From positions 186,001 through 250,000 of the forward strand of contig NZ_RCOG02000002.1 in assembly GCF_009663685.2 (NCBI RefSeq): 64,000 nt of DNA, written 5' to 3'. The DNA comes from Cupriavidus sp. U2 (GTDB lineage: Bacteria > Pseudomonadota > Gammaproteobacteria > Burkholderiales > Burkholderiaceae). Positions within the stretch are counted from its first letter, which is position 1. Every line of letters starts with the position of its first letter. The notes below the pieces were generated by a model. That model searched no databases and was not told where the DNA came from. It saw only the letters and a program-made list of their open reading frames with translations. Shown here one piece after another: positions 1 to 64,000 of the stretch. The position numbers were made by a program, and so were the translations under genes.

Positions 1-92
1 CGCTGTCCACCCACGACGCCAACGGCCTGACCCAGCGCGATATCGACCTGGCCCGCTTCATCGAACAGGCCGCCGCCGGCCTGGCACGCTGA
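1..92 (+). CDS. C-terminal end of a probable 4a-hydroxytetrahydrobiopterin (pterin-4a-carbinolamine) dehydratase, partial
   Basis: The window opens inside a plus-strand gene that stops at TGA 90-92. The last 29 residues are readable and include LSTHDANGLTQRDIDLA. This resembles the C-terminal THD-x-x-GLT-x-x-D segment of the PCD/DCoH family, which dehydrates 4a-hydroxytetrahydrobiopterin during phenylalanine hydroxylation. The catalytic histidines lie outside the window, so the call rests on this tail alone. About 100 bp separate it from the next gene. Confidence 0.5.
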   Translation, partial: LSTHDANGLTQRDIDLARFIEQAAAGLAR

Positions 93-193
93 ACGCGGCG
101 CCGGCCCGGCTGTAGGGCAACTGAAAGGCAGGCCGCGGGCCTGCCCTGTACAATCGGCGACATTGTTTTCCATCCAATGTCACCTGTACCGCC

Positions 194-898
194 ATGCGTA
201 TCCTGCTGATCGAAGACGACCGTCAAATCGCCAGCGGCGTGGAAGCCGGGTTGGCCCGCGCCGGCCATCAGGTACGCGTGGTGCATGACGGCGTCTACGC
301 CACCGACCACCTGCTCAAGGAGCAGCACGACCTCGTCATCCTGGATCTGGGCCTGCCCGGCATCGACGGCATGACGCTGCTGGCTCGCTACCGCGCCCGC
401 AACCGCACGACCCCCGTCCTGATCCTGACCGCGCGCGACGAGCTCGAAGACAAGCTGTCGGGCCTGAACGCGGGCGCCGACGACTACCTTGTCAAGCCCT
501 TCGCCCTGCCCGAACTGGAAGCCCGCGTGCGCGTGCTGCTGCGCCGCAGCCAGCACGGCGAAGCCGCGCCGGAACGCGACGTGCGCCTGGGCCGGCTGCG
601 GCTGTCGGGTAACGACCGCCGCATGTTCGTCGATGGCCGCCCGCTGGAACTGTCGCCGCGCGAGTTTGCCGTGCTGGAACTGCTGCTGCAGCGCCAGGGC
701 CGTGTGGTCAGCAAGGCGCAGCTGCAGGACCATCTGGCCACCTTCGCGCACCCGGCCGGCGAAGGCGGCGACACGGTGGGCGACACTGCGATCGAGGTCT
801 ACGTGCATCGCGTGCGCAAGAAGCTCGAGGATGCCGATGTCGAGATCGTGACGGTGCGCGGCTTCGGTTATCTGCTACAAATCCGCGCGGGCCACTGA
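194..898 (+). CDS. OmpR/PhoB-family response regulator (TctD/QseB-like)
   Basis: A 234-residue two-domain transcription regulator. The receiver domain (about residues 1-115) has the acidic pair ED at 7-8, the phospho-acceptor D51 in LDLGLPG, T79 in ILTAR and K101 in LVKPF. The C-terminal winged helix (about 128-232) ends in the usual VRGFGYLL motif. The start codon has only a weak ribosome site, but the conserved MRILLIEDD start fixes it. A sensor kinase follows 62 bp downstream on the same strand, so the two form a cognate pair. The family is often linked to tricarboxylate transporters. A tctCBA set lies 16 kb away, but control of it is only a guess. Confidence 0.93.
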   Translation: MRILLIEDDRQIASGVEAGLARAGHQVRVVHDGVYATDHLLKEQHDLVILDLGLPGIDGMTLLARYRARNRTTPVLILTARDELEDKLSGLNAGADDYLVKPFALPELEARVRVLLRRSQHGEAAPERDVRLGRLRLSGNDRRMFVDGRPLELSPREFAVLELLLQRQGRVVSKAQLQDHLATFAHPAGEGGDTVGDTAIEVYVHRVRKKLEDADVEIVTVRGFGYLLQIRAGH

Positions 899-960
899 GC
901 CCGCGACCGGCACGCGCCGCCCGGGTGGCGGCCGCCTTCAACCGGAAGTCCTGACCCGCC

Positions 961-2694
961 ATGTGGCCGCGTTCGCAATCTTCTTCTGCCCCGCCTGGCG
1001 ATGCGAGCGCCACGGGCAAGCGCGCACGCGGCGGACGCAGCCGTGCCGGCGCGGCGGCACGCGGCACATCGAACCCCAGCCTGCGCATCCACCTGCTGCG
1101 CGCGCTGGCCACGCCGCTGTTCGCGCTGGTGCTGACCAGCGGATCGCTGTCGTACTGGCTGGCGGCGCACTACACCACGCAGGTCTTCGATCGCGCACTC
1201 TATGGCGTGGCCAACAACATTGCCCAGCAGATCCGCATTGCGGGTCCGCGGCTGGAGCAGGACATCCCGATCATCGCCCAGACGCTGGTCGAGGCCGAGG
1301 GCACCGACCGCATCTACTGGCGCATTCATGGTCCGGACGGGCTGATCGGCGGCATGGACACCTGGCTGGGCTACGGCACGGGCCAGACATCGCTGCACGA
1401 TGCCCGCCTGTTCTACGCGTGGTTCAGCGGCCGCCAGGTGCGCGCGGTGCGCCTGCCGGTGAGCCTGCCCAGCCCGGCCGCCGACGAACTGGCAACGACG
1501 CCGTCCGAGGCGCAGATTCCGCGCGGGCCGATCGTGGTCGAGGTGGCCGAACTGCTGGACCGGCGCGAAACGGCCGCCAACGAGATCCTGCTGTCGGTGT
1601 CGGTGCCGCTGATCCTGCTGCTGCTGGTGGGCAGCCTGATCCTGTCGCACGTGCTCAAGGAAGAACTGGTGCCGCTGCAGATCCTGACCGACAAGCTGAA
1701 CCGCCAGACCGCGCGGTCACTGGCGGCGCTGGACGAGACCCAGGTGCCGGCCGAGGTCGAGCCGCTGATCCGCGCCCTGAACGCGCTGCTGTCGCGCCTG
1801 CGCGATGCCCTCGATGCCCAGCGCAAGTTCATCGCCGACGCCGCGCACCAGTTGCGCACGCCGCTGACGGCGGTGAAGCTGCATGCCGACCGCGCCGTGG
1901 AAGCCGATTCGCTCGATGTGGCGCGTCATGCGCTGCGCGAGGTGCAGACCGCCGCCGACCGCGCGGTGCGCCTGTCGAACCAGTTGCTGTCGCTGGCGCG
2001 CGCGGAGCCCGGCCTGTCGCTGGAGCGGCTGGGCCCGGTCGAACACTTCGACCTGGCGGAACTGGCGTTCGAGATTGGCGCGGAATGGGTGCCCCAGGCA
2101 CTGGCGCGGCGTGTGGACCTGGGCTTCGAGGTACTGCCCGGCCCCACGTTCACCGGCGGGGCCCCGGCCGTGGTGCGCGGCAACCGGCTGCTGATGCGCG
2201 AGGCGCTGTCCAACCTGATCGATAACGCGGTGAAGTATGTGCCGGCCGGTGGACGCATTACGGTGCGCGCCGGCGGCGAGGCCATGGGCCACCGTGGCAT
2301 GGCCGTGGTGATGGTGGAAGACAACGGCCCCGGCATTCCGCCGGCCCGCCGCGAGGAGGTGTTCAAACGCTTCTTCCGCGGCGATCACACACCCGGCACG
2401 CCCACCCTGCAGGCTTCGCCCGGCGGAGCCGGCCTGGGTCTGGCCATCGTCCACGAGATCATCACCCTGCACCAGGGCACGATCCGGATCGAGGATGTGC
2501 CGGCGTCCGCCGCCGCGTCCGTCCCGGTCACGCCGGCCATGGCCGGCGGGCCGGACGATGGTGCGGGCGCGGTTTCGCCGCATGCCCCCGCATCGCCGGA
2601 AACGTCCGCATCGTCGAATGCGTCGGCACGCCGCGCGTCGATGCGCTTCGTGATCCGGATCCCGTGCGAGGCACCTGGCACCACGCCGGCCTAA
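961..2694 (+). CDS. TctE-like membrane sensor histidine kinase with a low-complexity insertion in the ATPase domain
   Basis: 577 residues. A long Ser/Ala/Arg-rich N-terminus (1-40) precedes a first membrane segment (about 45-70). A periplasmic region of the 2CSK_N type known from TctE (about 70-200) follows, then a second membrane segment (about 205-228). The HisKA motif FIADAAHQLRTPL puts the phospho-histidine near residue 296. N box (NLIDNAVKY), G1 (DNGPGIP), F box (FKRFF) and G2 (GAGLGLAIV) are all present. After RIEDV the protein inserts about 45 Ala/Pro/Ser residues before the final strand MRFVIRIP. It pairs with the regulator upstream. ATG 961 is the only plausible start before the membrane helix. 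The ligand is unknown. Confidence 0.9.
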   Translation: MWPRSQSSSAPPGDASATGKRARGGRSRAGAAARGTSNPSLRIHLLRALATPLFALVLTSGSLSYWLAAHYTTQVFDRALYGVANNIAQQIRIAGPRLEQDIPIIAQTLVEAEGTDRIYWRIHGPDGLIGGMDTWLGYGTGQTSLHDARLFYAWFSGRQVRAVRLPVSLPSPAADELATTPSEAQIPRGPIVVEVAELLDRRETAANEILLSVSVPLILLLLVGSLILSHVLKEELVPLQILTDKLNRQTARSLAALDETQVPAEVEPLIRALNALLSRLRDALDAQRKFIADAAHQLRTPLTAVKLHADRAVEADSLDVARHALREVQTAADRAVRLSNQLLSLARAEPGLSLERLGPVEHFDLAELAFEIGAEWVPQALARRVDLGFEVLPGPTFTGGAPAVVRGNRLLMREALSNLIDNAVKYVPAGGRITVRAGGEAMGHRGMAVVMVEDNGPGIPPARREEVFKRFFRGDHTPGTPTLQASPGGAGLGLAIVHEIITLHQGTIRIEDVPASAAASVPVTPAMAGGPDDGAGAVSPHAPASPETSASSNASARRASMRFVIRIPCEAPGTTPA

Positions 2695-2709
2695 ACCGGA
2701 CCGGGCGGC

Positions 2710-3225
2710 TTATTTGCCCGACTTCTCCTTGGGCGCCAGCATCGTGCCGCGGCACTTCGGGCTGCCGCAACGGCATTCGTATTCCTTCTTCAGCTTCTTC
2801 GTATAGCGTGCATCAATGACCAGGCCGTAGTCATAGAACAGCTCTTCGCCCTCGGCGATATCGCGCAGGGCGTGGATGAAGACGCGTCCCTTCTTCTCGC
2901 GCGCTTCGCAGTTCGGCTCGCAGGCGTGGTTGATCCAGCGCGCCCGGTTGCCGCCGAACTTGGCATCGATGACGTTGCCGTCGTCCAGGCTGAAATAGAA
3001 CGTGTGGTTCGGGTCCGCCGGATCGTGCGGGTGGCGCTTCAGGGCTTCCTTCCAGGAAATGTGCTCGCCCTTGTACTCGATCACGCGCTCGCCTGCCGCA
3101 ATGGCGCCAATCGCGTAGACACCCTTGCCATGCACGCCCGACTGGCGCACCTCGATACGGTCGCTGGCGGTCTTCTTGCCCGCCTGCCTCTTCTGATCCT
3201 TGGCGTCGTTGGCCTTGTCCGACAT
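2710..3225 (-). CDS. SET-domain protein (putative lysine methyltransferase)
   Basis: 171 residues. After a Lys-rich leader (1-22), the SET core runs from RIEVRQSGVHGKGVYA to LFYDYGL. It includes the RWINHACEPNCEA motif (pseudoknot N-H) and the ELFYDYG catalytic motif. A post-SET cysteine cluster, CRCGSPKCRG, follows near the C-terminus, as in eukaryotic histone lysine methyltransferases. Such small SET proteins occur in many beta-proteobacteria; their substrates are mostly unknown. The start ATG is preceded by AGGAAC. The gene is convergent with the kinase gene (16 bp gap) and is the nearest gene to hup on its upstream side. Confidence 0.9.
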   Translation of the reverse strand: MSDKANDAKDQKRQAGKKTASDRIEVRQSGVHGKGVYAIGAIAAGERVIEYKGEHISWKEALKRHPHDPADPNHTFYFSLDDGNVIDAKFGGNRARWINHACEPNCEAREKKGRVFIHALRDIAEGEELFYDYGLVIDARYTKKLKKEYECRCGSPKCRGTMLAPKEKSGK

Positions 3226-3367
3226 GTCTGATGTTCCTGCGGTGGTGGGCCGGTCCAGTCCGGAGAACCGGATGATACCCGTGCGGCTGTGTCAGGTATA
3301 CGCATCGGCGCCCGGACCGGGCCGGGCACGTTTACCGGGCACGGCGACGTATACCGGCCGGTGCCAA

Positions 3368-3398
3368 TGTGGATAACCGGGGCCATTTTTGTGGATAA
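3368..3398 (-). promoter_or_regulatory. Pair of perfect DnaA boxes (3368-3376 and 3390-3398)
   Basis: TGTGGATAA, the reverse complement of the DnaA consensus TTATCCACA, occurs twice with start-to-start spacing of 22 bp, about two helical turns. Both copies are exact. They lie inside the GTATAC array. Confidence 0.75.
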
Positions 3399-3571
3399 GC
3401 GCATGGGTTTGGTGTGGGCTGCCTGGGGCTGGCATGGGGAACGTATACGAACAACCTGGCGGGTATACGTCCCTCATCCCATCCCGAAGGATGAGTCATC
3501 CACGCGCGCCAACATGTCATCCCTGTGCTTTCGGTATACGTAAACGGTTGATCCGATTGGCGTATACCGGG

Positions 3572-3580
3572 TTATCCACA
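3572..3580 (+). promoter_or_regulatory. Perfect DnaA box
   Basis: TTATCCACA, exact, in the orientation opposite to the pair at 3368-3398. It is followed by a stretch poorer in GC than its surroundings (about 3595-3655), which would suit an unwinding region if this locus were an origin. That role is speculative. Confidence 0.7.
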
Positions 3581-4087
3581 GAAAGGCAGGGGGTTTACCT
3601 ATCACTACTATCTGTATACATGAAAGAAAGATGTAAACCATACGCAGGAGGACCGCAGCCGGTGCGTATACGGCGAACGTCCGATGCAACACAGGCGGTG
3701 CCGTCGCGATCGGCACGCTTTCACGCAAGATGAAAAATTGGGCAGGCCCCACGGGGATGGAGGCAGGCGGTATACGTCGGGCCGTCACCTGAGGCCTGAT
3801 CGCCACAATGGGCACTCGACAGCCTTGCAGCGCCGTATACAGGCCTCTCAGGGCGTATACGTCTCCTGGCCTGCCCGAGCCTCTCCGGGGCCCCAGAACG
3901 CGTCCTGGGGCGTATACGTGGCTCCAGGGCCGTATACCGCGCCCCGCCATCCTTTGGTGAGCCTGGGCGTATACCGGCGCTCCAGGCGCGCGCTTCTTTC
4001 GTAAAAAACCCGCCAACGTTGACCTGACGCGGCCTGCACGCCAAGGGCCGGTAACAAACTGTTCCCGGTGCGGCGTGTCCGACACGG

Positions 4088-4093
4088 TATGAT
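4088..4093 (+). promoter_or_regulatory. Possible -10 element of the hup promoter
   Basis: TATGAT lies 89 bp before the hup start and is the best -10-like hexamer between the end of the palindrome array and the gene. No clear -35 hexamer sits at the right distance, so this is a weak call. Confidence 0.3.
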
Positions 4094-4181
4094 GTGGCCC
4101 GCGGCGTCTTTGCCAGCGCGGCTTCCAGCGAAGTCGCCGGCCCGGACGTCAGTGTTTTTTCAACTCGATACGGAGTGAAGC

Positions 4182-4460
4182 ATGACGAAAACTGAACTGA
4201 TCGACGCGATCGCAGCAGGCGTGGACGGTCTGACCAAGGCCAAGGCCGAACAGGCCCTGAACGTGACCCTGAACGCCATCATGGATGCCGTGGCCAAGGG
4301 CGAGACCCTCAGCCTGATCGGCTTCGGTACCTTCAGCAAGGGCGAACGTGGCGAGCGCATGGCCCGCAACCCGCGCACCGGCGAAGAAATCAAGGTGGAA
4401 GCTGCGAAGACCGTGAAGTTCAAGGCAGGTCAGAAGTTCAAGGACGCCGTCAACCAGTAA
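4182..4460 (+). CDS. hup: HU-family nucleoid DNA-binding protein
   Basis: 92 residues, the normal HU length. It begins MTKTELIDAIAAGVDGLTK and carries the HU signature (GFGTFSKGERGERMARNPRTG) with the Arg/Pro DNA-binding arm at about residues 53-75. HU bends DNA, compacts the nucleoid and assists initiation of replication in other bacteria. CGGAGTGAAGC in front of the ATG is a good ribosome site. It lies between two clusters of DnaA boxes. Whether it is hupA-like or hupB-like cannot be decided here. Confidence 0.95.
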   Translation: MTKTELIDAIAAGVDGLTKAKAEQALNVTLNAIMDAVAKGETLSLIGFGTFSKGERGERMARNPRTGEEIKVEAAKTVKFKAGQKFKDAVNQ

Positions 4461-4553
4461 TGCCGACGGGCAAGCTTGTCGCCCGGTTCGCATGACCCCG
4501 CCGTGCCGCCGCCATAGCCCGAAAGCGGCGCAGGTGCGCAGCGCGCGGGGACG

Positions 4554-4562
4554 TTATCCACA
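4554..4562 (+). promoter_or_regulatory. Perfect DnaA box downstream of hup
   Basis: TTATCCACA, exact, in the 240-bp gap between hup and the DUF2272 lipoprotein gene. It is the fourth perfect box within 1.2 kb. By composition alone about 0.002 would be expected on both strands. Confidence 0.7.
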
Positions 4563-4699
4563 CCATTTTTCCCCCAGCTCCGCGTGGAGAATCGCACAGT
4601 TGGCCAGGCCCCTTCACAGGCCTGCAGCGACCACGCGAAAATGTCATCCACGCTTGGCTAATCAAGGCCTTGCGCGAGATCAGGAATCACGAGCCTGAC

Positions 4700-5686
4700 A
4701 TGTCGTTCCGCTTGCCGCAGCGCACATTTCCACAGCCTTATTCACAGCAGTTTCCACACAAACTTCCACAGCATTCTCCACAGGCACGCACGCGTACCTG
4801 GCAGGGTGCGATGGCGGTGGTGGCGCTGGCCGTCCTGTGCGGTTGCAGTACCTCGCCGACACGTACGGCCCGGCCGCAGGCCGTGCCCTTGCCCGACTAC
4901 GGGCGCGTGGCCACGCCGCCCGGCGCCACGGCGCGTGAGCGGATCGTCGATATTGCCCTGCAGGAATGGCGCAAGTGGGGCAGCCAGGTAGTGCGGATCG
5001 GTCGTGACGATTCGGCGTGCGTCACCCAGAGTCCGCTGCCCGCCCCGGCCGCCGCGCTGCCTGCCAATGGCGCCGGGGGGCAAGGCACGGCGATGCAGCC
5101 GTCAGCCGACATCGATATGGAAGAGGATGGCGACAGCCAATGCCTGCGTTTTCCCGATGGCACCGGCATGGAGGCCACGCCGCAGGGATGCCGGATGGCC
5201 CAGCGTTACTGGGGCATCGTTGGCGAGGCGCCGGACTGCCGTCAGGTCACGCAGGGCGCGTGGGCGTGGTCGGCCGTGTTCATTTCATGGGTGATGCGCA
5301 AGGCCGGGCTCGATAACGACCAGTTCCTGACGGGCCAGTCCCATTCGATGTACGTGGTGGACGCGCGCGATGGCATCCTGCCGCGCCCGGCGTTCCATGT
5401 GGAGCGGGTGCCCGCCGTGCCGCGCCCTGGCGACATGATCTGCGCGGGCCGGGGGCGTGACAAATATCTTTCGGATCCGTCCGAAATCGGCTTCGGCACC
5501 ACGCCCATGCATTGCGACATCGTGGTCGAGGTGGATCGTGCCGCCAATGTGGTCAAGGCAATCGGCGGCAACGTCCAGCAGTCGGTATCGATGGATGTGA
5601 TCGACCTGAACGACGCGGGCCAGCTCGACGGCTTCACGAATTCGCACATGCCGTGGCTGTTGATCCTGCGTAACGACCTGCAGTAA
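4700..5686 (+). CDS. DUF2272-domain lipoprotein
   Basis: From ATG 4700 the product has 328 residues; from ATG 4811 it has 291. The segment MAVVALAVLCGC followed by STS looks like a lipoprotein signal with Cys as the first mature residue. The 37 residues before it (from 4700) supply positive charge but are unusual, so the start is undecided. The DUF2272 domain begins at about ARERIVDIALQEWRKWG and includes WAWSAVFISWVMRKAGL, GDMICAGRG and MHCDIVVEV, a papain/CHAP-like arrangement of Cys and His. The function of the family is not established; envelope location is inferred from the lipobox. No operon partner is evident. Confidence 0.8.
   Translation: MSFRLPQRTFPQPYSQQFPHKLPQHSPQARTRTWQGAMAVVALAVLCGCSTSPTRTARPQAVPLPDYGRVATPPGATARERIVDIALQEWRKWGSQVVRIGRDDSACVTQSPLPAPAAALPANGAGGQGTAMQPSADIDMEEDGDSQCLRFPDGTGMEATPQGCRMAQRYWGIVGEAPDCRQVTQGAWAWSAVFISWVMRKAGLDNDQFLTGQSHSMYVVDARDGILPRPAFHVERVPAVPRPGDMICAGRGRDKYLSDPSEIGFGTTPMHCDIVVEVDRAANVVKAIGGNVQQSVSMDVIDLNDAGQLDGFTNSHMPWLLILRNDLQ
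4726..4785 (+). repeat. Five DnaA-box-like units in a strict 12-bp tandem register
   Basis: Units start at 4726, 4738, 4750, 4762 and 4774, exactly 12 bp apart. Their 9-mers are ATTTCCACA, TTATTCACA, GTTTCCACA, ACTTCCACA and TTCTCCACA. The second fits the relaxed DnaA consensus TTWTNCACA; the others keep the CCACA half. If translation of the next gene starts at 4700, the same bases encode four-residue repeats of the type F-P-Q-x. If it starts at 4811, they are non-coding iterons. Confidence 0.65.
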
Positions 5687-5814
5687 TCGCAGTCATCACT
5701 GCCGCCGTCAGGCCGATTCGGTACCGGCGGTAGTTTCTCAACATCGCCCCGTTGCATTGACGGGCCGTCCCCCGCCGCGAAACACTGCGCGATCGTATTT
5801 CGACGATCTTTCGC

Positions 5815-6594
5815 ATGTCCGCCGCAGCGCCTCCTCCTTCTTCCAGTTCTTCGCCCGTCCCCCTTTCCCCTCCCGATCTCGCGCGCCGCCTGGTGGCCGA
5901 AGCACTGGGTACGGCCCTGCTGGTGGCCATCGTCGTAGGCTCGGGTATCCGCGCGGAACGGCTGGCCGCCGGCGATACCGCGCTGGCTCTGCTCTGCAAC
6001 GCGCTGGCTACCGGGGCCGGCCTGGTGGCGCTGCTGGTGTCGCTGGGGCCGGTGTCCGGCGGGCACTTCAACCCGGCGGTCAGCCTGTCGAACCTGATCC
6101 AGGGACGGCTTTCGCCGCGCGAAGCCGCCGGCTATGTGGTGGTCCAGCTGATGGGTGCCGTACTGGGTGTGATGGCCGCGCATGCGATGTTCGGCCTGCC
6201 CGCGCTGTCGTTGTCGACGCAGGCGCGCACCGGGGCGCCGATGTGGTGGAGCGAATGCCTGGCGTCGTTCGGGCTGATCGGGCTGGCCATCGCCACCGGG
6301 CGGTCGCGGCCAGGGCTGGTGCCGTTTGTCGTGGCGGGCTATATCACCGCCGGCTACTGGTTCACGTCCTCGACGTCGTTCGCAAACCCCGCCCTGACAC
6401 TGGCCTGCGCGCTGACCAATACGTTCACGGGTATTCGCTTGATGGATATTCCCGCGTTTATTCTCGCCCAGACATTTGGTGCGATGAATGCAACGCTACT
6501 GTTCCACTGGCTGTGTCCGCCGGTGACGATGGCGCCGGGAGTCCTGTCCAGGCGCCGGTGGAAAGGCCATCCGGGGCTTACCAGCGCCGATTGA
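5815..6594 (+). CDS. MIP-family aquaporin/aquaglyceroporin
   Basis: 259 residues with six predicted membrane segments and two re-entrant loops. The first NPA box is in GGHFNPAVSLSN and the second in SFANPALTLA. The second half (STSFANPALTLACALTNTFTGI) resembles the AqpS-like branch found in some arsenic clusters, but no ars genes lie nearby. It should pass water or small neutral solutes across the inner membrane. The N-terminus is Ser/Pro-rich. The 3' end overlaps the convergent porin gene by 17 bp. Confidence 0.9.
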   Translation: MSAAAPPPSSSSSPVPLSPPDLARRLVAEALGTALLVAIVVGSGIRAERLAAGDTALALLCNALATGAGLVALLVSLGPVSGGHFNPAVSLSNLIQGRLSPREAAGYVVVQLMGAVLGVMAAHAMFGLPALSLSTQARTGAPMWWSECLASFGLIGLAIATGRSRPGLVPFVVAGYITAGYWFTSSTSFANPALTLACALTNTFTGIRLMDIPAFILAQTFGAMNATLLFHWLCPPVTMAPGVLSRRRWKGHPGLTSAD

Positions 6595-8335
6595 GCTGCA
6601 CGCCGAAGATCGAGCCGCTGGTCTGCGAAGCCCAGGCGTCGGCCGGGGCCGCGAAGGTGATGCCGTCCACGTCGCTGGCACGGCTGTACGTATAGAACGC
6701 GCGCAGGTTGGCATTGCCGGTGGCCTTGCCCAGCGTCATCGTGGGTGCCACCGTGAACGCGGTGCGCTGGCCACCCACGCCAAACCCCGACGAGATCTGG
6801 TCGTGCGCCACCTCGAAGCTCAGCTTGAACTGGTCGCTGGCCACAAAGGCCGGACGCACGCGGGTGGCGGCCCACTGCAACGTGCCGATGCCCGATCGAT
6901 CCAGCTGCAGGCTCGATTCCACCGAGCCGGCCAGGCCCGAGCGGCCTTTCCACTCCATCGATTCCGACACCCGTACCCGCGACAGCGCGTTACCCATGCC
7001 CGAATAGCCGGTCATGGCCGTGCGCGACCCCTGCCCGTACTGGAAGCCCAGCCGGTTGGTGCCATACAGCACGCCCTTTTGCTCGTGCATGGCCGATGCC
7101 CACCATGCGCTGCCGGTGTCTTCGATTTGCGACAGCGGCTCTACCCGCGTAAAGCCGACCCGTACCGAACCCTTGTCATTGGTGTCGATCGGGGTCGAGA
7201 GCACCGAGTGATAGCTGGGAAGCTTGGCGCCATTTAGGTCGTTACGCGCGGTGTATTGATAACTCACGCCGAATTCGCCCAGTTTGGCGTTGTCGATGCC
7301 AAAACGCATCGATGGCGAATTCGGCGGCAACAGTCCCGACGACATCAGGAACGGATTGCTGTCGCGACGCCCTGCCCAGACACTGGCGCCGTCGAGCACG
7401 GTCAGCCCCGACAGGCCGCTGACCGAGGTATAGAAGTTCGGCACCAGCGCGTATGGATCGACAGCGGCAGCATTGCCGTTGACCGATGTGGCATTGGTGC
7501 CCTTGGCCTGGGCGACCAGCTGCACCTGTGCGCCGCCGCCGATATCCGCCACCGATTCGCGGATCTTGACCTCGCCCGAACTGGTGCAGGCCAGACCCTG
7601 GCCAAACCCTGCCGATGGTGTGCCGCCACCCGGACACGCGCGCTGCGTGCCGGAGCGGTCTTCGACCGCCGCGCGGCCGCTGTAGCCAAGGCGCCAGACC
7701 GAACCCCCGGCTGGGTCGTCGGCCGGGAGTTGCGAACGCAGCACTGGCGGCCCGTCGGACGGGGTCTCCGATGCGATATCGGCGTTTTCCGAATGCCGCG
7801 CTGGTGTTGGCGTCCCGTCCTGCGGCAGTGCCGGGAATTCGCCCAGCCGATGCGGGAACAGCACCACCGGCGGCGGTGGCGGGGGCGGCGGGGCCAGCGA
7901 GTCGGGCGGACCCACGAAGTCCGGATTCTCGTTGGCTGGCATCTGGGCCAGAGCGGTGCCCTCGGCGGCCGCGGGCGTTTCGCCAGCCTGGGCCGCCAGT
8001 GCCGCATTGGCCGGCGCGGCAGCCCGGTCCTTTGCGGCATCGGCGCCATCGGCAACATTGGCCGACTGAATCAGGTCCGCCAGTGGATCAGCGGACGCAG
8101 CGGCGGGTACGGTCGCCGGTACGCTGGCAGGTGGGGCGGCAGGTGCGGTGACAGGCACGGCGCCGGCCGCCACGGCGGAGGTCGTCAGCTGGGTCGTGCT
8201 CTCCGCAATCATCGGCGGCGGCGCTACCGAAGTGCCTGTTTGCGCGCACGCGCTGAGCCCCCAGGCGGCCAGGACGACAAAAGTCAGGCGGCGACGGGCA
8301 AATGGGCGGGCGGGAGGCAGTACGGATTGCAGCAT
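6578..8335 (-). CDS. Outer-membrane porin-like lipoprotein with a long Ala/Pro linker (maltoporin-like barrel)
   Basis: 585 residues from ATG 8335; GTG 8341 is an alternative start. The N-terminus has a basic region, a hydrophobic stretch and the lipobox-like LSAC at about residue 30. An Ala/Pro-rich disordered stretch follows to about residue 165, including a run of eight prolines. The C-terminal 380 residues alternate polar and hydrophobic residues with aromatic girdle residues and end in LNRRW, the terminal aromatic typical of outer-membrane barrels. Segments such as KLGEFGVSYQY look like LamB-type carbohydrate porins. The substrate is unknown. The ribosome site is weak. Confidence 0.65.
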   Translation of the reverse strand: MLQSVLPPARPFARRRLTFVVLAAWGLSACAQTGTSVAPPPMIAESTTQLTTSAVAAGAVPVTAPAAPPASVPATVPAAASADPLADLIQSANVADGADAAKDRAAAPANAALAAQAGETPAAAEGTALAQMPANENPDFVGPPDSLAPPPPPPPPVVLFPHRLGEFPALPQDGTPTPARHSENADIASETPSDGPPVLRSQLPADDPAGGSVWRLGYSGRAAVEDRSGTQRACPGGGTPSAGFGQGLACTSSGEVKIRESVADIGGGAQVQLVAQAKGTNATSVNGNAAAVDPYALVPNFYTSVSGLSGLTVLDGASVWAGRRDSNPFLMSSGLLPPNSPSMRFGIDNAKLGEFGVSYQYTARNDLNGAKLPSYHSVLSTPIDTNDKGSVRVGFTRVEPLSQIEDTGSAWWASAMHEQKGVLYGTNRLGFQYGQGSRTAMTGYSGMGNALSRVRVSESMEWKGRSGLAGSVESSLQLDRSGIGTLQWAATRVRPAFVASDQFKLSFEVAHDQISSGFGVGGQRTAFTVAPTMTLGKATGNANLRAFYTYSRASDVDGITFAAPADAWASQTSGSIFGVQLNRRW

Positions 8336-8681
8336 GGACACAACAGGGCCGGCGTGGAAGAACTCCGGAGGGAGGGCTCAGTTTTTAACAGGCGAACTTT
8401 TTGACCGCAAGCCGGGTTACAAAATCCCGCGATCGCGTCACAAAGCGTTGGAAATGCGTCCGGATTCCCACATTGCGGAACGCGAATTGCACCGTTTCGA
8501 AGCATGCCCCGGCGACATGGCAAAAGCGTTGCAGAAGTGCCGAATTCCTAGCGAAAACCCCCATCCCTGAGGGCATCCGTGCTGAAAACGCCACCGCTAT
8601 AATCGTCCGACCTGTCTTCCGGGCAACGCATAACGGGTGCAAGGCAGTCACGCCTATATATCTATAAAAGAGGAGATGTCC
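8336..8681. other. Divergent intergenic region between the porin-like gene and the TRAP binding-protein gene
   Basis: 346 bp without a credible gene. The only clear element is a perfect TATAAT at 8598-8603 facing the TRAP binding-protein gene. Nothing else stands out. Confidence 0.6.
8598..8603 (+). promoter_or_regulatory. Consensus -10 hexamer upstream of the TRAP binding-protein gene
   Basis: TATAAT lies 78 bp before the start codon. No good -35 hexamer sits 17 bp upstream, so the promoter may need an activator. Confidence 0.5.
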
Positions 8682-9821
8682 ATGGAACGTCGTTCCTTCC
8701 TGTTGAAGGCTTCGGCCGTAGCTGCCACGGGTGCACTTGCCGCCTGCGGCAAGGAAGAAAAGCCCGCGGCCCCGGCCGCATCGGCCAGCGCGCCGGGCGC
8801 GCCCGCCGTGGTCGGCAGCAACCCGGCGGTGGAATGGCGCCTGGCGTCCAGCTTCCCGAAATCGCTCGACACCATCTATGGCGGGGCCGAACTGCTGAGC
8901 CAGCGCGTGAAGGAACTGACCGACGGCAAGTTCAACATCAAGGTGTTCGCCGCCGGTGAAATCGTGCCGGGCCTGCAGGTGCTGGACGCCGTGCAGAACC
9001 AGACCGTGCAGATCGGCCACACGGCCGGCTACTACTACTTCGGCAAGAATCCGACGCTGTGCTTCGACACGACCATCCCGTTCGGCCTGACCGCGCGCCA
9101 GCAGAACGCCTGGATGATGCAGGGCAACGGCATGAAGCTGATGCGCGAGTTCTTCAAGGAATACAACGTCGTCAACTTCATGGGCGGCAACACCTGCGCC
9201 CAGATGGGCGGCTGGTTCCGCAAGGAAATCAAGACCGTGGCCGACCTGCAGGGCCTGAAGTACCGCGTGGCCGGCTTTGCCGGCGTGGTGCTGGCACGCC
9301 TGGGCGTGGTGCCGCAGCAGATTGCCGGCGGTGACATCTACCCCGCGCTGGAAAAGGGCACGATCGACGCGGCCGAATGGGTGGGTCCGTACGACGACGA
9401 AAAGCTCGGCTTCTACAAGGTGGCGCCGTACTACTACTACCCGGGCTGGTGGGAAGGCAGCGCGCAGCTGTCGTTCTACGCATCGCAACCCGAGTACGAC
9501 AAGCTGCCGGCGCTCTACAAGCGCGCGCTGGAAACGGCCACTATCGAGGCGCACACCAACATGATGGCCAAGTACGACACCGTGAATCCCCAGGCGCTGG
9601 CCCGCCTGCTGGAAAGCGGCGTGAAGCTGCGTCCGTTCTCGAAGGAGATCATGGAAGCCTGCTTCAAGGCCACGCAGGAAGCGTACGCCGACGAAAGCGC
9701 CAAGAACCCGTCGTTCAAGAAGATCTACGACGACTGGCGCGTGTTCCGCAACAACGAGGCCGCCTGGTTCAACGTGGCCGAGCAGGCGTTCGCGCAGTTC
9801 AGCTACGCGCGCAAGCTCTAA
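8682..9821 (+). CDS. TRAP transporter substrate-binding protein (DctP/TakP-like)
   Basis: 379 residues. ATG 8682 is chosen because GAGGAG sits at the right distance (6 bp); ATG 8676 would have none. The N-terminus MERRSFLLKASAVAATGALAAC combines an RR pair with a lipobox, so a Tat-exported lipoprotein is possible. The mature part resembles TakP-type binding proteins: LASSFPKSLDTIYGGAE near the start, then FMGGNTCAQMGGWFRKEI and AEWVGPYDD around the ligand site. These bind 2-oxo acids or similar carboxylates. No DctQ or DctM membrane genes are adjacent, so it must work with subunits encoded elsewhere. A strong terminator follows. Confidence 0.9.
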   Translation: MERRSFLLKASAVAATGALAACGKEEKPAAPAASASAPGAPAVVGSNPAVEWRLASSFPKSLDTIYGGAELLSQRVKELTDGKFNIKVFAAGEIVPGLQVLDAVQNQTVQIGHTAGYYYFGKNPTLCFDTTIPFGLTARQQNAWMMQGNGMKLMREFFKEYNVVNFMGGNTCAQMGGWFRKEIKTVADLQGLKYRVAGFAGVVLARLGVVPQQIAGGDIYPALEKGTIDAAEWVGPYDDEKLGFYKVAPYYYYPGWWEGSAQLSFYASQPEYDKLPALYKRALETATIEAHTNMMAKYDTVNPQALARLLESGVKLRPFSKEIMEACFKATQEAYADESAKNPSFKKIYDDWRVFRNNEAAWFNVAEQAFAQFSYARKL

Positions 9822-9860
9822 GCGAACCGATGATTTGGCCATTCGGCCATTTCGCTCAGG

Positions 9861-9887
9861 AAAAGCCCGGCTCCGGCCGGGTTTTTT
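9861..9887 (+). terminator. Rho-independent terminator after the TRAP binding-protein gene
   Basis: CCCGGC (9866-9871), loop TCCG, GCCGGG (9876-9881), then six T residues. It ends 40-66 bp after the stop codon. Confidence 0.85.
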
Positions 9888-9958
9888 CATGGCGCCACGC
9901 GCCTGCCCACACCCCGGTAGAATCCGCCCCACAACCGGACTCTACCCGGAACATTCCC

Positions 9959-10864
9959 ATGCAACTCGGCATCTTCTACGCTCTGCTGGCGTACATCATT
10001 TGGGGCCTGCTGCCCCTCTACATCAAGTCCCTGCACGGCGTGGCGCCGCTGGAAATCCTGCTGCACCGCATGGTGTGGTCGCTGGTATTCCTGGGGGCAA
10101 TACTGTTGTGGCGCCGTCATTTCGGCTGGTTGCGCGACGTGGCGGCCAATCCGCGCCTGATCCTGAACTTCGCGGCCAGCGCGGGGCTGCTGTGCTGCAA
10201 CTGGTTCCTCTATATCTGGGCGGTGTCGGCCGATCGCGTGGTCGATGCCAGCCTGGGCTATTTCATCAATCCGCTATTTAGTGTGCTGCTGGGGGTGCTG
10301 CTGCTGCACGAGCGGCTGCGGCCGGCCCAGTGGCTGTCGATCGCCATCGCGGCGGCCGGTGTGTTCTGGCTCACATGGTCGGCCGGACAACTGCCATGGA
10401 TTGCGCTGGGGCTGGCGGCGTCGTTCGGCGGTTATGGTCTTCTACGGAAGACCGGCGCGCTCGGTGCGCTCGAAGGCCTGTCGCTGGAAACGCTGATCCT
10501 GTTCCCGCTGGCCGCTGCGGCGCTGGGCTTCCTGCTTCTGACCGGGCACGACACCACGCGCAGCGCAGGCACGGGTACGCAGATCCTGCTGCTGCTGGCC
10601 GGCCCGCTCACGGCGGTGCCGCTGCTGTTCTTTGCCGCCGGCGCCCGCCGTATCCCGCTGTCGCTGCTCGGCCTGCTGCAATACGCCGGGCCCACCATCC
10701 AGCTGGTACTTGGCATCTGGCTCTACCACGAGCCGTTTCCGGCACAGAAGCAGATCGGCTATGCCCTGATCTGGATCTCGCTGGCCATCTACGCGGCCGA
10801 GGGTTTGCTGGTCACGCGTCTGAATGCGAAGCGGTCCATCAGCGCGAAAAATGAACCTGCGTAG
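9959..10864 (+). CDS. rarD: EamA-family permease RarD
   Basis: 301 residues with ten predicted membrane segments in two EamA repeats. It opens MQLGIFYALLAYIIWGLLPLYIK and has LLHRMVWS and CNWFLYIWAV, features of RarD (chloramphenicol-sensitive protein family). It belongs to the drug/metabolite transporter superfamily; the natural substrate is not known. The start is fixed by homology, as the ribosome site is weak. Confidence 0.9.
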   Translation: MQLGIFYALLAYIIWGLLPLYIKSLHGVAPLEILLHRMVWSLVFLGAILLWRRHFGWLRDVAANPRLILNFAASAGLLCCNWFLYIWAVSADRVVDASLGYFINPLFSVLLGVLLLHERLRPAQWLSIAIAAAGVFWLTWSAGQLPWIALGLAASFGGYGLLRKTGALGALEGLSLETLILFPLAAAALGFLLLTGHDTTRSAGTGTQILLLLAGPLTAVPLLFFAAGARRIPLSLLGLLQYAGPTIQLVLGIWLYHEPFPAQKQIGYALIWISLAIYAAEGLLVTRLNAKRSISAKNEPA

Positions 10865-10940
10865 AAAATAGCTTCCTCTATCCGTCATGTGAATATACGT
10901 GGCAACCGCGCGCTATTCCGGAAACAACGTCGCCACACTA

Positions 10941-10960
10941 TACTGTACGGATATACAGTA
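10941..10960 (+). promoter_or_regulatory. LexA (SOS) box in front of the Y-family polymerase gene
   Basis: CTGT (10943-10946), eight bases, ACAG (10955-10958): a perfect match to the CTGT-N8-ACAG operator, with symmetric flanking TA on each side. It lies 20 bp before the polymerase start codon and probably overlaps the promoter, so LexA should repress the gene until DNA damage. Confidence 0.85.
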
Positions 10961-10980
10961 TCGATCGCCTCTCCACGCTC

Positions 10981-12153
10981 ATGCCCCCGAACGCTTCCCG
11001 GCGTATTGCCCATCTCGACATGGACGCGTTCTACGCTTCGGTGGAACTGCTGCGCTATCCGGACTTGCGTGGCCAGGCTGTAGTGATCGGCGGCGGGCGC
11101 AATGCGGTGCCCGAGGTACTACCCGACGGATCGCGCCGCTATGCCCGGCTGCGCGACTATGTGGGGCGGGGCGTGGTCACCACGTCCACCTACGAGGCCC
11201 GGGCCCTGGGCGTGTTCTCGGCCATGGGCATGATGAAGGCCGCCAAGCTGGCGCCCGACGCGATCCTGCTTCCGACCGACTTCGACGCCTACCGCCGCTA
11301 CTCGGGCCTCTTCAAGGCAGCCGTCCGAACATTCACCGGACAAATAGAAGATCGCGGGATCGACGAGATATATATCGATCTAAGTGATATTGAGGGCGAG
11401 CCGCACGAGGTAGCCGCCCGCATCAAGGCTGCTGTCCATGAAGCGACAGGCCTGACGTGTTCGATCTGCGTGGCCCCCAACAAGCTCCTGGCCAAGATCG
11501 GGTCCGAACTGGACAAGCCGGACGGGCTGACCATCCTGACCCCGGCCGATATTCCCACGCGCATCTGGCCACTGCCGGCGCGCAAGGTCAACGGCATCGG
11601 CCCCAAGGCCGCGGAGAAGCTGCAGGCCATCGGCATCGACACCGTGGGAGACCTGGCCGAGGCCGACCTGGCGCTGCTGCAGGCGCACTTCGGCCGCAAT
11701 TACGCGGGCTGGCTGGTGGAAGTGGCCCATGGCCGCGACGACCGTCAGGTGGTGGTCAGCTCCGAACCCAAGTCGATGAGCCGCGAAACCACGTTCGAGC
11801 GCGACCTGCATCCGCGTACCGATCGCCCCGTGCTGTCGGAGCAGTTCACCCGGCTGTGCATGCGCGTGGCCGACGACCTGCGCCGCAAGGGGTACGTGGG
11901 CCGCACGGTGGGCATCAAGTTGCGCTTTGACGATTTCCACACCGTGACCCGCGACCTGACCATGACCGCCCATACCGCCGATGGCGCGATGATCCGGCGC
12001 GGTGCCACCGAGTGCCTGAAGCGGATACCGCTGGAGCGGCGCATCCGGCTGCTGGGCGTGCGCGTCAGCGCCCTGCTCCCGGCGGCCGAGCAAGGGGACG
12101 ATCCCGCGCCGGTGCAAGAGGAATTCCGCTTCGACGACGAGGCGGAAGGCTGA
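10981..12153 (+). CDS. dinB: Y-family DNA polymerase (Pol IV/DinB-like)
   Basis: 390 residues. The palm has the metal-binding motif [12 protein letters not shown] (D13, steric-gate region Y18) and the second acidic motif [11 protein letters not shown]. The helix-hairpin-helix segment [15 protein letters not shown] and the little-finger domain follow. The tail [12 protein letters not shown] may be a degenerate sliding-clamp peptide. Compared with E. coli DinB there are about 20 extra residues after VVIGG, of the form [20 protein letters not shown]. It copies past DNA lesions with low fidelity, and the SOS box upstream supports damage induction. Confidence 0.92.
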
Positions 12154-12377
12154 ACGGCCTTCCTCCAGGCGATCCCGGGCCGATCCCAGGCCGTTCCAGC
12201 AGCGTTTCCGCACGTCCACAGCCATTCCGCGCCGCCCGGACGCGGCGCCGCCCCCGATCGCCTCAATACGCCAAAATCCCCACGTCATACGGCCCTATCT
12301 ATCTCCCGGTAGAATCGGCGGCTTCGACGGGCGCCCATCGAGAGCGCCACGCCCCACCCTCCGCCCACGCGCGCCCC

Positions 12378-13571
12378 ATGACAACCGCCGCTCCCGCCCA
12401 ACGTACCGCCGCCCCGGCCGCCTGGATCACGCCCCTGCTGGCCGTGGCCTGCGGCATGATCGTCGCCAACCTGTACTACGCACAGCCGCTGGTCGGGCCG
12501 ATTGCACGTGCGCTGCAGCTGTCGCCGGAAATTGCCGGCCTGATCGTCACGCTGATCCAGATCGGCTACTGCGTGGGCCTGCTGCTGCTGGTGCCGCTGG
12601 GCGATATCGTCGAAAACCGCAAGCTCGTGCTCACGCTGGTGGGCGGGTGCGCGGCGGCCCTGCTGGCGGCGGCGCTGGCCACGCATGCCAGCGTGTTCCT
12701 GGTGGCGGGCTGCGCGATTGGGCTGTGCTCGGTGGCGGTGCAGGTGCTGGTGCCGTTCGCGGCGCACCTGGCTCCCGAGCATGCGCGCGGCCGTGCGGTC
12801 GGCAATGTCACCAGCGGACTGCTGATGGGCATCATGCTGGCGCGTCCGGTGTCGAGCCTGGTGTCAGACCTGTTCGGCTGGCACGCGATCTTCGCGGCGT
12901 CGGCCGTGGCGATGGTGCTGCTCGGCATCGTGCTGGCGCGCAAGCTGCCGCAGCGCCGGCCGGCGCCCGGCGTCAACTACATCCAGATGCTTGGCTCGAT
13001 GAGCCATCTGCTGCGTACCCAGCCGATCCTGCGCCGCCGGGCCGCGTACCAGGCCGCCATGTTCGGCGTCTTCAGCCTGTTCTGGACCACCACGCCGCTG
13101 TACCTGGCCGCGCCTGCGTTCCATATGTCGCAGACCGGTATCGCGATCTTCGCGCTGGTCGGTGTGGCCGGTGCCATTGCCGCGCCGATGGCGGGCCGCT
13201 ACGCCGACCGTGGCCACAGCCGGCAGATGACCGCACTGGCGCTGGCGCTGGGCGCGGCATCGTTCCTGCTGAGCCGGGTGGGCGCGGAGGGTTCGCTGCT
13301 GTCGTTGCTGTCGCTGACGGTGGCCGCCGTGCTGCTCGACTTCGCGGTGTCGACCAATCTGGTGATCGGCCAGCGCGCGATCTTCTCGCTGTCCGACGAA
13401 CACCGCAGCCGCCTCAACGGCCTGTACATGGCCATCTTCTTCGTGGGCGGCGCCATCGGATCGTCAGTGGGCGCGTGGGCCTATGCGCGTGCGGGCTGGC
13501 CCCTGGCCAGCTGGATCGGCTTCGCCCTGCCCGCCATCGCGCTGCTGTACTTCCGCACGGAACGTCGTTGA
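12378..13571 (+). CDS. MFS transporter (drug/metabolite exporter type)
   Basis: 397 residues with 12 predicted membrane helices. The N-terminal half has [14 protein letters not shown] and [23 protein letters not shown], the loop 2-3 region typical of the NepI/YgaY-like group of MFS exporters. The C-terminal half has GRYADRGH. The N-terminal 15 residues are an Ala/Pro-rich tail. It is convergent with the racemase gene (17 bp gap). Substrate unknown. Confidence 0.85.
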
Positions 13572-13588
13572 GCAGCCAACTCGGTCGG

Positions 13589-14281
13589 CTACGCGGCCAC
13601 TGCGCGCTGCAATGCCGCGCGCGCCAGCAGACGGGTTGAATCGAGCGTCGGCAACGACGAATTGCTGTCGTCGATGATCAGCGGAATCTCGGTGCAGCCC
13701 AGCACCACTGCGTCGCAACCGTTGTTCCGCAGGTCATCGATCACGCGCCGGAATGTCGCTACCCCTTCCGGCGTGGCGATGCCGGGCACCAGCTGGTTCA
13801 TGATCACGTGGTCGATCAATGCGCGGTCTTCCACCGGCGGGCGCACCGCTTCCAGCCCGCGTGCGGCCAGCGCGGCCGGATATACCTCGCTGTCCACCAG
13901 CCACCGCGTGCCGGTGATGCCAAGCCGATGGAAGCCGCGTGCCACGGCGGCGTCGGCCACCACCTCGGCGATATGAAGCCACGGCAGCGGCGACGTGGGC
14001 CGCACCAGGTCCAGCGCCGCATGGATGGTGTTGTCGGGGCAGATCACGAAATCGGCGCCGGCCGCGGCCAGCTTGTACGCCGAGCGCAGCATCAGGTTCG
14101 CCACGCCCTGCAGGTCGCCGCGCTCCAGGCAGGCCACATAGGTGGCAAGCGATGGCGTATGCATCGTGATTTCCGGATGTCCGTGCGCGCCGAGGAATCC
14201 GGCCCCTTCCATGCAGATCGTGCGATAACACAGTGCCGCGCCTTCGGCGGAACAGGCCGCGATACCGATGTGCCGTGGCAT
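13589..14281 (-). CDS. Aspartate/glutamate racemase family protein
   Basis: 230 residues. The two catalytic cysteines of the family are visible in FVICPDNT (about residue 80) and VVLGCTEIPLII (about residue 195). It begins MPRHIGIAACSAEGAALC. AGGGGG precedes the ATG at good distance. These cofactor-independent enzymes interconvert L- and D-amino acids or act on related acids; the family name does not fix the substrate here. Confidence 0.85.
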   Translation of the reverse strand: MPRHIGIAACSAEGAALCYRTICMEGAGFLGAHGHPEITMHTPSLATYVACLERGDLQGVANLMLRSAYKLAAAGADFVICPDNTIHAALDLVRPTSPLPWLHIAEVVADAAVARGFHRLGITGTRWLVDSEVYPAALAARGLEAVRPPVEDRALIDHVIMNQLVPGIATPEGVATFRRVIDDLRNNGCDAVVLGCTEIPLIIDDSNSSLPTLDSTRLLARAALQRAVAA

Positions 14282-14449
14282 GAGAAATCCCCCTTGATGG
14301 TTGTCAGGCTTTCATGATGGCATGCGCCGCGCGGCTGCACTACACTGAGCCGGCGCGCCACGCCCTGGCGTGCCCGCCGTCGATGTTGCAGGTAAAAGTC
14401 GCCGTTTTACTACCCGTCCCGTGGGCGGGCCTTGCCGGGGAGACGATCG

Positions 14450-16276
14450 ATGTCATGGCGCAAACTGCTGCCGAGGCCGCGCTGGCTGCCGCGCGCGGCG
14501 CTGATGCACCCGCAGCGCGTGGTCATCGCCGGCTTCAGCCTGGCGATGCTGCTGATGCTTATCGTCGGCGCGCGTGACCTTTACCTGCTGCGCGACCGTG
14601 TCCTGTCATCGCGCCACCACGACCTGACATTGCGCGCGCTGGGCGGCGAAGCGGTCTTCGCCGCCGAACGCTCCAGGCTGGTTTTCGTGCGCGACTATGC
14701 GCAGCAACTGATCACCCTCTACGACAACGGCGCGGCCCCGGCAGAGCCCGCCGTGGAGCGGGCCTTCGCGCAGCGCAACGAGCGTATCTGGCAGATGGAG
14801 GTGCCGCTTGGCGATTCTCCGGTGATCGGCACGGCGCCCGCGGTGCTCGACGAGCTCGAAGGCTTCGAACGGCGCGACGCCGACCTGCGGGCCGACCTGT
14901 ACGCGGCGCGTCAGCTCAGCCATGTGCTGGGCCTGAGCCTGCGACTGCGCGACGACGACAATGCCGGCGGTACCGTGAGCTATATCTCCAGCAATGGGCT
15001 CTACGTCACCTACCCGCCGCTGGCGCCGGACAAGGCGCCGGCACTCTTCAGGCGGTTCAGCGATATCTCGTATTACCGCGACATGCTGCCCGAGCGCGAT
15101 GCGTCGCGCGACATTCGCTGGACGCGGGTCTACACGCAGTTCGAAAGCACGCAGTTGCGCACGACATTGAGCATTCCGGTCTATGTGGAAAACCGTTTTC
15201 GCGGCGTGGTGGCCATCGACGTGGAACTGGCGCGTCTGCGCGACCTGATCGGCGTGCCGGAAGACGCCGGCACCACGCGATACCTGATGGACTATCGCGG
15301 CGGCATCATCGCGTCGAGCCGGCACAACGTGCGCATCGACATGCACTGGCCCGACGATGTGGACCGGGCCTGGCGCGGTGTTCCCGTGCAGGACCTGTTC
15401 CACGCAGGCGCCGGCATGCGGCACGCGGATGGCCAATATCTGATCTACCAGCCGGTGGGCCAGCGCGGTACGTGGCTGCTGGTGGAATCCTTCAGCGATG
15501 CCGACGTATGGCGCGCGGTCCTGCAACGCACCAGCACACCGCTGTTGTCGATCTGGCTGGCCCTGCCGCTGTTGATGTTTGTCACATTGCGCGTGGTGAC
15601 GCTGCTGTTCCGCCACTACGTGGCAGCCGGCGAGACACTGCAGCGCCTGGCCGAGACTGACCCGCTTACCGGGTTGGCCAACCGGCGGCACTTCGGCGAG
15701 GCGTTCGGCAGGGAATCGGCACGACGGCGGCGCGAGCGCGAGGCTGCCGGCGCGGACGACAGCCTGGCCGGCGGCGCCCCGGCTCGTGTCGATGCATCAG
15801 CGCCCGCACCGCTGGCGATGCTGATGCTCGACATCGACTTCTTCAAACGCGTGAACGACCGCTGGGGCCATGCCAGCGGCGATCACGTGCTGGTGGCGCT
15901 GGCCGACGTGCTGCGCCGGAATCTGCGCGAGATAGACTTGCCGGCGCGGCTTGGCGGAGAGGAATTCGCGGTGCTGCTGCCGCAGACCACGCTGGCCGAA
16001 GCCGAGGCAACCGCGCAACGGCTGCGCGCCGCCGTGCAGGCCACGCCAGTGAAACCTGCACCCGATGCGCCGTCGCCCGGCGAGGGCGACGGACGCATTC
16101 ATTTCACTGTATCGATTGGCGTCGCAGAAGCCGTGAGCGACGGTTGCCCGACACTCGATGCCATGCTGGCGACGGCCGACCGCCGTCTATATGCCGCCAA
16201 GCAAGCGGGCCGTAACCGGGTGTGCGCGGCTGATGCGCCGGCCGGCAATACTGTGGCGCCATCTGTTCAGGGATAA
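14450..16276 (+). CDS. Membrane diguanylate cyclase with an extracytoplasmic sensor domain
   Basis: 608 residues. ATG 14450 follows GGGGAG by 7 bp. A membrane helix at about 28-48, a large periplasmic sensor (about 50-360, Cache-like) and a second helix (about 365-390) lead to the GGDEF domain. The active site is intact as RLGGEEFAVLLP, and the product-inhibition site RxxD is present as REID five residues before it, so feedback by c-di-GMP is expected. A 30-residue Ala/Arg-rich loop interrupts the domain just before LMLDIDFFKRVND. It stands alone between two minus-strand genes. Confidence 0.92.
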   Translation: MSWRKLLPRPRWLPRAALMHPQRVVIAGFSLAMLLMLIVGARDLYLLRDRVLSSRHHDLTLRALGGEAVFAAERSRLVFVRDYAQQLITLYDNGAAPAEPAVERAFAQRNERIWQMEVPLGDSPVIGTAPAVLDELEGFERRDADLRADLYAARQLSHVLGLSLRLRDDDNAGGTVSYISSNGLYVTYPPLAPDKAPALFRRFSDISYYRDMLPERDASRDIRWTRVYTQFESTQLRTTLSIPVYVENRFRGVVAIDVELARLRDLIGVPEDAGTTRYLMDYRGGIIASSRHNVRIDMHWPDDVDRAWRGVPVQDLFHAGAGMRHADGQYLIYQPVGQRGTWLLVESFSDADVWRAVLQRTSTPLLSIWLALPLLMFVTLRVVTLLFRHYVAAGETLQRLAETDPLTGLANRRHFGEAFGRESARRRREREAAGADDSLAGGAPARVDASAPAPLAMLMLDIDFFKRVNDRWGHASGDHVLVALADVLRRNLREIDLPARLGGEEFAVLLPQTTLAEAEATAQRLRAAVQATPVKPAPDAPSPGEGDGRIHFTVSIGVAEAVSDGCPTLDAMLATADRRLYAAKQAGRNRVCAADAPAGNTVAPSVQG

Positions 16277-16309
16277 GACAGTTCATGGACGTCTCCGCCG
16301 CGGTTTTGC

Positions 16310-16804
16310 CTAGCGCAACAGGAATGCGATGTCGTCGGCCGTGATGACCGACACCGGAATACCCTTGCGACGCTGAAACAGGATGTGTTGCTGCACGCGG
16401 CTGCGCTGCTCGGCAAACGTGGCCGGATCGATCGGCGTGCCAGCGCGCGCGTAGTGTTGCACCAGCAGCTTGTAGGCGCGATGCCGGATCTGCAGCGTCT
16501 CGTTGTCGGCGCGCAGGCGCTGCCATTCGGCAGGGCTCAGGTCCAGCGTGTGGTTGAGTTCGTCGACCGTGCGCGCATGCAGGTCGCGATACATGTCGCG
16601 CTCGGCTTCGGCGCGATGCAGTTCGTCGCGCAGCGCCATGATCTTGTGCTGCAGCTTGAGCGTCTGCCCCACGGCCGCCTGCATGCCCTTGGCCGCCTCC
16701 AGTGCCTGGTTGGCGGCCGCAACGGTGCTTTTCCACAGGCCGCGGTCGGCGCCTGCGTCGCGTTCCGGCGACCAGACGTCCGACGCCTTGATCGTTGTAT
16801 CCAT
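16310..16804 (-). CDS. Hypothetical coiled-coil protein
   Basis: 164 residues from ATG 16804, which has AGGGG at a good distance. The composition is charged and helical, with heptad-like spacing from about residue 25 to 110 (LQHKIMALRDELHRAEAERD). No signal peptide, membrane segment or cysteine cluster is seen. I do not recognise the family. It is convergent with the cyclase gene, 33 bp apart. Coding is supported by codon use and the ribosome site. Confidence 0.6.
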   Translation of the reverse strand: MDTTIKASDVWSPERDAGADRGLWKSTVAAANQALEAAKGMQAAVGQTLKLQHKIMALRDELHRAEAERDMYRDLHARTVDELNHTLDLSPAEWQRLRADNETLQIRHRAYKLLVQHYARAGTPIDPATFAEQRSRVQQHILFQRRKGIPVSVITADDIAFLLR

Positions 16805-17277
16805 GATTGACCCCTGAGACTTCTTGTTTGTCACTTCACCCGAAAACCGAAAAGACCGGATATCCCGAATCGGCCAGCGCCTCGTTGTGCGATGGTCCAT
16901 CTCAACCTTGTTGCATTGTTTGTGGTCGCCGTGTCGCACCGCAGCTTCAGCACGACGCTGTCGGTGCGGCAGCCAACTGAGATAAATCGTAGTGAGATGT
17001 CCGACCTGAGCCAAGTCAAAGATGTGCAGATCTGATCTGGCAGGTACAACGATGCCAAAAAACGACAGGCGCCCGGTCCGGCCGGGACGGGAGAGAGGCA
17101 GACAAAGCAGACAACACCACGTAAACCCCGAGCATCAAGCAGACGTTTTGACAGGGTTTTGACAGTTTCACGCTTCTAGAATTCGGGCCATGGCTACTGC
17201 TGTCTCTTCGTGGATGGTGGTAAATAGCCAAAAACCTAAAAGCACAACCCAAATTCCAATAAGACAGGAGACACGCG
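16805..17277. other. Intergenic region between the coiled-coil gene and tctC
   Basis: 473 bp without a credible gene. The half nearest tctC holds an 11-bp-spaced direct repeat (17146-17165) followed by TAGAAT (17177-17182). The half nearest the coiled-coil gene shows nothing recognisable. Confidence 0.6.
17146..17165 (+). promoter_or_regulatory. Tandem TTTTGACAG repeat, candidate OmpR-type operator or -35 region of tctC
   Basis: TTTTGACAG occurs at 17146 and 17157, exactly one 11-bp step apart. Both contain a perfect -35 hexamer TTGACA. Direct repeats on one face of the helix are what OmpR/PhoB-family dimers bind. TctD-type regulators control tctC homologues elsewhere, so a link with the regulator at 194-898 is possible but unproven. 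Confidence 0.5.
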
Positions 17278-18246
17278 ATGCCTCGCGCGCTTGCCCGCTT
17301 TACCCATGTCTTCGTCGCTTCGGCTGCGCTGGCTGCTGCCGTGGTGGCCGCACCGGCTTATGCCGTCGACAACCTCAAGGTGATGATCGGCGCCAACCCC
17401 GGTGGCGGCTTCGACCAGACCGGCCGCTCGCTGGGCGCGGCCATGGTGGCGGCTGGCACGGCCAAGTCGGCTTCGTATGACAACAAGGGCGGCGCGGGCG
17501 GCACCATCGGCCTGACGCAGTTCGTGAACACCGACAAGGGCAACCCGAACGCGCTGATCGTGACGGGCGCCGTGATGGTCGGTGCCATCGAGACCAACCA
17601 CCCGCCGGTGACGCTCAAGAACGCCACGCCGATCGCACGCCTGTTCGCCGACACGATGGTGATCACGGTGCCGGCCAGCTCGCCGATCAAGTCGATGAAA
17701 GACCTGACCACGCAGCTCAAGGCCAATCCGGGCAGCGTCAGCTGGGGCGGCGGTTCGAAGGGTTCGATCGACCACATCCTGGCCGGCCTGATCGCCAAGG
17801 ACATCGGCGTGGATCCGAAGAAGATCAACTACGTGCCGTTCCAGGGCGGTGGCGAGGCTTCGGCGTCGATCCTCGGTGGCCACGTGACCGTCGGCATCGC
17901 CGGCGTGTCGGAATTCCTGCCATTCATCAAGACCGGCAAGATGCGCGCGCTGGCCGTGACGTCGAAGGACCGCACCGCCGACATCCCGACCCTGAAGGAA
18001 CAGGGCGTGAACGTCGAGATCTACAACTGGCGCGGCGTGTACGGCGCGCCCGGCATCACCGCCGACCAGCGCAAGGCCCTGATCGATGCCGTGGTGAAGG
18101 GCACCGAGAACCAGGTCTGGAAGGACGCGCTGCAGAAGAACGACTGGACGCCGTTCCTGCTGACCGGCGACGAGTTCGGCAAGTTCGTGGAAGCCGAATC
18201 CGCCCGTCTGGGCGCCACGCTGCGTGAACTGGGCGTAGCGAAGTAA
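17278..18246 (+). CDS. tctC: Tripartite tricarboxylate transporter substrate-binding protein (Bug family)
   Basis: 322 residues with a cleavable signal peptide ending near AYA (about residue 29). The Bug signature GANPGGGFDQTGRSL lies at the start of the mature protein and is followed by YDNKGGAGGTIGL. It captures citrate-like or other carboxylates in the periplasm. tctB and tctA follow on the same strand, but 340 bp separate tctC from tctB, so tctC may be expressed at a higher level. Confidence 0.92.
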   Translation: MPRALARFTHVFVASAALAAAVVAAPAYAVDNLKVMIGANPGGGFDQTGRSLGAAMVAAGTAKSASYDNKGGAGGTIGLTQFVNTDKGNPNALIVTGAVMVGAIETNHPPVTLKNATPIARLFADTMVITVPASSPIKSMKDLTTQLKANPGSVSWGGGSKGSIDHILAGLIAKDIGVDPKKINYVPFQGGGEASASILGGHVTVGIAGVSEFLPFIKTGKMRALAVTSKDRTADIPTLKEQGVNVEIYNWRGVYGAPGITADQRKALIDAVVKGTENQVWKDALQKNDWTPFLLTGDEFGKFVEAESARLGATLRELGVAK

Positions 18247-18586
18247 GACCTGCCTCAAGGGACCGGGCGCACGCCACGCCATATCGGCACGGCCGCCTCG
18301 GTTCCGCATGTCGACGACCGGCCGGCCACCGCCGCCGGCGCCGCCAGTGAAGTAGTAGAAGTACGAAAAAGTAATACGAGACAGCAGTACAACATTTCGT
18401 TACCCGAGTCGCGGAAGTTTGCTTCACCCTGTCGTTCCCGCCCGGCTGCCGATCCGAGATCGGCACGCACGGAGGACGGCACGGGGCCCCGGTGCCGCCA
18501 TCCCCTGCGCAACACCGAAAAACAGACCCATCACGTCACCGGGCCCCGTGACCGCGCGGGTGGCAGGACCATCCGAGAGCCCCACC
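18247..18586. other. Spacer between tctC and tctB
   Basis: 340 bp with no convincing gene, no strong hairpin with a T-run and no recognised operator. It may carry an internal promoter or mRNA processing site, but nothing proves it. Confidence 0.5.
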
Positions 18587-19060
18587 ATGAAACCATCCCA
18601 CGTATCCATCGGCGTCGCCGTCCTGGCGTTGTCCGTGTTCTTCTTCGCCGGCATACCGGGCATTTCGGGCGACGAGGGCTATGCCGGCCTGTCGCCACGC
18701 TTCGTGCCCACGCTGGTGGCCATCGGCCTGGCCGTCTGCGGCGCGCTGCTGCTGTGGCAGGGCGTGCGCGGCGGCTTCCGGAACATGCCCGAGGAAGATG
18801 CCGAGCTGCCCGCGGCGCCGCACAACTTCAAGGGTTTCCTGTGGGTGGCCGCCGGCCTGGTGGCCAACATGGCGCTGATCGGCACGCTGGGCTTCGTGTT
18901 TTCGTCCACGCTGATGATGGTGTGCGTGGCGCGCGGCTACGGCAGCCGCCGCATCGTGCGCGACGCGCTGATCGGCCTGATGCTGACGCTGCCGATGTGG
19001 GCGCTGTTTGATTTCCTGCTCGGCATCAACCTGCCGCTGCTGCCCGTCGCGGGCTTCTGA
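18587..19060 (+). CDS. tctB: Tripartite tricarboxylate transporter small membrane subunit
   Basis: 157 residues with four predicted membrane helices, the usual TctB size. It begins MKPSHVSIGVAVLALSVFFF. A charged cytoplasmic loop (MPEEDAELPAAPHNFKG) lies between the second and third helices. TctB assists TctA, whose gene starts 24 bp downstream. Confidence 0.88.
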   Translation: MKPSHVSIGVAVLALSVFFFAGIPGISGDEGYAGLSPRFVPTLVAIGLAVCGALLLWQGVRGGFRNMPEEDAELPAAPHNFKGFLWVAAGLVANMALIGTLGFVFSSTLMMVCVARGYGSRRIVRDALIGLMLTLPMWALFDFLLGINLPLLPVAGF

Positions 19061-19084
19061 TCCACGCCTACGGGAGACACTGAC

Positions 19085-20599
19085 ATGGATACCCTGAACC
19101 AGCTGATGCACGGCTTTGCCGTGGCCATCACGCCAATCAACCTGATGTGGGCCCTGGTGGGCTGCTTCCTGGGCACCGCCATCGGCGTGCTGCCCGGCAT
19201 TGGTCCGGCCCTGACCGTGGCCATGCTGTTGCCGCTGACAGCCAAGGTGGAGCCCACGGCCGCGCTGATCATGTTCGCCGGCATCTACTATGGCGCGATG
19301 TACGGCGGATCGACCACGTCGATCCTGATGAACACGCCGGGTGAATCGTCGACGATGGTCACCGCGATGGAGGGCAACCTGATGGCCAAGAATGGCCGCG
19401 CGGGGCCCGCGCTGGCCACCGCCGCAATCGGCTCGTTCGTGGCCGGCACGATCGCCACCGTGCTGCTGTCGATGTTCGCGCCGGTGGCGGCCGACGTGGC
19501 GCTGCAGTTCGGCCCGGGCGAGTACTTCATGATCATGCTGCTGGCCTTCACCACGGTGTCGGCCGTGCTGGGTTCGTCGCTGCTGCGCGGCATGACCAGC
19601 CTGTTCCTGGGCCTGGGCATTGGCCTGATCGGCATGGATTCGCTGTCTGGCCAGACGCGCTATTCGATGAACGTCCAGGAACTGTACGACGGCGTGGACA
19701 TCGTCGTGGTGGCCGTGGGCCTGTTCGCGGTGGGCGAGGCGCTGTTCAATGCGTTCTTCCCGCAGCCGGAGGGCTCGTTCAACAAGCTCAGTTCGGTGCA
19801 CATGAGCAAGTCGGACTGGAAGCGGTCGATCCCGGCCTGGATCCGCGGCACGTTCATCGGCTTTCCGTTTGGCCTGATCCCGGCCGGCGGTGCCGAGATC
19901 CCGACCTTCCTGTCGTACGCCTCCGAGAAGAAGCTGTCGAACCACAAGGCGGAATTCGGCAAGGTGGGTGCCATCGAAGGCGTGGCCGGCCCCGAGGCGG
20001 CCAACAACGCCGCCGTGACGGCGACGCTGGCCCCGCTGCTGACGCTGGGTATCCCGACCTCGAACACCACGGCCATCCTGCTGGCGGCGTTCCAGAACTA
20101 CAACCTGCAGCCGGGTCCGATGCTGTTCCAGACCTCGGGCGACCTGGTCTGGGGCCTGCTGGCGTCGCTGTACATCGGCAACGTGATGCTGCTGGTGCTG
20201 AACCTGCCGGCGATCGGCCTGTGGGTGCGCATGCTGCGCGTACCGACGCCGCTGCTGTACGGCGGCATCCTGATTTTCGCCGGTCTGGGTGCGTACGGCA
20301 TCCGCCAGTCGTGGTTCGACCTGCTGCTGTTGTTCGTGATCGGCCTGCTGGGCATGGCCATGCGCCGCTTCGACTTCCCGACCGCGCCGGTGATCGTCGG
20401 CCTGATCCTGGGGCCGATGGCCGAGAAGCAGCTGCGCAATGCGCTGTCGATCGGCCAGGGCGACTGGACCCTGTTCGTCAAGCAGCCGATCTCGGCCACG
20501 ATCCTGGCCATGACGGTGGCCGTGGTGGTGGTGCCGCGCGTGCTGCGCTGGCACGCCAACCGTTCGTCGGCGCGCGCCGAGGCGGACAACGCGGCCTGA
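19085..20599 (+). CDS. tctA: Tripartite tricarboxylate transporter large permease subunit
   Basis: 504 residues with about 12 membrane segments. It has the TctA motif [21 protein letters not shown] near the N-terminus and the matching [16 protein letters not shown] in the second half. [17 protein letters not shown] stretch is strongly conserved in the family. It forms the sodium- or proton-driven transport channel with TctB and receives substrate from TctC. A UUCG hairpin follows. Confidence 0.95.
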
Positions 20600-20630
20600 C
20601 GTCCGCCCGGGCGTTCCTGGCAGGAATCGG

Positions 20631-20650
20631 CAGGGGGCTTCGGCCCCCTG
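20631..20650 (+). terminator. GC-rich UUCG hairpin after tctA
   Basis: CAGGGGGC, loop TTCG, GCCCCCTG: an 8-bp perfect stem closed by a stable tetraloop, 32 bp after the tctA stop. There is no T-run behind it, so it may protect the mRNA end or work with Rho. Confidence 0.6.
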
Positions 20651-20695
20651 TATCATTGGCGCCAACAACATGCCGCGCGCCGAGGAGACCGGGAC

Positions 20696-21109
20696 GTGCC
20701 TGCCACTTTCACCATCGCGGATATCGATGCCACGCTCGAACGCGTGCTGGCGCCATGGGTGCGCCAGCTGGGCCTGCGCGCCGAGGCAGCGGACGCCACC
20801 GGCGTGACCCTGCGCCTGCCCTTCCAGGAAGCGTTTCGCCATGCCGGCGGCGTGGTGTGCGGACAGGTGCTGATGTCGGCCGCCGATACCGCGATGATCG
20901 TCGCCATCTCTGCCGCACTGGGCGCATTCCGGCCAATGACCACCGTCACGCTGACCACCAACTTCATGCGTCCCGTGATCGACGGCGATGTGCTGGTGCG
21001 TGCCAACGTGCTGCGCCTGGGCAAGACCGTGGTCTTCGGCGAAATCGCACTGACCGGCCAGGACGGCAAGGTCGCGGTGCAGGCCACCACCACCTACGCC
21101 CTGCTTTGA
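20696..21109 (+). CDS. PaaI-like hotdog thioesterase
   Basis: 137 residues from a GTG start preceded by GAGGAG. It is a single hotdog fold with FRHAGGVVCGQVLMSAADTAM and a following strand pair VTLTTNFMRPV. Hotdog enzymes of this group hydrolyse acyl-CoA or phenylacetyl-type thioesters; the substrate here is unknown. The patatin gene starts 8 bp downstream, so the two are probably co-transcribed and may act together in lipid turnover. Confidence 0.82.
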   Translation: MPATFTIADIDATLERVLAPWVRQLGLRAEAADATGVTLRLPFQEAFRHAGGVVCGQVLMSAADTAMIVAISAALGAFRPMTTVTLTTNFMRPVIDGDVLVRANVLRLGKTVVFGEIALTGQDGKVAVQATTTYALL

Positions 21110-21117
21110 AATCCAGG

Positions 21118-22011
21118 ATGTCCGACCTCAGCCCCCAACCCTTTGACCAGATCGTCTTTGCCGGCGGCGGCAACCGCTGCTGGTGGCAGGCTGGATGGTG
21201 GGATACCGTGGCGCCCGAACTGCACCTGCGGCCGCGCGTCATCGCCGGCATCTCGGCGGGCGCGGCCACGGCGTGCATGGTCTATGCGCACGATTCGCAC
21301 CAGACCATGGCCTACTACCGCGAGGTGCTGGCCAACAATTCGCGCAACGCCTACTGGGGCAACCTGCTGCGGCGCGAGCGCGTGTTTCCGCACTACGGCA
21401 TCTATCGCAACGCCCTGCTCTCGCTGTTTGGCGATAACCGCCTGCACCGGCTGCAACAGGCGCCCGAGATTCGCATTGGCGTGGCCCATATCCCGCGCTG
21501 GACCGGGCCGCGCCTGGCCGTGGCCGCAGGGCTGCTGGCGTACAACATCGACAAGCACCTGCTCAAGACACTGCATCCGCGCCTGGGCCGCAAGCTTGGC
21601 TTCCACCCCGAATTCGTGCTGGCGCAGGACTGCGGCTCGCCCGAGGATCTGGCCGATCTGCTACTGCAATCGGCCTCCACGCCGCCCTTTACGCCGGTGC
21701 TGCGCCGCAATGGCCATGCGGTGCTGGACGGCGGGCTGGTGGACAACGTGCCGGTCGATGCGCTCGATGCCACGCCGGGCAATGTCCTGGTGCTGGTGAC
21801 GCGGCTGTATCCGCGGCCGCGCCGCTTCGTCATCGACACGGGCGGCCAGCGCCGCCTGTATCTGCAACCTTCGCAACGCGTGCCGATTTCGAGCTGGGAC
21901 TACACCAGGCCCGAAGCCATGACGCATGCGTATGACCTGGGCCGGCGCGACGCGGAATCGTTCCTGCGCGACTGGCCCGTCATCCAGCAGGATCTGTTGC
22001 CGGCGTCATAG
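21118..22011 (+). CDS. Patatin-like phospholipase
   Basis: 297 residues. The oxyanion-hole motif is FAGGGNR (15-20), the nucleophile is S46 in GISAG, and the catalytic aspartate is about D204 in AVLDGGLVDN. All patatin dyad elements are therefore intact. No signal peptide is seen, so it is probably cytoplasmic or membrane-associated. It follows the thioesterase gene after 8 bp. Confidence 0.9.
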   Translation: MSDLSPQPFDQIVFAGGGNRCWWQAGWWDTVAPELHLRPRVIAGISAGAATACMVYAHDSHQTMAYYREVLANNSRNAYWGNLLRRERVFPHYGIYRNALLSLFGDNRLHRLQQAPEIRIGVAHIPRWTGPRLAVAAGLLAYNIDKHLLKTLHPRLGRKLGFHPEFVLAQDCGSPEDLADLLLQSASTPPFTPVLRRNGHAVLDGGLVDNVPVDALDATPGNVLVLVTRLYPRPRRFVIDTGGQRRLYLQPSQRVPISSWDYTRPEAMTHAYDLGRRDAESFLRDWPVIQQDLLPAS

Positions 22012-22082
22012 CCAAAGCGCCACGTGGCGCCGGTCAATTGTTTGGCATGCGGCGATGGTGCCGCGCAGGCAAGGAGGATTGA

Positions 22083-23564
22083 ATGACAAAGCGTCAGGCA
22101 TCAACCGAAACCGCAACCCAGGCAAGGACCGTGAAGACGCGTCGGCGCGCCAGCGAGGCCAGCGCCGAACCCGTTGTCGAACGGGTGCCGCGCAAGCGCG
22201 ATGCCCGCCCCAAGACACGCGAAGCCGACTTCGTGGTGATCGGTGCGGGCTCGGGCGGCGTGGCCGCCGCGCGGCGCGCCGCATCGCATGGCGCACGCGT
22301 GATTCTGGTGGAGCGCGATGCCGTCGGCGGCACCTGTGTCAATCGCGGTTGCGTGCCCAAGAAAATGCTGTCGTACGGTGCGGGATGGGCATCGATCCTG
22401 TCCACGTGCCTGTCGCACACGGGCGGCAAGGAAGACTGGCGCGATGCCATCGTGCGCGTGAATGCCGAGGTGGCACGGCTCAATGCGTCGTACAAGCAGC
22501 GGCTCAACGAGGCCGGCGTGGAGATCTGGCACGGCGAGGCGGGTTTCAACGCGCGCGGCGATGTCGTCGTCGGCAATGAAGTCATCCGCGCCCGCAAGAC
22601 GCTGATTGCAACGGGCGCCAGCCCGATCGATCTCCCGGTGCCGGGCGGCGAACTTGTCAGCTCTTCGGACGACCTGTTCACGTGGCAGACCGTGCCCGCC
22701 TCGATAGTCGTGATCGGCGGCGGCTATATCGCCGTGGAGATGGCATCGATCCTGTCTCGCTACGGCGTGAAGGTGGATCTGCTGGTGCGTGAGGACCGGC
22801 TGCTGCCAAAGTTCGATCACGATATTGCCGCTGCCCTGACAGAAGCCCTGATCGCCAAGGGCATACGCATACATTTCCGCACAGATGTCACAATGGTGTC
22901 GCAGTCGAACGGTGCATTCGACGTCTGCTACACGCAGGAAGACAATCGGGGTCGCACGCAGACCGTACGCACCCAGGCGGTGCTGGCCGCGATTGGCCGA
23001 AAGCCGAATGTGGATGGACTGGGTCTCGACGACCTGGGTGTGAAGAGCGATGCCAAGGGTGGCATCGAGGTGGACCGGCAGTTCCGCACCAGCGTGCGGT
23101 CGATCCACGCCATCGGCGATTGCATGGCAGACAACGTGCACCTGACGCCGGTGGCGATTGCGCAAGGCCGCTGGCTGGCGGATCGGCTATTCGGCCGGCG
23201 CGGTGACATGACGGACTTCGAATTCCTGCCCACGGCCGTATTCTGCGAGCCGGCAATTGGCGCCGTGGGGCTGACCGAGGCCCAGGCATTGGAGGAAGCC
23301 GGGGGCAAGGCCGACCGCATCCGCACCGAGATCAAGCGTTTTGTCTCGCTGGAAAGCCGCTTCGGCGGCGTGCCACAGCAATCGGTCTTCAAACTCGTGT
23401 TCAACGCGCGTAGCGGCCGGGTGCTGGGCGTCCACCTGATGGATGGCGCCGCACCGGAAATCGTCCAGACGATGGCCTTGGCGCTGCGGCTCGGCGCGAA
23501 GGCCTCGCATCTGCAAACCACCATGCCGCTGCATCCCACCGTGGCCGAAGAGCTGTTTGGCTAG
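22083..23564 (+). CDS. gor: Glutathione-disulfide reductase-like flavoprotein with a basic N-terminal extension
   Basis: 493 residues. AAGGAGG sits before the ATG, so the long N-terminus is probably real: about 48 Arg/Lys/Ala/Thr-rich residues precede the FAD motif VVIGAGSGG. The redox pair is C85 and C90 in GGTCVNRGCVPKKM. The NAD(P) motif VVIGGGYIAVEMA and the C-terminal HPTVAEE with the catalytic histidine are present. It reduces glutathione disulfide with NADPH. The stop overlaps the convergent DUF1232 gene by 4 bp. Confidence 0.88.
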   Translation: MTKRQASTETATQARTVKTRRRASEASAEPVVERVPRKRDARPKTREADFVVIGAGSGGVAAARRAASHGARVILVERDAVGGTCVNRGCVPKKMLSYGAGWASILSTCLSHTGGKEDWRDAIVRVNAEVARLNASYKQRLNEAGVEIWHGEAGFNARGDVVVGNEVIRARKTLIATGASPIDLPVPGGELVSSSDDLFTWQTVPASIVVIGGGYIAVEMASILSRYGVKVDLLVREDRLLPKFDHDIAAALTEALIAKGIRIHFRTDVTMVSQSNGAFDVCYTQEDNRGRTQTVRTQAVLAAIGRKPNVDGLGLDDLGVKSDAKGGIEVDRQFRTSVRSIHAIGDCMADNVHLTPVAIAQGRWLADRLFGRRGDMTDFEFLPTAVFCEPAIGAVGLTEAQALEEAGGKADRIRTEIKRFVSLESRFGGVPQQSVFKLVFNARSGRVLGVHLMDGAAPEIVQTMALALRLGAKASHLQTTMPLHPTVAEELFG

Positions 23565-23986
23565 TTGGCGAAGGGTGGAGGCCCGAGCCAGCGCCAGATG
23601 CCATAGGCCACCACCGCCCACACGCTCACCACCAGGACAACGCCCCAGCGACTGCGCGGCTTCGCGCCGCTGGCGGCCATCCACGCACTCGCCTGTTCCC
23701 GCGACGAAGCCAGCACGGCGGCGGGCATCAGCCTGACCGCCAGCCAGATCAGCGCAGGCAAGAGCAGCACGTCATCGATATAGCCGAGCACGGGGATGAA
23801 GTCCGGCACCAGGTCGATCGGACTCAACGCATAGGCCACGACGAACGCGCCCAGCGCCTTGACATACCAGGGCGTATCGGGATGCCGGCACGCGAACCAG
23901 AGCGCAACGCCATCGCGCTTGACGGCACGCGCCCAGGTGCGCAGGCGTTGGGTCAGGGGGAGCGAGGCGCTTTGATCAGGAGGCAT
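23561..23986 (-). CDS. YkvA-like DUF1232 membrane protein
   Basis: 141 residues. The DUF1232 core is at about 40-78: YVKALGAFVVAYALSPIDLVPDFIPVLGYIDDVLLLP, with the hallmark SPIDLVPDFIP. A second membrane helix lies near the C-terminus (VVLVVSVWAVVAYGIWRWL). The function of the family is not known. Confidence 0.85.
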   Translation of the reverse strand: MPPDQSASLPLTQRLRTWARAVKRDGVALWFACRHPDTPWYVKALGAFVVAYALSPIDLVPDFIPVLGYIDDVLLLPALIWLAVRLMPAAVLASSREQASAWMAASGAKPRSRWGVVLVVSVWAVVAYGIWRWLGPPPFAN

Positions 23987-24004
23987 CGTGATCGACGGGA
24001 CGGT

Positions 24005-24300
24005 TCAGATATCGAGCAGATCCTGCCGAATACCGAGGGCCGCGGCAACTTTCTCGCGTGACGCCTTGCGCAGCGTCGCGCGGCCCTCCTGCTGCGCGTA
24101 CGCAGACTGGGAAATGCCCAGCCGCTCCGCCATGACGGCCTGCGTCAAGCCCAGGTGCTCTCGCCACGCGCGTACCGGCGTAGCACCCCCGACCACACGT
24201 TTGACCACCGCATGCGGCACCAGTCTGCGTGCATCGCGATACGTGTCGAGGTACTCCGTATAGGGAATGACGACGAATGCAGGGGTCCCGTCACTTCCAT
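24005..24300 (-). pseudogene. XRE-family antitoxin, probably frameshifted near the N-terminus and without a toxin partner
   Basis: The intact frame reads AFVVIPYTEYLDTYRDARR, then VVGGATPVRAWREHLGLTQ and a full HTH (AERLGISQSAYAQQEG) to a stop at 24005. This matches RelB/HigA-like antitoxins that have a Phd-like FVVIPYEEY lead followed by an XRE domain. No ATG, GTG or TTG precedes FVVIPY in that frame before an upstream stop. The expected NIQLI lead is found one frame away, as if one base had been lost near 24300. A shorter 71-residue product from GTG 24220 would keep the HTH. No toxin gene adjoins. Confidence 0.55.
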
Positions 24301-24353
24301 GATCAGCTGGATGTTAATAGGTGGGTGTCCGTCGAAAGCCGGCACCACAAAAA

Positions 24354-24382
24354 CAAAAACGGACGCCTGAGCGTCCGTTTTC
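24354..24382 (-). terminator. Terminator of the tRNA-Phe transcript
   Basis: ACGGACGC (24359-24366), loop CTGA, GCGTCCGT (24371-24378). Read on the minus strand it is followed by a long T-rich run, and on the plus strand by four T residues, so it can act in both directions. Confidence 0.85.
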
Positions 24383-24389
24383 TTGAATC

Positions 24390-24465
24390 TGGTGGCCTGG
24401 GACGGAATCGAACCGCCGACACAAGGATTTTCAATCCTCTGCTCTACCGACTGAGCTACCGGGCC
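24390..24465 (-). tRNA. tRNA-Phe (anticodon GAA), CCA encoded
   Basis: 76 nt on the minus strand starting GGCCCGGTAGCTCAG, with D-loop GTCGGTAGAGC, anticodon loop TTGAAAA and T-loop TTCGATT, ending in an encoded CCA. The acceptor stem pairs GGCCCGG with CCAGGCC, leaving an apparent C-A mismatch at the fifth pair. The anticodon and T stems each contain a G-U pair. The overall fold is otherwise canonical. Confidence 0.93.
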
Positions 24466-24524
24466 AAAGAAGCGAAACTATAACCGTGGGACTGGCCCTC
24501 GTCAAGCGATTTCTGCGCCACGGC

Positions 24525-25241
24525 CTACTGTTCGGTCGGTTCGGGCTTGTTGCGGCCCAGCTCCACACCCAGCTGCTTGAGCTTGCGATACAGGTGGGTG
24601 CGCTCCAGGCCGGTCTTTTCCGCCACGCGGGTCATGCTGCCGTGTTCGCGTACCAGGTGATACTCGAAATACGCCCGTTCGAACAGGTCGCGCGCCTCGC
24701 GCAGCGGCATGTCGAACGAGAACTGCATTTCGCCCTCGGGCACGCCGCGCGACGGGTTGCCGTTGGCGGCCACCTCGGCAGGTGCCTCGGCCGGCGCGAC
24801 GGTGGCGGCGGCCGCCTCCGGCATGCCGGTCGCGGTCAGCGGAGCGGGGGCCGCAGGCGCGGTGCGTGGGCGCTCGATGCCGCGGGCCAGGCCGGCTTCC
24901 ACGGCAGACAGCAGCTTCTGCAGCGCGATGGGCTTCTCAAGGAAATTCAGCGCGCCGATCTTGGTGGCTTCCACGGCGGTATCAATCGTGGCGTGCCCCG
25001 ACATCATGATGACCGGCATCGTCAGATAGCCCTGCGCCGACCACTCCTTGAGCAGCGTTACGCCATCGGTATCCGGCATCCAGATATCGAGCAGCACCAG
25101 GTCAGGCGTGGCGTTCGCACGGTATTCACGCGCCTTCTGGGCGTTTTCCGCAAGCTCGACCACATGCCCTTCGTCACTGAGAATCTCCGAGAGCAGCTCC
25201 CGGATTCCCATTTCGTCATCGACTACGAGGATGGTTGCCAT
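24525..25241 (-). CDS. NtrX-like response regulator without the AAA+ domain
   Basis: 238 residues; ATG 25241 follows GAGGGGAAGT. The receiver domain (1-120) begins MATILVVDDEMGIRELL, with the phospho-acceptor in LVLLDIWMPDTDG and the lysine in LEKPI. A 60-residue Ala/Pro linker follows where classical NtrX has its sigma-54-interacting AAA+ ATPase. The C-terminus is a Fis-type HTH (MTRVAEKTGLERTHLYRKLKQLG). It should bind DNA but cannot remodel sigma-54 polymerase. The gene lies 53 bp downstream of its partner kinase gene. Confidence 0.9.
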   Translation of the reverse strand: MATILVVDDEMGIRELLSEILSDEGHVVELAENAQKAREYRANATPDLVLLDIWMPDTDGVTLLKEWSAQGYLTMPVIMMSGHATIDTAVEATKIGALNFLEKPIALQKLLSAVEAGLARGIERPRTAPAAPAPLTATGMPEAAAATVAPAEAPAEVAANGNPSRGVPEGEMQFSFDMPLREARDLFERAYFEYHLVREHGSMTRVAEKTGLERTHLYRKLKQLGVELGRNKPEPTEQ

Positions 25242-25294
25242 ACTTCCCCTCTTAACCCCACCGCAGCGCAACCGGAGGCGCCGGCGCGCAAGAT

Positions 25295-27778
25295 TTAAGC
25301 CAGTTTAACGAACAGGATCGAGATCTGCGCTCCGGCGATCTCGGTACCGTTCATGCGATTGCGCAATTCAATGCGCGCGCCATGTTCGTCAATGATCTTT
25401 TTCACCATCGCAAGCCCGAGACCCGTACCCTTGGCTTTGGTAGTCACATACGGTTCGAACGCACGACTCAGGATGCGTGGTGCGAATCCAGGACCATTGT
25501 CCGTAATGGACAACTTGACGGCTTGCCGGTCTTCGCCGGCGGAATCTTTGTATTCTACAGTCTCGGTGTGCAGAGTGATATGGGGCGCCGCCCTACCGGC
25601 CGCCACGTTGTCCGCAGCCGCATCCTGCGCATTCTGTAACAGGTTGTGGATCACCTGCCGCAACTGTGTCGGATCGCCCTTTATTTCAGGCAGATCCGGG
25701 CCCAGCGCAGCATGAATCACCGGGTGTTCATGCACAGCGGGATCGTCGATGCCGTACAGATGCAGGACTTCCGCGACCAGGGCATTCAGCGACAGCGACT
25801 GCATCACCGCGGGCGGCGTGCGCGCATAGTCGCGGAAATCGTCCACCATGCGTTTCATCGCCGCTACCTGGTTAACGATCGTCGTGGCCCCGCGCTTTAG
25901 CACTTCGGCATCGGCCTGTTCGAGCTTGGGCGACAGCTTCATCTGCAGGCGCTCGGCCGACAGCTGGATCGGCGTCAGCGGATTCTTGATTTCGTGCGCC
26001 AGCCGGCGTGCCACCTCGCCCCATGCCACCGAACGCTGGGCCGAGATCACATCGGAGATATCGTCGAACACCACCACGTAGCCGGGCTCGTCGCGGCTGC
26101 CGCCCGGCAGGTGTGCGCCGCGCACCAGCAAGGTGAGCGGCTGTTCTTCGTCGCCCTGCGGCAGTTCGATCTGCTTTTGCCAGTGCTGCGAGCCGCCCAG
26201 CACCTCTCGGGTGGTCTGCTCGGAGAATGCCTGGCGCACGATGTCGGCAAAGTTGCCCATGCCCGGAATCTGTTCCACGGGCTGGCCCAGCACGCCCGAG
26301 AACGGCTGGCGGAAGATGCGTTCGGCACCGGGGTTGGCCGTGATCAGCGTGAAGCGGCGGTCGAAAACCAGCACGCCGGCGGTCAGATTCTGCAGCACGC
26401 TTTCCAGGTAGGCCTTCGACTGTTCCAGCGCCACGCGGTTGTCTTCCACGGCGATGCGCGCTTCGGACAGCTGGCGCGTCATCTGGTTGAACTGCTGCGT
26501 CAGCTGGCCCAGTTCGTCGCGGCTCTTCAGCTCGCGTTTGGGCGACAGGTCGCCCTCGGCCACTTCCTTCGTGCCCTGAAGCAGCATCAGCAGCGGCCGG
26601 GCCAACTGGCCGCCCAGCAGTAGCGCCAGCATCACGGCGATGAACACCGCCAGGAACAGCGTCAGCGTCAGCGTGCCGATGTACATCTTGCGCAGGCCCG
26701 TACGTCCGAGCGCTTTTTCCTGATACTCCTGGTAGGCCCGCTGGACTTCGTCGGCATTGCGCGCCAGCACCGCTGGCACAGGGTGCAGCACCTGCAGGTA
26801 GCGTTCCTCGCGGACCGTGTCGCCGACCAGGCCGAAGCCAGTGGCCGGGGCATCCTCGGGGCGGCGTTCGATGGAAAGCCCCGAGCCGGCCCAGCGGCTG
26901 CCCGGCGGCGCCAGCCGCGTGCGAGCCCGTGCCGCGGCGGCCGCGGCCGCCGCGCTGGCGCTGATGCTGACCGAAGCCTGCGCCGCTTCATCGGGTGTGG
27001 TCGCGGCCGGCGCGGGGCCCAGCGGAATGATGACGCGAATGCGGTACAGGTGGCTGCTGTCGAGATTGACCGGGGCCTTGTCGCTGCCGGTGGGGTCCGA
27101 GCCGCCTTCCACGGCCGCGTATCCGCCCGCCATGCGCGCCTGTTCGGCCAGCACGCCCGATGGAATGTCCGGTACCAGCGTGGCGTAGCTGCTCGACGCC
27201 GTGGCCAGCACGCGGCCGCTGCCGGTGAAGATCGCGGCTTCCTGGATGCCGTACTGCTCGCGCAGCCGGTTCAGCTGCAGCGACGACGCCATGCTCGACG
27301 CGCCGGTGAGCTGGTCGGCCATCAGGCGCGCCTTGCCTTGCAGGTCGGCCAGCTGGCTGTCGATGGTGGAGCGGCCCAGGTTCAGCCCCGCCTCCAGCGC
27401 GTTTTCCACGCGCACGTCGAACCACGATTCGATGCTGCGCGATACGAACTGCAGTGACACCAGGTAGATCAGCACGCCCGGCAGCACGCCCACCACGCCA
27501 AAGAACACGGCCAGCTTGCTCATCAGCCGCGTACCAAACTTGCCGCGCCGGTAGCGTACCCACAGCGTGAACGCGAGCGCGCCAACCGTCAGAACCAGCA
27601 ACGCCCCGACGACGAGGTTGATCTTGAACAGCAGCGTGAAGTAGCGGTCGAAGAATTCGGTATTTGCCGACGCGCCGGCCAGCAGGCCCACCAGCACCAG
27701 CGCCAGAAAGACGATGATGCCCACCACCACGCGGTATAGCACGCGGCGGAAGCGGCTATCCCACGGATTGCCGTTCAT
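25295..27778 (-). CDS. NtrY-like membrane sensor histidine kinase
   Basis: 827 residues from ATG 27778. Three to four membrane segments lie in the first 130 residues, then a large periplasmic or linker part with an Ala-rich stretch, a membrane segment near 375-395, a HAMP domain and a PAS domain (LESVLQNLTAGVLVFDRRFTLITANPGAERIF). The HisKA motif is VARRLAHEIKNPLTP (H about 595), and the ATPase motifs DNGPGFAPR and GTGLGLAMVKKI are intact. NtrY proteins sense nitrogen or redox state. The stop is 53 bp before the regulator start, and the 5' end overlaps the DUF4390 gene by 4 bp, so the three form an operon. Confidence 0.92.
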   Translation of the reverse strand: MNGNPWDSRFRRVLYRVVVGIIVFLALVLVGLLAGASANTEFFDRYFTLLFKINLVVGALLVLTVGALAFTLWVRYRRGKFGTRLMSKLAVFFGVVGVLPGVLIYLVSLQFVSRSIESWFDVRVENALEAGLNLGRSTIDSQLADLQGKARLMADQLTGASSMASSLQLNRLREQYGIQEAAIFTGSGRVLATASSSYATLVPDIPSGVLAEQARMAGGYAAVEGGSDPTGSDKAPVNLDSSHLYRIRVIIPLGPAPAATTPDEAAQASVSISASAAAAAAAARARTRLAPPGSRWAGSGLSIERRPEDAPATGFGLVGDTVREERYLQVLHPVPAVLARNADEVQRAYQEYQEKALGRTGLRKMYIGTLTLTLFLAVFIAVMLALLLGGQLARPLLMLLQGTKEVAEGDLSPKRELKSRDELGQLTQQFNQMTRQLSEARIAVEDNRVALEQSKAYLESVLQNLTAGVLVFDRRFTLITANPGAERIFRQPFSGVLGQPVEQIPGMGNFADIVRQAFSEQTTREVLGGSQHWQKQIELPQGDEEQPLTLLVRGAHLPGGSRDEPGYVVVFDDISDVISAQRSVAWGEVARRLAHEIKNPLTPIQLSAERLQMKLSPKLEQADAEVLKRGATTIVNQVAAMKRMVDDFRDYARTPPAVMQSLSLNALVAEVLHLYGIDDPAVHEHPVIHAALGPDLPEIKGDPTQLRQVIHNLLQNAQDAAADNVAAGRAAPHITLHTETVEYKDSAGEDRQAVKLSITDNGPGFAPRILSRAFEPYVTTKAKGTGLGLAMVKKIIDEHGARIELRNRMNGTEIAGAQISILFVKLA

Positions 27779-28599
27779 GGCTGGCTGGCCGGCTGGACCA
27801 GTTGGCTCGGCGACAGCACGTTCGACACGGTTTGCGCGAACGGGGCGCGCAGTTCGGCGGAGGCGGCCGACGCTGCGGACGGCGCGGACCCCGGCATGGC
27901 CGGTGGCGCGGGCGGTGCCACCGGTGGTGGCGGAGGCGGCGGAGGCGGTGCGTCCAGGTTGGTCGGCACCGTGTAGTTGAAGCGTTTCCACTCCGACGAC
28001 AGGTTCCACTCGCGCGTGTTCACGGCGTTGATCTGGAACGGCTTGGGCAGTTGCGACAGATCCAGCCGCATGCGCGTCTCGGCGTGATACGTTTCGCCAG
28101 CCTTCACGTCGCGGCGTTCGAAGACGCGCCAGCCGCGCACCTGCTGGATGAACTGCAGCGCGCCCTTCAGGCGGTTGAACGGCAGTTGCAGCCCGCCGGT
28201 CGATACGCGGTATTGCCGCGTCAGCGGTTGATACGACAGGCGCACCGAACGCGAGGTGTTGACCGGCTTTTCATCGAACCAGTACCAGCGCGCCCGCGAC
28301 AGCTGGAAGTCCACCACGAAATAGAGCGAGATGCCCTTGTGCAGGGCGTCCTCGAGTGCGGGCGGGAGATCGAAGTCGAAAGAGGCGCCAAGCTCGAAGC
28401 CGCCGTCCTGATAGTCGATGCGTGCCTCGGTGGTTTCAATCAGCTGTGCGCCAGCATGGGGCATGTACACCAGCAGCGCCAGCAGCAGCAAAGCGGTGGC
28501 GTACCACGTGCGCAGGATGCCGGCCAGCGGTGCTGCCGGCCATTCGCGCACCGCGCGGCCGGGGGCACGTAGGACGAGCAGGCGCTGCAGGTTCGGCAT
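27775..28599 (-). CDS. DUF4390 exported protein
   Basis: 274 residues. A hydrophobic export segment (about 30-48) ends near PHAGA. The DUF4390 domain follows (IETTEARIDYQDGGFELGASFDFDLPP to LSSEWKRFNYTV). The last 65 residues are Pro/Ala-rich with a run of nine prolines. In beta-proteobacteria this gene commonly lies directly upstream of ntrY, and here the two overlap by 4 bp. A role in the NtrYX signal path is an inference from this linkage. Confidence 0.82.
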   Translation of the reverse strand: MPNLQRLLVLRAPGRAVREWPAAPLAGILRTWYATALLLLALLVYMPHAGAQLIETTEARIDYQDGGFELGASFDFDLPPALEDALHKGISLYFVVDFQLSRARWYWFDEKPVNTSRSVRLSYQPLTRQYRVSTGGLQLPFNRLKGALQFIQQVRGWRVFERRDVKAGETYHAETRMRLDLSQLPKPFQINAVNTREWNLSSEWKRFNYTVPTNLDAPPPPPPPPPVAPPAPPAMPGSAPSAASAASAELRAPFAQTVSNVLSPSQLVQPASQP

Positions 28600-28610
28600 T
28601 GGTGGAAATA

Positions 28611-29984
28611 TCAGGCGCGTTTCTGGAAGCGGGCGTAGTAGAAGCCATCGTGATCCGATGGCAGGCTTGCCTTGCCGGCGGTCCCGCTGCCGGTCGTTTC
28701 AGGCGCCTTGATCCCGGGCAGCAGCTGCCCCGGCGCCTGCAATCGTATCGCATCTGGAAGCTGCGCACCAAACCAGAGCGCCTGCTCCTCGCCTTCCGTT
28801 GGGAAAATAGAACAGGTCACGTAGACCAGGATGCCGCCCGGTTTGAGCAGCGGCCACAGTTGCGAAACGATGCGGCGCTGCTCGGTCATCAGTTTGGCCA
28901 CGTCGGACTCGCGCCGCAGCCAGCGGATATCGGGATGCCGCCGCACGATGCCCGACGCCGAGCATGGCACATCGGCCAGGATGCGATCGAACGGCTGGCC
29001 ATCCCACCAGTCCTTGGGGCGGCTCGCGTCGCCCACGATCACTTCGGCGCGTTGTCCCAGGCGGGCCAGGTTGTCGTGGATGCGCGCGGCGCGTTCCGCG
29101 TCGCTTTCCACCGCGGTCACGTGGATGTCGGCAAGCTCCAGCAGATGGCCGGTCTTGCCGCCAGGCGCCGCGCAGGCGTCCAGCACGCGCATGCCGTCGG
29201 ACACTTCGCACAGCGGCGCGGCAAGTTGCGCGCCGGCGTCCTGCACGGAGACGTCGCCCTGGGCAAAGCCGGGGATCTGCGATACCGGAAAGGCCCGTGC
29301 CAGGCGCACGGCCTGCTCGCCGACGGCGCTGCCGGCCAGGCCGGCATTGGCCAGCGCCTGGAGATACGCCTGCACCGAAATGCGCCGCGGATTGATGCGC
29401 AAGGTCATCGGCGGGCGTTCGTTGACGCTCTGGGCCAGGGCCATCCACTGGTCGGGGTAGGCCCGGCGCAGTTGCGCGAGCCACCACGAGGGCAGGTTCC
29501 AGCGGGCTTCCTCGTCCTGCATGATCTTCGGCATCAGCGCGCGGCGCTCGCGCAGGAAGCGGCGCAGGACGGCATTCACCAGGCCGCGCGCATGCGCGGT
29601 CTTGGGCTCCGAGGCCGCCGCGCTGACCGCCTGGTCCACCACGGTGAAGTCGGAATAGCCGCCGCGCCCTACCTTGCTGCCATCGCCCTCCTCGCCCTCG
29701 ATCAGCAGGGCCAGCGCCACGGCCAGCAGGGAATCGACCAGCGCCCCGGGCGGACGCGTCACCAGTTGCGTCACCAGGGCGCGCGTGGTGCCGAACAGGC
29801 GCACGGAGCGATACGCCAGATCCTGGATGGCGCCGCGCGTGGCGGCGTCGCGCACGCGGTCCAGCCGCAAGTGGGTGGCAACGTCTTCGATGGCCTGCGG
29901 CAGGGCCGCGCCTTCGTGTACGCCGCGAACAGCCGCGGCAGCACCGAGCATCTGGAAGGCAAGGGAATCGTGAGGCAGGCGCAT
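28611..29984 (-). CDS. rsmB: 16S rRNA (cytosine-967-C5)-methyltransferase
   Basis: 457 residues from ATG 29984; an upstream TTG in frame would add 14 unusual residues. The NusB-like RNA-binding domain fills about 1-150. The SAM motif LDACAAPGGKTGHLLEL and the two active-site cysteines of the family (about C341 in DVPCSASG and C391 in VTCSIFP) are present. It modifies 16S rRNA. The DUF4390-ntrYX genes follow 11 bp downstream. Confidence 0.93.
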   Translation of the reverse strand: MRLPHDSLAFQMLGAAAAVRGVHEGAALPQAIEDVATHLRLDRVRDAATRGAIQDLAYRSVRLFGTTRALVTQLVTRPPGALVDSLLAVALALLIEGEEGDGSKVGRGGYSDFTVVDQAVSAAASEPKTAHARGLVNAVLRRFLRERRALMPKIMQDEEARWNLPSWWLAQLRRAYPDQWMALAQSVNERPPMTLRINPRRISVQAYLQALANAGLAGSAVGEQAVRLARAFPVSQIPGFAQGDVSVQDAGAQLAAPLCEVSDGMRVLDACAAPGGKTGHLLELADIHVTAVESDAERAARIHDNLARLGQRAEVIVGDASRPKDWWDGQPFDRILADVPCSASGIVRRHPDIRWLRRESDVAKLMTEQRRIVSQLWPLLKPGGILVYVTCSIFPTEGEEQALWFGAQLPDAIRLQAPGQLLPGIKAPETTGSGTAGKASLPSDHDGFYYARFQKRA

Positions 29985-30148
29985 ACGGAAAATCAGACAG
30001 GCAACGTAGGAAAAGGAGTGACGCAACGGGCGTCGGGCCGGGCGGATACAAGAATGCCCGCCGGTCCCCGGGGGAACACAGCGGGCAGTTTACCCGTTGT
30101 CGCGGACTGGCCGGTCAAACCGGCCAAATCCCGCCGCCGGCGCCGGCA

Positions 30149-31009
30149 TCAGGCCGGATAGCTGCCGGTCTGCGCCATGTGCATCAGGCGGGAGATGCGC
30201 TCCTCGGTGGCCGGGTGCGTCGAGAACAGGTTGGCGATGCCGCCGCCGGACAGCGGGTTCATGATCATCATCTGCGCCGTGGCCGGATGTTCCTCGGCCG
30301 CCTGGAACGGGATGCCCTGTGCATAGCGATGGATCTTGTCCAGCGCACTGGCCAGCGCCTGCGGGTCGCCGCTGATCTCGGCACCGCCCCGGTCCGCTTC
30401 GAACTCGCGCGCCCGCGAGATCGCCATCTGGATCAGCGATGCGGCCAGCGGGGCCAGGATCGCGACGGCAATCGCGGCAATCGGGTTGGTACGGTTGCCG
30501 TTCTCGTCGCGGCCGCCGAAGAACATCGCCATGTTGGCCAGGGCCGAGATGGCACCGGCCATGGTGGCGGCGATGGTCGACGTCAGGATGTCGCGGTGCT
30601 TCACGTGCGCCAGTTCGTGCGCCATCACGCCGCGCAATTCGCGGTCGGACAGCACGCGCAGGATGCCGGTGGTGGCGGCCACGGCCGCGTGTTCGGGATT
30701 GCGGCCCGTGGCAAAGGCGTTGGGCGCGTCCTCGTTGATCAGGTACACGCGCGGCATGGGCAGGCCCGCGCGCTGGGACAGCTCCTGCACCATGTTGTAG
30801 AACTGCGGCGCGGTGCTGGCATCCACTTCCTGCGCGTTGTACATGCGCAGGACCATCTTGTCCGAGAACCAGTAGGAAAAGAAGTTCATGCCCAGCGCGA
30901 TCAGCAGCGCGAACATCATGCCGCTACGGCCGCCGATCATGCCGCCGATGACGATGAACAGCGCCGTGATGGCGGCCATCAGCATGAAGGTCTTGACCCA
31001 GTTGAACAT
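30149..31009 (-). CDS. htpX: HtpX-type M48 membrane metalloprotease
   Basis: 286 residues, the usual HtpX length. Membrane helices lie at about 7-50, and the zinc motif HELAH (about 131-135) lies in [12 protein letters not shown]. Two further helices follow, and the third zinc ligand is the glutamate in EFEADRGG. It degrades misfolded inner-membrane proteins together with FtsH in other bacteria. Confidence 0.95.
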
Positions 31010-31144
31010 GGCTTGGTCTCCAGAGAGATCGATTCGGGCGCGTACCCACCCCTGCGGGACGCGATGTTCGTTAGATAGGGCCAGGACCGCAGGAATTCAA
31101 TGCGGATGACAGGGTTTTACGACGCAAAGCGGCGCAAGCGCAAC

Positions 31145-32146
31145 TTATGCCGCGCCGCGTACCAGGCAGCGCGTGCCCGGCGGCAGCGGCATGGCTTGCA
31201 GGAACTGCTGCGCCGGCTGGCGGCGGCCCCCGGCCTTCTGCAATTCGGTCACCTGCAGTGCGCTGCCGTCGCCACAGGCGATGATCACCCCGGCGGCGTC
31301 CGCCGCCAGCACGGTGCCCGGCGCATGCGGCAGGCTCGTGGCGGCGGCCAGCGGCAGCGCCTGCCAGCACTTGATGACGGTGTCGCCCACCTGGATCGTG
31401 GCCCCCGGGAACGGATTGAAGGCGCGCACCTGGCTGGCCAGCGCAGCGGCCGGGCGGGTCAGGTCCAGCGGCGCTTCGTCCTTGGCAATCTTCTCGGCGT
31501 AGGTGATGCCGGCTTCGGGCTGGGGCGTGGCCGCCAGCGGCTGGCCGGCGGCCAGCCGGCGCAAGGCATCGACGATCATGCGGCCGCCCAGTGCGGCCAG
31601 CGTGTCGTGCAGGCTGCCGGTACTGTCCTCCGGACCGATCGCCACCGATTCGCGCGACAGCATCGCGCCGGTATCGAGCCCTTCGTCCATCTGCATCAGC
31701 GTGATGCCGGTCTCGGCGTCGCCAGCCTCGATGGCGCGGTGGATCGGCGCCGCGCCGCGCCAGCGCGGCAGCAGCGAGGCATGGATGTTCAGACACCCAT
31801 GGCGCGGCAGATCGAGAACCTCGGCGGGCAGGATCAGGCCATAGGCGGCCACCACCATGACATCGGGGGCGATCTGCGCCAGCGTGTCGACGGCGGCGCC
31901 GGCTTCCTCGGGATACTTGCCGTTGCGCCGCAACGAGCGCGGCTGCAGCACGGGGCCCAGCCCCGCTTCCAGCGCGAACTGCTTGACCGGGCTGGCCTGC
32001 AGCTGCATGCCGCGGCCGGCAGGCCGGTCCGGCTGGGTCAGGACGGCCACCACCGGAAAGCCGGCGGCGTGAATGGCCTCAAGGGCAACGCGCGCAAATT
32101 CGGGTGTGCCGGCAAACGCGACGCGCAGTGGCTGGGCTTGAGTCAT
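31145..32146 (-). CDS. fmt: Methionyl-tRNA formyltransferase
   Basis: 333 residues. It starts [16 protein letters not shown] after a short leader, has the formyl-tetrahydrofolate signature [18 protein letters not shown] and a C-terminal tRNA-binding domain. It formylates initiator Met-tRNA, which the peptide deformylase encoded just upstream later reverses on proteins. The order def-fmt on one strand is standard. Confidence 0.95.
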
Positions 32147-32172
32147 GACGGAAATCCGCAGGTGGAAACGAC

Positions 32173-32193
32173 ACCGGCCGCATAGCGGCCGGT
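32173..32193. other. Perfect 9-bp hairpin between def and fmt
   Basis: ACCGGCCGC, loop ATA, GCGGCCGGT. No T-run follows on either strand. It could be an mRNA processing or stability element that sets the def:fmt ratio; that role is inferred only from position. Confidence 0.5.
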
Positions 32194-32260
32194 ACGTGAT
32201 GTGTCTTGGAAGATGTAACGATAGCAGACGCCACCCGCGTGGCACGTCCCTGTTACATCC

Positions 32261-32767
32261 TTACATGCGCGAGCGGACGCGCTTCTGGAGCTTGCTCTTG
32301 ATGCGGTTCAGCTTGAGCGGCGACAGGTATTCCACGAATACCTTGCCGTTCAGGTGGTCGATCTCGTGCTGTATACATACGGCCAGTAGATCGTCGGCAT
32401 CGAGCTCGAACGTTTCGCCCTTTTCGTTGAGCGCGCGCACCTTGACGCGGTCGGGACGCTCCACGCGGTCATAGACTTCGGGCACCGACAGGCAGCCCTC
32501 TTCCCAGACCTTGCGGTTGTCGCTGGCCCAGACGATTTCCGGGTTGATGAACACCATCAGCGCGTCGCGCGTTTCGGAAACGTCGATCGTGATCACGCGC
32601 TCGTGCACGTCCACCTGCGTGGCGGCCAGGCCGATGCCGGGCGCGTCGTACATGGTTTCCGCCATGTCCTGGACCAGCTGGCGGATACGGTCGTCCACCA
32701 CCGCCACGGGCTTGGCCACGGTATGAAGGCGAGGATCGGGGTAGGTGAGGATGTCGAGTTTGGCCAT
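32261..32767 (-). CDS. def: Peptide deformylase
   Basis: 168 residues from ATG 32767. All three motifs are intact: [17 protein letters not shown] (metal-binding Cys) and QHEIDHLNG (metal-binding His pair and catalytic Glu). It removes N-formyl groups from nascent proteins. The LysM gene is divergent, 163 bp away. Confidence 0.96.
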
Positions 32768-32930
32768 GATGCTCGGGCGCAACGCCGGGTGCTGTCCACT
32801 GTCCGACCGCCGTTGCGGCGTGCGGGGTTTCCATGCAGAATCGGGGCGCTAGTACAAAAATTCAAGGCGCGCCGCAGCAGGCACGCTCTACCTAGGGTCA
32901 ATCCGGTCGTTCTCCCGACCGGTCAGGAAA

Positions 32931-34106
32931 ATGCGCGATCTTACCAAAGAACAGGCGGCGTCGGGCCGCGGGCTGCACGCGTTCACCCTCGCCATGCTAT
33001 GTGTCGCCGGCGTCACAGCCGGAGCCGGCATGGCGGTTCAGGCGGCCGATCTGAATGTCTCGGCGGCACAGCTCGCCCAGGCCGATGCGACCGCCCAGCA
33101 GGGTATCCCCGTTTCCGAACTGGCGCCCAATGCGCCAGGCCAGTACACCGTGCGCTCGGGCGACACGCTGTGGGGCATCTCGGGCCAGTACCTGCGCCAG
33201 CCGTGGCGCTGGCCGGCGCTGTGGGGCATGAACCGCCAGCAGGTTCGCAATCCGCACCTGATCTACCCTGGGCAGATCCTCTACCTGGTGCAGCGCGATG
33301 GCCGCGCGTACCTGTCGACCACGGCGCCCGGTGGCGCCCAGGGCGACACCCGCCTGTCGCCGCGCGTGCGCGGCGAGGGCGGCAACGGCGAGGCCATCCT
33401 GAGCATCCCTGCGTCCGACATCGAGCCGTTCCTGACGCGTCCGCTGGTCGTGGAAAAGGATGCGGTGGACTCGTCGGCCCGCATCGTTGCGCTGACCGAT
33501 GCCCGCGTCTACATGGGGCGTGGCGATACCGGCTACGTGCGCGGCATCGCATCGGCCGACGCGGCGATCGGCAGCGACTGGCAGGCGTTCAAGCCGGCCT
33601 TGCCGGTGCGCGACCCCGTCAGCAATGCCGTGATCGGCTTCGAAGCCCAGTACCAGGGCAGCGTGCGCGTGATGCGCGGTCCGGAAGGCCCGGACGCGGT
33701 CACCACGGTCCAGGCCACCCAGTCGCCGCAGGAAATGGGCGCGGGTTCGCTGCTGCTGCCGCAGCCGGCGCGCGAACTGGTGCGCTACGTGCCCCATGCG
33801 CCGGAAGGCAACGTCGAGGCCCGCATCGCCGCCGTCTATGGCGGCGTGGAGTACGGTGGTGCCAAGCAGGTGGTGGTGCTGAACCTGGGCGCCAACGGTG
33901 GCCTGGAGCCGGGTCACGTGCTGGCGCTGTCGCGCGTGGGCGGCGTGGCCAAGGATCCGACCGACGGCAACCGCAGCATCACGCTGCCCGATGACCGCTA
34001 TGGGCTGGCCTACGTGTATCGCGTCTTCCCGGGCATCGCCTACGCGCTGGTGACCGATGCCAGCAATGTGATGAAGGTCGGCGACCGCGCCACCAGCCCG
34101 CAGTAA
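32931..34106 (+). CDS. Exported LysM-domain protein
   Basis: 391 residues with a signal peptide cut near VQAAD (about 38). One LysM repeat lies at about 70-120 (YTVRSGDTLWGISGQYL to PHLIYPGQILYL), preceded by an Ala/Gln-rich stretch. The remaining 270 residues form a conserved beta-proteobacterial domain of unknown function. LysM binds peptidoglycan, so a periplasmic wall-associated protein is likely. dprA follows after 41 bp. Confidence 0.88.
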   Translation: MRDLTKEQAASGRGLHAFTLAMLCVAGVTAGAGMAVQAADLNVSAAQLAQADATAQQGIPVSELAPNAPGQYTVRSGDTLWGISGQYLRQPWRWPALWGMNRQQVRNPHLIYPGQILYLVQRDGRAYLSTTAPGGAQGDTRLSPRVRGEGGNGEAILSIPASDIEPFLTRPLVVEKDAVDSSARIVALTDARVYMGRGDTGYVRGIASADAAIGSDWQAFKPALPVRDPVSNAVIGFEAQYQGSVRVMRGPEGPDAVTTVQATQSPQEMGAGSLLLPQPARELVRYVPHAPEGNVEARIAAVYGGVEYGGAKQVVVLNLGANGGLEPGHVLALSRVGGVAKDPTDGNRSITLPDDRYGLAYVYRVFPGIAYALVTDASNVMKVGDRATSPQ

Positions 34107-34147
34107 CCGGCGGGCGCGTGCGCGAGCACGCGCCGCCGCGTTGTTCG

Positions 34148-35299
34148 ATGACCGATTCGACTCGCGATCCAGCCGAAGTGGCTGCCTGGGTGCGGCTGAC
34201 GGCCACCCCCGGTATTTCGGTGCAGGCCGGCCGCCGGCTGCTGGCGGCTTTCGGGCTGCCCCAGGCCGTGCTGGCCCAGGACCCTGCAAGGCTCCGCGAC
34301 GCCGCGGAGCCCGCGGTGGCGCGCGTGCTCGCTGCGCCGCCCGACGCCGACGTATCCGCCCGGATCGATCGCACCCTGCAATGGCTCGACAGCCCTGGCC
34401 ACCATCTGGTCACGATGGGCGACGCCGCTTATCCGGCGCGCCTGCTCGACCTCGCCGATCCGCCACTGGTGCTCTACGTCAACGGCCAGGCCGCACGCCT
34501 GCAGGCGCCGTCACTGGGTATCGTCGGCGCGCGGCATGCCACGGCACAGGGCGTGCGCAATGCGCAGACGTTCGCTTCGGCGTTTTCCGATGCCGGGCTG
34601 ACCGTGGTGTCGGGGCTCGCACTCGGCATCGATGCCGCAGCGCATGCCGCGGCACTGAATGGGCCCGGCGGCACGGTCGCCATCGTGGGCACCGGCGTGG
34701 ACATCGTCTATCCCGCCCGACACCACAAGCTGGCGCACCAGATCGTCGATACCGGCGGCGCCATCGTCAGCGAATTCCCACTCGGTACGCCGGGATTGCC
34801 GAACCATTTTCCGCGTCGCAACCGCATCATCGCGGCGCTGGCGCGGGGCGTATTGGTGGTGGAAGCCGCCGAGCGGTCCGGTTCGCTGATTACCGCCCGG
34901 CTGGCGTCCGAAATCGGCCGTGAGGTGTTTGCGATCCCCGGTTCGACCCACGCCGAGCTTTCGCGCGGCTGCCACAAGCTGATCCGCCAGGGCGCCAAGC
35001 TGGTGGAGTCGGCGGCCGACGTGTTCGAGGAATTCGCCGACCTGGCGCCAACCGGGGCCAGCAGCGCAACAAGGACGCCGGCGAGGACGAAGGCCAGCCA
35101 AGTATCGGTATTGGCCACCCCGCAGCCGGCGGCGGCCGACGCGCTCGGGGCGGCGCTAGCCTATGATCCTGTCACGCTCGATGCATTGTGCGAGGGCACC
35201 GGCATGGCGGCGGAGGCGGTATCGGCCGAACTGCTGCAACTGGAACTGGCCGGCGCGGCCGAGCGCTTGCCAGGCAATCGTTTCCGGCGTCTGGCATGA
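34148..35299 (+). CDS. dprA: DNA-processing protein DprA
   Basis: 383 residues from ATG 34148. The Rossmann-like core has LGIVGARHATAQGVRNA, VVSGLALGIDAAAHAAAL and NRIIAALARGVLVVEAA, then PGSTHAELSRGCHKLIRQGA. A C-terminal winged helix (about 320-380) completes the Burkholderia-type DprA. It loads RecA on incoming single-stranded DNA during transformation. Confidence 0.93.
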   Translation: MTDSTRDPAEVAAWVRLTATPGISVQAGRRLLAAFGLPQAVLAQDPARLRDAAEPAVARVLAAPPDADVSARIDRTLQWLDSPGHHLVTMGDAAYPARLLDLADPPLVLYVNGQAARLQAPSLGIVGARHATAQGVRNAQTFASAFSDAGLTVVSGLALGIDAAAHAAALNGPGGTVAIVGTGVDIVYPARHHKLAHQIVDTGGAIVSEFPLGTPGLPNHFPRRNRIIAALARGVLVVEAAERSGSLITARLASEIGREVFAIPGSTHAELSRGCHKLIRQGAKLVESAADVFEEFADLAPTGASSATRTPARTKASQVSVLATPQPAAADALGAALAYDPVTLDALCEGTGMAAEAVSAELLQLELAGAAERLPGNRFRRLA

Positions 35300-35333
35300 T
35301 CCGGTATCGCCCTTGCCTCACTTTTCGACTGGA

Positions 35334-35741
35334 ATGGCCGTTTACTTCCCCGAGCAGGATGCCGCAGCCCTGCGCCAGGCGCTTCATGCCCGTCCGCACG
35401 GACGGCTGGTGGCCTGCCTTTGCGCCGCATGGTGTGGCACGTGCAAGGACTACCTGCCGGGCTTTGCGGCATTGGCGGCACGTTATCCGGACGACTGTTT
35501 CGTCTGGATCGATGTCGAAACCCACTCCGACTATCTGGGAGAGGACATCGACATCGAAAACTTTCCTACTGTATTGATTCAGCCCGTCAGTGGCGGCGCA
35601 CCGCAGTTTTACGGAACCGTGCTGCCCCACCTCGATGTGCTTGATCGGATGCTGGCGCGTGCGGGTACCATGTCCGGCACGGCGCCAGACATCCCTGAAG
35701 TGCTGCCCTGGTTGCTTGGCAGCGGTGCCGATAACGGTTGA
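35334..35741 (+). CDS. Thioredoxin-fold protein
   Basis: 135 residues. A CxxC pair is present in CAAWCGTCKDY (about residues 35-45) and the cis-proline segment in NFPTVLI. There is no signal peptide, so it is probably cytoplasmic. It starts 34 bp after dprA. The redox partner is unknown. ATG 35334 is chosen because no better site lies upstream in frame. Confidence 0.8.
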   Translation: MAVYFPEQDAAALRQALHARPHGRLVACLCAAWCGTCKDYLPGFAALAARYPDDCFVWIDVETHSDYLGEDIDIENFPTVLIQPVSGGAPQFYGTVLPHLDVLDRMLARAGTMSGTAPDIPEVLPWLLGSGADNG

Positions 35742-35899
35742 GCGGGGTCAGGGCGGGCGGCGGCGGTCGCTTGCACGCCCGTCGGAACCGCGCTTATTAT
35801 TGGCGCCTCAAAGCCCAGGCCTGCTGTTTACATAGTTTGCCGTGAATTTCAAGAGGCGCCCACTGCACTTCACGCGGTGGCGCCACAAGGACCCGTTGA

Positions 35900-38605
35900 A
35901 TGTCTAAAGCCCTCATCATCGCGGAAAAGCCATCGGTCGCTGCCGATATTGCGCGCGCCCTCGGGGGCTTTACCAAGCACGACGAGTATTTCGAGAGCGA
36001 CGACTACGTGCTGTCCTCGGCGGTTGGCCACCTGGTGGAAATCGCCGCGCCCGACGACTACGAGGTCAAGCGAGGCAAGTGGAGCTTCGCCAATCTGCCG
36101 GTGATCCCCCCGCACTTCGACCTGCGCCCGATCGCCAAGACCGAATCGCGCCTGAAAGTGCTCAACCGCCTCATCAAGCGCAAGGATGTGACCGCGCTGA
36201 TCAACGCCTGTGACGCGGGGCGCGAAGGCGAACTGATTTTCCGGCTGATCGCCCAGCAGGCCAAGGCCAAGCAGCCCGTGCGCCGGCTGTGGCTGCAGTC
36301 GATGACGCCGCAGGCGATCCGCGACGGGTTTGCCGCGCTGCGCGAGGACGAGGAAATGCTGCCGCTGGCCGACGCGGCCCGCTGCCGTTCCGAGGCCGAC
36401 TGGCTCGTCGGGATCAACGGCACGCGCGCGATGACGGCCTTCAACAGCAAGGGCGGCGGCTTCTTCCTGACCACGGTCGGCCGGGTGCAGACGCCGACGC
36501 TGTCGATCGTGGTGGAGCGCGAAGAGAAGATCAAACACTTCGTGCCGCGCGACTACTGGGAAGTGCGCGCCGAGTTCATCGCCGCCGCCGGCCTGTACGA
36601 GGGCCGCTGGTTCGACCCGAAGTTCAAGAAGAACGAGTTCGACGCCGAGGCACGCGAGTCGCGCCTGTGGAGCGAAGCCGAGGCCAAGAGCATCGTGGCG
36701 GCCTGCCGCGACAAGCCGGGCACGGTCACCGAGGAATCGAAGCCGTCCACCCAGCAGTCGCCGGCCCTGTTCGACCTGACCACCCTGCAGCGCGAAGCCA
36801 ACTCGCGTTTTGGCTTTTCGGCCAAGAACACGCTGGGCCTGGCGCAGGCGCTGTATGAAAAGCACAAGGTGCTGACATACCCGCGTACCGACGCCCGCGC
36901 GCTGCCCGAGGACTACCTGGACACGGTCAAGCAGACCATGGACATGCTGGCCGACAGCTCGCCGAACTACCTGCCGCACGCCAAGAAGATCCTGTCGCAA
37001 GGCTGGGTGAAGCCGAACAAGAAGATCTTCGACAACAGCAAGATCAGCGATCACTTCGCCATCATCCCGACGCTGCAGGCGCCGAAAAACCTGTCCGAGC
37101 CCGAACAGAAGCTGTACGACCTGGTCGTGCGCCGCTTCCTGGCCGTGTTCTTCCCGGCGGCCGAGTTCCAGGTGACCACGCGGATCACGGAGGTAGCGGG
37201 CCATCACTTCAAGACCGAAGGCAAGGTGCTGGTCAATCCGGGCTGGCTTGTGATCTACGGCCGCGAAGCGCAGGGCAAGGACGACAAGGATGCGAACCTG
37301 GTGCCGGTGCAGAAGGACGAGCGCGTCAAGACCGACAAGGTCGAGTCCGTCGGCCTGAGCACCCGCCCGCCGGCCCGCTACAACGAAGCGACGCTGCTGT
37401 CGGCGATGGAAGGTGCCGGCAAGCTGGTGGACGACGACGCGCTGCGCGAGGCCATGGCCGGCAAGGGCCTGGGCACGCCAGCCACGCGCGCGGCCATCAT
37501 CGAAGGCCTGCTGACCGAAAAATACCTGGTGCGCGAGGGCCGCGAGCTGATTCCGACCGCCAAGGCGTTCCAGCTGATGACGCTGCTGCGCGGCCTGGGT
37601 GTGCAGGAACTGACGCAGGCCGAGCTGACCGGCGAGTGGGAACACAAGCTGTCGCAGATCGAGCGCGGCCGTCTGAAGCGTGATGAATTCATGCGCGAGA
37701 TCGCGCAGATGACGCAGCAGATCGTCAAGCGCGCCAAGGAATACGACAGCGACACGATCCCCGGCGACTACGCCACACTGAACACGCCGTGCCCGCAGTG
37801 CGGGGGCCAGGTCAAGGAAAACTACCGTCGCTTTGCCTGTACGGCGTGCGACTTCTCGATCAGCAAGATCCCGGGCGGACGCCAGTTCGAGATCGACGAA
37901 GTCGAGGAACTGCTGCAGAAGAAGGAAATCGGTCCGCTGCAGGGCTTCCGCAGCAAGATGGGCCGTCCATTCGCAGCCATCCTGAAGCTGGCCAAGGACG
38001 ACGAAGGCCACTGGAAGATGGAGTTCGACTTCGGGCAGAACGACGAGGAAGACGACGAACCGGTGGACTTCAGCGGGCAGACGCCGGTGGGCCACTGCCC
38101 GAAGTGCAACGGCCGGGTCTACGAGCACGGCATGAAGTACGTCTGCGAGAACGCCGTGGGCAGCGAGAAGACCTGCGACTTCACGACCGGCAAGATCATC
38201 CTGCAGCAGGAAATCTCGCGCGAGCAGATCGGCAAGTTGCTGACCGCCGGCAAGACGGATCTGCTGACGGGCTTCAAGTCGTCGCGCACGGGCCGCAACT
38301 TCAAGGCGTTCCTGGTCAAGCAGCCGGACGGCAAGATCGGCTTCGAGTTCGAGGCTCGCGAGCCCAAGGCAGGCGCCAAGCCGGCGGCGAAGTCCGCGGC
38401 GGCGAAGTCGGCAGCCAAGGGCGACGAAGCCGAGGCCGCGCCGGCCAAGGCCGCCGCAAAAACGGCTGCAAAAACGGCTGCCAAGAAAGCGCCTGCCAGG
38501 AAGGCTGCCGCCAAGACCGCACCGGCCAAGAAGGTAGCCACGAAGACGGCTGCCAAGACGCCTGCGGCCAGGAAGGCGAAGCAGACGGCGGAAGCCGAGG
38601 AGTAA
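35900..38605 (+). CDS. topB: DNA topoisomerase III (type IA) with a histone-H1-like tail
   Basis: 901 residues. The Toprim domain opens MSKALIIAEKPSVAADIARALGG, a topoisomerase III rather than topoisomerase I form. The nucleophile is Y327 in VLTYPRTDAR. Two C-terminal zinc-ribbon-like domains follow, CPQCGG...CTACDF (about 630-660) and CPKCNG (about 735). From about residue 825 the tail is almost only Ala, Lys, Pro and Thr (KTAAKTAAKKAPARKAA), like histone H1 and bacterial H1-like proteins. It relaxes or decatenates single-stranded crossings. A bidirectional terminator separates it from the LysR gene. Confidence 0.93.
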   Translation: MSKALIIAEKPSVAADIARALGGFTKHDEYFESDDYVLSSAVGHLVEIAAPDDYEVKRGKWSFANLPVIPPHFDLRPIAKTESRLKVLNRLIKRKDVTALINACDAGREGELIFRLIAQQAKAKQPVRRLWLQSMTPQAIRDGFAALREDEEMLPLADAARCRSEADWLVGINGTRAMTAFNSKGGGFFLTTVGRVQTPTLSIVVEREEKIKHFVPRDYWEVRAEFIAAAGLYEGRWFDPKFKKNEFDAEARESRLWSEAEAKSIVAACRDKPGTVTEESKPSTQQSPALFDLTTLQREANSRFGFSAKNTLGLAQALYEKHKVLTYPRTDARALPEDYLDTVKQTMDMLADSSPNYLPHAKKILSQGWVKPNKKIFDNSKISDHFAIIPTLQAPKNLSEPEQKLYDLVVRRFLAVFFPAAEFQVTTRITEVAGHHFKTEGKVLVNPGWLVIYGREAQGKDDKDANLVPVQKDERVKTDKVESVGLSTRPPARYNEATLLSAMEGAGKLVDDDALREAMAGKGLGTPATRAAIIEGLLTEKYLVREGRELIPTAKAFQLMTLLRGLGVQELTQAELTGEWEHKLSQIERGRLKRDEFMREIAQMTQQIVKRAKEYDSDTIPGDYATLNTPCPQCGGQVKENYRRFACTACDFSISKIPGGRQFEIDEVEELLQKKEIGPLQGFRSKMGRPFAAILKLAKDDEGHWKMEFDFGQNDEEDDEPVDFSGQTPVGHCPKCNGRVYEHGMKYVCENAVGSEKTCDFTTGKIILQQEISREQIGKLLTAGKTDLLTGFKSSRTGRNFKAFLVKQPDGKIGFEFEAREPKAGAKPAAKSAAAKSAAKGDEAEAAPAKAAAKTAAKTAAKKAPARKAAAKTAPAKKVATKTAAKTPAARKAKQTAEAEE

Positions 38606-38635
38606 GCACTCGCCAGGCTCTCCGGACGGCAAACG

Positions 38636-38664
38636 AAAAAGCGAGGCAGGCGCCTCGCTTTTTT
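38636..38664. terminator. Bidirectional terminator between topB and the LysR gene
   Basis: GCGAGGC (38641-38647), loop AGGC, GCCTCGC (38652-38658), flanked by A5 on the left and T6 on the right. The right arm overlaps the stop of the minus-strand LysR gene. Confidence 0.9.
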
Positions 38665-39586
38665 ATTGGCTGGCCAGCTTGACGAGATTCTCGCCAGCCC
38701 GCTGCTTGCCCTCGTCGAGCAGGAAGTCGATGAAGGCGCGCACCTTGGTGGGCAGGAACTTGCGGCTCGGGTAGACCACGCTCACGTCGCGGCGCGGCAA
38801 CTGGTACTGCGGCAGGATGTGCATCAGGCGTCCCGCCTCGATATTGGGCCGGGCCAGGTACGACGACAGCATCGCGATGCCCATATTGGCCAGCGCCGCC
38901 TGGTGTGCCAGTTCGGCGTTGCTGCAGAGCAGGCCCGGGCGAATCGGCACGGTCACCTCCCCTTCCGGCCCGGACAGCGTCCACTCATGCTCGGCCGTGG
39001 GAATGCGCATGGCGATGGCGCGATGATTGGACAGGTCGTGGGCGGTGCGCAGCGGCGGATGCTCGCGCAGATAGCCCGGCGAGGCGCACAGGATGATTTC
39101 GGCCGAGATCAGCGGCCGGGCCACCAGGTGGGAACCGAGACCCAGGTCAGACAGCACCACGCCGACGTCGCGTCCTTCCTCGACGATATCGATCACACGG
39201 TCGGACAACTGCACGTCGAAGACCACGTCCGGGTAACGCTGGTGGAACCGCTCCAGGGTGTGCGGCAGCAGGTGCAGGCCGAACATGACCGGCGCCACCA
39301 GCCGCAGCGTGCCGGACAACGACTGGCTACGGGCGGTGACGATCGACTCCGCCTCTTCGACGTCTTCAAGAATCTGGGCGCAACGCTGCAAGTAGGTTTC
39401 GCCCGCGTCCGTCAGCGACAGGCTGCGCGTGGTGCGGTTCAGCAGCCGCGTGCCGAGATGGCTTTCCAGGTCGGCCACATAGCGCGTGACCACGGCGTTG
39501 GACATTTCCAGTTGCTGCGCCGCACGGGCGAAGCTGCCAAGTTCGACTACCTTGGCGAAGACGCGCATCGATTGCAGCCGATCCAT
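38663..39586 (-). CDS. LysR-family transcriptional regulator
   Basis: 307 residues. The N-terminal winged HTH is typical (MDRLQSMRVFAKVVELGSF, then SNAVVTRYVADLESHLGTRLLNRTTRSLSLT). The rest is the periplasmic-binding-protein-like effector domain of the CrgA/DsdC-like type. It is divergent from the TDGAK-repeat gene with a perfect inverted repeat between them, so it probably controls itself and perhaps that gene. Confidence 0.92.
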   Translation of the reverse strand: MDRLQSMRVFAKVVELGSFARAAQQLEMSNAVVTRYVADLESHLGTRLLNRTTRSLSLTDAGETYLQRCAQILEDVEEAESIVTARSQSLSGTLRLVAPVMFGLHLLPHTLERFHQRYPDVVFDVQLSDRVIDIVEEGRDVGVVLSDLGLGSHLVARPLISAEIILCASPGYLREHPPLRTAHDLSNHRAIAMRIPTAEHEWTLSGPEGEVTVPIRPGLLCSNAELAHQAALANMGIAMLSSYLARPNIEAGRLMHILPQYQLPRRDVSVVYPSRKFLPTKVRAFIDFLLDEGKQRAGENLVKLASQ

Positions 39587-39646
39587 GACATAGTCTCCCG
39601 CTTCCGCCGTGAACTTTTACACGGTACGGGTAGTTTATTGTTGAAA

Positions 39647-39665
39647 CCACAATCAATCATTGTGG
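39647..39665. promoter_or_regulatory. Perfect 7-5-7 inverted repeat between the LysR gene and the TDGAK-repeat gene
   Basis: CCACAAT, spacer CAATC, ATTGTGG. It lies 61 bp before the LysR start and 110 bp before the small gene. The symmetry and place fit a LysR operator, though the T-N11-A core is not classical. Confidence 0.55.
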
Positions 39666-39774
39666 ACGCGGCTATTTATTCATATCAGGGGAATGCCTAA
39701 TATCACGCTAACCGATGCCGCGACGCAGCAATAGCCAGAACGGCGGCATCCTCGAACAAAGTGAAGGATTCGCC

Positions 39775-40023
39775 ATGAACCGCCAAATCGCCCTGATCGC
39801 TGCAGCCGTTGTTGCCCTGTCCGCCGCGCCCGCCTTCGCCAAGGCCGGCAAGTTCGACCCTTACACCGATGGCGCCAAGGCCACCCGCTTCGACCCGTAC
39901 ACCGACGGCGCGAAGGCCGGCAAGTTCGACACGTTCACGGACGGTGCCAAGGCTGGCAAGTTCGATTCGTTCACCGACGGCGCCAAGTCGTTCGACGTCT
40001 ACTCGGACGGCGCCAAGATCTGA
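39775..40023 (+). CDS. Small exported protein made of five 11-residue FD-x-Y/F-TDGAK repeats
   Basis: 82 residues: a signal peptide (MNRQIALIAAAVVALSAAPAFA) followed entirely by repeats of the type AGKFDPYTDGAK, AGKFDTFTDGAK, AGKFDSFTDGAK and a shortened last unit SFDVYSDGAK. Each repeat is 33 bp. The protein has no cysteine and one acidic pair per unit, so ion or surface binding is conceivable. I do not recognise a characterised family. The weak GTGAAGGATTCGCC leader serves as ribosome site. A strong terminator follows, so it is expressed alone. Confidence 0.82.
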   Translation: MNRQIALIAAAVVALSAAPAFAKAGKFDPYTDGAKATRFDPYTDGAKAGKFDTFTDGAKAGKFDSFTDGAKSFDVYSDGAKI

Positions 40024-40040
40024 TCCGCCAGGCATTCCGA

Positions 40041-40072
40041 AAAAAACCCGTACCGATTGGTACGGGTTTTTT
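40041..40072. terminator. Bidirectional terminator after the TDGAK-repeat gene
   Basis: ACCCGTACC (40046-40054), loop GATT, GGTACGGGT (40059-40067), with A6 before and T6 after. Confidence 0.93.
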
Positions 40073-40160
40073 GTTTTCTGACGGCGGGTGTCACACGACC
40101 CGCGGGGTTGGCCGATACGCACGCATCTTGGTGTCGGCCGTCAGCAACGTCATGCCGTCG

Positions 40161-40187
40161 TAAAAACGGGCCCCGCAGGGCCCGTTC
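40161..40187 (-). terminator. Terminator of the glycine-rich protein gene
   Basis: ACGGGCCC (40166-40173), loop CGCA, GGGCCCGT (40178-40185). On the minus strand the stem is followed by TTTTTA. It starts 7 bp after the stop codon. Confidence 0.82.
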
Positions 40188-40191
40188 TGTA

Positions 40192-40626
40192 TTAATCGTG
40201 GTGATGGTGACGATGCTTGCTGCGCTTGTAGTAGCGGCGGTCATCGTCGTACGAGTTGCTGCGCGACACATTGCCGCCCAGTGCGGCGCCTGCTGCACCG
40301 CCCAGACCGGCGCCTACCAGGCCGCCGGTACGGCCGCCCATGGCGTTGCCGGCTGCGGTGCCTGCGCCGCCGCCCAGTGCGCCGCCGATGATGGCGCCGG
40401 TGCGCTCGCGGCGATTCGAGGTCAGTGCGCCGCCGGCGCCACCGCCGACTGCGCCGCCGATGATCGAGCCGGTGCTGCCGCCCAGGGCACCACCGACAGC
40501 GGCACCTGCCACGCCACCCAGGCCACCGCCGAGTGCGTTGTTCAGATCACCTCCTGCAAACGCCGGCAGCGTAGCCGCCGAGAGGGCAAGAGCCAGAGTC
40601 AGATTGCGGAGAGGATGGCGAGACAT
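40192..40626 (-). CDS. Exported glycine-zipper protein with a histidine-rich tail
   Basis: 144 residues with a signal peptide ending TLPAFA. The mature part is a long run of GG-x-x-G repeats (GGGLGGVAGAAVGGALGG, IIGGALGGGAGTAAG), the pattern of glycine-zipper membrane or envelope proteins. The end is YYKRSKHRHHHHD, a possible metal site. AAGGAAAA precedes ATG 40626. Function unknown. Confidence 0.8.
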   Translation of the reverse strand: MSRHPLRNLTLALALSAATLPAFAGGDLNNALGGGLGGVAGAAVGGALGGSTGSIIGGAVGGGAGGALTSNRRERTGAIIGGALGGGAGTAAGNAMGGRTGGLVGAGLGGAAGAALGGNVSRSNSYDDDRRYYKRSKHRHHHHD

Positions 40627-40868
40627 CGTGTTTTCCTTATGTGGTGTGTATCTGGAAACGGAGTGTAGAGAAGCAGCCCTACCCTTGCTGTAACCAGTTG
40701 TGAGGTGCTGTAACCCGCTGCAGAAACGGTATCGAACCGTTAAAAAGCGATGTTCCGGCGCAACAGCGCGCCATGATACGTCACAGGCCAGCGCCGCGGA
40801 GGGCATGAAAAAGCGGCCCCGCAGGGCCGCTTTCTCCTGTTACCCGGGTGGCCGGGCCGGCGCCGCCG

Positions 40869-41063
40869 TCAGCAGCACTTGCCCTGTCCGCCCCCGTACC
40901 GGGCCTCCTGGCGTTCGCGGAAGAATTCCTCGTACGTCATGGGCGCGCGGTCCGGATGGGTGCTTTCCATATGGGCCACGTAGGTCTGGTAGTCGGGCAG
41001 GCCCACCATCAGCCGCAGCGACTGGCCCAGGTAACGTCCCATGTTTCCGATCTGATCCAGCAT
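40869..41063 (-). CDS. YbdD/YjiX-family small protein, partner of CstA
   Basis: 64 residues, MLDQIGNMGRYLGQSLRLMVGLPDYQTYVAHM at the start and KCC at the end; AAGGAG precedes the ATG. Proteins of this small family are encoded directly behind cstA or btsT and are needed for pyruvate uptake in some bacteria. Here the gene starts 17 bp after the cstA stop on the same strand. It is too short to stand out by length, but the ribosome site and context make it convincing. Confidence 0.85.
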   Translation of the reverse strand: MLDQIGNMGRYLGQSLRLMVGLPDYQTYVAHMESTHPDRAPMTYEEFFRERQEARYGGGQGKCC

Positions 41064-41079
41064 GTGTGGCTCCTTCGGG

Positions 41080-43155
41080 TCAGTGCGAGGCGGCCGATGC
41101 CTGGGCCGGCAGCGGCTCGAACGGCGTTTCGCGGTCGGTGCGCTTGCCCTGGTTGCGGGCCGACATGGCGGTCTTGAAGCCGTAGAAGACGATCGACAGC
41201 ACCACGAACATGAACAGCGCGCACAGGCCGGCGTCCAGGTAGTCGTTGAAGACGATGCGGTGCATCTGCTCCATCGACTTGGCCGGCGCCAGCACCTTGC
41301 CTTCGGCAATCGCGGCGCTGAACTTCGACGCGTGCGTCAGGAAGCTCACCTTCGGGTCGGCATCGAACAGCTTCTGCCAGCCGGCGGTCAGCGTGCAGAC
41401 CAGCAGCCAGCAGGTGGGCAGCAGCGTCACCCAGGCGTACTGGCCGCGCTTCATCTTGACCAGCACGCAGGTGCCCAGCACCAGCGCCACGGCGGCCAGC
41501 ATCTGGTTCGAGATACCGAACAGCGGCCACAGCGTGTTGATGCCGCCCAGCGGATCGACCACACCCTGGTACAGGAAGTAGCCCCAGGCCGCCACGGTCA
41601 GCGCGGTGGCGATCAGGTTGGCCGGCAGCGATTCGGTGCGCTTCAGGGACGGCACGAAGCTGCCCAGCAGATCCTGAAGCATGAAGCGGCCGGCACGGGT
41701 ACCGGCGTCAACCGCTGTCAGGATGAACAGCGCCTCGAACAGGATGGCGAAGTGGTACCAGAACGCCATCATGGCCTGGCCACCCACCACCTGGTGCAGG
41801 ATGTGCGCGATACCCACGGCCAGCGTCGGCGCGCCACCGGCACGCGAGATGATCGTATTTTCGCCAACATCCTTGGCGGTCTGGATCAGCACGTCCGGCG
41901 TGATCACGAAACCCCAGGTCGACACGGCCTGGGCCACGGCCTCCGGCGTGGTGCCGATCACGGCCGCCGGGCTGTTCATCGCGAAGTACACGCCCGGTTC
42001 GATCACCGACGCGGCCACCAGGGCCATGATGGCGACGAACGACTCGGCCAGCATCGCGCCATAGCCGATGAAGCGCGCGTGCGTTTCATTTTCCAGCAGC
42101 TTGGGCGTGGTGCCCGACGAGATCAGCGCGTGGAACCCCGACACCGCGCCGCAGGCGATGGTGATGAAGAGGAACGGGAACAGGTTCCCCGACCACACCG
42201 GGCCGCCGCCCTGCGCGAACTGCGTGAACGCCGGCATCTTCAGTTCCGGCGCCACGATCAGGATGCCGATGGCCAGTGCGATGATGGTGCCGATCTTCAG
42301 GAAGGTCGACAGGTAGTCGCGCGGTGCCAGCAGCAGCCACACGGGCAGCACGGCGGCGATGAAGCCGTAGATGATCAGCATCCACGTCAGCGCCTTGCCG
42401 TCGTACGTGAACAGCGGCGCGAGCGCGGCGCTTTCGTGCACGTACTGTCCGCCGATGATGGCCAGCATCAGCAGCACGAAGCCGATCACCGACACCTCGC
42501 CGATGCGGCCCGGACGGATGTAGCGCGTGTAGATGCCCATGAAGATGGCGATGGGGATGGTCACCGCCACGGTGAACGTGCCCCACGGCGAGCCGGCCAG
42601 CGCCTTGACCACGATCAGCGCCAGCACCGCCAGGATGATGATCATGATCATGAAGCAGCCGAACAGCGCGATCATGCCCGGCACGGTGCCCATTTCGGAC
42701 TTCACCAGGTCGCCCAGCGAACGGCCGTCGCGGCGCGTGGAGATGAACAGGATCATGAAATCCTGCACCGCGCCGGCAAACACCACGCCAGCCAGGATCC
42801 ACAGCATGCCGGGCATGTAGCCCATCTGCGCGGCCAGCACGGGGCCCACCAGCGGCCCGGCGCCGGCGATGGCGGCAAAGTGGTGGCCGAACAGCACCGC
42901 CTTGTTGGTCGGCACGTAGTCCAGGCCGTCGTTATGGCGCCACGCGGGCGTCATGCGTTTGGGGTCGAGCTGCATCACCTTGTCGGCGATGAAGCGGCTG
43001 TAGTAGCGGTAGGCGATCAGGTAAATGCAGAGCGCGGCAACCACGATCCACAGTGCGCTGACGGCTTCACCGCGCGACAGCGCGACAGTGGCGAAGGCAA
43101 ACGCGCCGAGTACGGCGACGGCCAGCCACAACAGGTGTTGTCCGATGCGATTCAT
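41080..43155 (-). CDS. cstA: CstA-family pyruvate/peptide transporter
   Basis: 691 residues from ATG 43155 with AGGAG upstream. It has about 17 membrane segments. It starts MNRIGQHLLWLAVAVLGAFAF and has the family motifs YRYYSRFIADKV, TPAWRHNDGLDYVPTNK, FGHHFAAIAGAGPLVGPVLAAQMGY and GRSLGDLV. CstA proteins import pyruvate or peptides when carbon is short. The small YbdD-like gene follows, and a Cache-domain sensor kinase gene is divergent on the other side of a 383-bp control region. Confidence 0.94.
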   Translation of the reverse strand: MNRIGQHLLWLAVAVLGAFAFATVALSRGEAVSALWIVVAALCIYLIAYRYYSRFIADKVMQLDPKRMTPAWRHNDGLDYVPTNKAVLFGHHFAAIAGAGPLVGPVLAAQMGYMPGMLWILAGVVFAGAVQDFMILFISTRRDGRSLGDLVKSEMGTVPGMIALFGCFMIMIIILAVLALIVVKALAGSPWGTFTVAVTIPIAIFMGIYTRYIRPGRIGEVSVIGFVLLMLAIIGGQYVHESAALAPLFTYDGKALTWMLIIYGFIAAVLPVWLLLAPRDYLSTFLKIGTIIALAIGILIVAPELKMPAFTQFAQGGGPVWSGNLFPFLFITIACGAVSGFHALISSGTTPKLLENETHARFIGYGAMLAESFVAIMALVAASVIEPGVYFAMNSPAAVIGTTPEAVAQAVSTWGFVITPDVLIQTAKDVGENTIISRAGGAPTLAVGIAHILHQVVGGQAMMAFWYHFAILFEALFILTAVDAGTRAGRFMLQDLLGSFVPSLKRTESLPANLIATALTVAAWGYFLYQGVVDPLGGINTLWPLFGISNQMLAAVALVLGTCVLVKMKRGQYAWVTLLPTCWLLVCTLTAGWQKLFDADPKVSFLTHASKFSAAIAEGKVLAPAKSMEQMHRIVFNDYLDAGLCALFMFVVLSIVFYGFKTAMSARNQGKRTDRETPFEPLPAQASAASH

Positions 43156-43538
43156 GTTGAAGGGTCTCCTCAGACCGGCTGAAAGAACCTGCGGCGACAG
43201 GGAGCCCGGGCAGCGGGGGCGGTGCCGGATGGCGCCAACGACGATCGCGCGGAAAGGGAGTCTCCTGGATGTCTGCGGCGTCCGGTCTGTTTCTCGTCTG
43301 GACCCGGATCTTGTCGTGCAGGCAGGCAGTGCCCCCCAGGGGCGGGATCGCCTGGGCCAGGAAGCACCTACTGCGTCGGATTTGCGCCGCGGGCGGGCCC
43401 GGGCGCGTGTCCGGCGTGTAGTATTGACACCCGCCCATGTCGACACAAGCGCGAAACTACGCAACACCCCTGCGTAGTAGTACTTAGACCGACGAAATCA
43501 AGCGGCCTTCCCGGCATCGGTGTTTACCCCCGGTTCAG
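43156..43538. promoter_or_regulatory. Divergent control region between cstA and the sensor kinase gene
   Basis: 383 bp. It includes a perfect inverted repeat at 43456-43478 (ACTACGCA, seven bases, TGCGTAGT) and, just upstream of that, the sequence TAGTATTGACAC with a -35-like TTGACA. No gene is credible in it. The palindrome is a candidate site for the NarL-type regulator encoded at 44927. Confidence 0.55.
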
Positions 43539-44921
43539 ATGAAACTCCGCCAAAAGATACTTTTGCTCGCCGTGGCGCCCCTGGCTGTCGCGATGCTGGG
43601 CATTGCGCTGGCCGTGCGCTTCCAGGCCACCGCGCTGGCCCGCCACGAGCGCGCGCTGGTCGAAGCCGCCTACCTGCAGAGCAAGGAAACCGAGCTGCGC
43701 CACTATGTGGACCTGGCCCAGAGCGCCATCGCGCCGATGGTGCAGTCGGGCCGTACCGACGACGCCACGCGCCAGGCCGCCATGGCAGCCCTGGCCAGGC
43801 TCGACTACGGCCCCGACGGCTACTTCTTCGTCTATGACCTGCAGGGTCGGAATCTGATGCATCCGCGCCAGCCGGAACTGGTGGGCCAGGACCTGTGGCT
43901 GATGCGTGATCCGCAAGGCGCGCTGACGATCCAGAAACTGGTGACGGCGGCCAAGGCGGGCGGCGGCTCGGTGCGCTACATGTGGCAGAAGCCGTCGTCG
44001 AAACAGACCGTGCCCAAGCTGGGCTACGTGGTGGCCGTGCCCGGCTGGAGCTGGATGCTGGGCACCGGGATCTACCTGGACGATGTGGAGCAGACGCTGC
44101 GCCAGCTCGACGCACGCGCCGAGACCGATATCCGCGAGACCATGGCCTGGATCGGCGTGATTGCCGCCATCAGCATCCTGCTGGTGGCCGCCAGCGGGCT
44201 TGCGCTCAATATCAGCGAACACCGCGAGGCCGATGCCAAGCTGCGCCAGCTGGCCCAGCGCGTGGTGCAGTCGCAGGAGGAAGAACGCGCGCGGTTGTCG
44301 CGCGAACTGCACGACGGCATCGGGCAGTTGCTGGTGTCGGTCAAACTGGTGCTGGAAGCCGCCGCCAACCGGATTCGGCTGGCGCCGTCCGAAGGCGCCT
44401 CGGTCGCCCCCATCCTGGGCATGGCACTGAACCGGCTCGATTCCGCTTTCAATGAAGTACGACGTGTATCGCGCAACCTGCGGCCGGCCCTGCTCGACGA
44501 CCTGGGCCTGTACGCGGCCCTGCAGCACCTGGCGCGCGAGATGCAGGCCGGCAGCACGCTGCGGGTGGAGGTCACGCAGACCGGACAGCCCCGCGAACTG
44601 GCCGATGAGCAGGCGACGGCGCTGTTCCGCATTGCGCAGGAGGCGCTGACCAATGTCGAACGGCACGCGCATGCCTCGCGCGTGGACGTTGAACTCGAAT
44701 TTTCTCCATCGGCCACCCGCCTGACCGTGCGCGACAACGGCACCGGCTTCGACGTGGCCCGCATGCAGCACGACCCGCAGCGCGGCATCGGCCTGCGCAA
44801 TCTGCGCGAACGCATGGCGGCGCTGGGCGGCCAGTTCGACATCGTGTCGATGCCGTCGGGCACGCGGCTCGTGGCGATGCTGCCGCTGGTCACTCTCCCT
44901 TCCGAAATTCCGCTGTCCTGA
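43539..44921 (+). CDS. Cache-domain NarX-type sensor histidine kinase
   Basis: 460 residues. A membrane helix at about 5-27, an extracytoplasmic single Cache domain (about 35-195; DYGPDGYFFVYDLQGRNLMHP, GWSWMLGTGIYLDDV) and a second helix (about 207-228) lead to a HisKA_3 domain. The phospho-histidine is about H258 in RLSRELHDGIGQLL, and the ATPase motifs are DNGTGFD and GIGLRNLRERMAALGG. Cache domains of this type sense small carboxylates. The regulator gene follows 5 bp downstream, and cstA is divergent, so control of cstA is likely but inferred. Confidence 0.92.
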   Translation: MKLRQKILLLAVAPLAVAMLGIALAVRFQATALARHERALVEAAYLQSKETELRHYVDLAQSAIAPMVQSGRTDDATRQAAMAALARLDYGPDGYFFVYDLQGRNLMHPRQPELVGQDLWLMRDPQGALTIQKLVTAAKAGGGSVRYMWQKPSSKQTVPKLGYVVAVPGWSWMLGTGIYLDDVEQTLRQLDARAETDIRETMAWIGVIAAISILLVAASGLALNISEHREADAKLRQLAQRVVQSQEEERARLSRELHDGIGQLLVSVKLVLEAAANRIRLAPSEGASVAPILGMALNRLDSAFNEVRRVSRNLRPALLDDLGLYAALQHLAREMQAGSTLRVEVTQTGQPRELADEQATALFRIAQEALTNVERHAHASRVDVELEFSPSATRLTVRDNGTGFDVARMQHDPQRGIGLRNLRERMAALGGQFDIVSMPSGTRLVAMLPLVTLPSEIPLS

Positions 44922-44926
44922 CCCCT

Positions 44927-45616
44927 ATGACCGTTGCACACGACGACGAGCCCGTCATTCCGCCACCGACCGCACAGGCCAGGGTCCTGCTGATCGACGA
45001 CCACGCGCTGGTGCGCGACGGCATGCGCATGCACCTGACGCTGCAGCCCGGCCTGGAGGTGGTAGGCGAAGCCGACGACGGCGAGGCCGCGCTGGCGTGG
45101 CTGGCCGGCGCCGGACCGGCAAACCTGCCCGAGCTGGTGATCACCGACATCGGCATGCGCGGCATGGGCGGCATCGCGCTGGCCGGGGCGCTGCACGATG
45201 CCTATCCCGAAGTGGCCGTGCTGATCGTATCGATGCACGATAACCTGGAATACGTGCGCCAGGCCATCCGGGCGGGCGCGCGCGGCTACGTGCTCAAGGA
45301 CGCGCCGGCCGACGAACTGATGGCCGCCATCCAGGCCGTGCTGGCCGGGCGCGTGTTCTACAGTGCGCGCATCGCCCGCGGCATGGCCGAACATGCGATC
45401 AGCCCGCTCGACGCCCTGACGCCGCGCGAACGCGACATCCTCCACGGCATTGGCCGCGGCCAGTCCAACAAGGACATCGCGGCACGCCTGGGCGTATCGG
45501 TGCGCACCGTGGAAACCCACCGCCTCAACCTGAAACGCAAGCTCGGCATCGAAGGCCGCGCCGAGCTGGTGAAGTACGCCGTCCAGCAACTGGGGATCGA
45601 GAACGATCCGGCGTAA
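44927..45616 (+). CDS. NarL/FixJ-family response regulator
   Basis: 229 residues. The receiver domain has the acidic pair in VLLIDDHALVRDGM and the phospho-acceptor D74 in LVITDIGMRGMGG. The LuxR-type HTH (LTPRERDILHGIGRGQSNKDIAARLGVS) fills the C-terminus. The gap to the kinase gene is 5 bp, so the pair is translationally linked. Confidence 0.94.
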   Translation: MTVAHDDEPVIPPPTAQARVLLIDDHALVRDGMRMHLTLQPGLEVVGEADDGEAALAWLAGAGPANLPELVITDIGMRGMGGIALAGALHDAYPEVAVLIVSMHDNLEYVRQAIRAGARGYVLKDAPADELMAAIQAVLAGRVFYSARIARGMAEHAISPLDALTPRERDILHGIGRGQSNKDIAARLGVSVRTVETHRLNLKRKLGIEGRAELVKYAVQQLGIENDPA

Positions 45617-45648
45617 TCGAGGACGGTGGTCTTTCGCTGTCGGCAGCC

Positions 45649-45843
45649 TTGCCCGCCTGCAAGTTTTGCGTTTTAAGAACCCTCTCATTCACAGTCGACA
45701 TCTCAGAGCATAGCCTTGCAGATTTTCGGCGCCTTGTCCGCGATGGGAAGCTGACGCCCCATGCCGAGGTTGGGCGTAGCCAGCTGTTTGCCGTGGCGGC
45801 GCTGGCGGCGTTCAAGCGCCAGCGCAAGGCCATCAAGGGCTGA
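45649..45843 (+). CDS. Possible small HTH-like protein or gene remnant
   Basis: 64 codons. The second half (SLADFRRLVRDGKLTPHAEVGRSQLF, then ALAAFKRQRK) resembles the end of an excisionase-type winged helix: recognition helix, GR-x-x-x-F and a final helix. The first 20 residues do not look like a protein start and no good ribosome site is present. It may be a short real gene, the 3' remnant of a larger one, or chance. Confidence 0.3.
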   Translation: MPACKFCVLRTLSFTVDISEHSLADFRRLVRDGKLTPHAEVGRSQLFAVAALAAFKRQRKAIKG

Positions 45844-45863
45844 ACGCGCGGCGCCCCGGCAAA

Positions 45864-45896
45864 CAAAAAAGCCGACCGGCAAGGCCGGTCGGCTTT
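45864..45896 (-). terminator. Terminator of pckG
   Basis: GCCGACCGGC (45871-45880), loop AAG, GCCGGTCGGC (45884-45893). On the minus strand a T6 run follows. It lies 19 bp beyond the pckG stop. Confidence 0.9.
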
Positions 45897-45914
45897 CGAT
45901 AGTGCGGCCGGAGA

Positions 45915-47768
45915 TCAGCCCAGGCGCTTGGCCAGTGCGGCCTTGGTTTCCACCAGGGCTTGCGGCAGGTTGTGCTGGAGCTGGGTGAACAGTTCGTCGT
46001 GCAGGGCCAGTTCCTTCTGCCAGGCGTCCTGATCGATGGAAGTGACCAGGTCGAACTGCTCGGCCGTGAATGGCAGGCCGTCCCAGTTCAGGTCGGCGTA
46101 GCGCGGCGACGTGCCGAACACGTGGTCCACACCCTGGCCGCGGCCTTCCACGCGGTCGATCATCCACGACAGCACGCGCATGTTTTCACCAAAGCCCGGC
46201 CACACGAAGTTGCCGTCGGCGTCCTTGCGGAACCAGTTCACGCAGTAGAACTTCGGCAGCCTGGCGCCGGCCGCTTCGAGCTTCTTGCCCAGCGCGAGCC
46301 AGTGGCCGAAGTAGTCGCTCATGTTGTAGCCGCAGAACGGCAGCATCGCGAACGGGTCGCGGCGCACCACGCCTTGCTGGCCGGCGGCGGCGGCGGTGGT
46401 TTCCGAACCCATCGTGGCAGCCATGTACACGCCTTCGGTCCAGTTGCGGGCTTCGGTCACCAGCGGCACCGTGGTGCTGCGGCGGCCGCCGAAGATGAAT
46501 GCATCGATGGCCACGCCAGCCGGGTTGTCCCAGTTTTCGTCGATCGACGGGCATTGCGAGGCCGGTGCCGTGAAGCGCGCGTTCGGGTGGGCAGCCTTGG
46601 CGCCGGTTTCCTTGGCGATGGCGGGCGTCCAGTCCTTGCCTTGCCAGTCGATCAGGTGTGCCGGGGCCTCCTTGGTCATGCCTTCCCACCACACGTCGCC
46701 GTCGTCGGTCAGCGCCACGTTGGTGAAGATGACGTTTTCCTTAAGGGTCGCCATCGCGTTGAAGTTGGTCTTCTCGCTGGTGCCCGGGGCTACGCCGAAG
46801 TAGCCGGCTTCGGGGTTGATGGCGTACAGGCGGCCATCCTTGCCCGGCTTGATCCAGGCGATGTCGTCGCCGATCGTGGTGATCTTCCAGCCGTCGAAGC
46901 CCTTGGGCGGGATCAGCATGGCGAAGTTGGTCTTGCCGCAGGCCGACGGGAACGCGGCGGCCACGTGGTACTTCTTGCCTTCGGGCGAGGTCACGCCCAG
47001 GATCAGCATGTGCTCGGCCAGCCAGCCTTCGTCACGGCCCATCGTCGAAGCGATGCGCAGTGCGAAGCACTTCTTGCCCAGCAGCGCATTGCCGCCGTAG
47101 CCCGAGCCGAACGACCAGATCTCGCGCGATTCCGGGAAATGGACGATGTACTTCGTCGGATTGCACGGCCAGGCCACGTCCTTCTCGCCGGCCGCCAGCG
47201 GCTTGCCCACGGTGTGGACGCACGGCACGAACTCGCCATCGGTGCCCAGCACGTCGTACACGGCGCGGCCCATGCGGGTCATGATGCGCATGTTCACGGC
47301 CACGTACGGCGAATCGGACAGTTCCACGCCGATGTGGGCGATCGGCGAACCCAGCGGGCCCATCGAGAACGGCACCACGTACATGGTGCGGCCGCGCATG
47401 CAGCCGTCGAACAGGCCGGCCAGCGTGGTGCGCATTTCGGCCGGGGCGGTCCAGTTGTTGGTCGGGCCCGCGTCTTCCTTCTTCTCGGAGCAGATGAAGG
47501 TGCGGTCTTCCACACGGGCGACGTCCGACGGATCGGACAGGGCCAGGAACGAATTCTTGCGCTTGGCCGGGTTCAGGCGGCGCATGGTGCCCGCGGCCAC
47601 CATCTGCTCGCACAGGCGGTCGTATTCTTCCTGCGAGCCGTCGCACCAATAGATCTGGTCGGGTTTGGTGAGAGAGGCGATTTCTGCAACCCAGGCGACC
47701 AGTTTCTGGTTCTTTACCCAGGTCGGCACGTTCAGTGCCGGGGTGCCTTGCATGGTGGGGTGGTTCAT
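45915..47768 (-). CDS. pckG: Phosphoenolpyruvate carboxykinase (GTP)
   Basis: 617 residues from ATG 47768, with GGAG upstream. The GTP-type signature is clear: [16 protein letters not shown] (P-loop with the reactive Cys), [22 protein letters not shown] and [12 protein letters not shown]. It converts oxaloacetate to phosphoenolpyruvate, the first committed step of gluconeogenesis, which fits the neighbouring pyruvate-scavenging cstA locus. A 13-bp palindrome (47888-47900) lies 120 bp upstream. Confidence 0.97.
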
Positions 47769-48292
47769 CTGACTGCTCCAAAGCAAAAGGGAAACCTTTG
47801 TCATGCCCGATCAGGGTCGATGCCGGGTCTGGCGGGGAAAGGCGGACGCCGGCGCGGCGTGCCACGTTGGGCATGGCGCACTCGTTCTGTGACCGTCACA
47901 TCCCGTTACAACTCGGCGACGACCGATTCCGCGCAAATGGTCGCGGGGGCCCCTGCGGCTGCGCTACAGTTGCGCTTCGCCCGCTTTTGGCGGGCGGCAG
48001 GGTCCGGTCGGGCATTGTCCGGCGGCGAACAGGGGGCGGGAGCTGGGCTCGACCGCACTGTTGCGCCGCGGAGGCGGGCAAGAATACCACTGTACGGACG
48101 CCCTGTTTTTTGCTGCGCAGCATTGTCTCCCCTGCCAGAATGCCTGGAACGACCCGCGCAACCTGGCCTCGCGGGGATTGCCCGCCGGGACTGTCATCTG
48201 TCAATGTTGCGTCAGGGTAGTCAACAATACTGTCGGTCGCGCGCTGATTCTGTGGCCGCGCGCACCAAGCCCCCGAGGTCAAAGAGTCACCC
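47769..48292. other. Divergent intergenic region between pckG and the 2-hydroxyacid dehydrogenase gene
   Basis: 524 bp with no credible gene. The palindrome at 47888-47900 is the only clear regulatory sign; GC-rich imperfect inverted sequence fills the middle. Confidence 0.55.
47888..47900. promoter_or_regulatory. Perfect palindrome TGTGAC-C-GTCACA upstream of pckG
   Basis: Six-base arms around a single central C. The arms resemble CRP/FNR half sites (TGTGA/TCACA), but the spacer is too short for CRP, so a GntR- or other dimeric regulator is more likely. It lies about 120 bp before the pckG start. Confidence 0.45.
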
Positions 48293-49306
48293 ATGAAGAT
48301 TGCCGTTCTCGACGATTACCAGGACGCTGTACGCAAGCTGCCGTGCTTTTCCCTGCTGGAAGGGCACGACGTCAAGGTCTTCAACAACACCGTCAAGGGC
48401 GTGGGCCAGCTGGCCGCGCGGCTGTCGGACGTGGAGGCGCTGGTCCTGATCCGCGAACGCACGCGGGTGACGCGCCAATTGCTGGAAAAGTTGCCCAAGC
48501 TCAAGATCATCAGCCAGACCGGACGTGCCGGCAGCCATGTGGATCTGGAGGCCTGTACCGACCGTGGCGTGGTGGTGCTGCAGGGCGTCGGGTCGCCGGT
48601 GGCGCCGGCGGAACTGACCTGGGCCCTGATCATGGCCGCGCAGCGACGCATTCCGCAGTACGTGGCCAGCCTCAAGCACGGGGCGTGGCAGCAGTCGGGC
48701 CTGAAGTCGACCACCATGCCGCCCAACTTTGGCCTGGGCCAGGTCCTGCGCGGCCAGACGCTGGGCATCTGGGGATACGGCAAGATCGGCCGCCTGCTGG
48801 CCGGCTATGGGCGCGCCTTCGGCATGAACGTGCTGGTCTGGGGGCGCGAGGCGTCGCAACAGGGCGCCCGCGAGGACGGCCTGAATGTGGCCGAATCGGT
48901 CGAACAGCTCTTTACCGACAGCGATGTGCTGTCGCTGCACCTGCGCCTGGCCGACGAGACGCGCGGCATCGTCAAGCTGGCCGACCTGCAGCGCATGAAG
49001 CCCACGGCTCTGTTCGTCAACACGAGCCGCGCCGAGCTGATCGAGGAAAACGCGCTGGTGGCGGCGCTGAACCGGGGGCGCCCGGGCATGGCGGCCATCG
49101 ATGTCTTCGAGTCGGAGCCTATCCTGCAGGGCCACGCGCTGCTGCGCATGGAAAACTGCATCTGCACGCCGCACCTGGGATATGTGGAGCGCGACAGCTA
49201 CGAGCTGTACTTCCGCACTGCGTTCCAGAACATTCTCGACGTGCTGGAAGGCAAGCACGACAGCATCGTCAATCCCAAGGCCCTCACGCCCGCGCTGAAC
49301 CGCTGA
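48293..49306 (+). CDS. D-isomer-specific 2-hydroxyacid dehydrogenase family protein
   Basis: 337 residues. The NAD motif is TLGIWGYGKIGRLLAGYGRAFGM. The catalytic residues are the Arg in FVNTSRAELI, the Glu in DVFESEP and the His in CTPHLGY, all in place. It resembles the phosphoglycerate-dehydrogenase-like group, but lacks an ACT domain, so the substrate is open. Confidence 0.88.
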   Translation: MKIAVLDDYQDAVRKLPCFSLLEGHDVKVFNNTVKGVGQLAARLSDVEALVLIRERTRVTRQLLEKLPKLKIISQTGRAGSHVDLEACTDRGVVVLQGVGSPVAPAELTWALIMAAQRRIPQYVASLKHGAWQQSGLKSTTMPPNFGLGQVLRGQTLGIWGYGKIGRLLAGYGRAFGMNVLVWGREASQQGAREDGLNVAESVEQLFTDSDVLSLHLRLADETRGIVKLADLQRMKPTALFVNTSRAELIEENALVAALNRGRPGMAAIDVFESEPILQGHALLRMENCICTPHLGYVERDSYELYFRTAFQNILDVLEGKHDSIVNPKALTPALNR

Positions 49307-49530
49307 ACCGCTGAACCCGACGGACCGGCCGGGCGCCGTTTCTCCGGCGCCGGCCGCCCCGCAGAGACGCCGCCGCGTGCGCCCGCGTGCCCGCCGCGTG
49401 CGTCTGTTTGCCCACATTCCACCCCTTCCAGCGAGCGGACGAGCCGGTACACTCGGTTCAAAACGTCAGCGCGTGGCACCTGCGTTCCGGTGCATGCGCG
49501 CAGGCCCCGCACACGCAAGGAGGGCGTCCC

Positions 49531-50175
49531 GTGGCCGAATCCGATCCGCGTCCCAATCCCGCAGGCGCCGGTGGCAAGGCCGTAGGCCGTCTGCTGGCGA
49601 TCAATGTCGGCGTGGCCCTGCCCCTGGTGGTGGCCGGGGCCGGCACCGAGGCCGTCGTCATGTCTGCCATCCGCAAGCATCCGCTCAGTACCCTGCATCA
49701 TCCGATCGCCGTGGGTGTGCACCGCCTGGGGCTGGCGGGCGACGAGCAGGTGGACCGCACCATCCATGGCGGACCGGGCCGGGCCGTGTATGCCTATCCG
49801 ATCGAACACTACACATGGTGGAACACGCGCCGCCGCGAGGCCGGCGTGGAAGAAGCCGAGCGGCCGCTGGCCTTTGGCGCGCTGGGCGAAAACCTGACGA
49901 CCCAGGGCCTGCTGGAGACCGCGCTGTGGGTGGGCGACCGTGTGCGCGTCGGCGAGGTCGAGTTTGTGGTGGAATCGCCACGCCGCCCCTGTTACAAGCT
50001 CAACGCAGCGATGGGCTATGCGCAGGCCGTGCGTGACATGACGCACAGCGGCTTTTCCGGCGTCTACCTGAGCGTGGCCCGGCCGGGCGTGATCCGCGCC
50101 GGCGACAACCTGCTGCTGTTGCCAGGCCCCCGCCAGATCCCGCTGGCCTGCCTGAACCCGCGCCCCGGCGCGTGA
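49531..50175 (+). CDS. MOSC-domain protein (YiiM-like)
   Basis: 214 residues from GTG 49531, chosen because AAGGAGG lies 7 bp upstream; an earlier ATG (49387) has no ribosome site and adds atypical sequence. The MOSC core has GLAGDEQVDRTIHGGPGRAVYAYPIEHY, ALGENLTTQGL and the conserved Cys (about 154) in SPRRPCYKLN. YiiM-type proteins handle N-hydroxylated base analogues with the molybdenum cofactor or a bound sulfur; activity here is not proven. Confidence 0.85.
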   Translation: MAESDPRPNPAGAGGKAVGRLLAINVGVALPLVVAGAGTEAVVMSAIRKHPLSTLHHPIAVGVHRLGLAGDEQVDRTIHGGPGRAVYAYPIEHYTWWNTRRREAGVEEAERPLAFGALGENLTTQGLLETALWVGDRVRVGEVEFVVESPRRPCYKLNAAMGYAQAVRDMTHSGFSGVYLSVARPGVIRAGDNLLLLPGPRQIPLACLNPRPGA

Positions 50176-50467
50176 TGCACCACCGGGCGGGCGCAGCGCC
50201 GGCAAGACCGGCCGGCAAGACCGCGTTAGTCCCAAGTTGAGTCGTCACGCTTTTCTGATAATGTTTTGCTTCAGATACAAGCAATTCGACCGACTCTTTC
50301 CCGCTGGTCCGGACATCCTCCCCCAAGATGCTGTAACGGCTTGTAATACGTCGTACTTTGCCTAGAAAGGCCAATGCGGTACTAGTAGCGATTTGCGCGG
50401 GCATGACCGGATCCAAGAATCCGCGGCCATTTGGGGAGCGCGCCATGCGGCATTTGAGGGTCCTCAC

Positions 50468-51718
50468 ATGAAAACAGACGGGATCGACCAGCCGAAAGGC
50501 TTCGTCGATGGCAACTGGAGCGCGTCCACTTCGACGGGACGCGGCCGCGCTTTGCCCTGGGTGGCCATCGCAGGGCTGGTGGTTCTGGCACTGGCAGGCT
50601 GGTTTGGCTGGAAGGCGTGGCTGGCACCGAAGCCGGCGGCCAAGGGGCCGGCCGTCACCACGGTGAGCACCGCCGTGGTCCGTCAGTCAGACGTGCCCGT
50701 GGAGGTCACCGCCAACGGCACCGTAACCGCGATGCAGACCGTGGACGTGCGTCCGCAGGTTTCCAGCACCGTGCGTACCGTCCATATCAAGGAAGGCCAG
50801 TCCGTGAAGCCGGGCGACCTGCTGTTCACGCTGGACACGCGCATGGACGAGGCCAACCTGGCCCGCGCACGCGCCCAGCTGATGCGTGACCAGGCCGACC
50901 TGGCCGATGCACGCCGCACGCTGATTCGCAGCCAGGAGCTGCTGCAGCGCAATTTCATCTCGCGCAGCGCGGTGGATACCGCCCAGGCCAAGGTGGACGG
51001 CTTCGAGGCCACGATCCGGGCCGACCAGGCTGCCATCGAGGCCGGGCAGGTCGCCGTCAGCTACGGGCAGATCCGCGCCACCATCGGCGGCCGGACCGGG
51101 GTGATCAACGTGTTCCCGGGCTCGCTGGTGACGCCGGCCAACACCACCACCACGCCCGCGATGGTGACGATTGCCCAGATCGCGCCGATCACGGTCATGT
51201 TCACGCTGCCAGAGCGCCAGCTGGCCTCGCTGCGCGAGGCGCTGCAGGCGGGCCCGGTGACGGTATCCGCGCAACCCAACGACGGCAATCCGGCCCCGGT
51301 GAGCGGCAAGATCACGTTCGTCGACAACACGGTGGACCCGCAGTACGGCAGCATCCGCGTCAAGGCGATGTTTCCCAACGACGAGCACCGGCTCTGGCCC
51401 GGCACCTACGCCAACGTGAACGCCACGGTGCAGGTGCTGAAGAACGCGCTGAGCGTGCCGCCCCAGGCCGTGGTGACGGGGCCGGAAGGCCGCTTTGTCT
51501 ATATCGTGCAGCCCGACAGCAAGGTGGCCCGCGTGCCGGTCAAGGTGGTGGTGACCACCGCCGCCGCCGCGGTGGTGGAAGGCGTGCAGCCGGGTGCCCG
51601 CGTGGTGACCGAAGGCGCGCAGAACCTGCGTCCGGGCACGCTGGTGCGCGAGGCCGCAGCGCGTGGCGCTTCGGCGCCGGCCGCCGCAGCGCCGGCATCG
51701 GCCAATCGCGGACATTAA
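50468..51718 (+). CDS. RND efflux periplasmic adaptor (MdtA-like)
   Basis: 416 residues. A single membrane anchor (about 32-50), the biotinyl-lipoyl segment VDVRPQVSSTVRTVHIKEGQSVKPGDLLFTLD, an alpha-hairpin (about 135-200) and beta-barrel domains follow in order. The end is Ala-rich. It links an RND pump to an outer-membrane channel. The permease gene starts 4 bp downstream. No outer-membrane factor gene is present in the cluster. Confidence 0.92.
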   Translation: MKTDGIDQPKGFVDGNWSASTSTGRGRALPWVAIAGLVVLALAGWFGWKAWLAPKPAAKGPAVTTVSTAVVRQSDVPVEVTANGTVTAMQTVDVRPQVSSTVRTVHIKEGQSVKPGDLLFTLDTRMDEANLARARAQLMRDQADLADARRTLIRSQELLQRNFISRSAVDTAQAKVDGFEATIRADQAAIEAGQVAVSYGQIRATIGGRTGVINVFPGSLVTPANTTTTPAMVTIAQIAPITVMFTLPERQLASLREALQAGPVTVSAQPNDGNPAPVSGKITFVDNTVDPQYGSIRVKAMFPNDEHRLWPGTYANVNATVQVLKNALSVPPQAVVTGPEGRFVYIVQPDSKVARVPVKVVVTTAAAAVVEGVQPGARVVTEGAQNLRPGTLVREAAARGASAPAAAAPASANRGH

Positions 51719-51722
51719 GACC

Positions 51723-54700
51723 ATGTCGCTGTCCGAGCTCTGTATCCGCCGGCCCGTGATGACGGTGCTGCTGTGCCTGGCCGTCATTGTCACGGGCATC
51801 GTGCTGTACCCGACGATTCCGATCGCGGCCCTGCCGAGCTTCAACTCGCCCGTGATCCAGGTCACGGCCACGCTGCCCGGCGCCAGCCCCGAGACCATGG
51901 CCGCTTCGGTGGCCACGCAGCTGGAGAAGCAGTTCGCCACGATTCCGGGCGTGACGGTGATCAGCTCGTCCAACACGCTTGGCAATTCGAGCATCACGAT
52001 CGAATTCAACAGCGACCGCAATATCGACGACGCAGCCGTGGATGTGCAGGCCGCGCTGTTCCGCGCGCAGCGGTCGCTGCCGATCGAGATGACGGTGCCG
52101 CCGTCGTACCGCAAGGTGAACCCGGCCGATGCGCCGGTGATCCTGCTGGCGATCAACTCGCCGTCGATGAGCCTGGGCGAACTGAACGCGTTTGGCGACA
52201 ACCTGATCTCGCCCACGCTGGCCACGCTGCCCGGCGTGGCGCAGGTGCAGATCTTCGGCCAGAAGCGTTTTTCGGTGCGCGTGCGCGCCCACCCCGACGC
52301 GCTGGCGGCCCGTGGCATGACGCTCGACGAGCTGGCCACCGCCCTCAATCGCGCCAACGCGAACACGCCGGTGGGTACGCTGGACGGCGCGCGCCAGACG
52401 CTGACCATCCAGGCCAACCGCCAGATGACCAGCGCCGACGCATTCCGCAACATCATCGTGGCCAGCCAGCCCAGTGGCGCCGTGGTGCGGCTGTCTGACG
52501 TGGCCGACGTGGAAGACAGCGTCGAGACGATCAAGACCGGCAGCTGGCTCAACAACGAGCGGTCGATCGTGCTGGCCGTGCTGCGCCAGCCCGACGCCAA
52601 CACGGTGGCCGTGGTCGATGCCATCAAGGGCGCGCTGCCGCGCCTGGTGCAGCAGATGCCGGGGTCGGTCAACGTGAGCGTGGTGAACGACCGCTCGAAC
52701 TCGATCCGCGAGTCGATCCACGACGTGCAGTTCACGCTGGCGCTGACCGTGGCGCTGGTGGTGATGGTGATCTTCCTGTTCCTGCGCCGGGCGGCGGCCA
52801 CGCTGATTCCCACGGTGTCGCTGCCGATTTCGCTGATCGGCACCGTGGCGCTGATGAAGGCGTTCGGCTACAGCCTGGACAACGTGTCGCTGCTGGCCAT
52901 CACGCTGGCCGTGGGCCTGGTGGTGGACGACGCCATCGTGATGCTCGAGAACATCGTGCGCCACATCGAGGAAGGCGTGCCGCCGCTGAAGGCGGCGCTG
53001 GTGGGGTCACGCGAGATGGGCTTCACCATCCTGTCGATCTCGATCTCGCTGGTGGCGGTGTTCATCCCGATCTTCTTCATGCCGGGCGTGATCGGCCTGC
53101 TGTTCCACGAATTCGCCGCGGTGGTGTCGCTGTCGATCCTGGTGTCGGCGCTGGTGTCGCTGACGCTGATTCCGATGCTGTGCGCGCGCTTCCTGTCGGC
53201 CGAGAACGTGCCGGTGGACGAATCGCAACATGCCTATGGGGATCACGCGCCCGGCGCGCCCCTGCATCAGGTGCAGCAGAAGCAGACCATCGGCCTGCGC
53301 GCCACGCAATGGTTCGAAGACCTGTTCGAGTGGACGCTGCACAAGTATGCGCGTGGCCTGGACTGGTGCCTGGCGCACCGCCGCGTGGTGCTGGCGGCAG
53401 CGGGTTTGACGTTCGTGCTGACCGCCGTGCTCTTCGTGAAGATCCCCAAGGGTTTCTTCCCCGAGGAAGACATTGGCCAGATCCAGGTCAACGCCGAAGG
53501 CCCGCAGGATATTTCGTTCGACGCCATGTCAGACCGCCTGCGCGATGCGGCCGAGCGCATCCGCGCCAACCCCGCGGTGAAGAGCGTGGTGGCGTCGATT
53601 GGCGGCGGACCGTCGCCGGCCATCAACACGGGCCGCATGTTCGTGGAGCTGAAGCCGCTGGGCGAGCGCCCGAAGATGCCGCAGGTGGTGGAATCGCTGC
53701 GCAAGGATGTGTCGGGCGTGCCGGGGCTGCAGGTGTATTTCTCGCCGGTGCAGAACCTGCGCCTGGGCGGCCGGCAGAGCAAGAGCCGCTACCAGTACAC
53801 GCTGCAGAGCGTGAAGTCGGGCCAGTTGCAGGAGTACAGCGACAAGCTGATGGCGAAGATGCGCGCCGAGCCGGTATTCCGCGACGTGACCAGCGATTCG
53901 CAGCAGTCGGGCCTGGAAGCCCAGCTGACCATCGACCGCGACAAGGCCAACGCGATGGGCGTGCAGATGCAGGACGTCCGCGCGGCGCTGTACACGGCCT
54001 TTGGCGAACGCCAGGTGTCGACGATCTATACGCCAATCGACAACTACTACGTGATCCTCACTGCCGCCGATGTCGATCGCGTGGACGAGACCGCTTTCTC
54101 CAAGCTTTACGTGCGCAGCAAGACCGGGCAGATGGTGCCGGTGTCGGCGTTCGCCACGACCGAGCGCCGGGTGGGCCCGATCGCGGTGAACCACCAGGGC
54201 CAGCTGCCGTCGGTGACCGTGTCGTTCAACCTGGCGCCGGGCGCGGCGCTGGGCGATGCCTCGAAGCTGATCGACCGCTTCAGCCGCGAAATCGAGATGC
54301 CGTCGTCGATCTTCACCAGCTGGGGTGGCGACGCCGCCGTGTTCCAGTCGTCGCAGGCCACGCAGGTGGTGCTGCTGGTGGCGGCCATCGCGGTCATCTA
54401 CACGCTGCTGGGCGTGCTCTACGAGAGCTACATCCATCCGCTGACCATCCTGGCCGGGCTGCCGTCGGCGGCCATCGGCGCGTTGCTGACGCTGTTCCTC
54501 TTCAACGTCGAACTGTCGCTGATTGCAACAATCGGCGTGCTGATGCTGATCGGCATCGTCAAGAAAAACGCAATCATGATGATCGACTTCGCGCTGGCGG
54601 CCCAGCGCGAACAAGGGATGGCGCCGCGCAAGGCCATCCGCCAGGCCTGCCTGCTGCGCTTCCGCCCGATCATGATGACCACGTTCGCCGCCGTGATGGG

Positions 54701-54920
54701 TGCCCTGCCGCTGGCCCTGGGCCTGGGCGCTGGCGCCGAACTGCGCCAGCCGCTGGGCCTGGCCGTGGTGGGCGGCCTGCTGTTCTCGCAGGTCATCACG
54801 CTGTTCATCACGCCGGTGATCTACCTGGCGCTGGACCGCTACTCGGGCACCGGCCCGTTGCAGATCGACTCGGAAGGCAATCTGCTGGAAGAGAAGCAGC
54901 CCGAGCCGGTTGCACACTGA
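51723..54920 (+). CDS. RND multidrug efflux permease (MdtB/MdtC-like)
   Basis: 1065 residues, normal for the family. It begins MSLSELCIRRPVMTVLLCLAVIV, has a large periplasmic loop after helix 1 and another after helix 7, and the proton-relay aspartate pair in GLVVDDAIVMLENIVRHIEEG. It pumps drugs or metals out using the proton gradient. It is coupled to the adaptor gene upstream. A GC hairpin (54939-54960) follows the stop. Confidence 0.94.
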   Translation: MSLSELCIRRPVMTVLLCLAVIVTGIVLYPTIPIAALPSFNSPVIQVTATLPGASPETMAASVATQLEKQFATIPGVTVISSSNTLGNSSITIEFNSDRNIDDAAVDVQAALFRAQRSLPIEMTVPPSYRKVNPADAPVILLAINSPSMSLGELNAFGDNLISPTLATLPGVAQVQIFGQKRFSVRVRAHPDALAARGMTLDELATALNRANANTPVGTLDGARQTLTIQANRQMTSADAFRNIIVASQPSGAVVRLSDVADVEDSVETIKTGSWLNNERSIVLAVLRQPDANTVAVVDAIKGALPRLVQQMPGSVNVSVVNDRSNSIRESIHDVQFTLALTVALVVMVIFLFLRRAAATLIPTVSLPISLIGTVALMKAFGYSLDNVSLLAITLAVGLVVDDAIVMLENIVRHIEEGVPPLKAALVGSREMGFTILSISISLVAVFIPIFFMPGVIGLLFHEFAAVVSLSILVSALVSLTLIPMLCARFLSAENVPVDESQHAYGDHAPGAPLHQVQQKQTIGLRATQWFEDLFEWTLHKYARGLDWCLAHRRVVLAAAGLTFVLTAVLFVKIPKGFFPEEDIGQIQVNAEGPQDISFDAMSDRLRDAAERIRANPAVKSVVASIGGGPSPAINTGRMFVELKPLGERPKMPQVVESLRKDVSGVPGLQVYFSPVQNLRLGGRQSKSRYQYTLQSVKSGQLQEYSDKLMAKMRAEPVFRDVTSDSQQSGLEAQLTIDRDKANAMGVQMQDVRAALYTAFGERQVSTIYTPIDNYYVILTAADVDRVDETAFSKLYVRSKTGQMVPVSAFATTERRVGPIAVNHQGQLPSVTVSFNLAPGAALGDASKLIDRFSREIEMPSSIFTSWGGDAAVFQSSQATQVVLLVAAIAVIYTLLGVLYESYIHPLTILAGLPSAAIGALLTLFLFNVELSLIATIGVLMLIGIVKKNAIMMIDFALAAQREQGMAPRKAIRQACLLRFRPIMMTTFAAVMGALPLALGLGAGAELRQPLGLAVVGGLLFSQVITLFITPVIYLALDRYSGTGPLQIDSEGNLLEEKQPEPVAH

Positions 54921-54938
54921 CTGACACCACGCGTGTGC

Positions 54939-54960
54939 CCCCGTCCCGCGCGGGACGGGG
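54939..54960 (+). terminator. GC-rich hairpin after the first RND operon
   Basis: CCCCGTCCCG, CG, CGGGACGGGG: a 10-bp perfect stem 19 bp after the stop. There is no T-run, so termination is uncertain. Confidence 0.5.
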
Positions 54961-55009
54961 CGCCACTCCGGTCCGCCATCCCCGCCTTCTCTCCGACTGA
55001 TTCCCGAGA

Positions 55010-55030
55010 ACAGGTGCGCAATTCACCTGT
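55010..55030. promoter_or_regulatory. 7-7-7 inverted repeat upstream of the MotA-like gene
   Basis: ACAGGTG, spacer CGCAATT, CACCTGT. It lies 176 bp before the MotA-like start, followed by an AT-rich patch (55125-55195) that may hold the promoter. A dimeric regulator site is a fair guess. Confidence 0.45.
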
Positions 55031-55205
55031 CACAGCCATCGTGCCGATGCTATCTTGGCTGGCCCGGGGCCATGCCTTGGCAACTGCAACACCTGGCGTC
55101 GGGCCGGGCGGCGCAGATTCGCATATCGATCTACACGAAGAATTAGATTTCGACATATATGCGTTCGATTATTCATTGCATAGATATCCGTCATCGCGCT
55201 ACACC

Positions 55206-55715
55206 ATGACCCCTACCCTGCTTGAAACCTTGATGTACGACGTTGGCCAGCTGTTCCTGTATCCGACGCTGGCGCTGATCGGGTTGCTGTTCCTCTACGC
55301 GTTCTGGGCGCTTGGCGATTTTGCGATGCAGGCCTGGCTGCGCGGCCGCCATCCCGTCAGCTCGGGCCGCGGCTATCCGCTGGTCGCCTGGGCGCGCCGG
55401 CACAAGGTGAGCCACCCCGACGCGCTGGACGTCACGGCGCACAAGCTGCTGGAACGCCCGCGCATTGCCACGCGCGTGGCACCGATGCTGGGCCTGGTGG
55501 CCACGATGATCCCGATGGGGCCGGCGCTCAAGAGCCTGTCCGGCGGGAATCTGGCCAATGTGGGCGAGAACCTGACCATCGCGTTCTCGGCCGTGATCCT
55601 GGCGCTGATCGCGGCCAGCATCACGTTCTGGGTGGTCAATGTGCGCCGGCGCTGGCTGGCCGAGGAACTGGTCTGGCTGGGCCAGTCGCACCCGCAATGG
55701 GAGTCCGAGGCATGA
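55206..55715 (+). CDS. MotA/TolQ/ExbB-like proton-channel family protein
   Basis: 169 residues with three membrane segments (about 12-35, 90-110, 118-142). The conserved small-residue patch TRVAPMLGLVATMIPMGPALKSLSGG corresponds to the MotA/TolQ/ExbB core. It overlaps the next gene by an ATGA junction, so the two are co-translated. Proteins of this branch appear beside DUF2149 partners, presumably as an energised pair like ExbB-ExbD. Confidence 0.82.
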   Translation: MTPTLLETLMYDVGQLFLYPTLALIGLLFLYAFWALGDFAMQAWLRGRHPVSSGRGYPLVAWARRHKVSHPDALDVTAHKLLERPRIATRVAPMLGLVATMIPMGPALKSLSGGNLANVGENLTIAFSAVILALIAASITFWVVNVRRRWLAEELVWLGQSHPQWESEA

Positions 55716-56077
55716 AGTTCCTGGAGGAGAGCGAGGCAGACGATCCGATCCTGTCGGTCGTCAACCTGATCGACGTGTTTCTGGTGGTGATTGCCGCCCT
55801 GCTGGTGACCATCGCCCAGAACCCGCTCAATCCGTTCACGCACCAGGACGTGACCATCATCTCCAACCCGGGCAAGCCGAACATGGAGATCGTGTCGCGC
55901 CAGGGCGAGAAGATCGTGCGCTACCAGGCCAGCGGCCAGGTGGGGTCCGGCGACGGCATCAAGGCCGGCGTGGCCTATCGCATGAAGGATGGATCGATGG
56001 TCTACGTACCCGAGACGCCGGCGGCAGCGAACGGCGGCACCCAGGCACAAACGCAGCCGGAGCCCGCCAGGCCATGA
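55712..56077 (+). CDS. DUF2149 protein (ExbD-like partner)
   Basis: 121 residues. A single membrane helix at about 15-37 (LSVVNLIDVFLVVIAALLVTIAQ) contains the aspartate that ExbD and TolR use for the proton path, followed by a periplasmic domain and a Gln/Pro tail. Both ends overlap the neighbouring genes by four bases. Confidence 0.82.
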   Translation: MKFLEESEADDPILSVVNLIDVFLVVIAALLVTIAQNPLNPFTHQDVTIISNPGKPNMEIVSRQGEKIVRYQASGQVGSGDGIKAGVAYRMKDGSMVYVPETPAAANGGTQAQTQPEPARP

Positions 56078-56940
56078 TGCGCACACCCATTGCCCTGCTG
56101 GCGATGGTGGCGGCCGTGGCGCTTGCCACCGGCTGCGCATCGACCGCCGTGCCGCCGCCGCCCGCCACGCCGGCCGCGATCGGCCTGATGTTCCCCGACA
56201 AGTCATACGTGCTGCTGGGCGAAGTCCACGACAGCGCGCCAGCCCAGCAGCAGCGCCTGCAGGCGCTGACGCGTGCGGTGGAAGCGGGCTGGCGTCCGGC
56301 CATCGCGATGGAGCAGTTCGACCGCGAGCGTCAGCCCGATATCGAGCGGGCCCGGCGCGAACGGCCGCACGATGCCGACTACCTGATCGAACAGGCGGCC
56401 GGCAGCCAGAGCGGATGGGACTGGGCGCTGTACAAGCCCGTGGTGGCGCTGGCGCTGCAGTACGACTTGCCGCTGCGTGCGGCCAACCTGTCGCGCGCCG
56501 ACGCGGCAAGGATCGTGCGCGGTGGCTATGGCGATGTCTTCCCCACGGACCAGCAGGCGGCGCTGGGGCTCGATGGCGCGTTGCCTGCCGACATCGTGAC
56601 GGCACAGACCGCCGTGCTCGACGCCGGCCACTGCGGCCATTTTCCGCAGGCCATGTTGCCGGGCATGCTGAACGCGCAGGCTGCGCGCGACGCCGTGATG
56701 GCGCAGACGCTGCGGCCTTACGCCAGCCGGGGCGCCGTGCTGATCGCCGGCAACGGCCACGTGCGGCGCGACATCGGCGTGCCGCGCTGGCTGCCCGAGG
56801 ACGGTTCGCGTGTGCTCAGCGTCGGGTATATCGAATCGGATTCGCCCGACAAGGGCTTCGACGTCGTGGTGCGCGTACCGGCGAAGGAGCGCGACGACCC
56901 GTGCAAGGGGGCGGTGATGGGGAAGCCGATGAAAGAGTGA
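56074..56940 (+). CDS. ChaN-family (haem/iron-associated) lipoprotein
   Basis: 288 residues with lipobox LATGC (Cys at about 21). The ChaN core is visible: SYVLLGEVHDSAPAQQQR, PAIAMEQFDRERQ and LIAGNGHVRRDIGVP. ChaN of Campylobacter binds haem and is iron-regulated. With the preceding two genes it forms a tightly overlapping three-gene unit, suggesting an energised envelope uptake step. Iron or haem as substrate is an inference. Confidence 0.85.
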   Translation: MMRTPIALLAMVAAVALATGCASTAVPPPPATPAAIGLMFPDKSYVLLGEVHDSAPAQQQRLQALTRAVEAGWRPAIAMEQFDRERQPDIERARRERPHDADYLIEQAAGSQSGWDWALYKPVVALALQYDLPLRAANLSRADAARIVRGGYGDVFPTDQQAALGLDGALPADIVTAQTAVLDAGHCGHFPQAMLPGMLNAQAARDAVMAQTLRPYASRGAVLIAGNGHVRRDIGVPRWLPEDGSRVLSVGYIESDSPDKGFDVVVRVPAKERDDPCKGAVMGKPMKE

Positions 56941-56963
56941 GCCGCCTGCCTGCTTGCATTGCT

Positions 56964-57085
56964 CCCCTCTCCCATGAAATGGGAGAGGGGTCGGGGGAGA
57001 GGGCATTGAGGTTCTGCTTGTCGAATACGGGATTGGATGCGCCACGCCCTCTCCCCCAGCCCCTCTCCCGCTCGCGGGAGAGGGG
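56964..57085. repeat. Compact mosaic of nested inverted repeats (REP-like element)
   Basis: Two strong hairpins (56964-56990: CCCCTCTCCCAT, loop GAA, matching arm; 57060-57085: CCCCTCTCCCGC, loop TC, matching arm) flank GGGGGAGAGGGC (about 56993-57004) and its complement GCCCTCTCCCCC (57046-57057). All four modules share the core CCCTCTCCC. The element sits between the convergent ends of chaN and a kinase gene, the usual place for REP-type palindromes. It may also terminate both genes. Confidence 0.7.
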
Positions 57086-57101
57086 AGCCGGACAGCAGTA
57101 G

Positions 57102-58580
57102 CTAAGTATCCGCCAGCGCGAAACTCAGCTCCGCGCGCAATCCCCGGCCCTGCGTGGCATCGCGCAGCGTCACCTTGCCGCCAAACCTGGCCGCCATCTC
57201 GCGCGTGATCGCCAGCCCGAGACCCGACCCCGGCTCGGTGTTTTCCACGCGCCGGTAAAAGCGCGCAAACACCTTCTCGCGTTCGCTCTCCGGAATGCCG
57301 GGGCCATCGTCCTCGACCACCAGCAGCGCGCGGCCTTCGCGTTGTGCCGCCGATAGCGTGATGCGGCTGCCGCGCCCCGAGTACTGGATCGCGTTGTGTA
57401 CGAGGTTGGCCAGCGCCTCGCGCAGCAGGGCGGCGTCGGCACGGACCGGCAGCGCCAGGCCGGCAGGCCGCTCCCATCCAAAATCCTGCTGCTTGCCACG
57501 TGCCAGCGGCAGGTAGTCCAGCGCGACGTGTTCGGCCACCGTGACGGCGTCGATGATGCCCGCTTCGTCGTCCTGCGTGGCGCCTTCGCGACCGGGTTGC
57601 CGCACGCGCGCCAGGGCCAGCAGCTGGTTGGTCAGGCGCGCCGCCTGTTCCAGCTGCGTGACGATGCCGCCGACGGCTTCGGCGGCGGCTTCGCGGGCCG
57701 GCTCGTCGTGCCGCATCTGCAACTGCCGCTGCGCGAATTCGGCCTGGGTCTTGAGAATGGCCAGCGGCGTGCGCAACTGGTGCGCGGCGTCGGCAATGAA
57801 CTGCGCCTGCGATTGCGCCATGGTCTCCGAGCGCGATACGTGCAGGTTGACCGCATCGACCAGCGGCCGCACCTCCACGGGCACCACGTCGAAGGCCAGT
57901 GGCGCGAGATCGTCGGGCGAACGGGCGCGGACGTCGTCGCGTACCCGTTGCAGCGGCTTGAGCACGTAGGTGATGCCGCCGACCAGGATCACGGCCGACA
58001 GCACGATCAGCGCGATATCGCGCAGCAGTGCGCTGCGCCAGACGTTGCCGATCAGGGCGGCGCGCGGCTCTGCGGTTTCGGCCACCTGGATGATGACGCG
58101 CATGTTGGCGTCGGGCCGGTAGATGGGCCGCGCCATCGTGGCGACGCGCACGGGATCGCCGTGGTAGATGGCGTCGTTGAAGCGCGGCACGTTGTTGACC
58201 AGCGGGCCCTTGGGCAGCGGCAGGTCGTCGTAGCCGGTCACGGTCTCGATGCCGCCGCCGCGTTCCATCGATACGCGATAGAACACATGGGTCTGCGCGG
58301 CTGTCTCGAACATCTCCATCGCCGCGTCGGGCAGCGTGAGCTGCACGCTTTCACCAGCCATGCCGATGGCGTTGTCGATGGTGCGGATGGAGCCGTACAG
58401 CGAGCGGTCGTAGGCCGTGTTGGCGGCATCGCGCAGGGTGCCGTAGGTGAACCAGGTGTCGACAGCCATCATCAGCGCCAGCGCCGGTACCAGCAGGATC
58501 AGCAGCTGGCGACGCAGGCTGCCGCGCAGCCACAGCCGCACCGGCAGGCGGGCGCGCTGGCGCAGGTGGCGGCGCCACAT
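57102..58580 (-). CDS. TctE/QseC-like sensor histidine kinase
   Basis: 492 residues. A membrane helix at about 25-45, a 2CSK_N-type periplasmic region to about 175 and a second helix (about 187-207) are followed by the HisKA motif FIADAAHQLRTPL (H about 266). The ATPase motifs NLVHNAIQYSG, DDGPGIPESE and GSGLGLAITREM are intact. It lies 1 bp after its regulator gene. Co-location with the binding-protein gene at 59422 suggests it senses or controls uptake of that substrate. Confidence 0.92.
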   Translation of the reverse strand: MWRRHLRQRARLPVRLWLRGSLRRQLLILLVPALALMMAVDTWFTYGTLRDAANTAYDRSLYGSIRTIDNAIGMAGESVQLTLPDAAMEMFETAAQTHVFYRVSMERGGGIETVTGYDDLPLPKGPLVNNVPRFNDAIYHGDPVRVATMARPIYRPDANMRVIIQVAETAEPRAALIGNVWRSALLRDIALIVLSAVILVGGITYVLKPLQRVRDDVRARSPDDLAPLAFDVVPVEVRPLVDAVNLHVSRSETMAQSQAQFIADAAHQLRTPLAILKTQAEFAQRQLQMRHDEPAREAAAEAVGGIVTQLEQAARLTNQLLALARVRQPGREGATQDDEAGIIDAVTVAEHVALDYLPLARGKQQDFGWERPAGLALPVRADAALLREALANLVHNAIQYSGRGSRITLSAAQREGRALLVVEDDGPGIPESEREKVFARFYRRVENTEPGSGLGLAITREMAARFGGKVTLRDATQGRGLRAELSFALADT

Positions 58581-58581
58581 G

Positions 58582-59274
58582 TCAGGCTCCGGCCCTGGGC
58601 GGTTCCGTGGCTTCGGGTTCCAGCAGGTAGCCGAACCCGCGCAGCGTGACGATGGTGACCCCGTGGCCGGTCAGCTTCTTGCGCAGGCGGTAGACCAGCA
58701 CTTCGATGGCGTCGGGGCTCACGTCGGCATCGAGCGAGAATACCTTGTCCAGCAGTTGCGCCTTGGTCAGCGGCTGGCCGCTGCGCGCCAGCAGGGCGCC
58801 GAGCAGCGTCGATTCGCGCGGGGTCAGCGACAGCGGTGCGCCGCCCAGCGTAAAGCTGCGGGTCTCGCCGTCGAACACCAGCGTGCCGCATTGCAGGCGC
58901 GGATGCGCGCGGCCGCGGCTGCGGCGGATCAGGGCGAGGATGCGGGCTTCGAGTTCGGCGATGGCGAACGGCTTGGGAAGGTAGTCGTCGGCGCCCAGGT
59001 TCAGGCCGCGCACGCGTTCATCGAGTGTGTCCTGGGCGGTCAGGATCAGCACCGGGGTGCGGTCGTCGCGGCCGCGCATGGACTTGAGCACTGCCAGGCC
59101 GTCCTTGCCGGGCAGGCGCAGGTCCAGCACCACGGCGTCGTACTCCTCTGCCATCAGGCGCGCTTCGGCCTGCAGGCCATCGGCGACGTGCTCGATCACG
59201 AAGCCGCCCTGCTCCAGCGCACGTGCCACCCAGCGGGCCAGTTCCACTTCGTCTTCCACCAGCAGGATGCGCAT
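58582..59274 (-). CDS. OmpR-family response regulator (TctD-like)
   Basis: 230 residues from ATG 59274, MRILLVEDEVELARWVARAL. The phospho-acceptor is D51 in AVVLDLRLPGKDG; the lysine is in LPKPFAI. The winged helix carries LTPRESTLL and ends VTLRGFGYLLEP. It is co-transcribed with the kinase gene and divergent from the binding-protein gene. Confidence 0.94.
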   Translation of the reverse strand: MRILLVEDEVELARWVARALEQGGFVIEHVADGLQAEARLMAEEYDAVVLDLRLPGKDGLAVLKSMRGRDDRTPVLILTAQDTLDERVRGLNLGADDYLPKPFAIAELEARILALIRRSRGRAHPRLQCGTLVFDGETRSFTLGGAPLSLTPRESTLLGALLARSGQPLTKAQLLDKVFSLDADVSPDAIEVLVYRLRKKLTGHGVTIVTLRGFGYLLEPEATEPPRAGA

Positions 59275-59337
59275 GCCGGACCTCCTCTGCCCGCTCTTGT
59301 CGTGTCTCGCGGGCCGCCCCTGCGTGCCGCGGGCGCC

Positions 59338-59343
59338 TATAAT
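59338..59343 (+). promoter_or_regulatory. Consensus -10 hexamer in the divergent region before the binding-protein gene
   Basis: TATAAT lies 79 bp before GTG 59422. No matching -35 hexamer is seen, which would fit activation by the neighbouring regulator. Confidence 0.45.
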
Positions 59344-59421
59344 ACCCCCGCCCTGCCCGCAGGTGTCTGCTGGCTGCCTCGCCCACGTCCGCACACCATC
59401 GTCCTGTCTTCTCCGCCGCCC

Positions 59422-60579
59422 GTGCCGCCCCCGCCCCCGGAACCGTCCTGCTTCACACGTCGCCAGTTGCTGCTGGCAGGTGGCGCCATGGCCATGGGGC
59501 TCCCGGCGCTGGCCCAGCCAGGGCCGCGTGTGCCGGATGGATATCCGGGCGACTACGCCGACGTCATCGCCCGCGCCCAGCGCGAGGGGGGCGTCACGGT
59601 GTACGCATCCACCGACCTGGAAGTGGTGCAGCCGCTAATCCAGGGGTTCGAGGCGCGTTATCCCGGCGTGCGCGTGCGCTACCAGGACCTCAACACGCTG
59701 GAACTGCATGAGCGGTTCCTGGCCGAGAGCGCGGGCATGGGCCCGGCGCCACCCAGCCGCGACGCCGCCTACGCCGACGTGCTGTGGAGCACGGCCATGG
59801 ACCTGCAGATCAAGCTCGTCAACGATGGCCATGCACAACGCTACGAGTCGCCCGAGCGCCCCGGTCTGCCCAGCTGGGCGGTGTGGCGCGACGAAGCCTG
59901 GGGCACGACGTTCGAGCCGGCCGTCATCGTCTATAACCGCAAGCATTTCGCGTCGGCGCATGTGCCGGGCAGCCGCAGTGGCCTGGCGCGCCTGCTGCAG
60001 GAGCATGCGCCCCAGTGGCGCGGCAAGGTGGTGACGTACGACGTGGAGCGTTCGGGGGTGGGCTACCTGCTGGCGCAGCAGGACGCCCGCATGGGCAACG
60101 AATTCTGGTACCTGGCGCAGGCGCTGGGGCGTGCCCAGGTGCAGATGTCGGCATCGACGGCCGATATGGTCGAGCGCATCGCCAGCGGAGAACTGGTGCT
60201 CGGCTACAACCTGCTGGGGTCGTACGCGCTGTCGCTGATGGAGCGCGGCGCCGGTATCGGCGTGATTGCGCCGCGCGACTACACGCTGGTGATGTCGCGC
60301 GTGGCATTTATCGCGCGCCGGGCGCCGCGGCCCAATGCCGCCCGGCTATGGCTCGATTACCTGCTGTCGCGCGCAGGCCAGGCGTTGCTGGGGCAGTCCA
60401 CGTCGCAGCTCTATACCATCCGCACCGATACCGACAGTGCGCATACGGCCAATGCCCTGGCAGAGCGGCTGGGCTACGCGCTCAAGCCGATCAGCGTGGG
60501 GCCCGGCCTGCTCGCTGCGCAGGATGCCCTGCGCAAGAAGGCCTTCCTCGCGCGTTGGCGCGAGGCCCTCAAGGGTTGA
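59422..60579 (+). CDS. Periplasmic ABC-type substrate-binding protein (iron/aminoethylphosphonate type)
   Basis: About 385 residues from GTG 59422; the start is uncertain because no ribosome site is visible and the first residues are a proline run. FTRRQLLLAGGAMAMGLPALAQ looks like a Tat-type signal. The mature protein has GGVTVYASTDLEVVQPLIQGFEARYPGVRVRYQDLN, as in AfuA/FutA-type binding proteins. No permease or ATPase genes are adjacent. The divergent two-component system is the likely regulator. Confidence 0.78.
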   Translation: MPPPPPEPSCFTRRQLLLAGGAMAMGLPALAQPGPRVPDGYPGDYADVIARAQREGGVTVYASTDLEVVQPLIQGFEARYPGVRVRYQDLNTLELHERFLAESAGMGPAPPSRDAAYADVLWSTAMDLQIKLVNDGHAQRYESPERPGLPSWAVWRDEAWGTTFEPAVIVYNRKHFASAHVPGSRSGLARLLQEHAPQWRGKVVTYDVERSGVGYLLAQQDARMGNEFWYLAQALGRAQVQMSASTADMVERIASGELVLGYNLLGSYALSLMERGAGIGVIAPRDYTLVMSRVAFIARRAPRPNAARLWLDYLLSRAGQALLGQSTSQLYTIRTDTDSAHTANALAERLGYALKPISVGPGLLAAQDALRKKAFLARWREALKG

Positions 60580-60633
60580 GTCGGGCGGGGTCGGTGGTGG
60601 GGGCGGCAGGGCTGAAGCTGCCGGCACCGGATG

Positions 60634-61347
60634 CTATTCGGCGGCGACCTGCGGCTGGCGCTCGCACAGCGCCGCCATTTCCTGGTCCAGTGGCGCCATC
60701 GGGCGCGGCACGTAGCCCACGCGCAAGGCCGGGGACAGGCGCAGCGTATCGATGAAGGTGTCCGCCAGGCGCTCGGCCTCGCGGTTCAGGTCGAAATCGG
60801 TCGGAGAGAACAGCCAGTGGGCCAGTACGCCGCCGATCGCGGCGTGGAATGCCATCACGGCCAGGTCCAGATCCAGGTCCGCCGGCAACTGGCCGCGTTC
60901 CATCGCCAGGCGCAGATGCTCGCGCATCTTGACCGTGCCGTCCTGGTGCGACGCGCGCTGGCGTTCGAAGATGGCGCCGTTGTCCTCCACCATCTCGCAC
61001 TTGTGGAAAATGATCTCGAAGACGCGGCGCCACTGGGGATTGGTGACGGTCTGACGGAACACGAAGGCGCAGATGTCGCGGATGCCGCCGAGCGGATCTT
61101 CCTGCAGCGCCAGCCGCTCGGGCGCGCACAACGCTTCCACGGGCAGGTTCACGCGGTCCGCCATGGCGGCGAACACGTCGCTCTTGTTCTTGAAGTGCCA
61201 GTAGATCGCGCCGCGCGTGACACCGGCCGCCTCGGCGATGTCCGCCAGCGACGGGCGCGCCACGCCACGGGCGTGGAACACGGCCTCCGCCGCATCCAGA
61301 ATCCGGTTGCGCGTCTCGAGTGCTTCTTCCTTGGTACGTCTGACCAT
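60634..61347 (-). CDS. acrR: AcrR/TtgR-type TetR-family repressor
   Basis: 237 residues from ATG 61347. The HTH is SLADIAEAAGVTRGAIYWHFKNKSDVF, the same as in AcrR and TtgR, and the ligand-binding domain is close to that family in length. It is divergent from acrA with a near-consensus AcrR operator between them, so it should repress acrAB and release on binding drugs or phenolic compounds. Confidence 0.92.
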   Translation of the reverse strand: MVRRTKEEALETRNRILDAAEAVFHARGVARPSLADIAEAAGVTRGAIYWHFKNKSDVFAAMADRVNLPVEALCAPERLALQEDPLGGIRDICAFVFRQTVTNPQWRRVFEIIFHKCEMVEDNGAIFERQRASHQDGTVKMREHLRLAMERGQLPADLDLDLAVMAFHAAIGGVLAHWLFSPTDFDLNREAERLADTFIDTLRLSPALRVGYVPRPMAPLDQEMAALCERQPQVAAE

Positions 61348-61779
61348 TTCCTCTTTTCCCGGGGCCAGGGGATGGCCGTCCGGGTCTCCTGATGCCAACG
61401 CGCAAATGCGCCGAAGGCCTTCTCTTTCCAAATTGCTCTACCGCACCGGCGGCCGCATCGTACCTTGAATGGAACAATCGTGCTTACAGGGGCGGAACAT
61501 TCCAATGCACACAACAGGTGCCATGTGTTGCTAACTGCGCTAATTTCGTAACCGGGACTTACATACATGCGCGAATGTATCTATACTACTCGCCTGTCCG
61601 GATTTCGGCCAAGCCGTTTTTTTGGCCGGTTGCGGTGATCAGCCAACCGCAAACCTTGTGTCCGATCGACTCAAGCATCACTTTTTTAGCCGCCGCGCCC
61701 CGCCCCCGGGGCGCGCCTGCTTCCAGCCCGGCGTTGGGGGCGGCGCGGCAGATCTCAAATTTTCATCATGGGGTTATCG
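61348..61779. promoter_or_regulatory. acrR-acrA divergent control region
   Basis: 432 bp. It contains the AcrR box at 61560-61583 and TATACT at 61582-61587 (acrA -10, with TTACAT 17 bp upstream). The 170 bp between operator and acrA carry no evident second operator or gene. Confidence 0.6.
61560..61583 (+). promoter_or_regulatory. AcrR operator overlapping the acrA promoter
   Basis: TACATACAT, four bases (GCGC), then GAATGTATCTA. From memory the E. coli AcrR box is the same with TTGT in the centre and G for C near the end. The site covers the putative -35 to -10 interval of acrA. Confidence 0.85.
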
Positions 61780-63039
61780 ATGAGGAAGTCCCAACGTATC
61801 CGTAGCGCAGCCGTTGCTGCCGCCGTCACTGCCGCTGCCCTGGCGCTGTCTGCCTGTGGCCAGAAGGCGGCTCAGGGCGGCGCGATGCCGCCGCCGGAAG
61901 TGGGTGTGGTCACCGTCACGCCGTCCGCGGTTGCCGTCGTCAATGAACTGCCGGGCCGGCTCGAAGGTGTGCGCACTGCCGAAGTGCGTGCGCGCGTCGA
62001 AGGCATCGTCCTGTCCCGCAATTACACCGAGGGCGGCGAGGTCAAGGCCGGCCAGGTGCTGTTCCGCATCGATCCGGCCCCGTACCAGGCGCAGCTGGCC
62101 TCGGCCAAGGCGCAACTGGAGCGCGCCGAAGCCAATGCGGTCTCGGCGCGCCAGAAGGCCGAACGCTACAAGCCGCTGGTGGCCGTGAACGCGGTCAGCA
62201 AGCAGGAATATGACGAGGCCGTGGCCGCCGCAGGCCAGGCCAATGCCGACATCGCCGCCGCCAAGGCCGCCGTGACCACGGCCCAGATCAACCTTGGCTA
62301 CACGACCGTGACGTCGCCGATCTCGGGCCGCGTAGGCCGGGCACTGGTGACCGAAGGGGCGCTGGTCGGCAAGGGAGAAGCCACCAAGCTGACCACCGTC
62401 GAGCAGGTTGACCCGATCTGGGTGACTTTTACGCAGCCGGCTTCGGAAGTGGCGCGCCTGCGTGCCGCCATCGAATCGGGCAAGGTCAAGGGGGTGAACG
62501 GCGGGGCCAAGGTGCATCTGTACCCGGAAGCTGGCGACAAGGAATACGCCGCGACGGGCAAGCTGCTGTTCTCGGACATGACCGTCGACCCGACGACCGG
62601 CGCCATCACGCTGCGGGCCGAATTCCCGAATCCGAAGCGTGAACTGCTGTCGGGCACGTTCGTGCGCGTGAAGATCGAGCAGGGTGTCGACGAGAACGCG
62701 CTGACCGTGCCGCAGCGCGCGCTGATCCGCAGCGCCCAGGGCGCCAGCGTGCTGGTGGTGGGCGCCGACGGCAACGTGGCCGCACTGCCGGTCAAGGCGC
62801 CGCAGGCCATCGGCGACCGCTGGGTCGTGACCGAAGGCCTGAAGGGCGGCGAAAAGGTGATCGTGGAAGGCCTGCAGAAGGTGCGCCCGGGCGCGCCGGC
62901 CAAGGCCGTGCCGTTCCAGGCCCCGAAGACGGCCGATGCCCCGGCATCGGCGCCGGCCGCCACCGCGCAGGGCGACAAGCCCGCCGCGGACGGCAAGGAC
63001 GCCAAGGCCGACGACAAGTCGGCCGCCAAGCAGGGCTGA
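61780..63039 (+). CDS. acrA: RND efflux adaptor lipoprotein (AcrA-like)
   Basis: 419 residues from ATG 61780 with GGGG six bases upstream; ATG 61768 adds four residues. Lipobox LSACG (Cys at about 27), lipoyl half-motif LEGVRTAEVRARVEGIVLSRNYTEGGEVKAGQVLFRID and a long hairpin (about 95-160) with KPLVAVNAVSKQEYDEA are typical. The Lys/Ala/Asp-rich tail is a linker. The permease gene starts 40 bp downstream. Confidence 0.93.
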   Translation: MRKSQRIRSAAVAAAVTAAALALSACGQKAAQGGAMPPPEVGVVTVTPSAVAVVNELPGRLEGVRTAEVRARVEGIVLSRNYTEGGEVKAGQVLFRIDPAPYQAQLASAKAQLERAEANAVSARQKAERYKPLVAVNAVSKQEYDEAVAAAGQANADIAAAKAAVTTAQINLGYTTVTSPISGRVGRALVTEGALVGKGEATKLTTVEQVDPIWVTFTQPASEVARLRAAIESGKVKGVNGGAKVHLYPEAGDKEYAATGKLLFSDMTVDPTTGAITLRAEFPNPKRELLSGTFVRVKIEQGVDENALTVPQRALIRSAQGASVLVVGADGNVAALPVKAPQAIGDRWVVTEGLKGGEKVIVEGLQKVRPGAPAKAVPFQAPKTADAPASAPAATAQGDKPAADGKDAKADDKSAAKQG

Positions 63040-63078
63040 TCGGGCCCTCGACCAAAGCCATAAAAGGGAGCCAGTTTC

Positions 63079-64000
63079 ATGGCGAAGTTTTTTATCGACC
63101 GGCCGGTGTTCGCGTGGGTGCTCGCGCTGATCATCGCGCTGGGCGGTCTGTTGTCGATCGTGCAGTTGCCGATTGCGCAGTACCCCAATATCGCCCCGCC
63201 GATCATCACGGTGACCACCACCTACCCCGGTGCGTCGGCCAAGACGATCGAGGACTCGGTGATCACGCCGATCGAGCAGGAGCTCAACGGCGCACCCAAC
63301 CTGCTCTATTACGAATCGCAAAGCGAATCGTCGGGGCTGGCCACGATCAACATCTCGTTCGCGCCGGGCTCGAACGCCGACCTGAACTCCGTGGAAGTGC
63401 AGAACCGCCTGAAGCGCGTGGAAGCGCGTCTGCCGGCGGAGGTGCGCCAGCAGGGCGTGCGGGTCGACAAGGCCGGCAACAACTACATGATGTTCATCAC
63501 GGTCTCGTCGAAGTCGGGTAAATCCGACGCGATCGAGCTCGGCAACTTCGTGTCGGCGCAGGTGGTGGATTCGATCCGCCGCGTGCCCGGCGTGGGTGCC
63601 GCCGACCTGTTCGGCACCGAGTACGCGATGCGGATCTGGCTGGACCCGGCCAAGCTGACGGGCTACAACCTGACGCCGCTGGACGTGACCGCTGCCGTGT
63701 CGGAGCAGAACATCCAGGTGGCCGTGGGCGAACTTGGCGGCACGCCGTCGCCGCGCGGCACCGAGCTGAACGCCACGGTCAACACCGAAAGCCGGCTGAC
63801 CACGCCCGAACAGTTCGCCAACATCCTGCTGCGCGTGAATCCGGACGGCTCGTCGGTACGCATCAAGGACGTGGGCCGCGTGGAACTGGGCGGCGCCGAC
63901 TATTCGACGCTGGCCCGCATCAACGGCAAGCCGGCTTCGGCCATCGCCATCAAGCTGTCGCCCACGGGCAACGCGCTGGCCACGGCCACCGCCGTGCGCG
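63079..64000 (+). CDS. acrB: RND multidrug efflux permease (AcrB-like), cut by the window end
   Basis: 307 residues are visible; AAAGGGAG precedes the ATG. It begins MAKFFIDRPVFAWVLALIIALGG and shows LPIAQYPNIAPPIITVTTTYPGAS and NLLYYESQSESSG, standard AcrB N-terminal features. The window ends inside the first periplasmic loop, so the proton-relay residues are not seen. It forms the pump with AcrA and, presumably, an outer-membrane channel encoded beyond the window. Confidence 0.95.
   Translation, partial: MAKFFIDRPVFAWVLALIIALGGLLSIVQLPIAQYPNIAPPIITVTTTYPGASAKTIEDSVITPIEQELNGAPNLLYYESQSESSGLATINISFAPGSNADLNSVEVQNRLKRVEARLPAEVRQQGVRVDKAGNNYMMFITVSSKSGKSDAIELGNFVSAQVVDSIRRVPGVGAADLFGTEYAMRIWLDPAKLTGYNLTPLDVTAAVSEQNIQVAVGELGGTPSPRGTELNATVNTESRLTTPEQFANILLRVNPDGSSVRIKDVGRVELGGADYSTLARINGKPASAIAIKLSPTGNALATATAVR

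Follow-up and report, generated by a model that had tools for sequence, protein, structure and literature searches.

A GTWWAC array at the probable replication origin of the main chromosome of Cupriavidus sp. U2

Results

Organization of the SET-hup intergenic region

The window analysed here is a stretch of 64,000 nucleotides from Cupriavidus sp. U2 (positions 186,001 to 250,000 of contig NZ_RCOG02000002.1, here C16). Between a SET-domain protein gene and the divergently oriented hup gene it carries three DnaA boxes, an AT-rich block and a dense array of GTWWAC palindromes (Table 1). Two of the boxes face the third one, at distances of 182 and 204 bp, and the boxes at 3368, 3390 and 3572 together span 213 nt. 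The order of elements in the core is DnaA box, spacer, CTACTA-type stretch, GTATAC and GTAAAC. Several words of the TTCCACA/TTCACA type, which resemble weak DnaA boxes, are located just 3' of hup (4725-4785). Structured RNA was considered for the region and rejected, as no Rfam family attains its gathering score within 2600-4800.

Table 1. Features of the SET-hup region and of related sites outside it. Positions are those of the window unless a contig (C) or locus (L) is given.
Feature	Position	Strand	Remarks
SET-domain protein gene, left neighbour	2710..3225	-	PF00856
Array of 18 GTWWAC (14 GTATAC, 2 GTTTAC, 2 GTAAAC)	3296..3974	no strand	predicted N6-adenine methylation sites
DnaA box 1	3368..3376	-	TTATCCACA, perfect consensus; geometry kept in 17/17 Cupriavidus regions
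DnaA box 2	3390..3398	-	TTATCCACA; geometry kept in 17/17 Cupriavidus regions
DnaA box 3, head of conserved core	3572..3580	+	TTATCCACA
CTACTA (DnaA-trio-like) stretch	3599..3613	+	flanked by DnaA box 3 and GTATAC 3614; sequence degenerate in this species
Candidate unwinding element	3601..3650	no strand	50-bp block with the highest AT content (64%) in the array
GTATAC	3614..3619	no strand	GTWWAC at the aligned position in 16/16 other Cupriavidus
GTAAAC of conserved core	3633..3638	no strand	12/16 Cupriavidus; also in Ralstonia-group and Paraburkholderia cores
hup (HU protein), right neighbour	4182..4460	+	PF00216
Additional perfect DnaA box, downstream of hup	4554..4562	+	C16:190554
Second module, 7 GTWWAC	G000 C16:45702-45919 (L085 3703-3997)		outside the window
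Sites of the 8 remaining close GTATAC pairs	C15, C18, C29:41563, C30		
DnaA boxes near GTWWAC away from oriC	L092 3515-3733; L203 15061-15292; L095 3955-4061; L090 5967-6207		

Clustering of the palindromes

The original prediction described 14 exact copies of GTATAC at 3296-3974, with fewer than 0.1 expected from base composition and with C or G on both sides of twelve of them. The count of 14 was confirmed; for 679 bp, 0.059 copies are expected from composition and 0.014 from the frequency in the remaining genome, and 12/14 copies carry the said flanks. Just one of the 15 GTATAC in the window lies outside the array, and a count of 15 was reached in 0/100 dinucleotide shuffles of the window (mean 1.89, maximum 8). 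The cluster is real; the motif as first described was too narrow, since two GTTTAC and two GTAAAC belong to the array, making 18 GTWWAC sites as against 7 in the remainder of the window. When 400 kb of the contig was examined (67 GTWWAC in all), groups of at least three sites with gaps of at most 250 bp were seen at two places only, the array (18) and C16:45702-45914 (7).

A genome-wide count had been proposed as a check on the array, and its outcome favours the original prediction. GTATAC occurs 145 times across the genome and forms 24 close pairs (gap of at most 61 bp) vs 2 for the reversed pattern, and 10 of the 24 pairs fall in this array. The rest are distributed over the second oriC-like core described below (3), the chromid origin (2), the region upstream of dnaA (1) and other places (8). 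Helical phasing of the GTATAC copies, also part of the original prediction, was rejected as not significant: R is 0.30 at 10.5 bp, which 28% of random placements reach. For GTWWAC the phasing at 10.5 bp is weak (R = 0.43, matched by 2.8% of random placements).

Conservation of the DnaA boxes and the core

Three DnaA boxes with at most one mismatch, spaced by 22 and 181-182 bp, are present in 17/17 Cupriavidus regions including the window. Opposed boxes 181-182 bp apart were found in 10/10 Ralstonia-group loci, nine of which have a third box at 204 bp, and opposed boxes 170-193 bp apart in 35/35 Paraburkholderia/Trinickia loci (179-181 bp in 33 of them, 193 bp in L062 and 170 bp in L075). The search accepted box distances of 151-229 bp and required two or more GTWWAC in the vicinity; L073, whose contig ends near the SET gene, was omitted from it. 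With the GTWWAC condition dropped, an opposed pair was seen in 0/18 loci of the other group, some of the contigs there being short. A conserved cluster of DnaA boxes, as expected of a bacterial chromosomal oriC, is therefore present.

A loose string test for the core (TTATCCACAGA with two GTWWAC in the 110 bp after it) was matched by 42/81 sequences, L011 only at a different spot; the misses include single-base changes in the box as well as the group that lacks the array. The CTACTA-type stretch reads CTACTACTACTA in L008, L010, L012-L014 and most Ralstonia-group loci. Four of the five Ralstonia-group loci tried (L022 is the exception) obey the published DnaA-trio unwinding rule. The window, 13/13 other Cupriavidus loci (L008-L020) and 3/3 Paraburkholderia loci tried do not obey it. 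The AT-rich block is present in the window, and a DnaA-trio is not claimed there because the strict rule failed.

Conservation of the array

Comparison of orthologous hup-upstream regions, another check put forward with the original prediction, came out in its favour. The array is kept in 16/16 other Cupriavidus loci (among them L005, record title Ralstonia sp.), with 10-18 GTWWAC in each, at aligned identities of 52-86%. In the SET-hup intergenic regions of these 16 loci (18,331 bp), GTATAC was counted 143 times and GTAAAC/GTTTAC 95 times, where the flanks predict 0.6 and 1.8, respectively; the words enriched in these regions are GTWWAC variants. The sites are retained better than other hexamers. 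In the 17-sequence alignment, L006 has GTWWAC at 17/18 window sites, and of its other hexamers 46% are identical. Loci with 52-58% aligned identity keep 4-10/18 sites (22-56%) vs 10-15% of other hexamers, a comparison that somewhat favours the sites because a change inside WW was scored as kept; their totals are still 10-18. The sites at 3349, 3562, 3593, 3614 and 3666 are kept in 14-16/16 loci and those from 3770 onward in 1-4/16. Purifying selection differing between the outer and central positions of the sites was rejected, since the change rates are about equal, with no clear difference (293/1000 vs 171/500 changed).

Ralstonia-group loci (L021, L022 and L025, with record titles Burkholderiaceae bacterium, were grouped here) have 2-3 GTWWAC sites only, and a dense array is therefore not required. 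In Paraburkholderia/Trinickia 0-1 GTWWAC are found in the 1.2 kb upstream of SET, and arrays of 3-17 sites per kb lie ~4-8 kb away in 35/36 loci, the exception being L073 with its incomplete contig. In Paraburkholderia L046 the array is flanked by genes for a DAO-family protein and a Na/H exchanger, and no match to HU was obtained in the Paraburkholderia loci. Linkage to hup across species, expected of a hup promoter element, was thus not found. The special tie to hup suggested at the outset is not supported, the same element having other neighbours in Paraburkholderia, and a hup-specific operator was rejected because core and array occur there without hup.

Position of the probable main-chromosome origin

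The link to replication and DnaA boxes that the original prediction had drawn is supported by a skew switch as well as by the conserved box geometry. The array (C16:189296-189974) is ~94 kb away from dnaA (C16:284234-285934). Four-fold-site skew was compared between genes of the two strands. From 100 to 189.5 kb the minus-strand genes give 0.101 and the plus-strand genes 0.013; from 189.5 to 284 kb the values are 0.089 for plus and 0.004 for minus, and from 284 to 400 kb 0.079 for plus and 0.001 for minus. The contrast is weak at 0-100 kb (minus 0.042, plus 0.026). Judged by these values, the switch coincides with the array and not with dnaA. A change of sign in the raw skew occurs at ~190-200 kb, and the four-fold minimum is near 185 kb; counting against the array as origin, the minimum of the raw cumulative skew is located 24 kb to its right, at 213.7 kb.

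Among related genomes, the distance between four-fold minimum and array is 3.5-4 kb in two contigs of Paraburkholderia and ~32 kb in C. laharis, and the skew switch of G001 is imprecise. In Ralstonia G003 the four-fold minimum is weak and, at 1,429 kb, closer to dnaA (1,457 kb) than to the sites (1,694 kb), and the coding-strand minimum at 1,699 kb is 5 kb from the sites. A closed genome of the same genus (G052) was examined in 40 samples of 20 kb. The best two-state split is 1.90/3.79 Mb, with the wrong sign in 3/40 samples, and the array, at 3.778 Mb of 3.885 Mb, is within one sampling step of the skew switch. It is also the densest GTWWAC place sampled there (14 in 700 bp, the next having 4). 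Thus the GC-skew switch expected of a bacterial chromosomal oriC is found at the array, and was not seen by four-fold skew in G003.

The region upstream of dnaA (L095) contains two GTATAC and a single perfect DnaA box; it was rejected as the main origin, as the strand-controlled skew has no switch there. The SET-hup intergenic region is best read as the oriC of the main chromosome, ~94 kb from dnaA. A similar arrangement has been reported for chromosome 1 of C. metallidurans CH34, where a stretch of 213 nt containing 3 perfect DnaA boxes precedes the skew transition, which is ~90 kb from dnaA (PMC2864759). In other accounts, the exact position of the B. cenocepacia main-chromosome origin is termed uncertain, and the NH9 paper places a dnaA homologue at the putative origin.

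A predicted GTWWAC methylase is encoded in the genome

A modification system had been named as one possible user of the palindromes, and the evidence supports it in the form of a GTWWAC methyltransferase. In C. necator H16, 95.3% of GTWWAC are reported as detected in methylated form, and the motif has been assigned to an orphan methylase. The GTWWAC enzyme of B. cenocepacia is BCAM0992 (PMC7364216), and that of R. solanacearum is described as conserved across Burkholderiaceae (PMC5390034). An orthologue of the BCAM0992-type methylase is present in this genome as a 352-aa PF01555 ORF (L119 1348-2406, G000 C8); no other PF01555 gene scores above the curated cut-off, and a further match, on C11, lies below it. 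Its closest PDB match is 8urk (E 4.6e-125), which we take to be M.BceJIV, an enzyme that binds two DNAs. The ORF sits between two others that read, by eye, as trpB and trpA. By analogy with C. necator H16, the array is presumably methylated in this strain.

Of the genomes queried, 35/35 from Cupriavidus, Ralstonia-group and Paraburkholderia loci gave a methylase match (E 1e-40 or better), 11 of these 35 being reported with stop codons inside the matched stretch, as against 0/14 from the remaining loci, a contrast that follows phylogeny. The survey covered 49/80 loci (16/16 Cupriavidus, 9/10 Ralstonia-group, 10/36 Paraburkholderia/Trinickia and 14/18 others). In the 14 methylase-free genomes the comparison covers the SET loci, which hold at most 2 GTWWAC in any 1 kb. 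Deletion of the GTWWAC methylase in B. cenocepacia is reported to cause no growth-rate difference (PMC7364216), and both methylase mutants of that species are described as having a larger nucleoid relative to the cell.

A second oriC-like core

A second core resembling that of oriC lies at C16:45727-45779, in the interval that separates tag from a LysE-family gene; its distance from oriC is 144 kb. It consists of DnaA box / GTTAAC / TACTACTACTAT / GTATAC, followed by GTAAAC. The core pattern was matched in 8/13 genomes of the window's genus (its own included) and in 0/8 of other genera, and the reversed control gave 0. Exactly two matches were seen in seven of the eight genomes and one in G053; where both cores are on one contig (3 genomes) they are 139-146 kb apart. 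All seven relatives fetched (7/7) have tag beside the second core and 6/7 have lysE, with 7-8 GTWWAC within 400 bp. One Ralstonia and two Paraburkholderia genomes also have a similar second core, at distances of 34, 52 and 86 kb from oriC; a stretch of 280 kb of C. laharis showed none. In the 40 samples of G052 the core pattern had 0 matches, a weak control because the oriC of G052 itself also escapes the pattern. The second module may possibly be a titration or reset site comparable to datA or DARS.

The putative chromid origin

Contig C29 carries repA (PF04796), parA, parB and iterons of the CH34 type, and its repA and iterons suggest that it belongs to a secondary chromosome. Among the iterons upstream of repA are 11 GTWWAC (L088 6433-7502 = C29:34432-35501; 7 GTATAC, 3 GTTTAC, 1 GTTAAC). 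The 1.5 kb upstream of the orthologous repA, a gene that is in two pieces in G009 and G015, holds 5-12 GTWWAC and 15-20 iteron-like words in 16/16 Cupriavidus; the same region holds 3-4 GTWWAC in 4/4 Ralstonia-group genomes. A RepA paralogue, 32% identical (L195), has 0 GTWWAC upstream. As the chromid origin carries a smaller GTWWAC array, one enzyme can mark both replicons.

Discussion

The simplest and most likely account of these results is an origin methylation array. We regard it as highly probable that the array is part of the oriC of the main chromosome and that an orphan methylase acts on its GTWWAC sites, a mark that may delay re-initiation. Binding of DnaA to the three boxes would lead to opening of the AT-rich stretch with CTACTA and GTATAC. 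The gene for the orphan GTWWAC adenine methyltransferase is at another genomic location; its product would methylate the 18 sites, and passage of the fork would leave these densely placed sites hemimethylated together. Until they are remethylated, the sites could flag the origin as just used and/or alter DnaA binding or DNA opening, and the hemimethylated state would delay re-initiation. Methylation would thus exert control on initiation, and with the smaller array at the chromid origin the same enzyme could serve both replicons.

In E. coli, oriC has a GATC array with Dam and SeqA, and the Dam-SeqA system may be taken as the nearest working model. The likeness consists in many palindromic N6-adenine methylation sites within an origin with DnaA boxes and in a methylase without a partner restriction enzyme. 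The differences are that the sites here are GTWWAC, not GATC, and extend over ~680 bp, that the solved relatives of the enzyme are RsrI, MboIIA and CcrM and do not include Dam, and that SeqA was found in 0/31 genomes examined (among 14 control genomes E. coli alone matches). Since the palindromes fit a methylase target, the array would represent an origin-marking system that differs from that of E. coli. We know of no reader protein of GTWWAC origin methylation.

The palindromes might alternatively bind an unidentified nucleoid or origin protein, methylation being incidental or blocked by that protein. Conservation of the sites, with turnover in part of the array, and a weak 10.5-bp periodicity of GTWWAC (reached by 2.8% of random placements) would agree with this explanation, which we nevertheless consider unlikely, because the sequence variants present correspond to the specificity of the methylase and because a methylase match was obtained in 35/35 genomes queried from loci with array or core. 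The undescribed nucleoid protein named in the original prediction is likewise not supported, the evidence speaking neither for nor against it.

Quite improbable, in our judgement, is a third explanation, in which the sites serve in promoter-regulatory methylation of hup and the divergent SET gene. It follows the interpretation of Erill et al. (2017, PMC5390034), who found three conserved methylated GTWWAC upstream of the R. solanacearum genes RS_RS16825/RS_RS16830 and ascribed to them a role in HU/SET promoter control. The gene pair and the motif are the same as here, methylation was measured there and the repA region is also listed; the sites number three there vs 18 here, and in the parts of that paper available to us the region is not interpreted as oriC. 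The array does sit between two divergent genes, and in the same intergenic region of R. solanacearum GTWWAC overlaps predicted -35 boxes (PMC5390034). However, the layout of the sites tracks the DnaA boxes, the chromid origin is likewise enriched in GTWWAC, and in Paraburkholderia L046 the array and core have DAO-family and Na/H exchanger neighbours, with no HU match in the loci of that genus. The present data thus favour oriC over the promoter reading. A compositional or repeat artefact is hardly conceivable, as 0/100 shuffles attain the count and conservation in 16/16 loci at 52-86% aligned identity refutes it; nothing speaks for it at this array, and only other clusters (C18, C29:41563) look hairpin-like by eye.

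Having weighed these alternatives, we return to the methylated origin, of which other parts have been described separately. The replicon origins of B. cenocepacia are reported as methylation-rich, with GTWWAC between the DnaA boxes (mSphere 2020, PMC7364216). The account differs from the present one in that at least two GTWWAC between boxes are given, CACAG enrichment is stressed and, in the text available, Cupriavidus is not mentioned. CH34 shares the skew switch ~90 kb from dnaA beside 213 nt with three perfect DnaA boxes and the chromid iterons; the accessible passages mention no methylation motif and no hup (PMC2864759). Portions of PMC12645576, PMC6742796, PMC4948915, PMC6379261, PMC2842291 and PMC8287927 also belong to the literature basis, and a term search in the available text of PMC11460718 gave no match. 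No paper joining the Ralstonia methylome, the CH34 skew and the B. cenocepacia origins was found in the open-access literature searched.

On this reading, a widely used genus would have its likely main-chromosome origin at SET-hup and not beside dnaA. Three separate published hints (the hyper-methylated HU region, the skew switch of CH34 and the methylated origins of B. cenocepacia) are joined in one testable model, that of origin marking by a non-Dam methylase on two replicons at once and without SeqA. A wider proposal is offered tentatively, as a possibility with clearly less than even prospects: origin licensing in Burkholderiaceae could proceed without Dam and SeqA, one GTWWAC methylase marking the chromosome origin, the chromid origin and the second core (139-146 kb off; titration or reset), and hemimethylation could time and couple initiation of both replicons through a putative reader protein or the methylase itself. 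For finding a betaproteobacterial protein that reads hemimethylated origins, the array offers a probe that is ready to use.

DnaA boxes and GTATAC clusters at other places

Away from oriC, 13/29 DnaA boxes in five stretches are within 250 bp of a GTWWAC vs 1.6 expected, and for the control CAWWTG the figure is 9/29 vs 4.8; the oriC stretch of each genome was excluded from the count. The same was seen upstream of dnaA and at a site preceding a gene that by eye resembles xseA. The GTATAC clusters at C18 and C29:41563 were set aside, being hairpin-like by eye and placed beside gene ends. Runs of CGTATACGTATACGCGTATACG, hairpin-like by eye, occur near gene ends at L087 3742-3796 and L088 13564-13583. 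One such run is directly 3' of a gene for an HtrA-type protease, and the CGTATACGTATACGCGTATACG runs are probably unrelated to the origin arrays.
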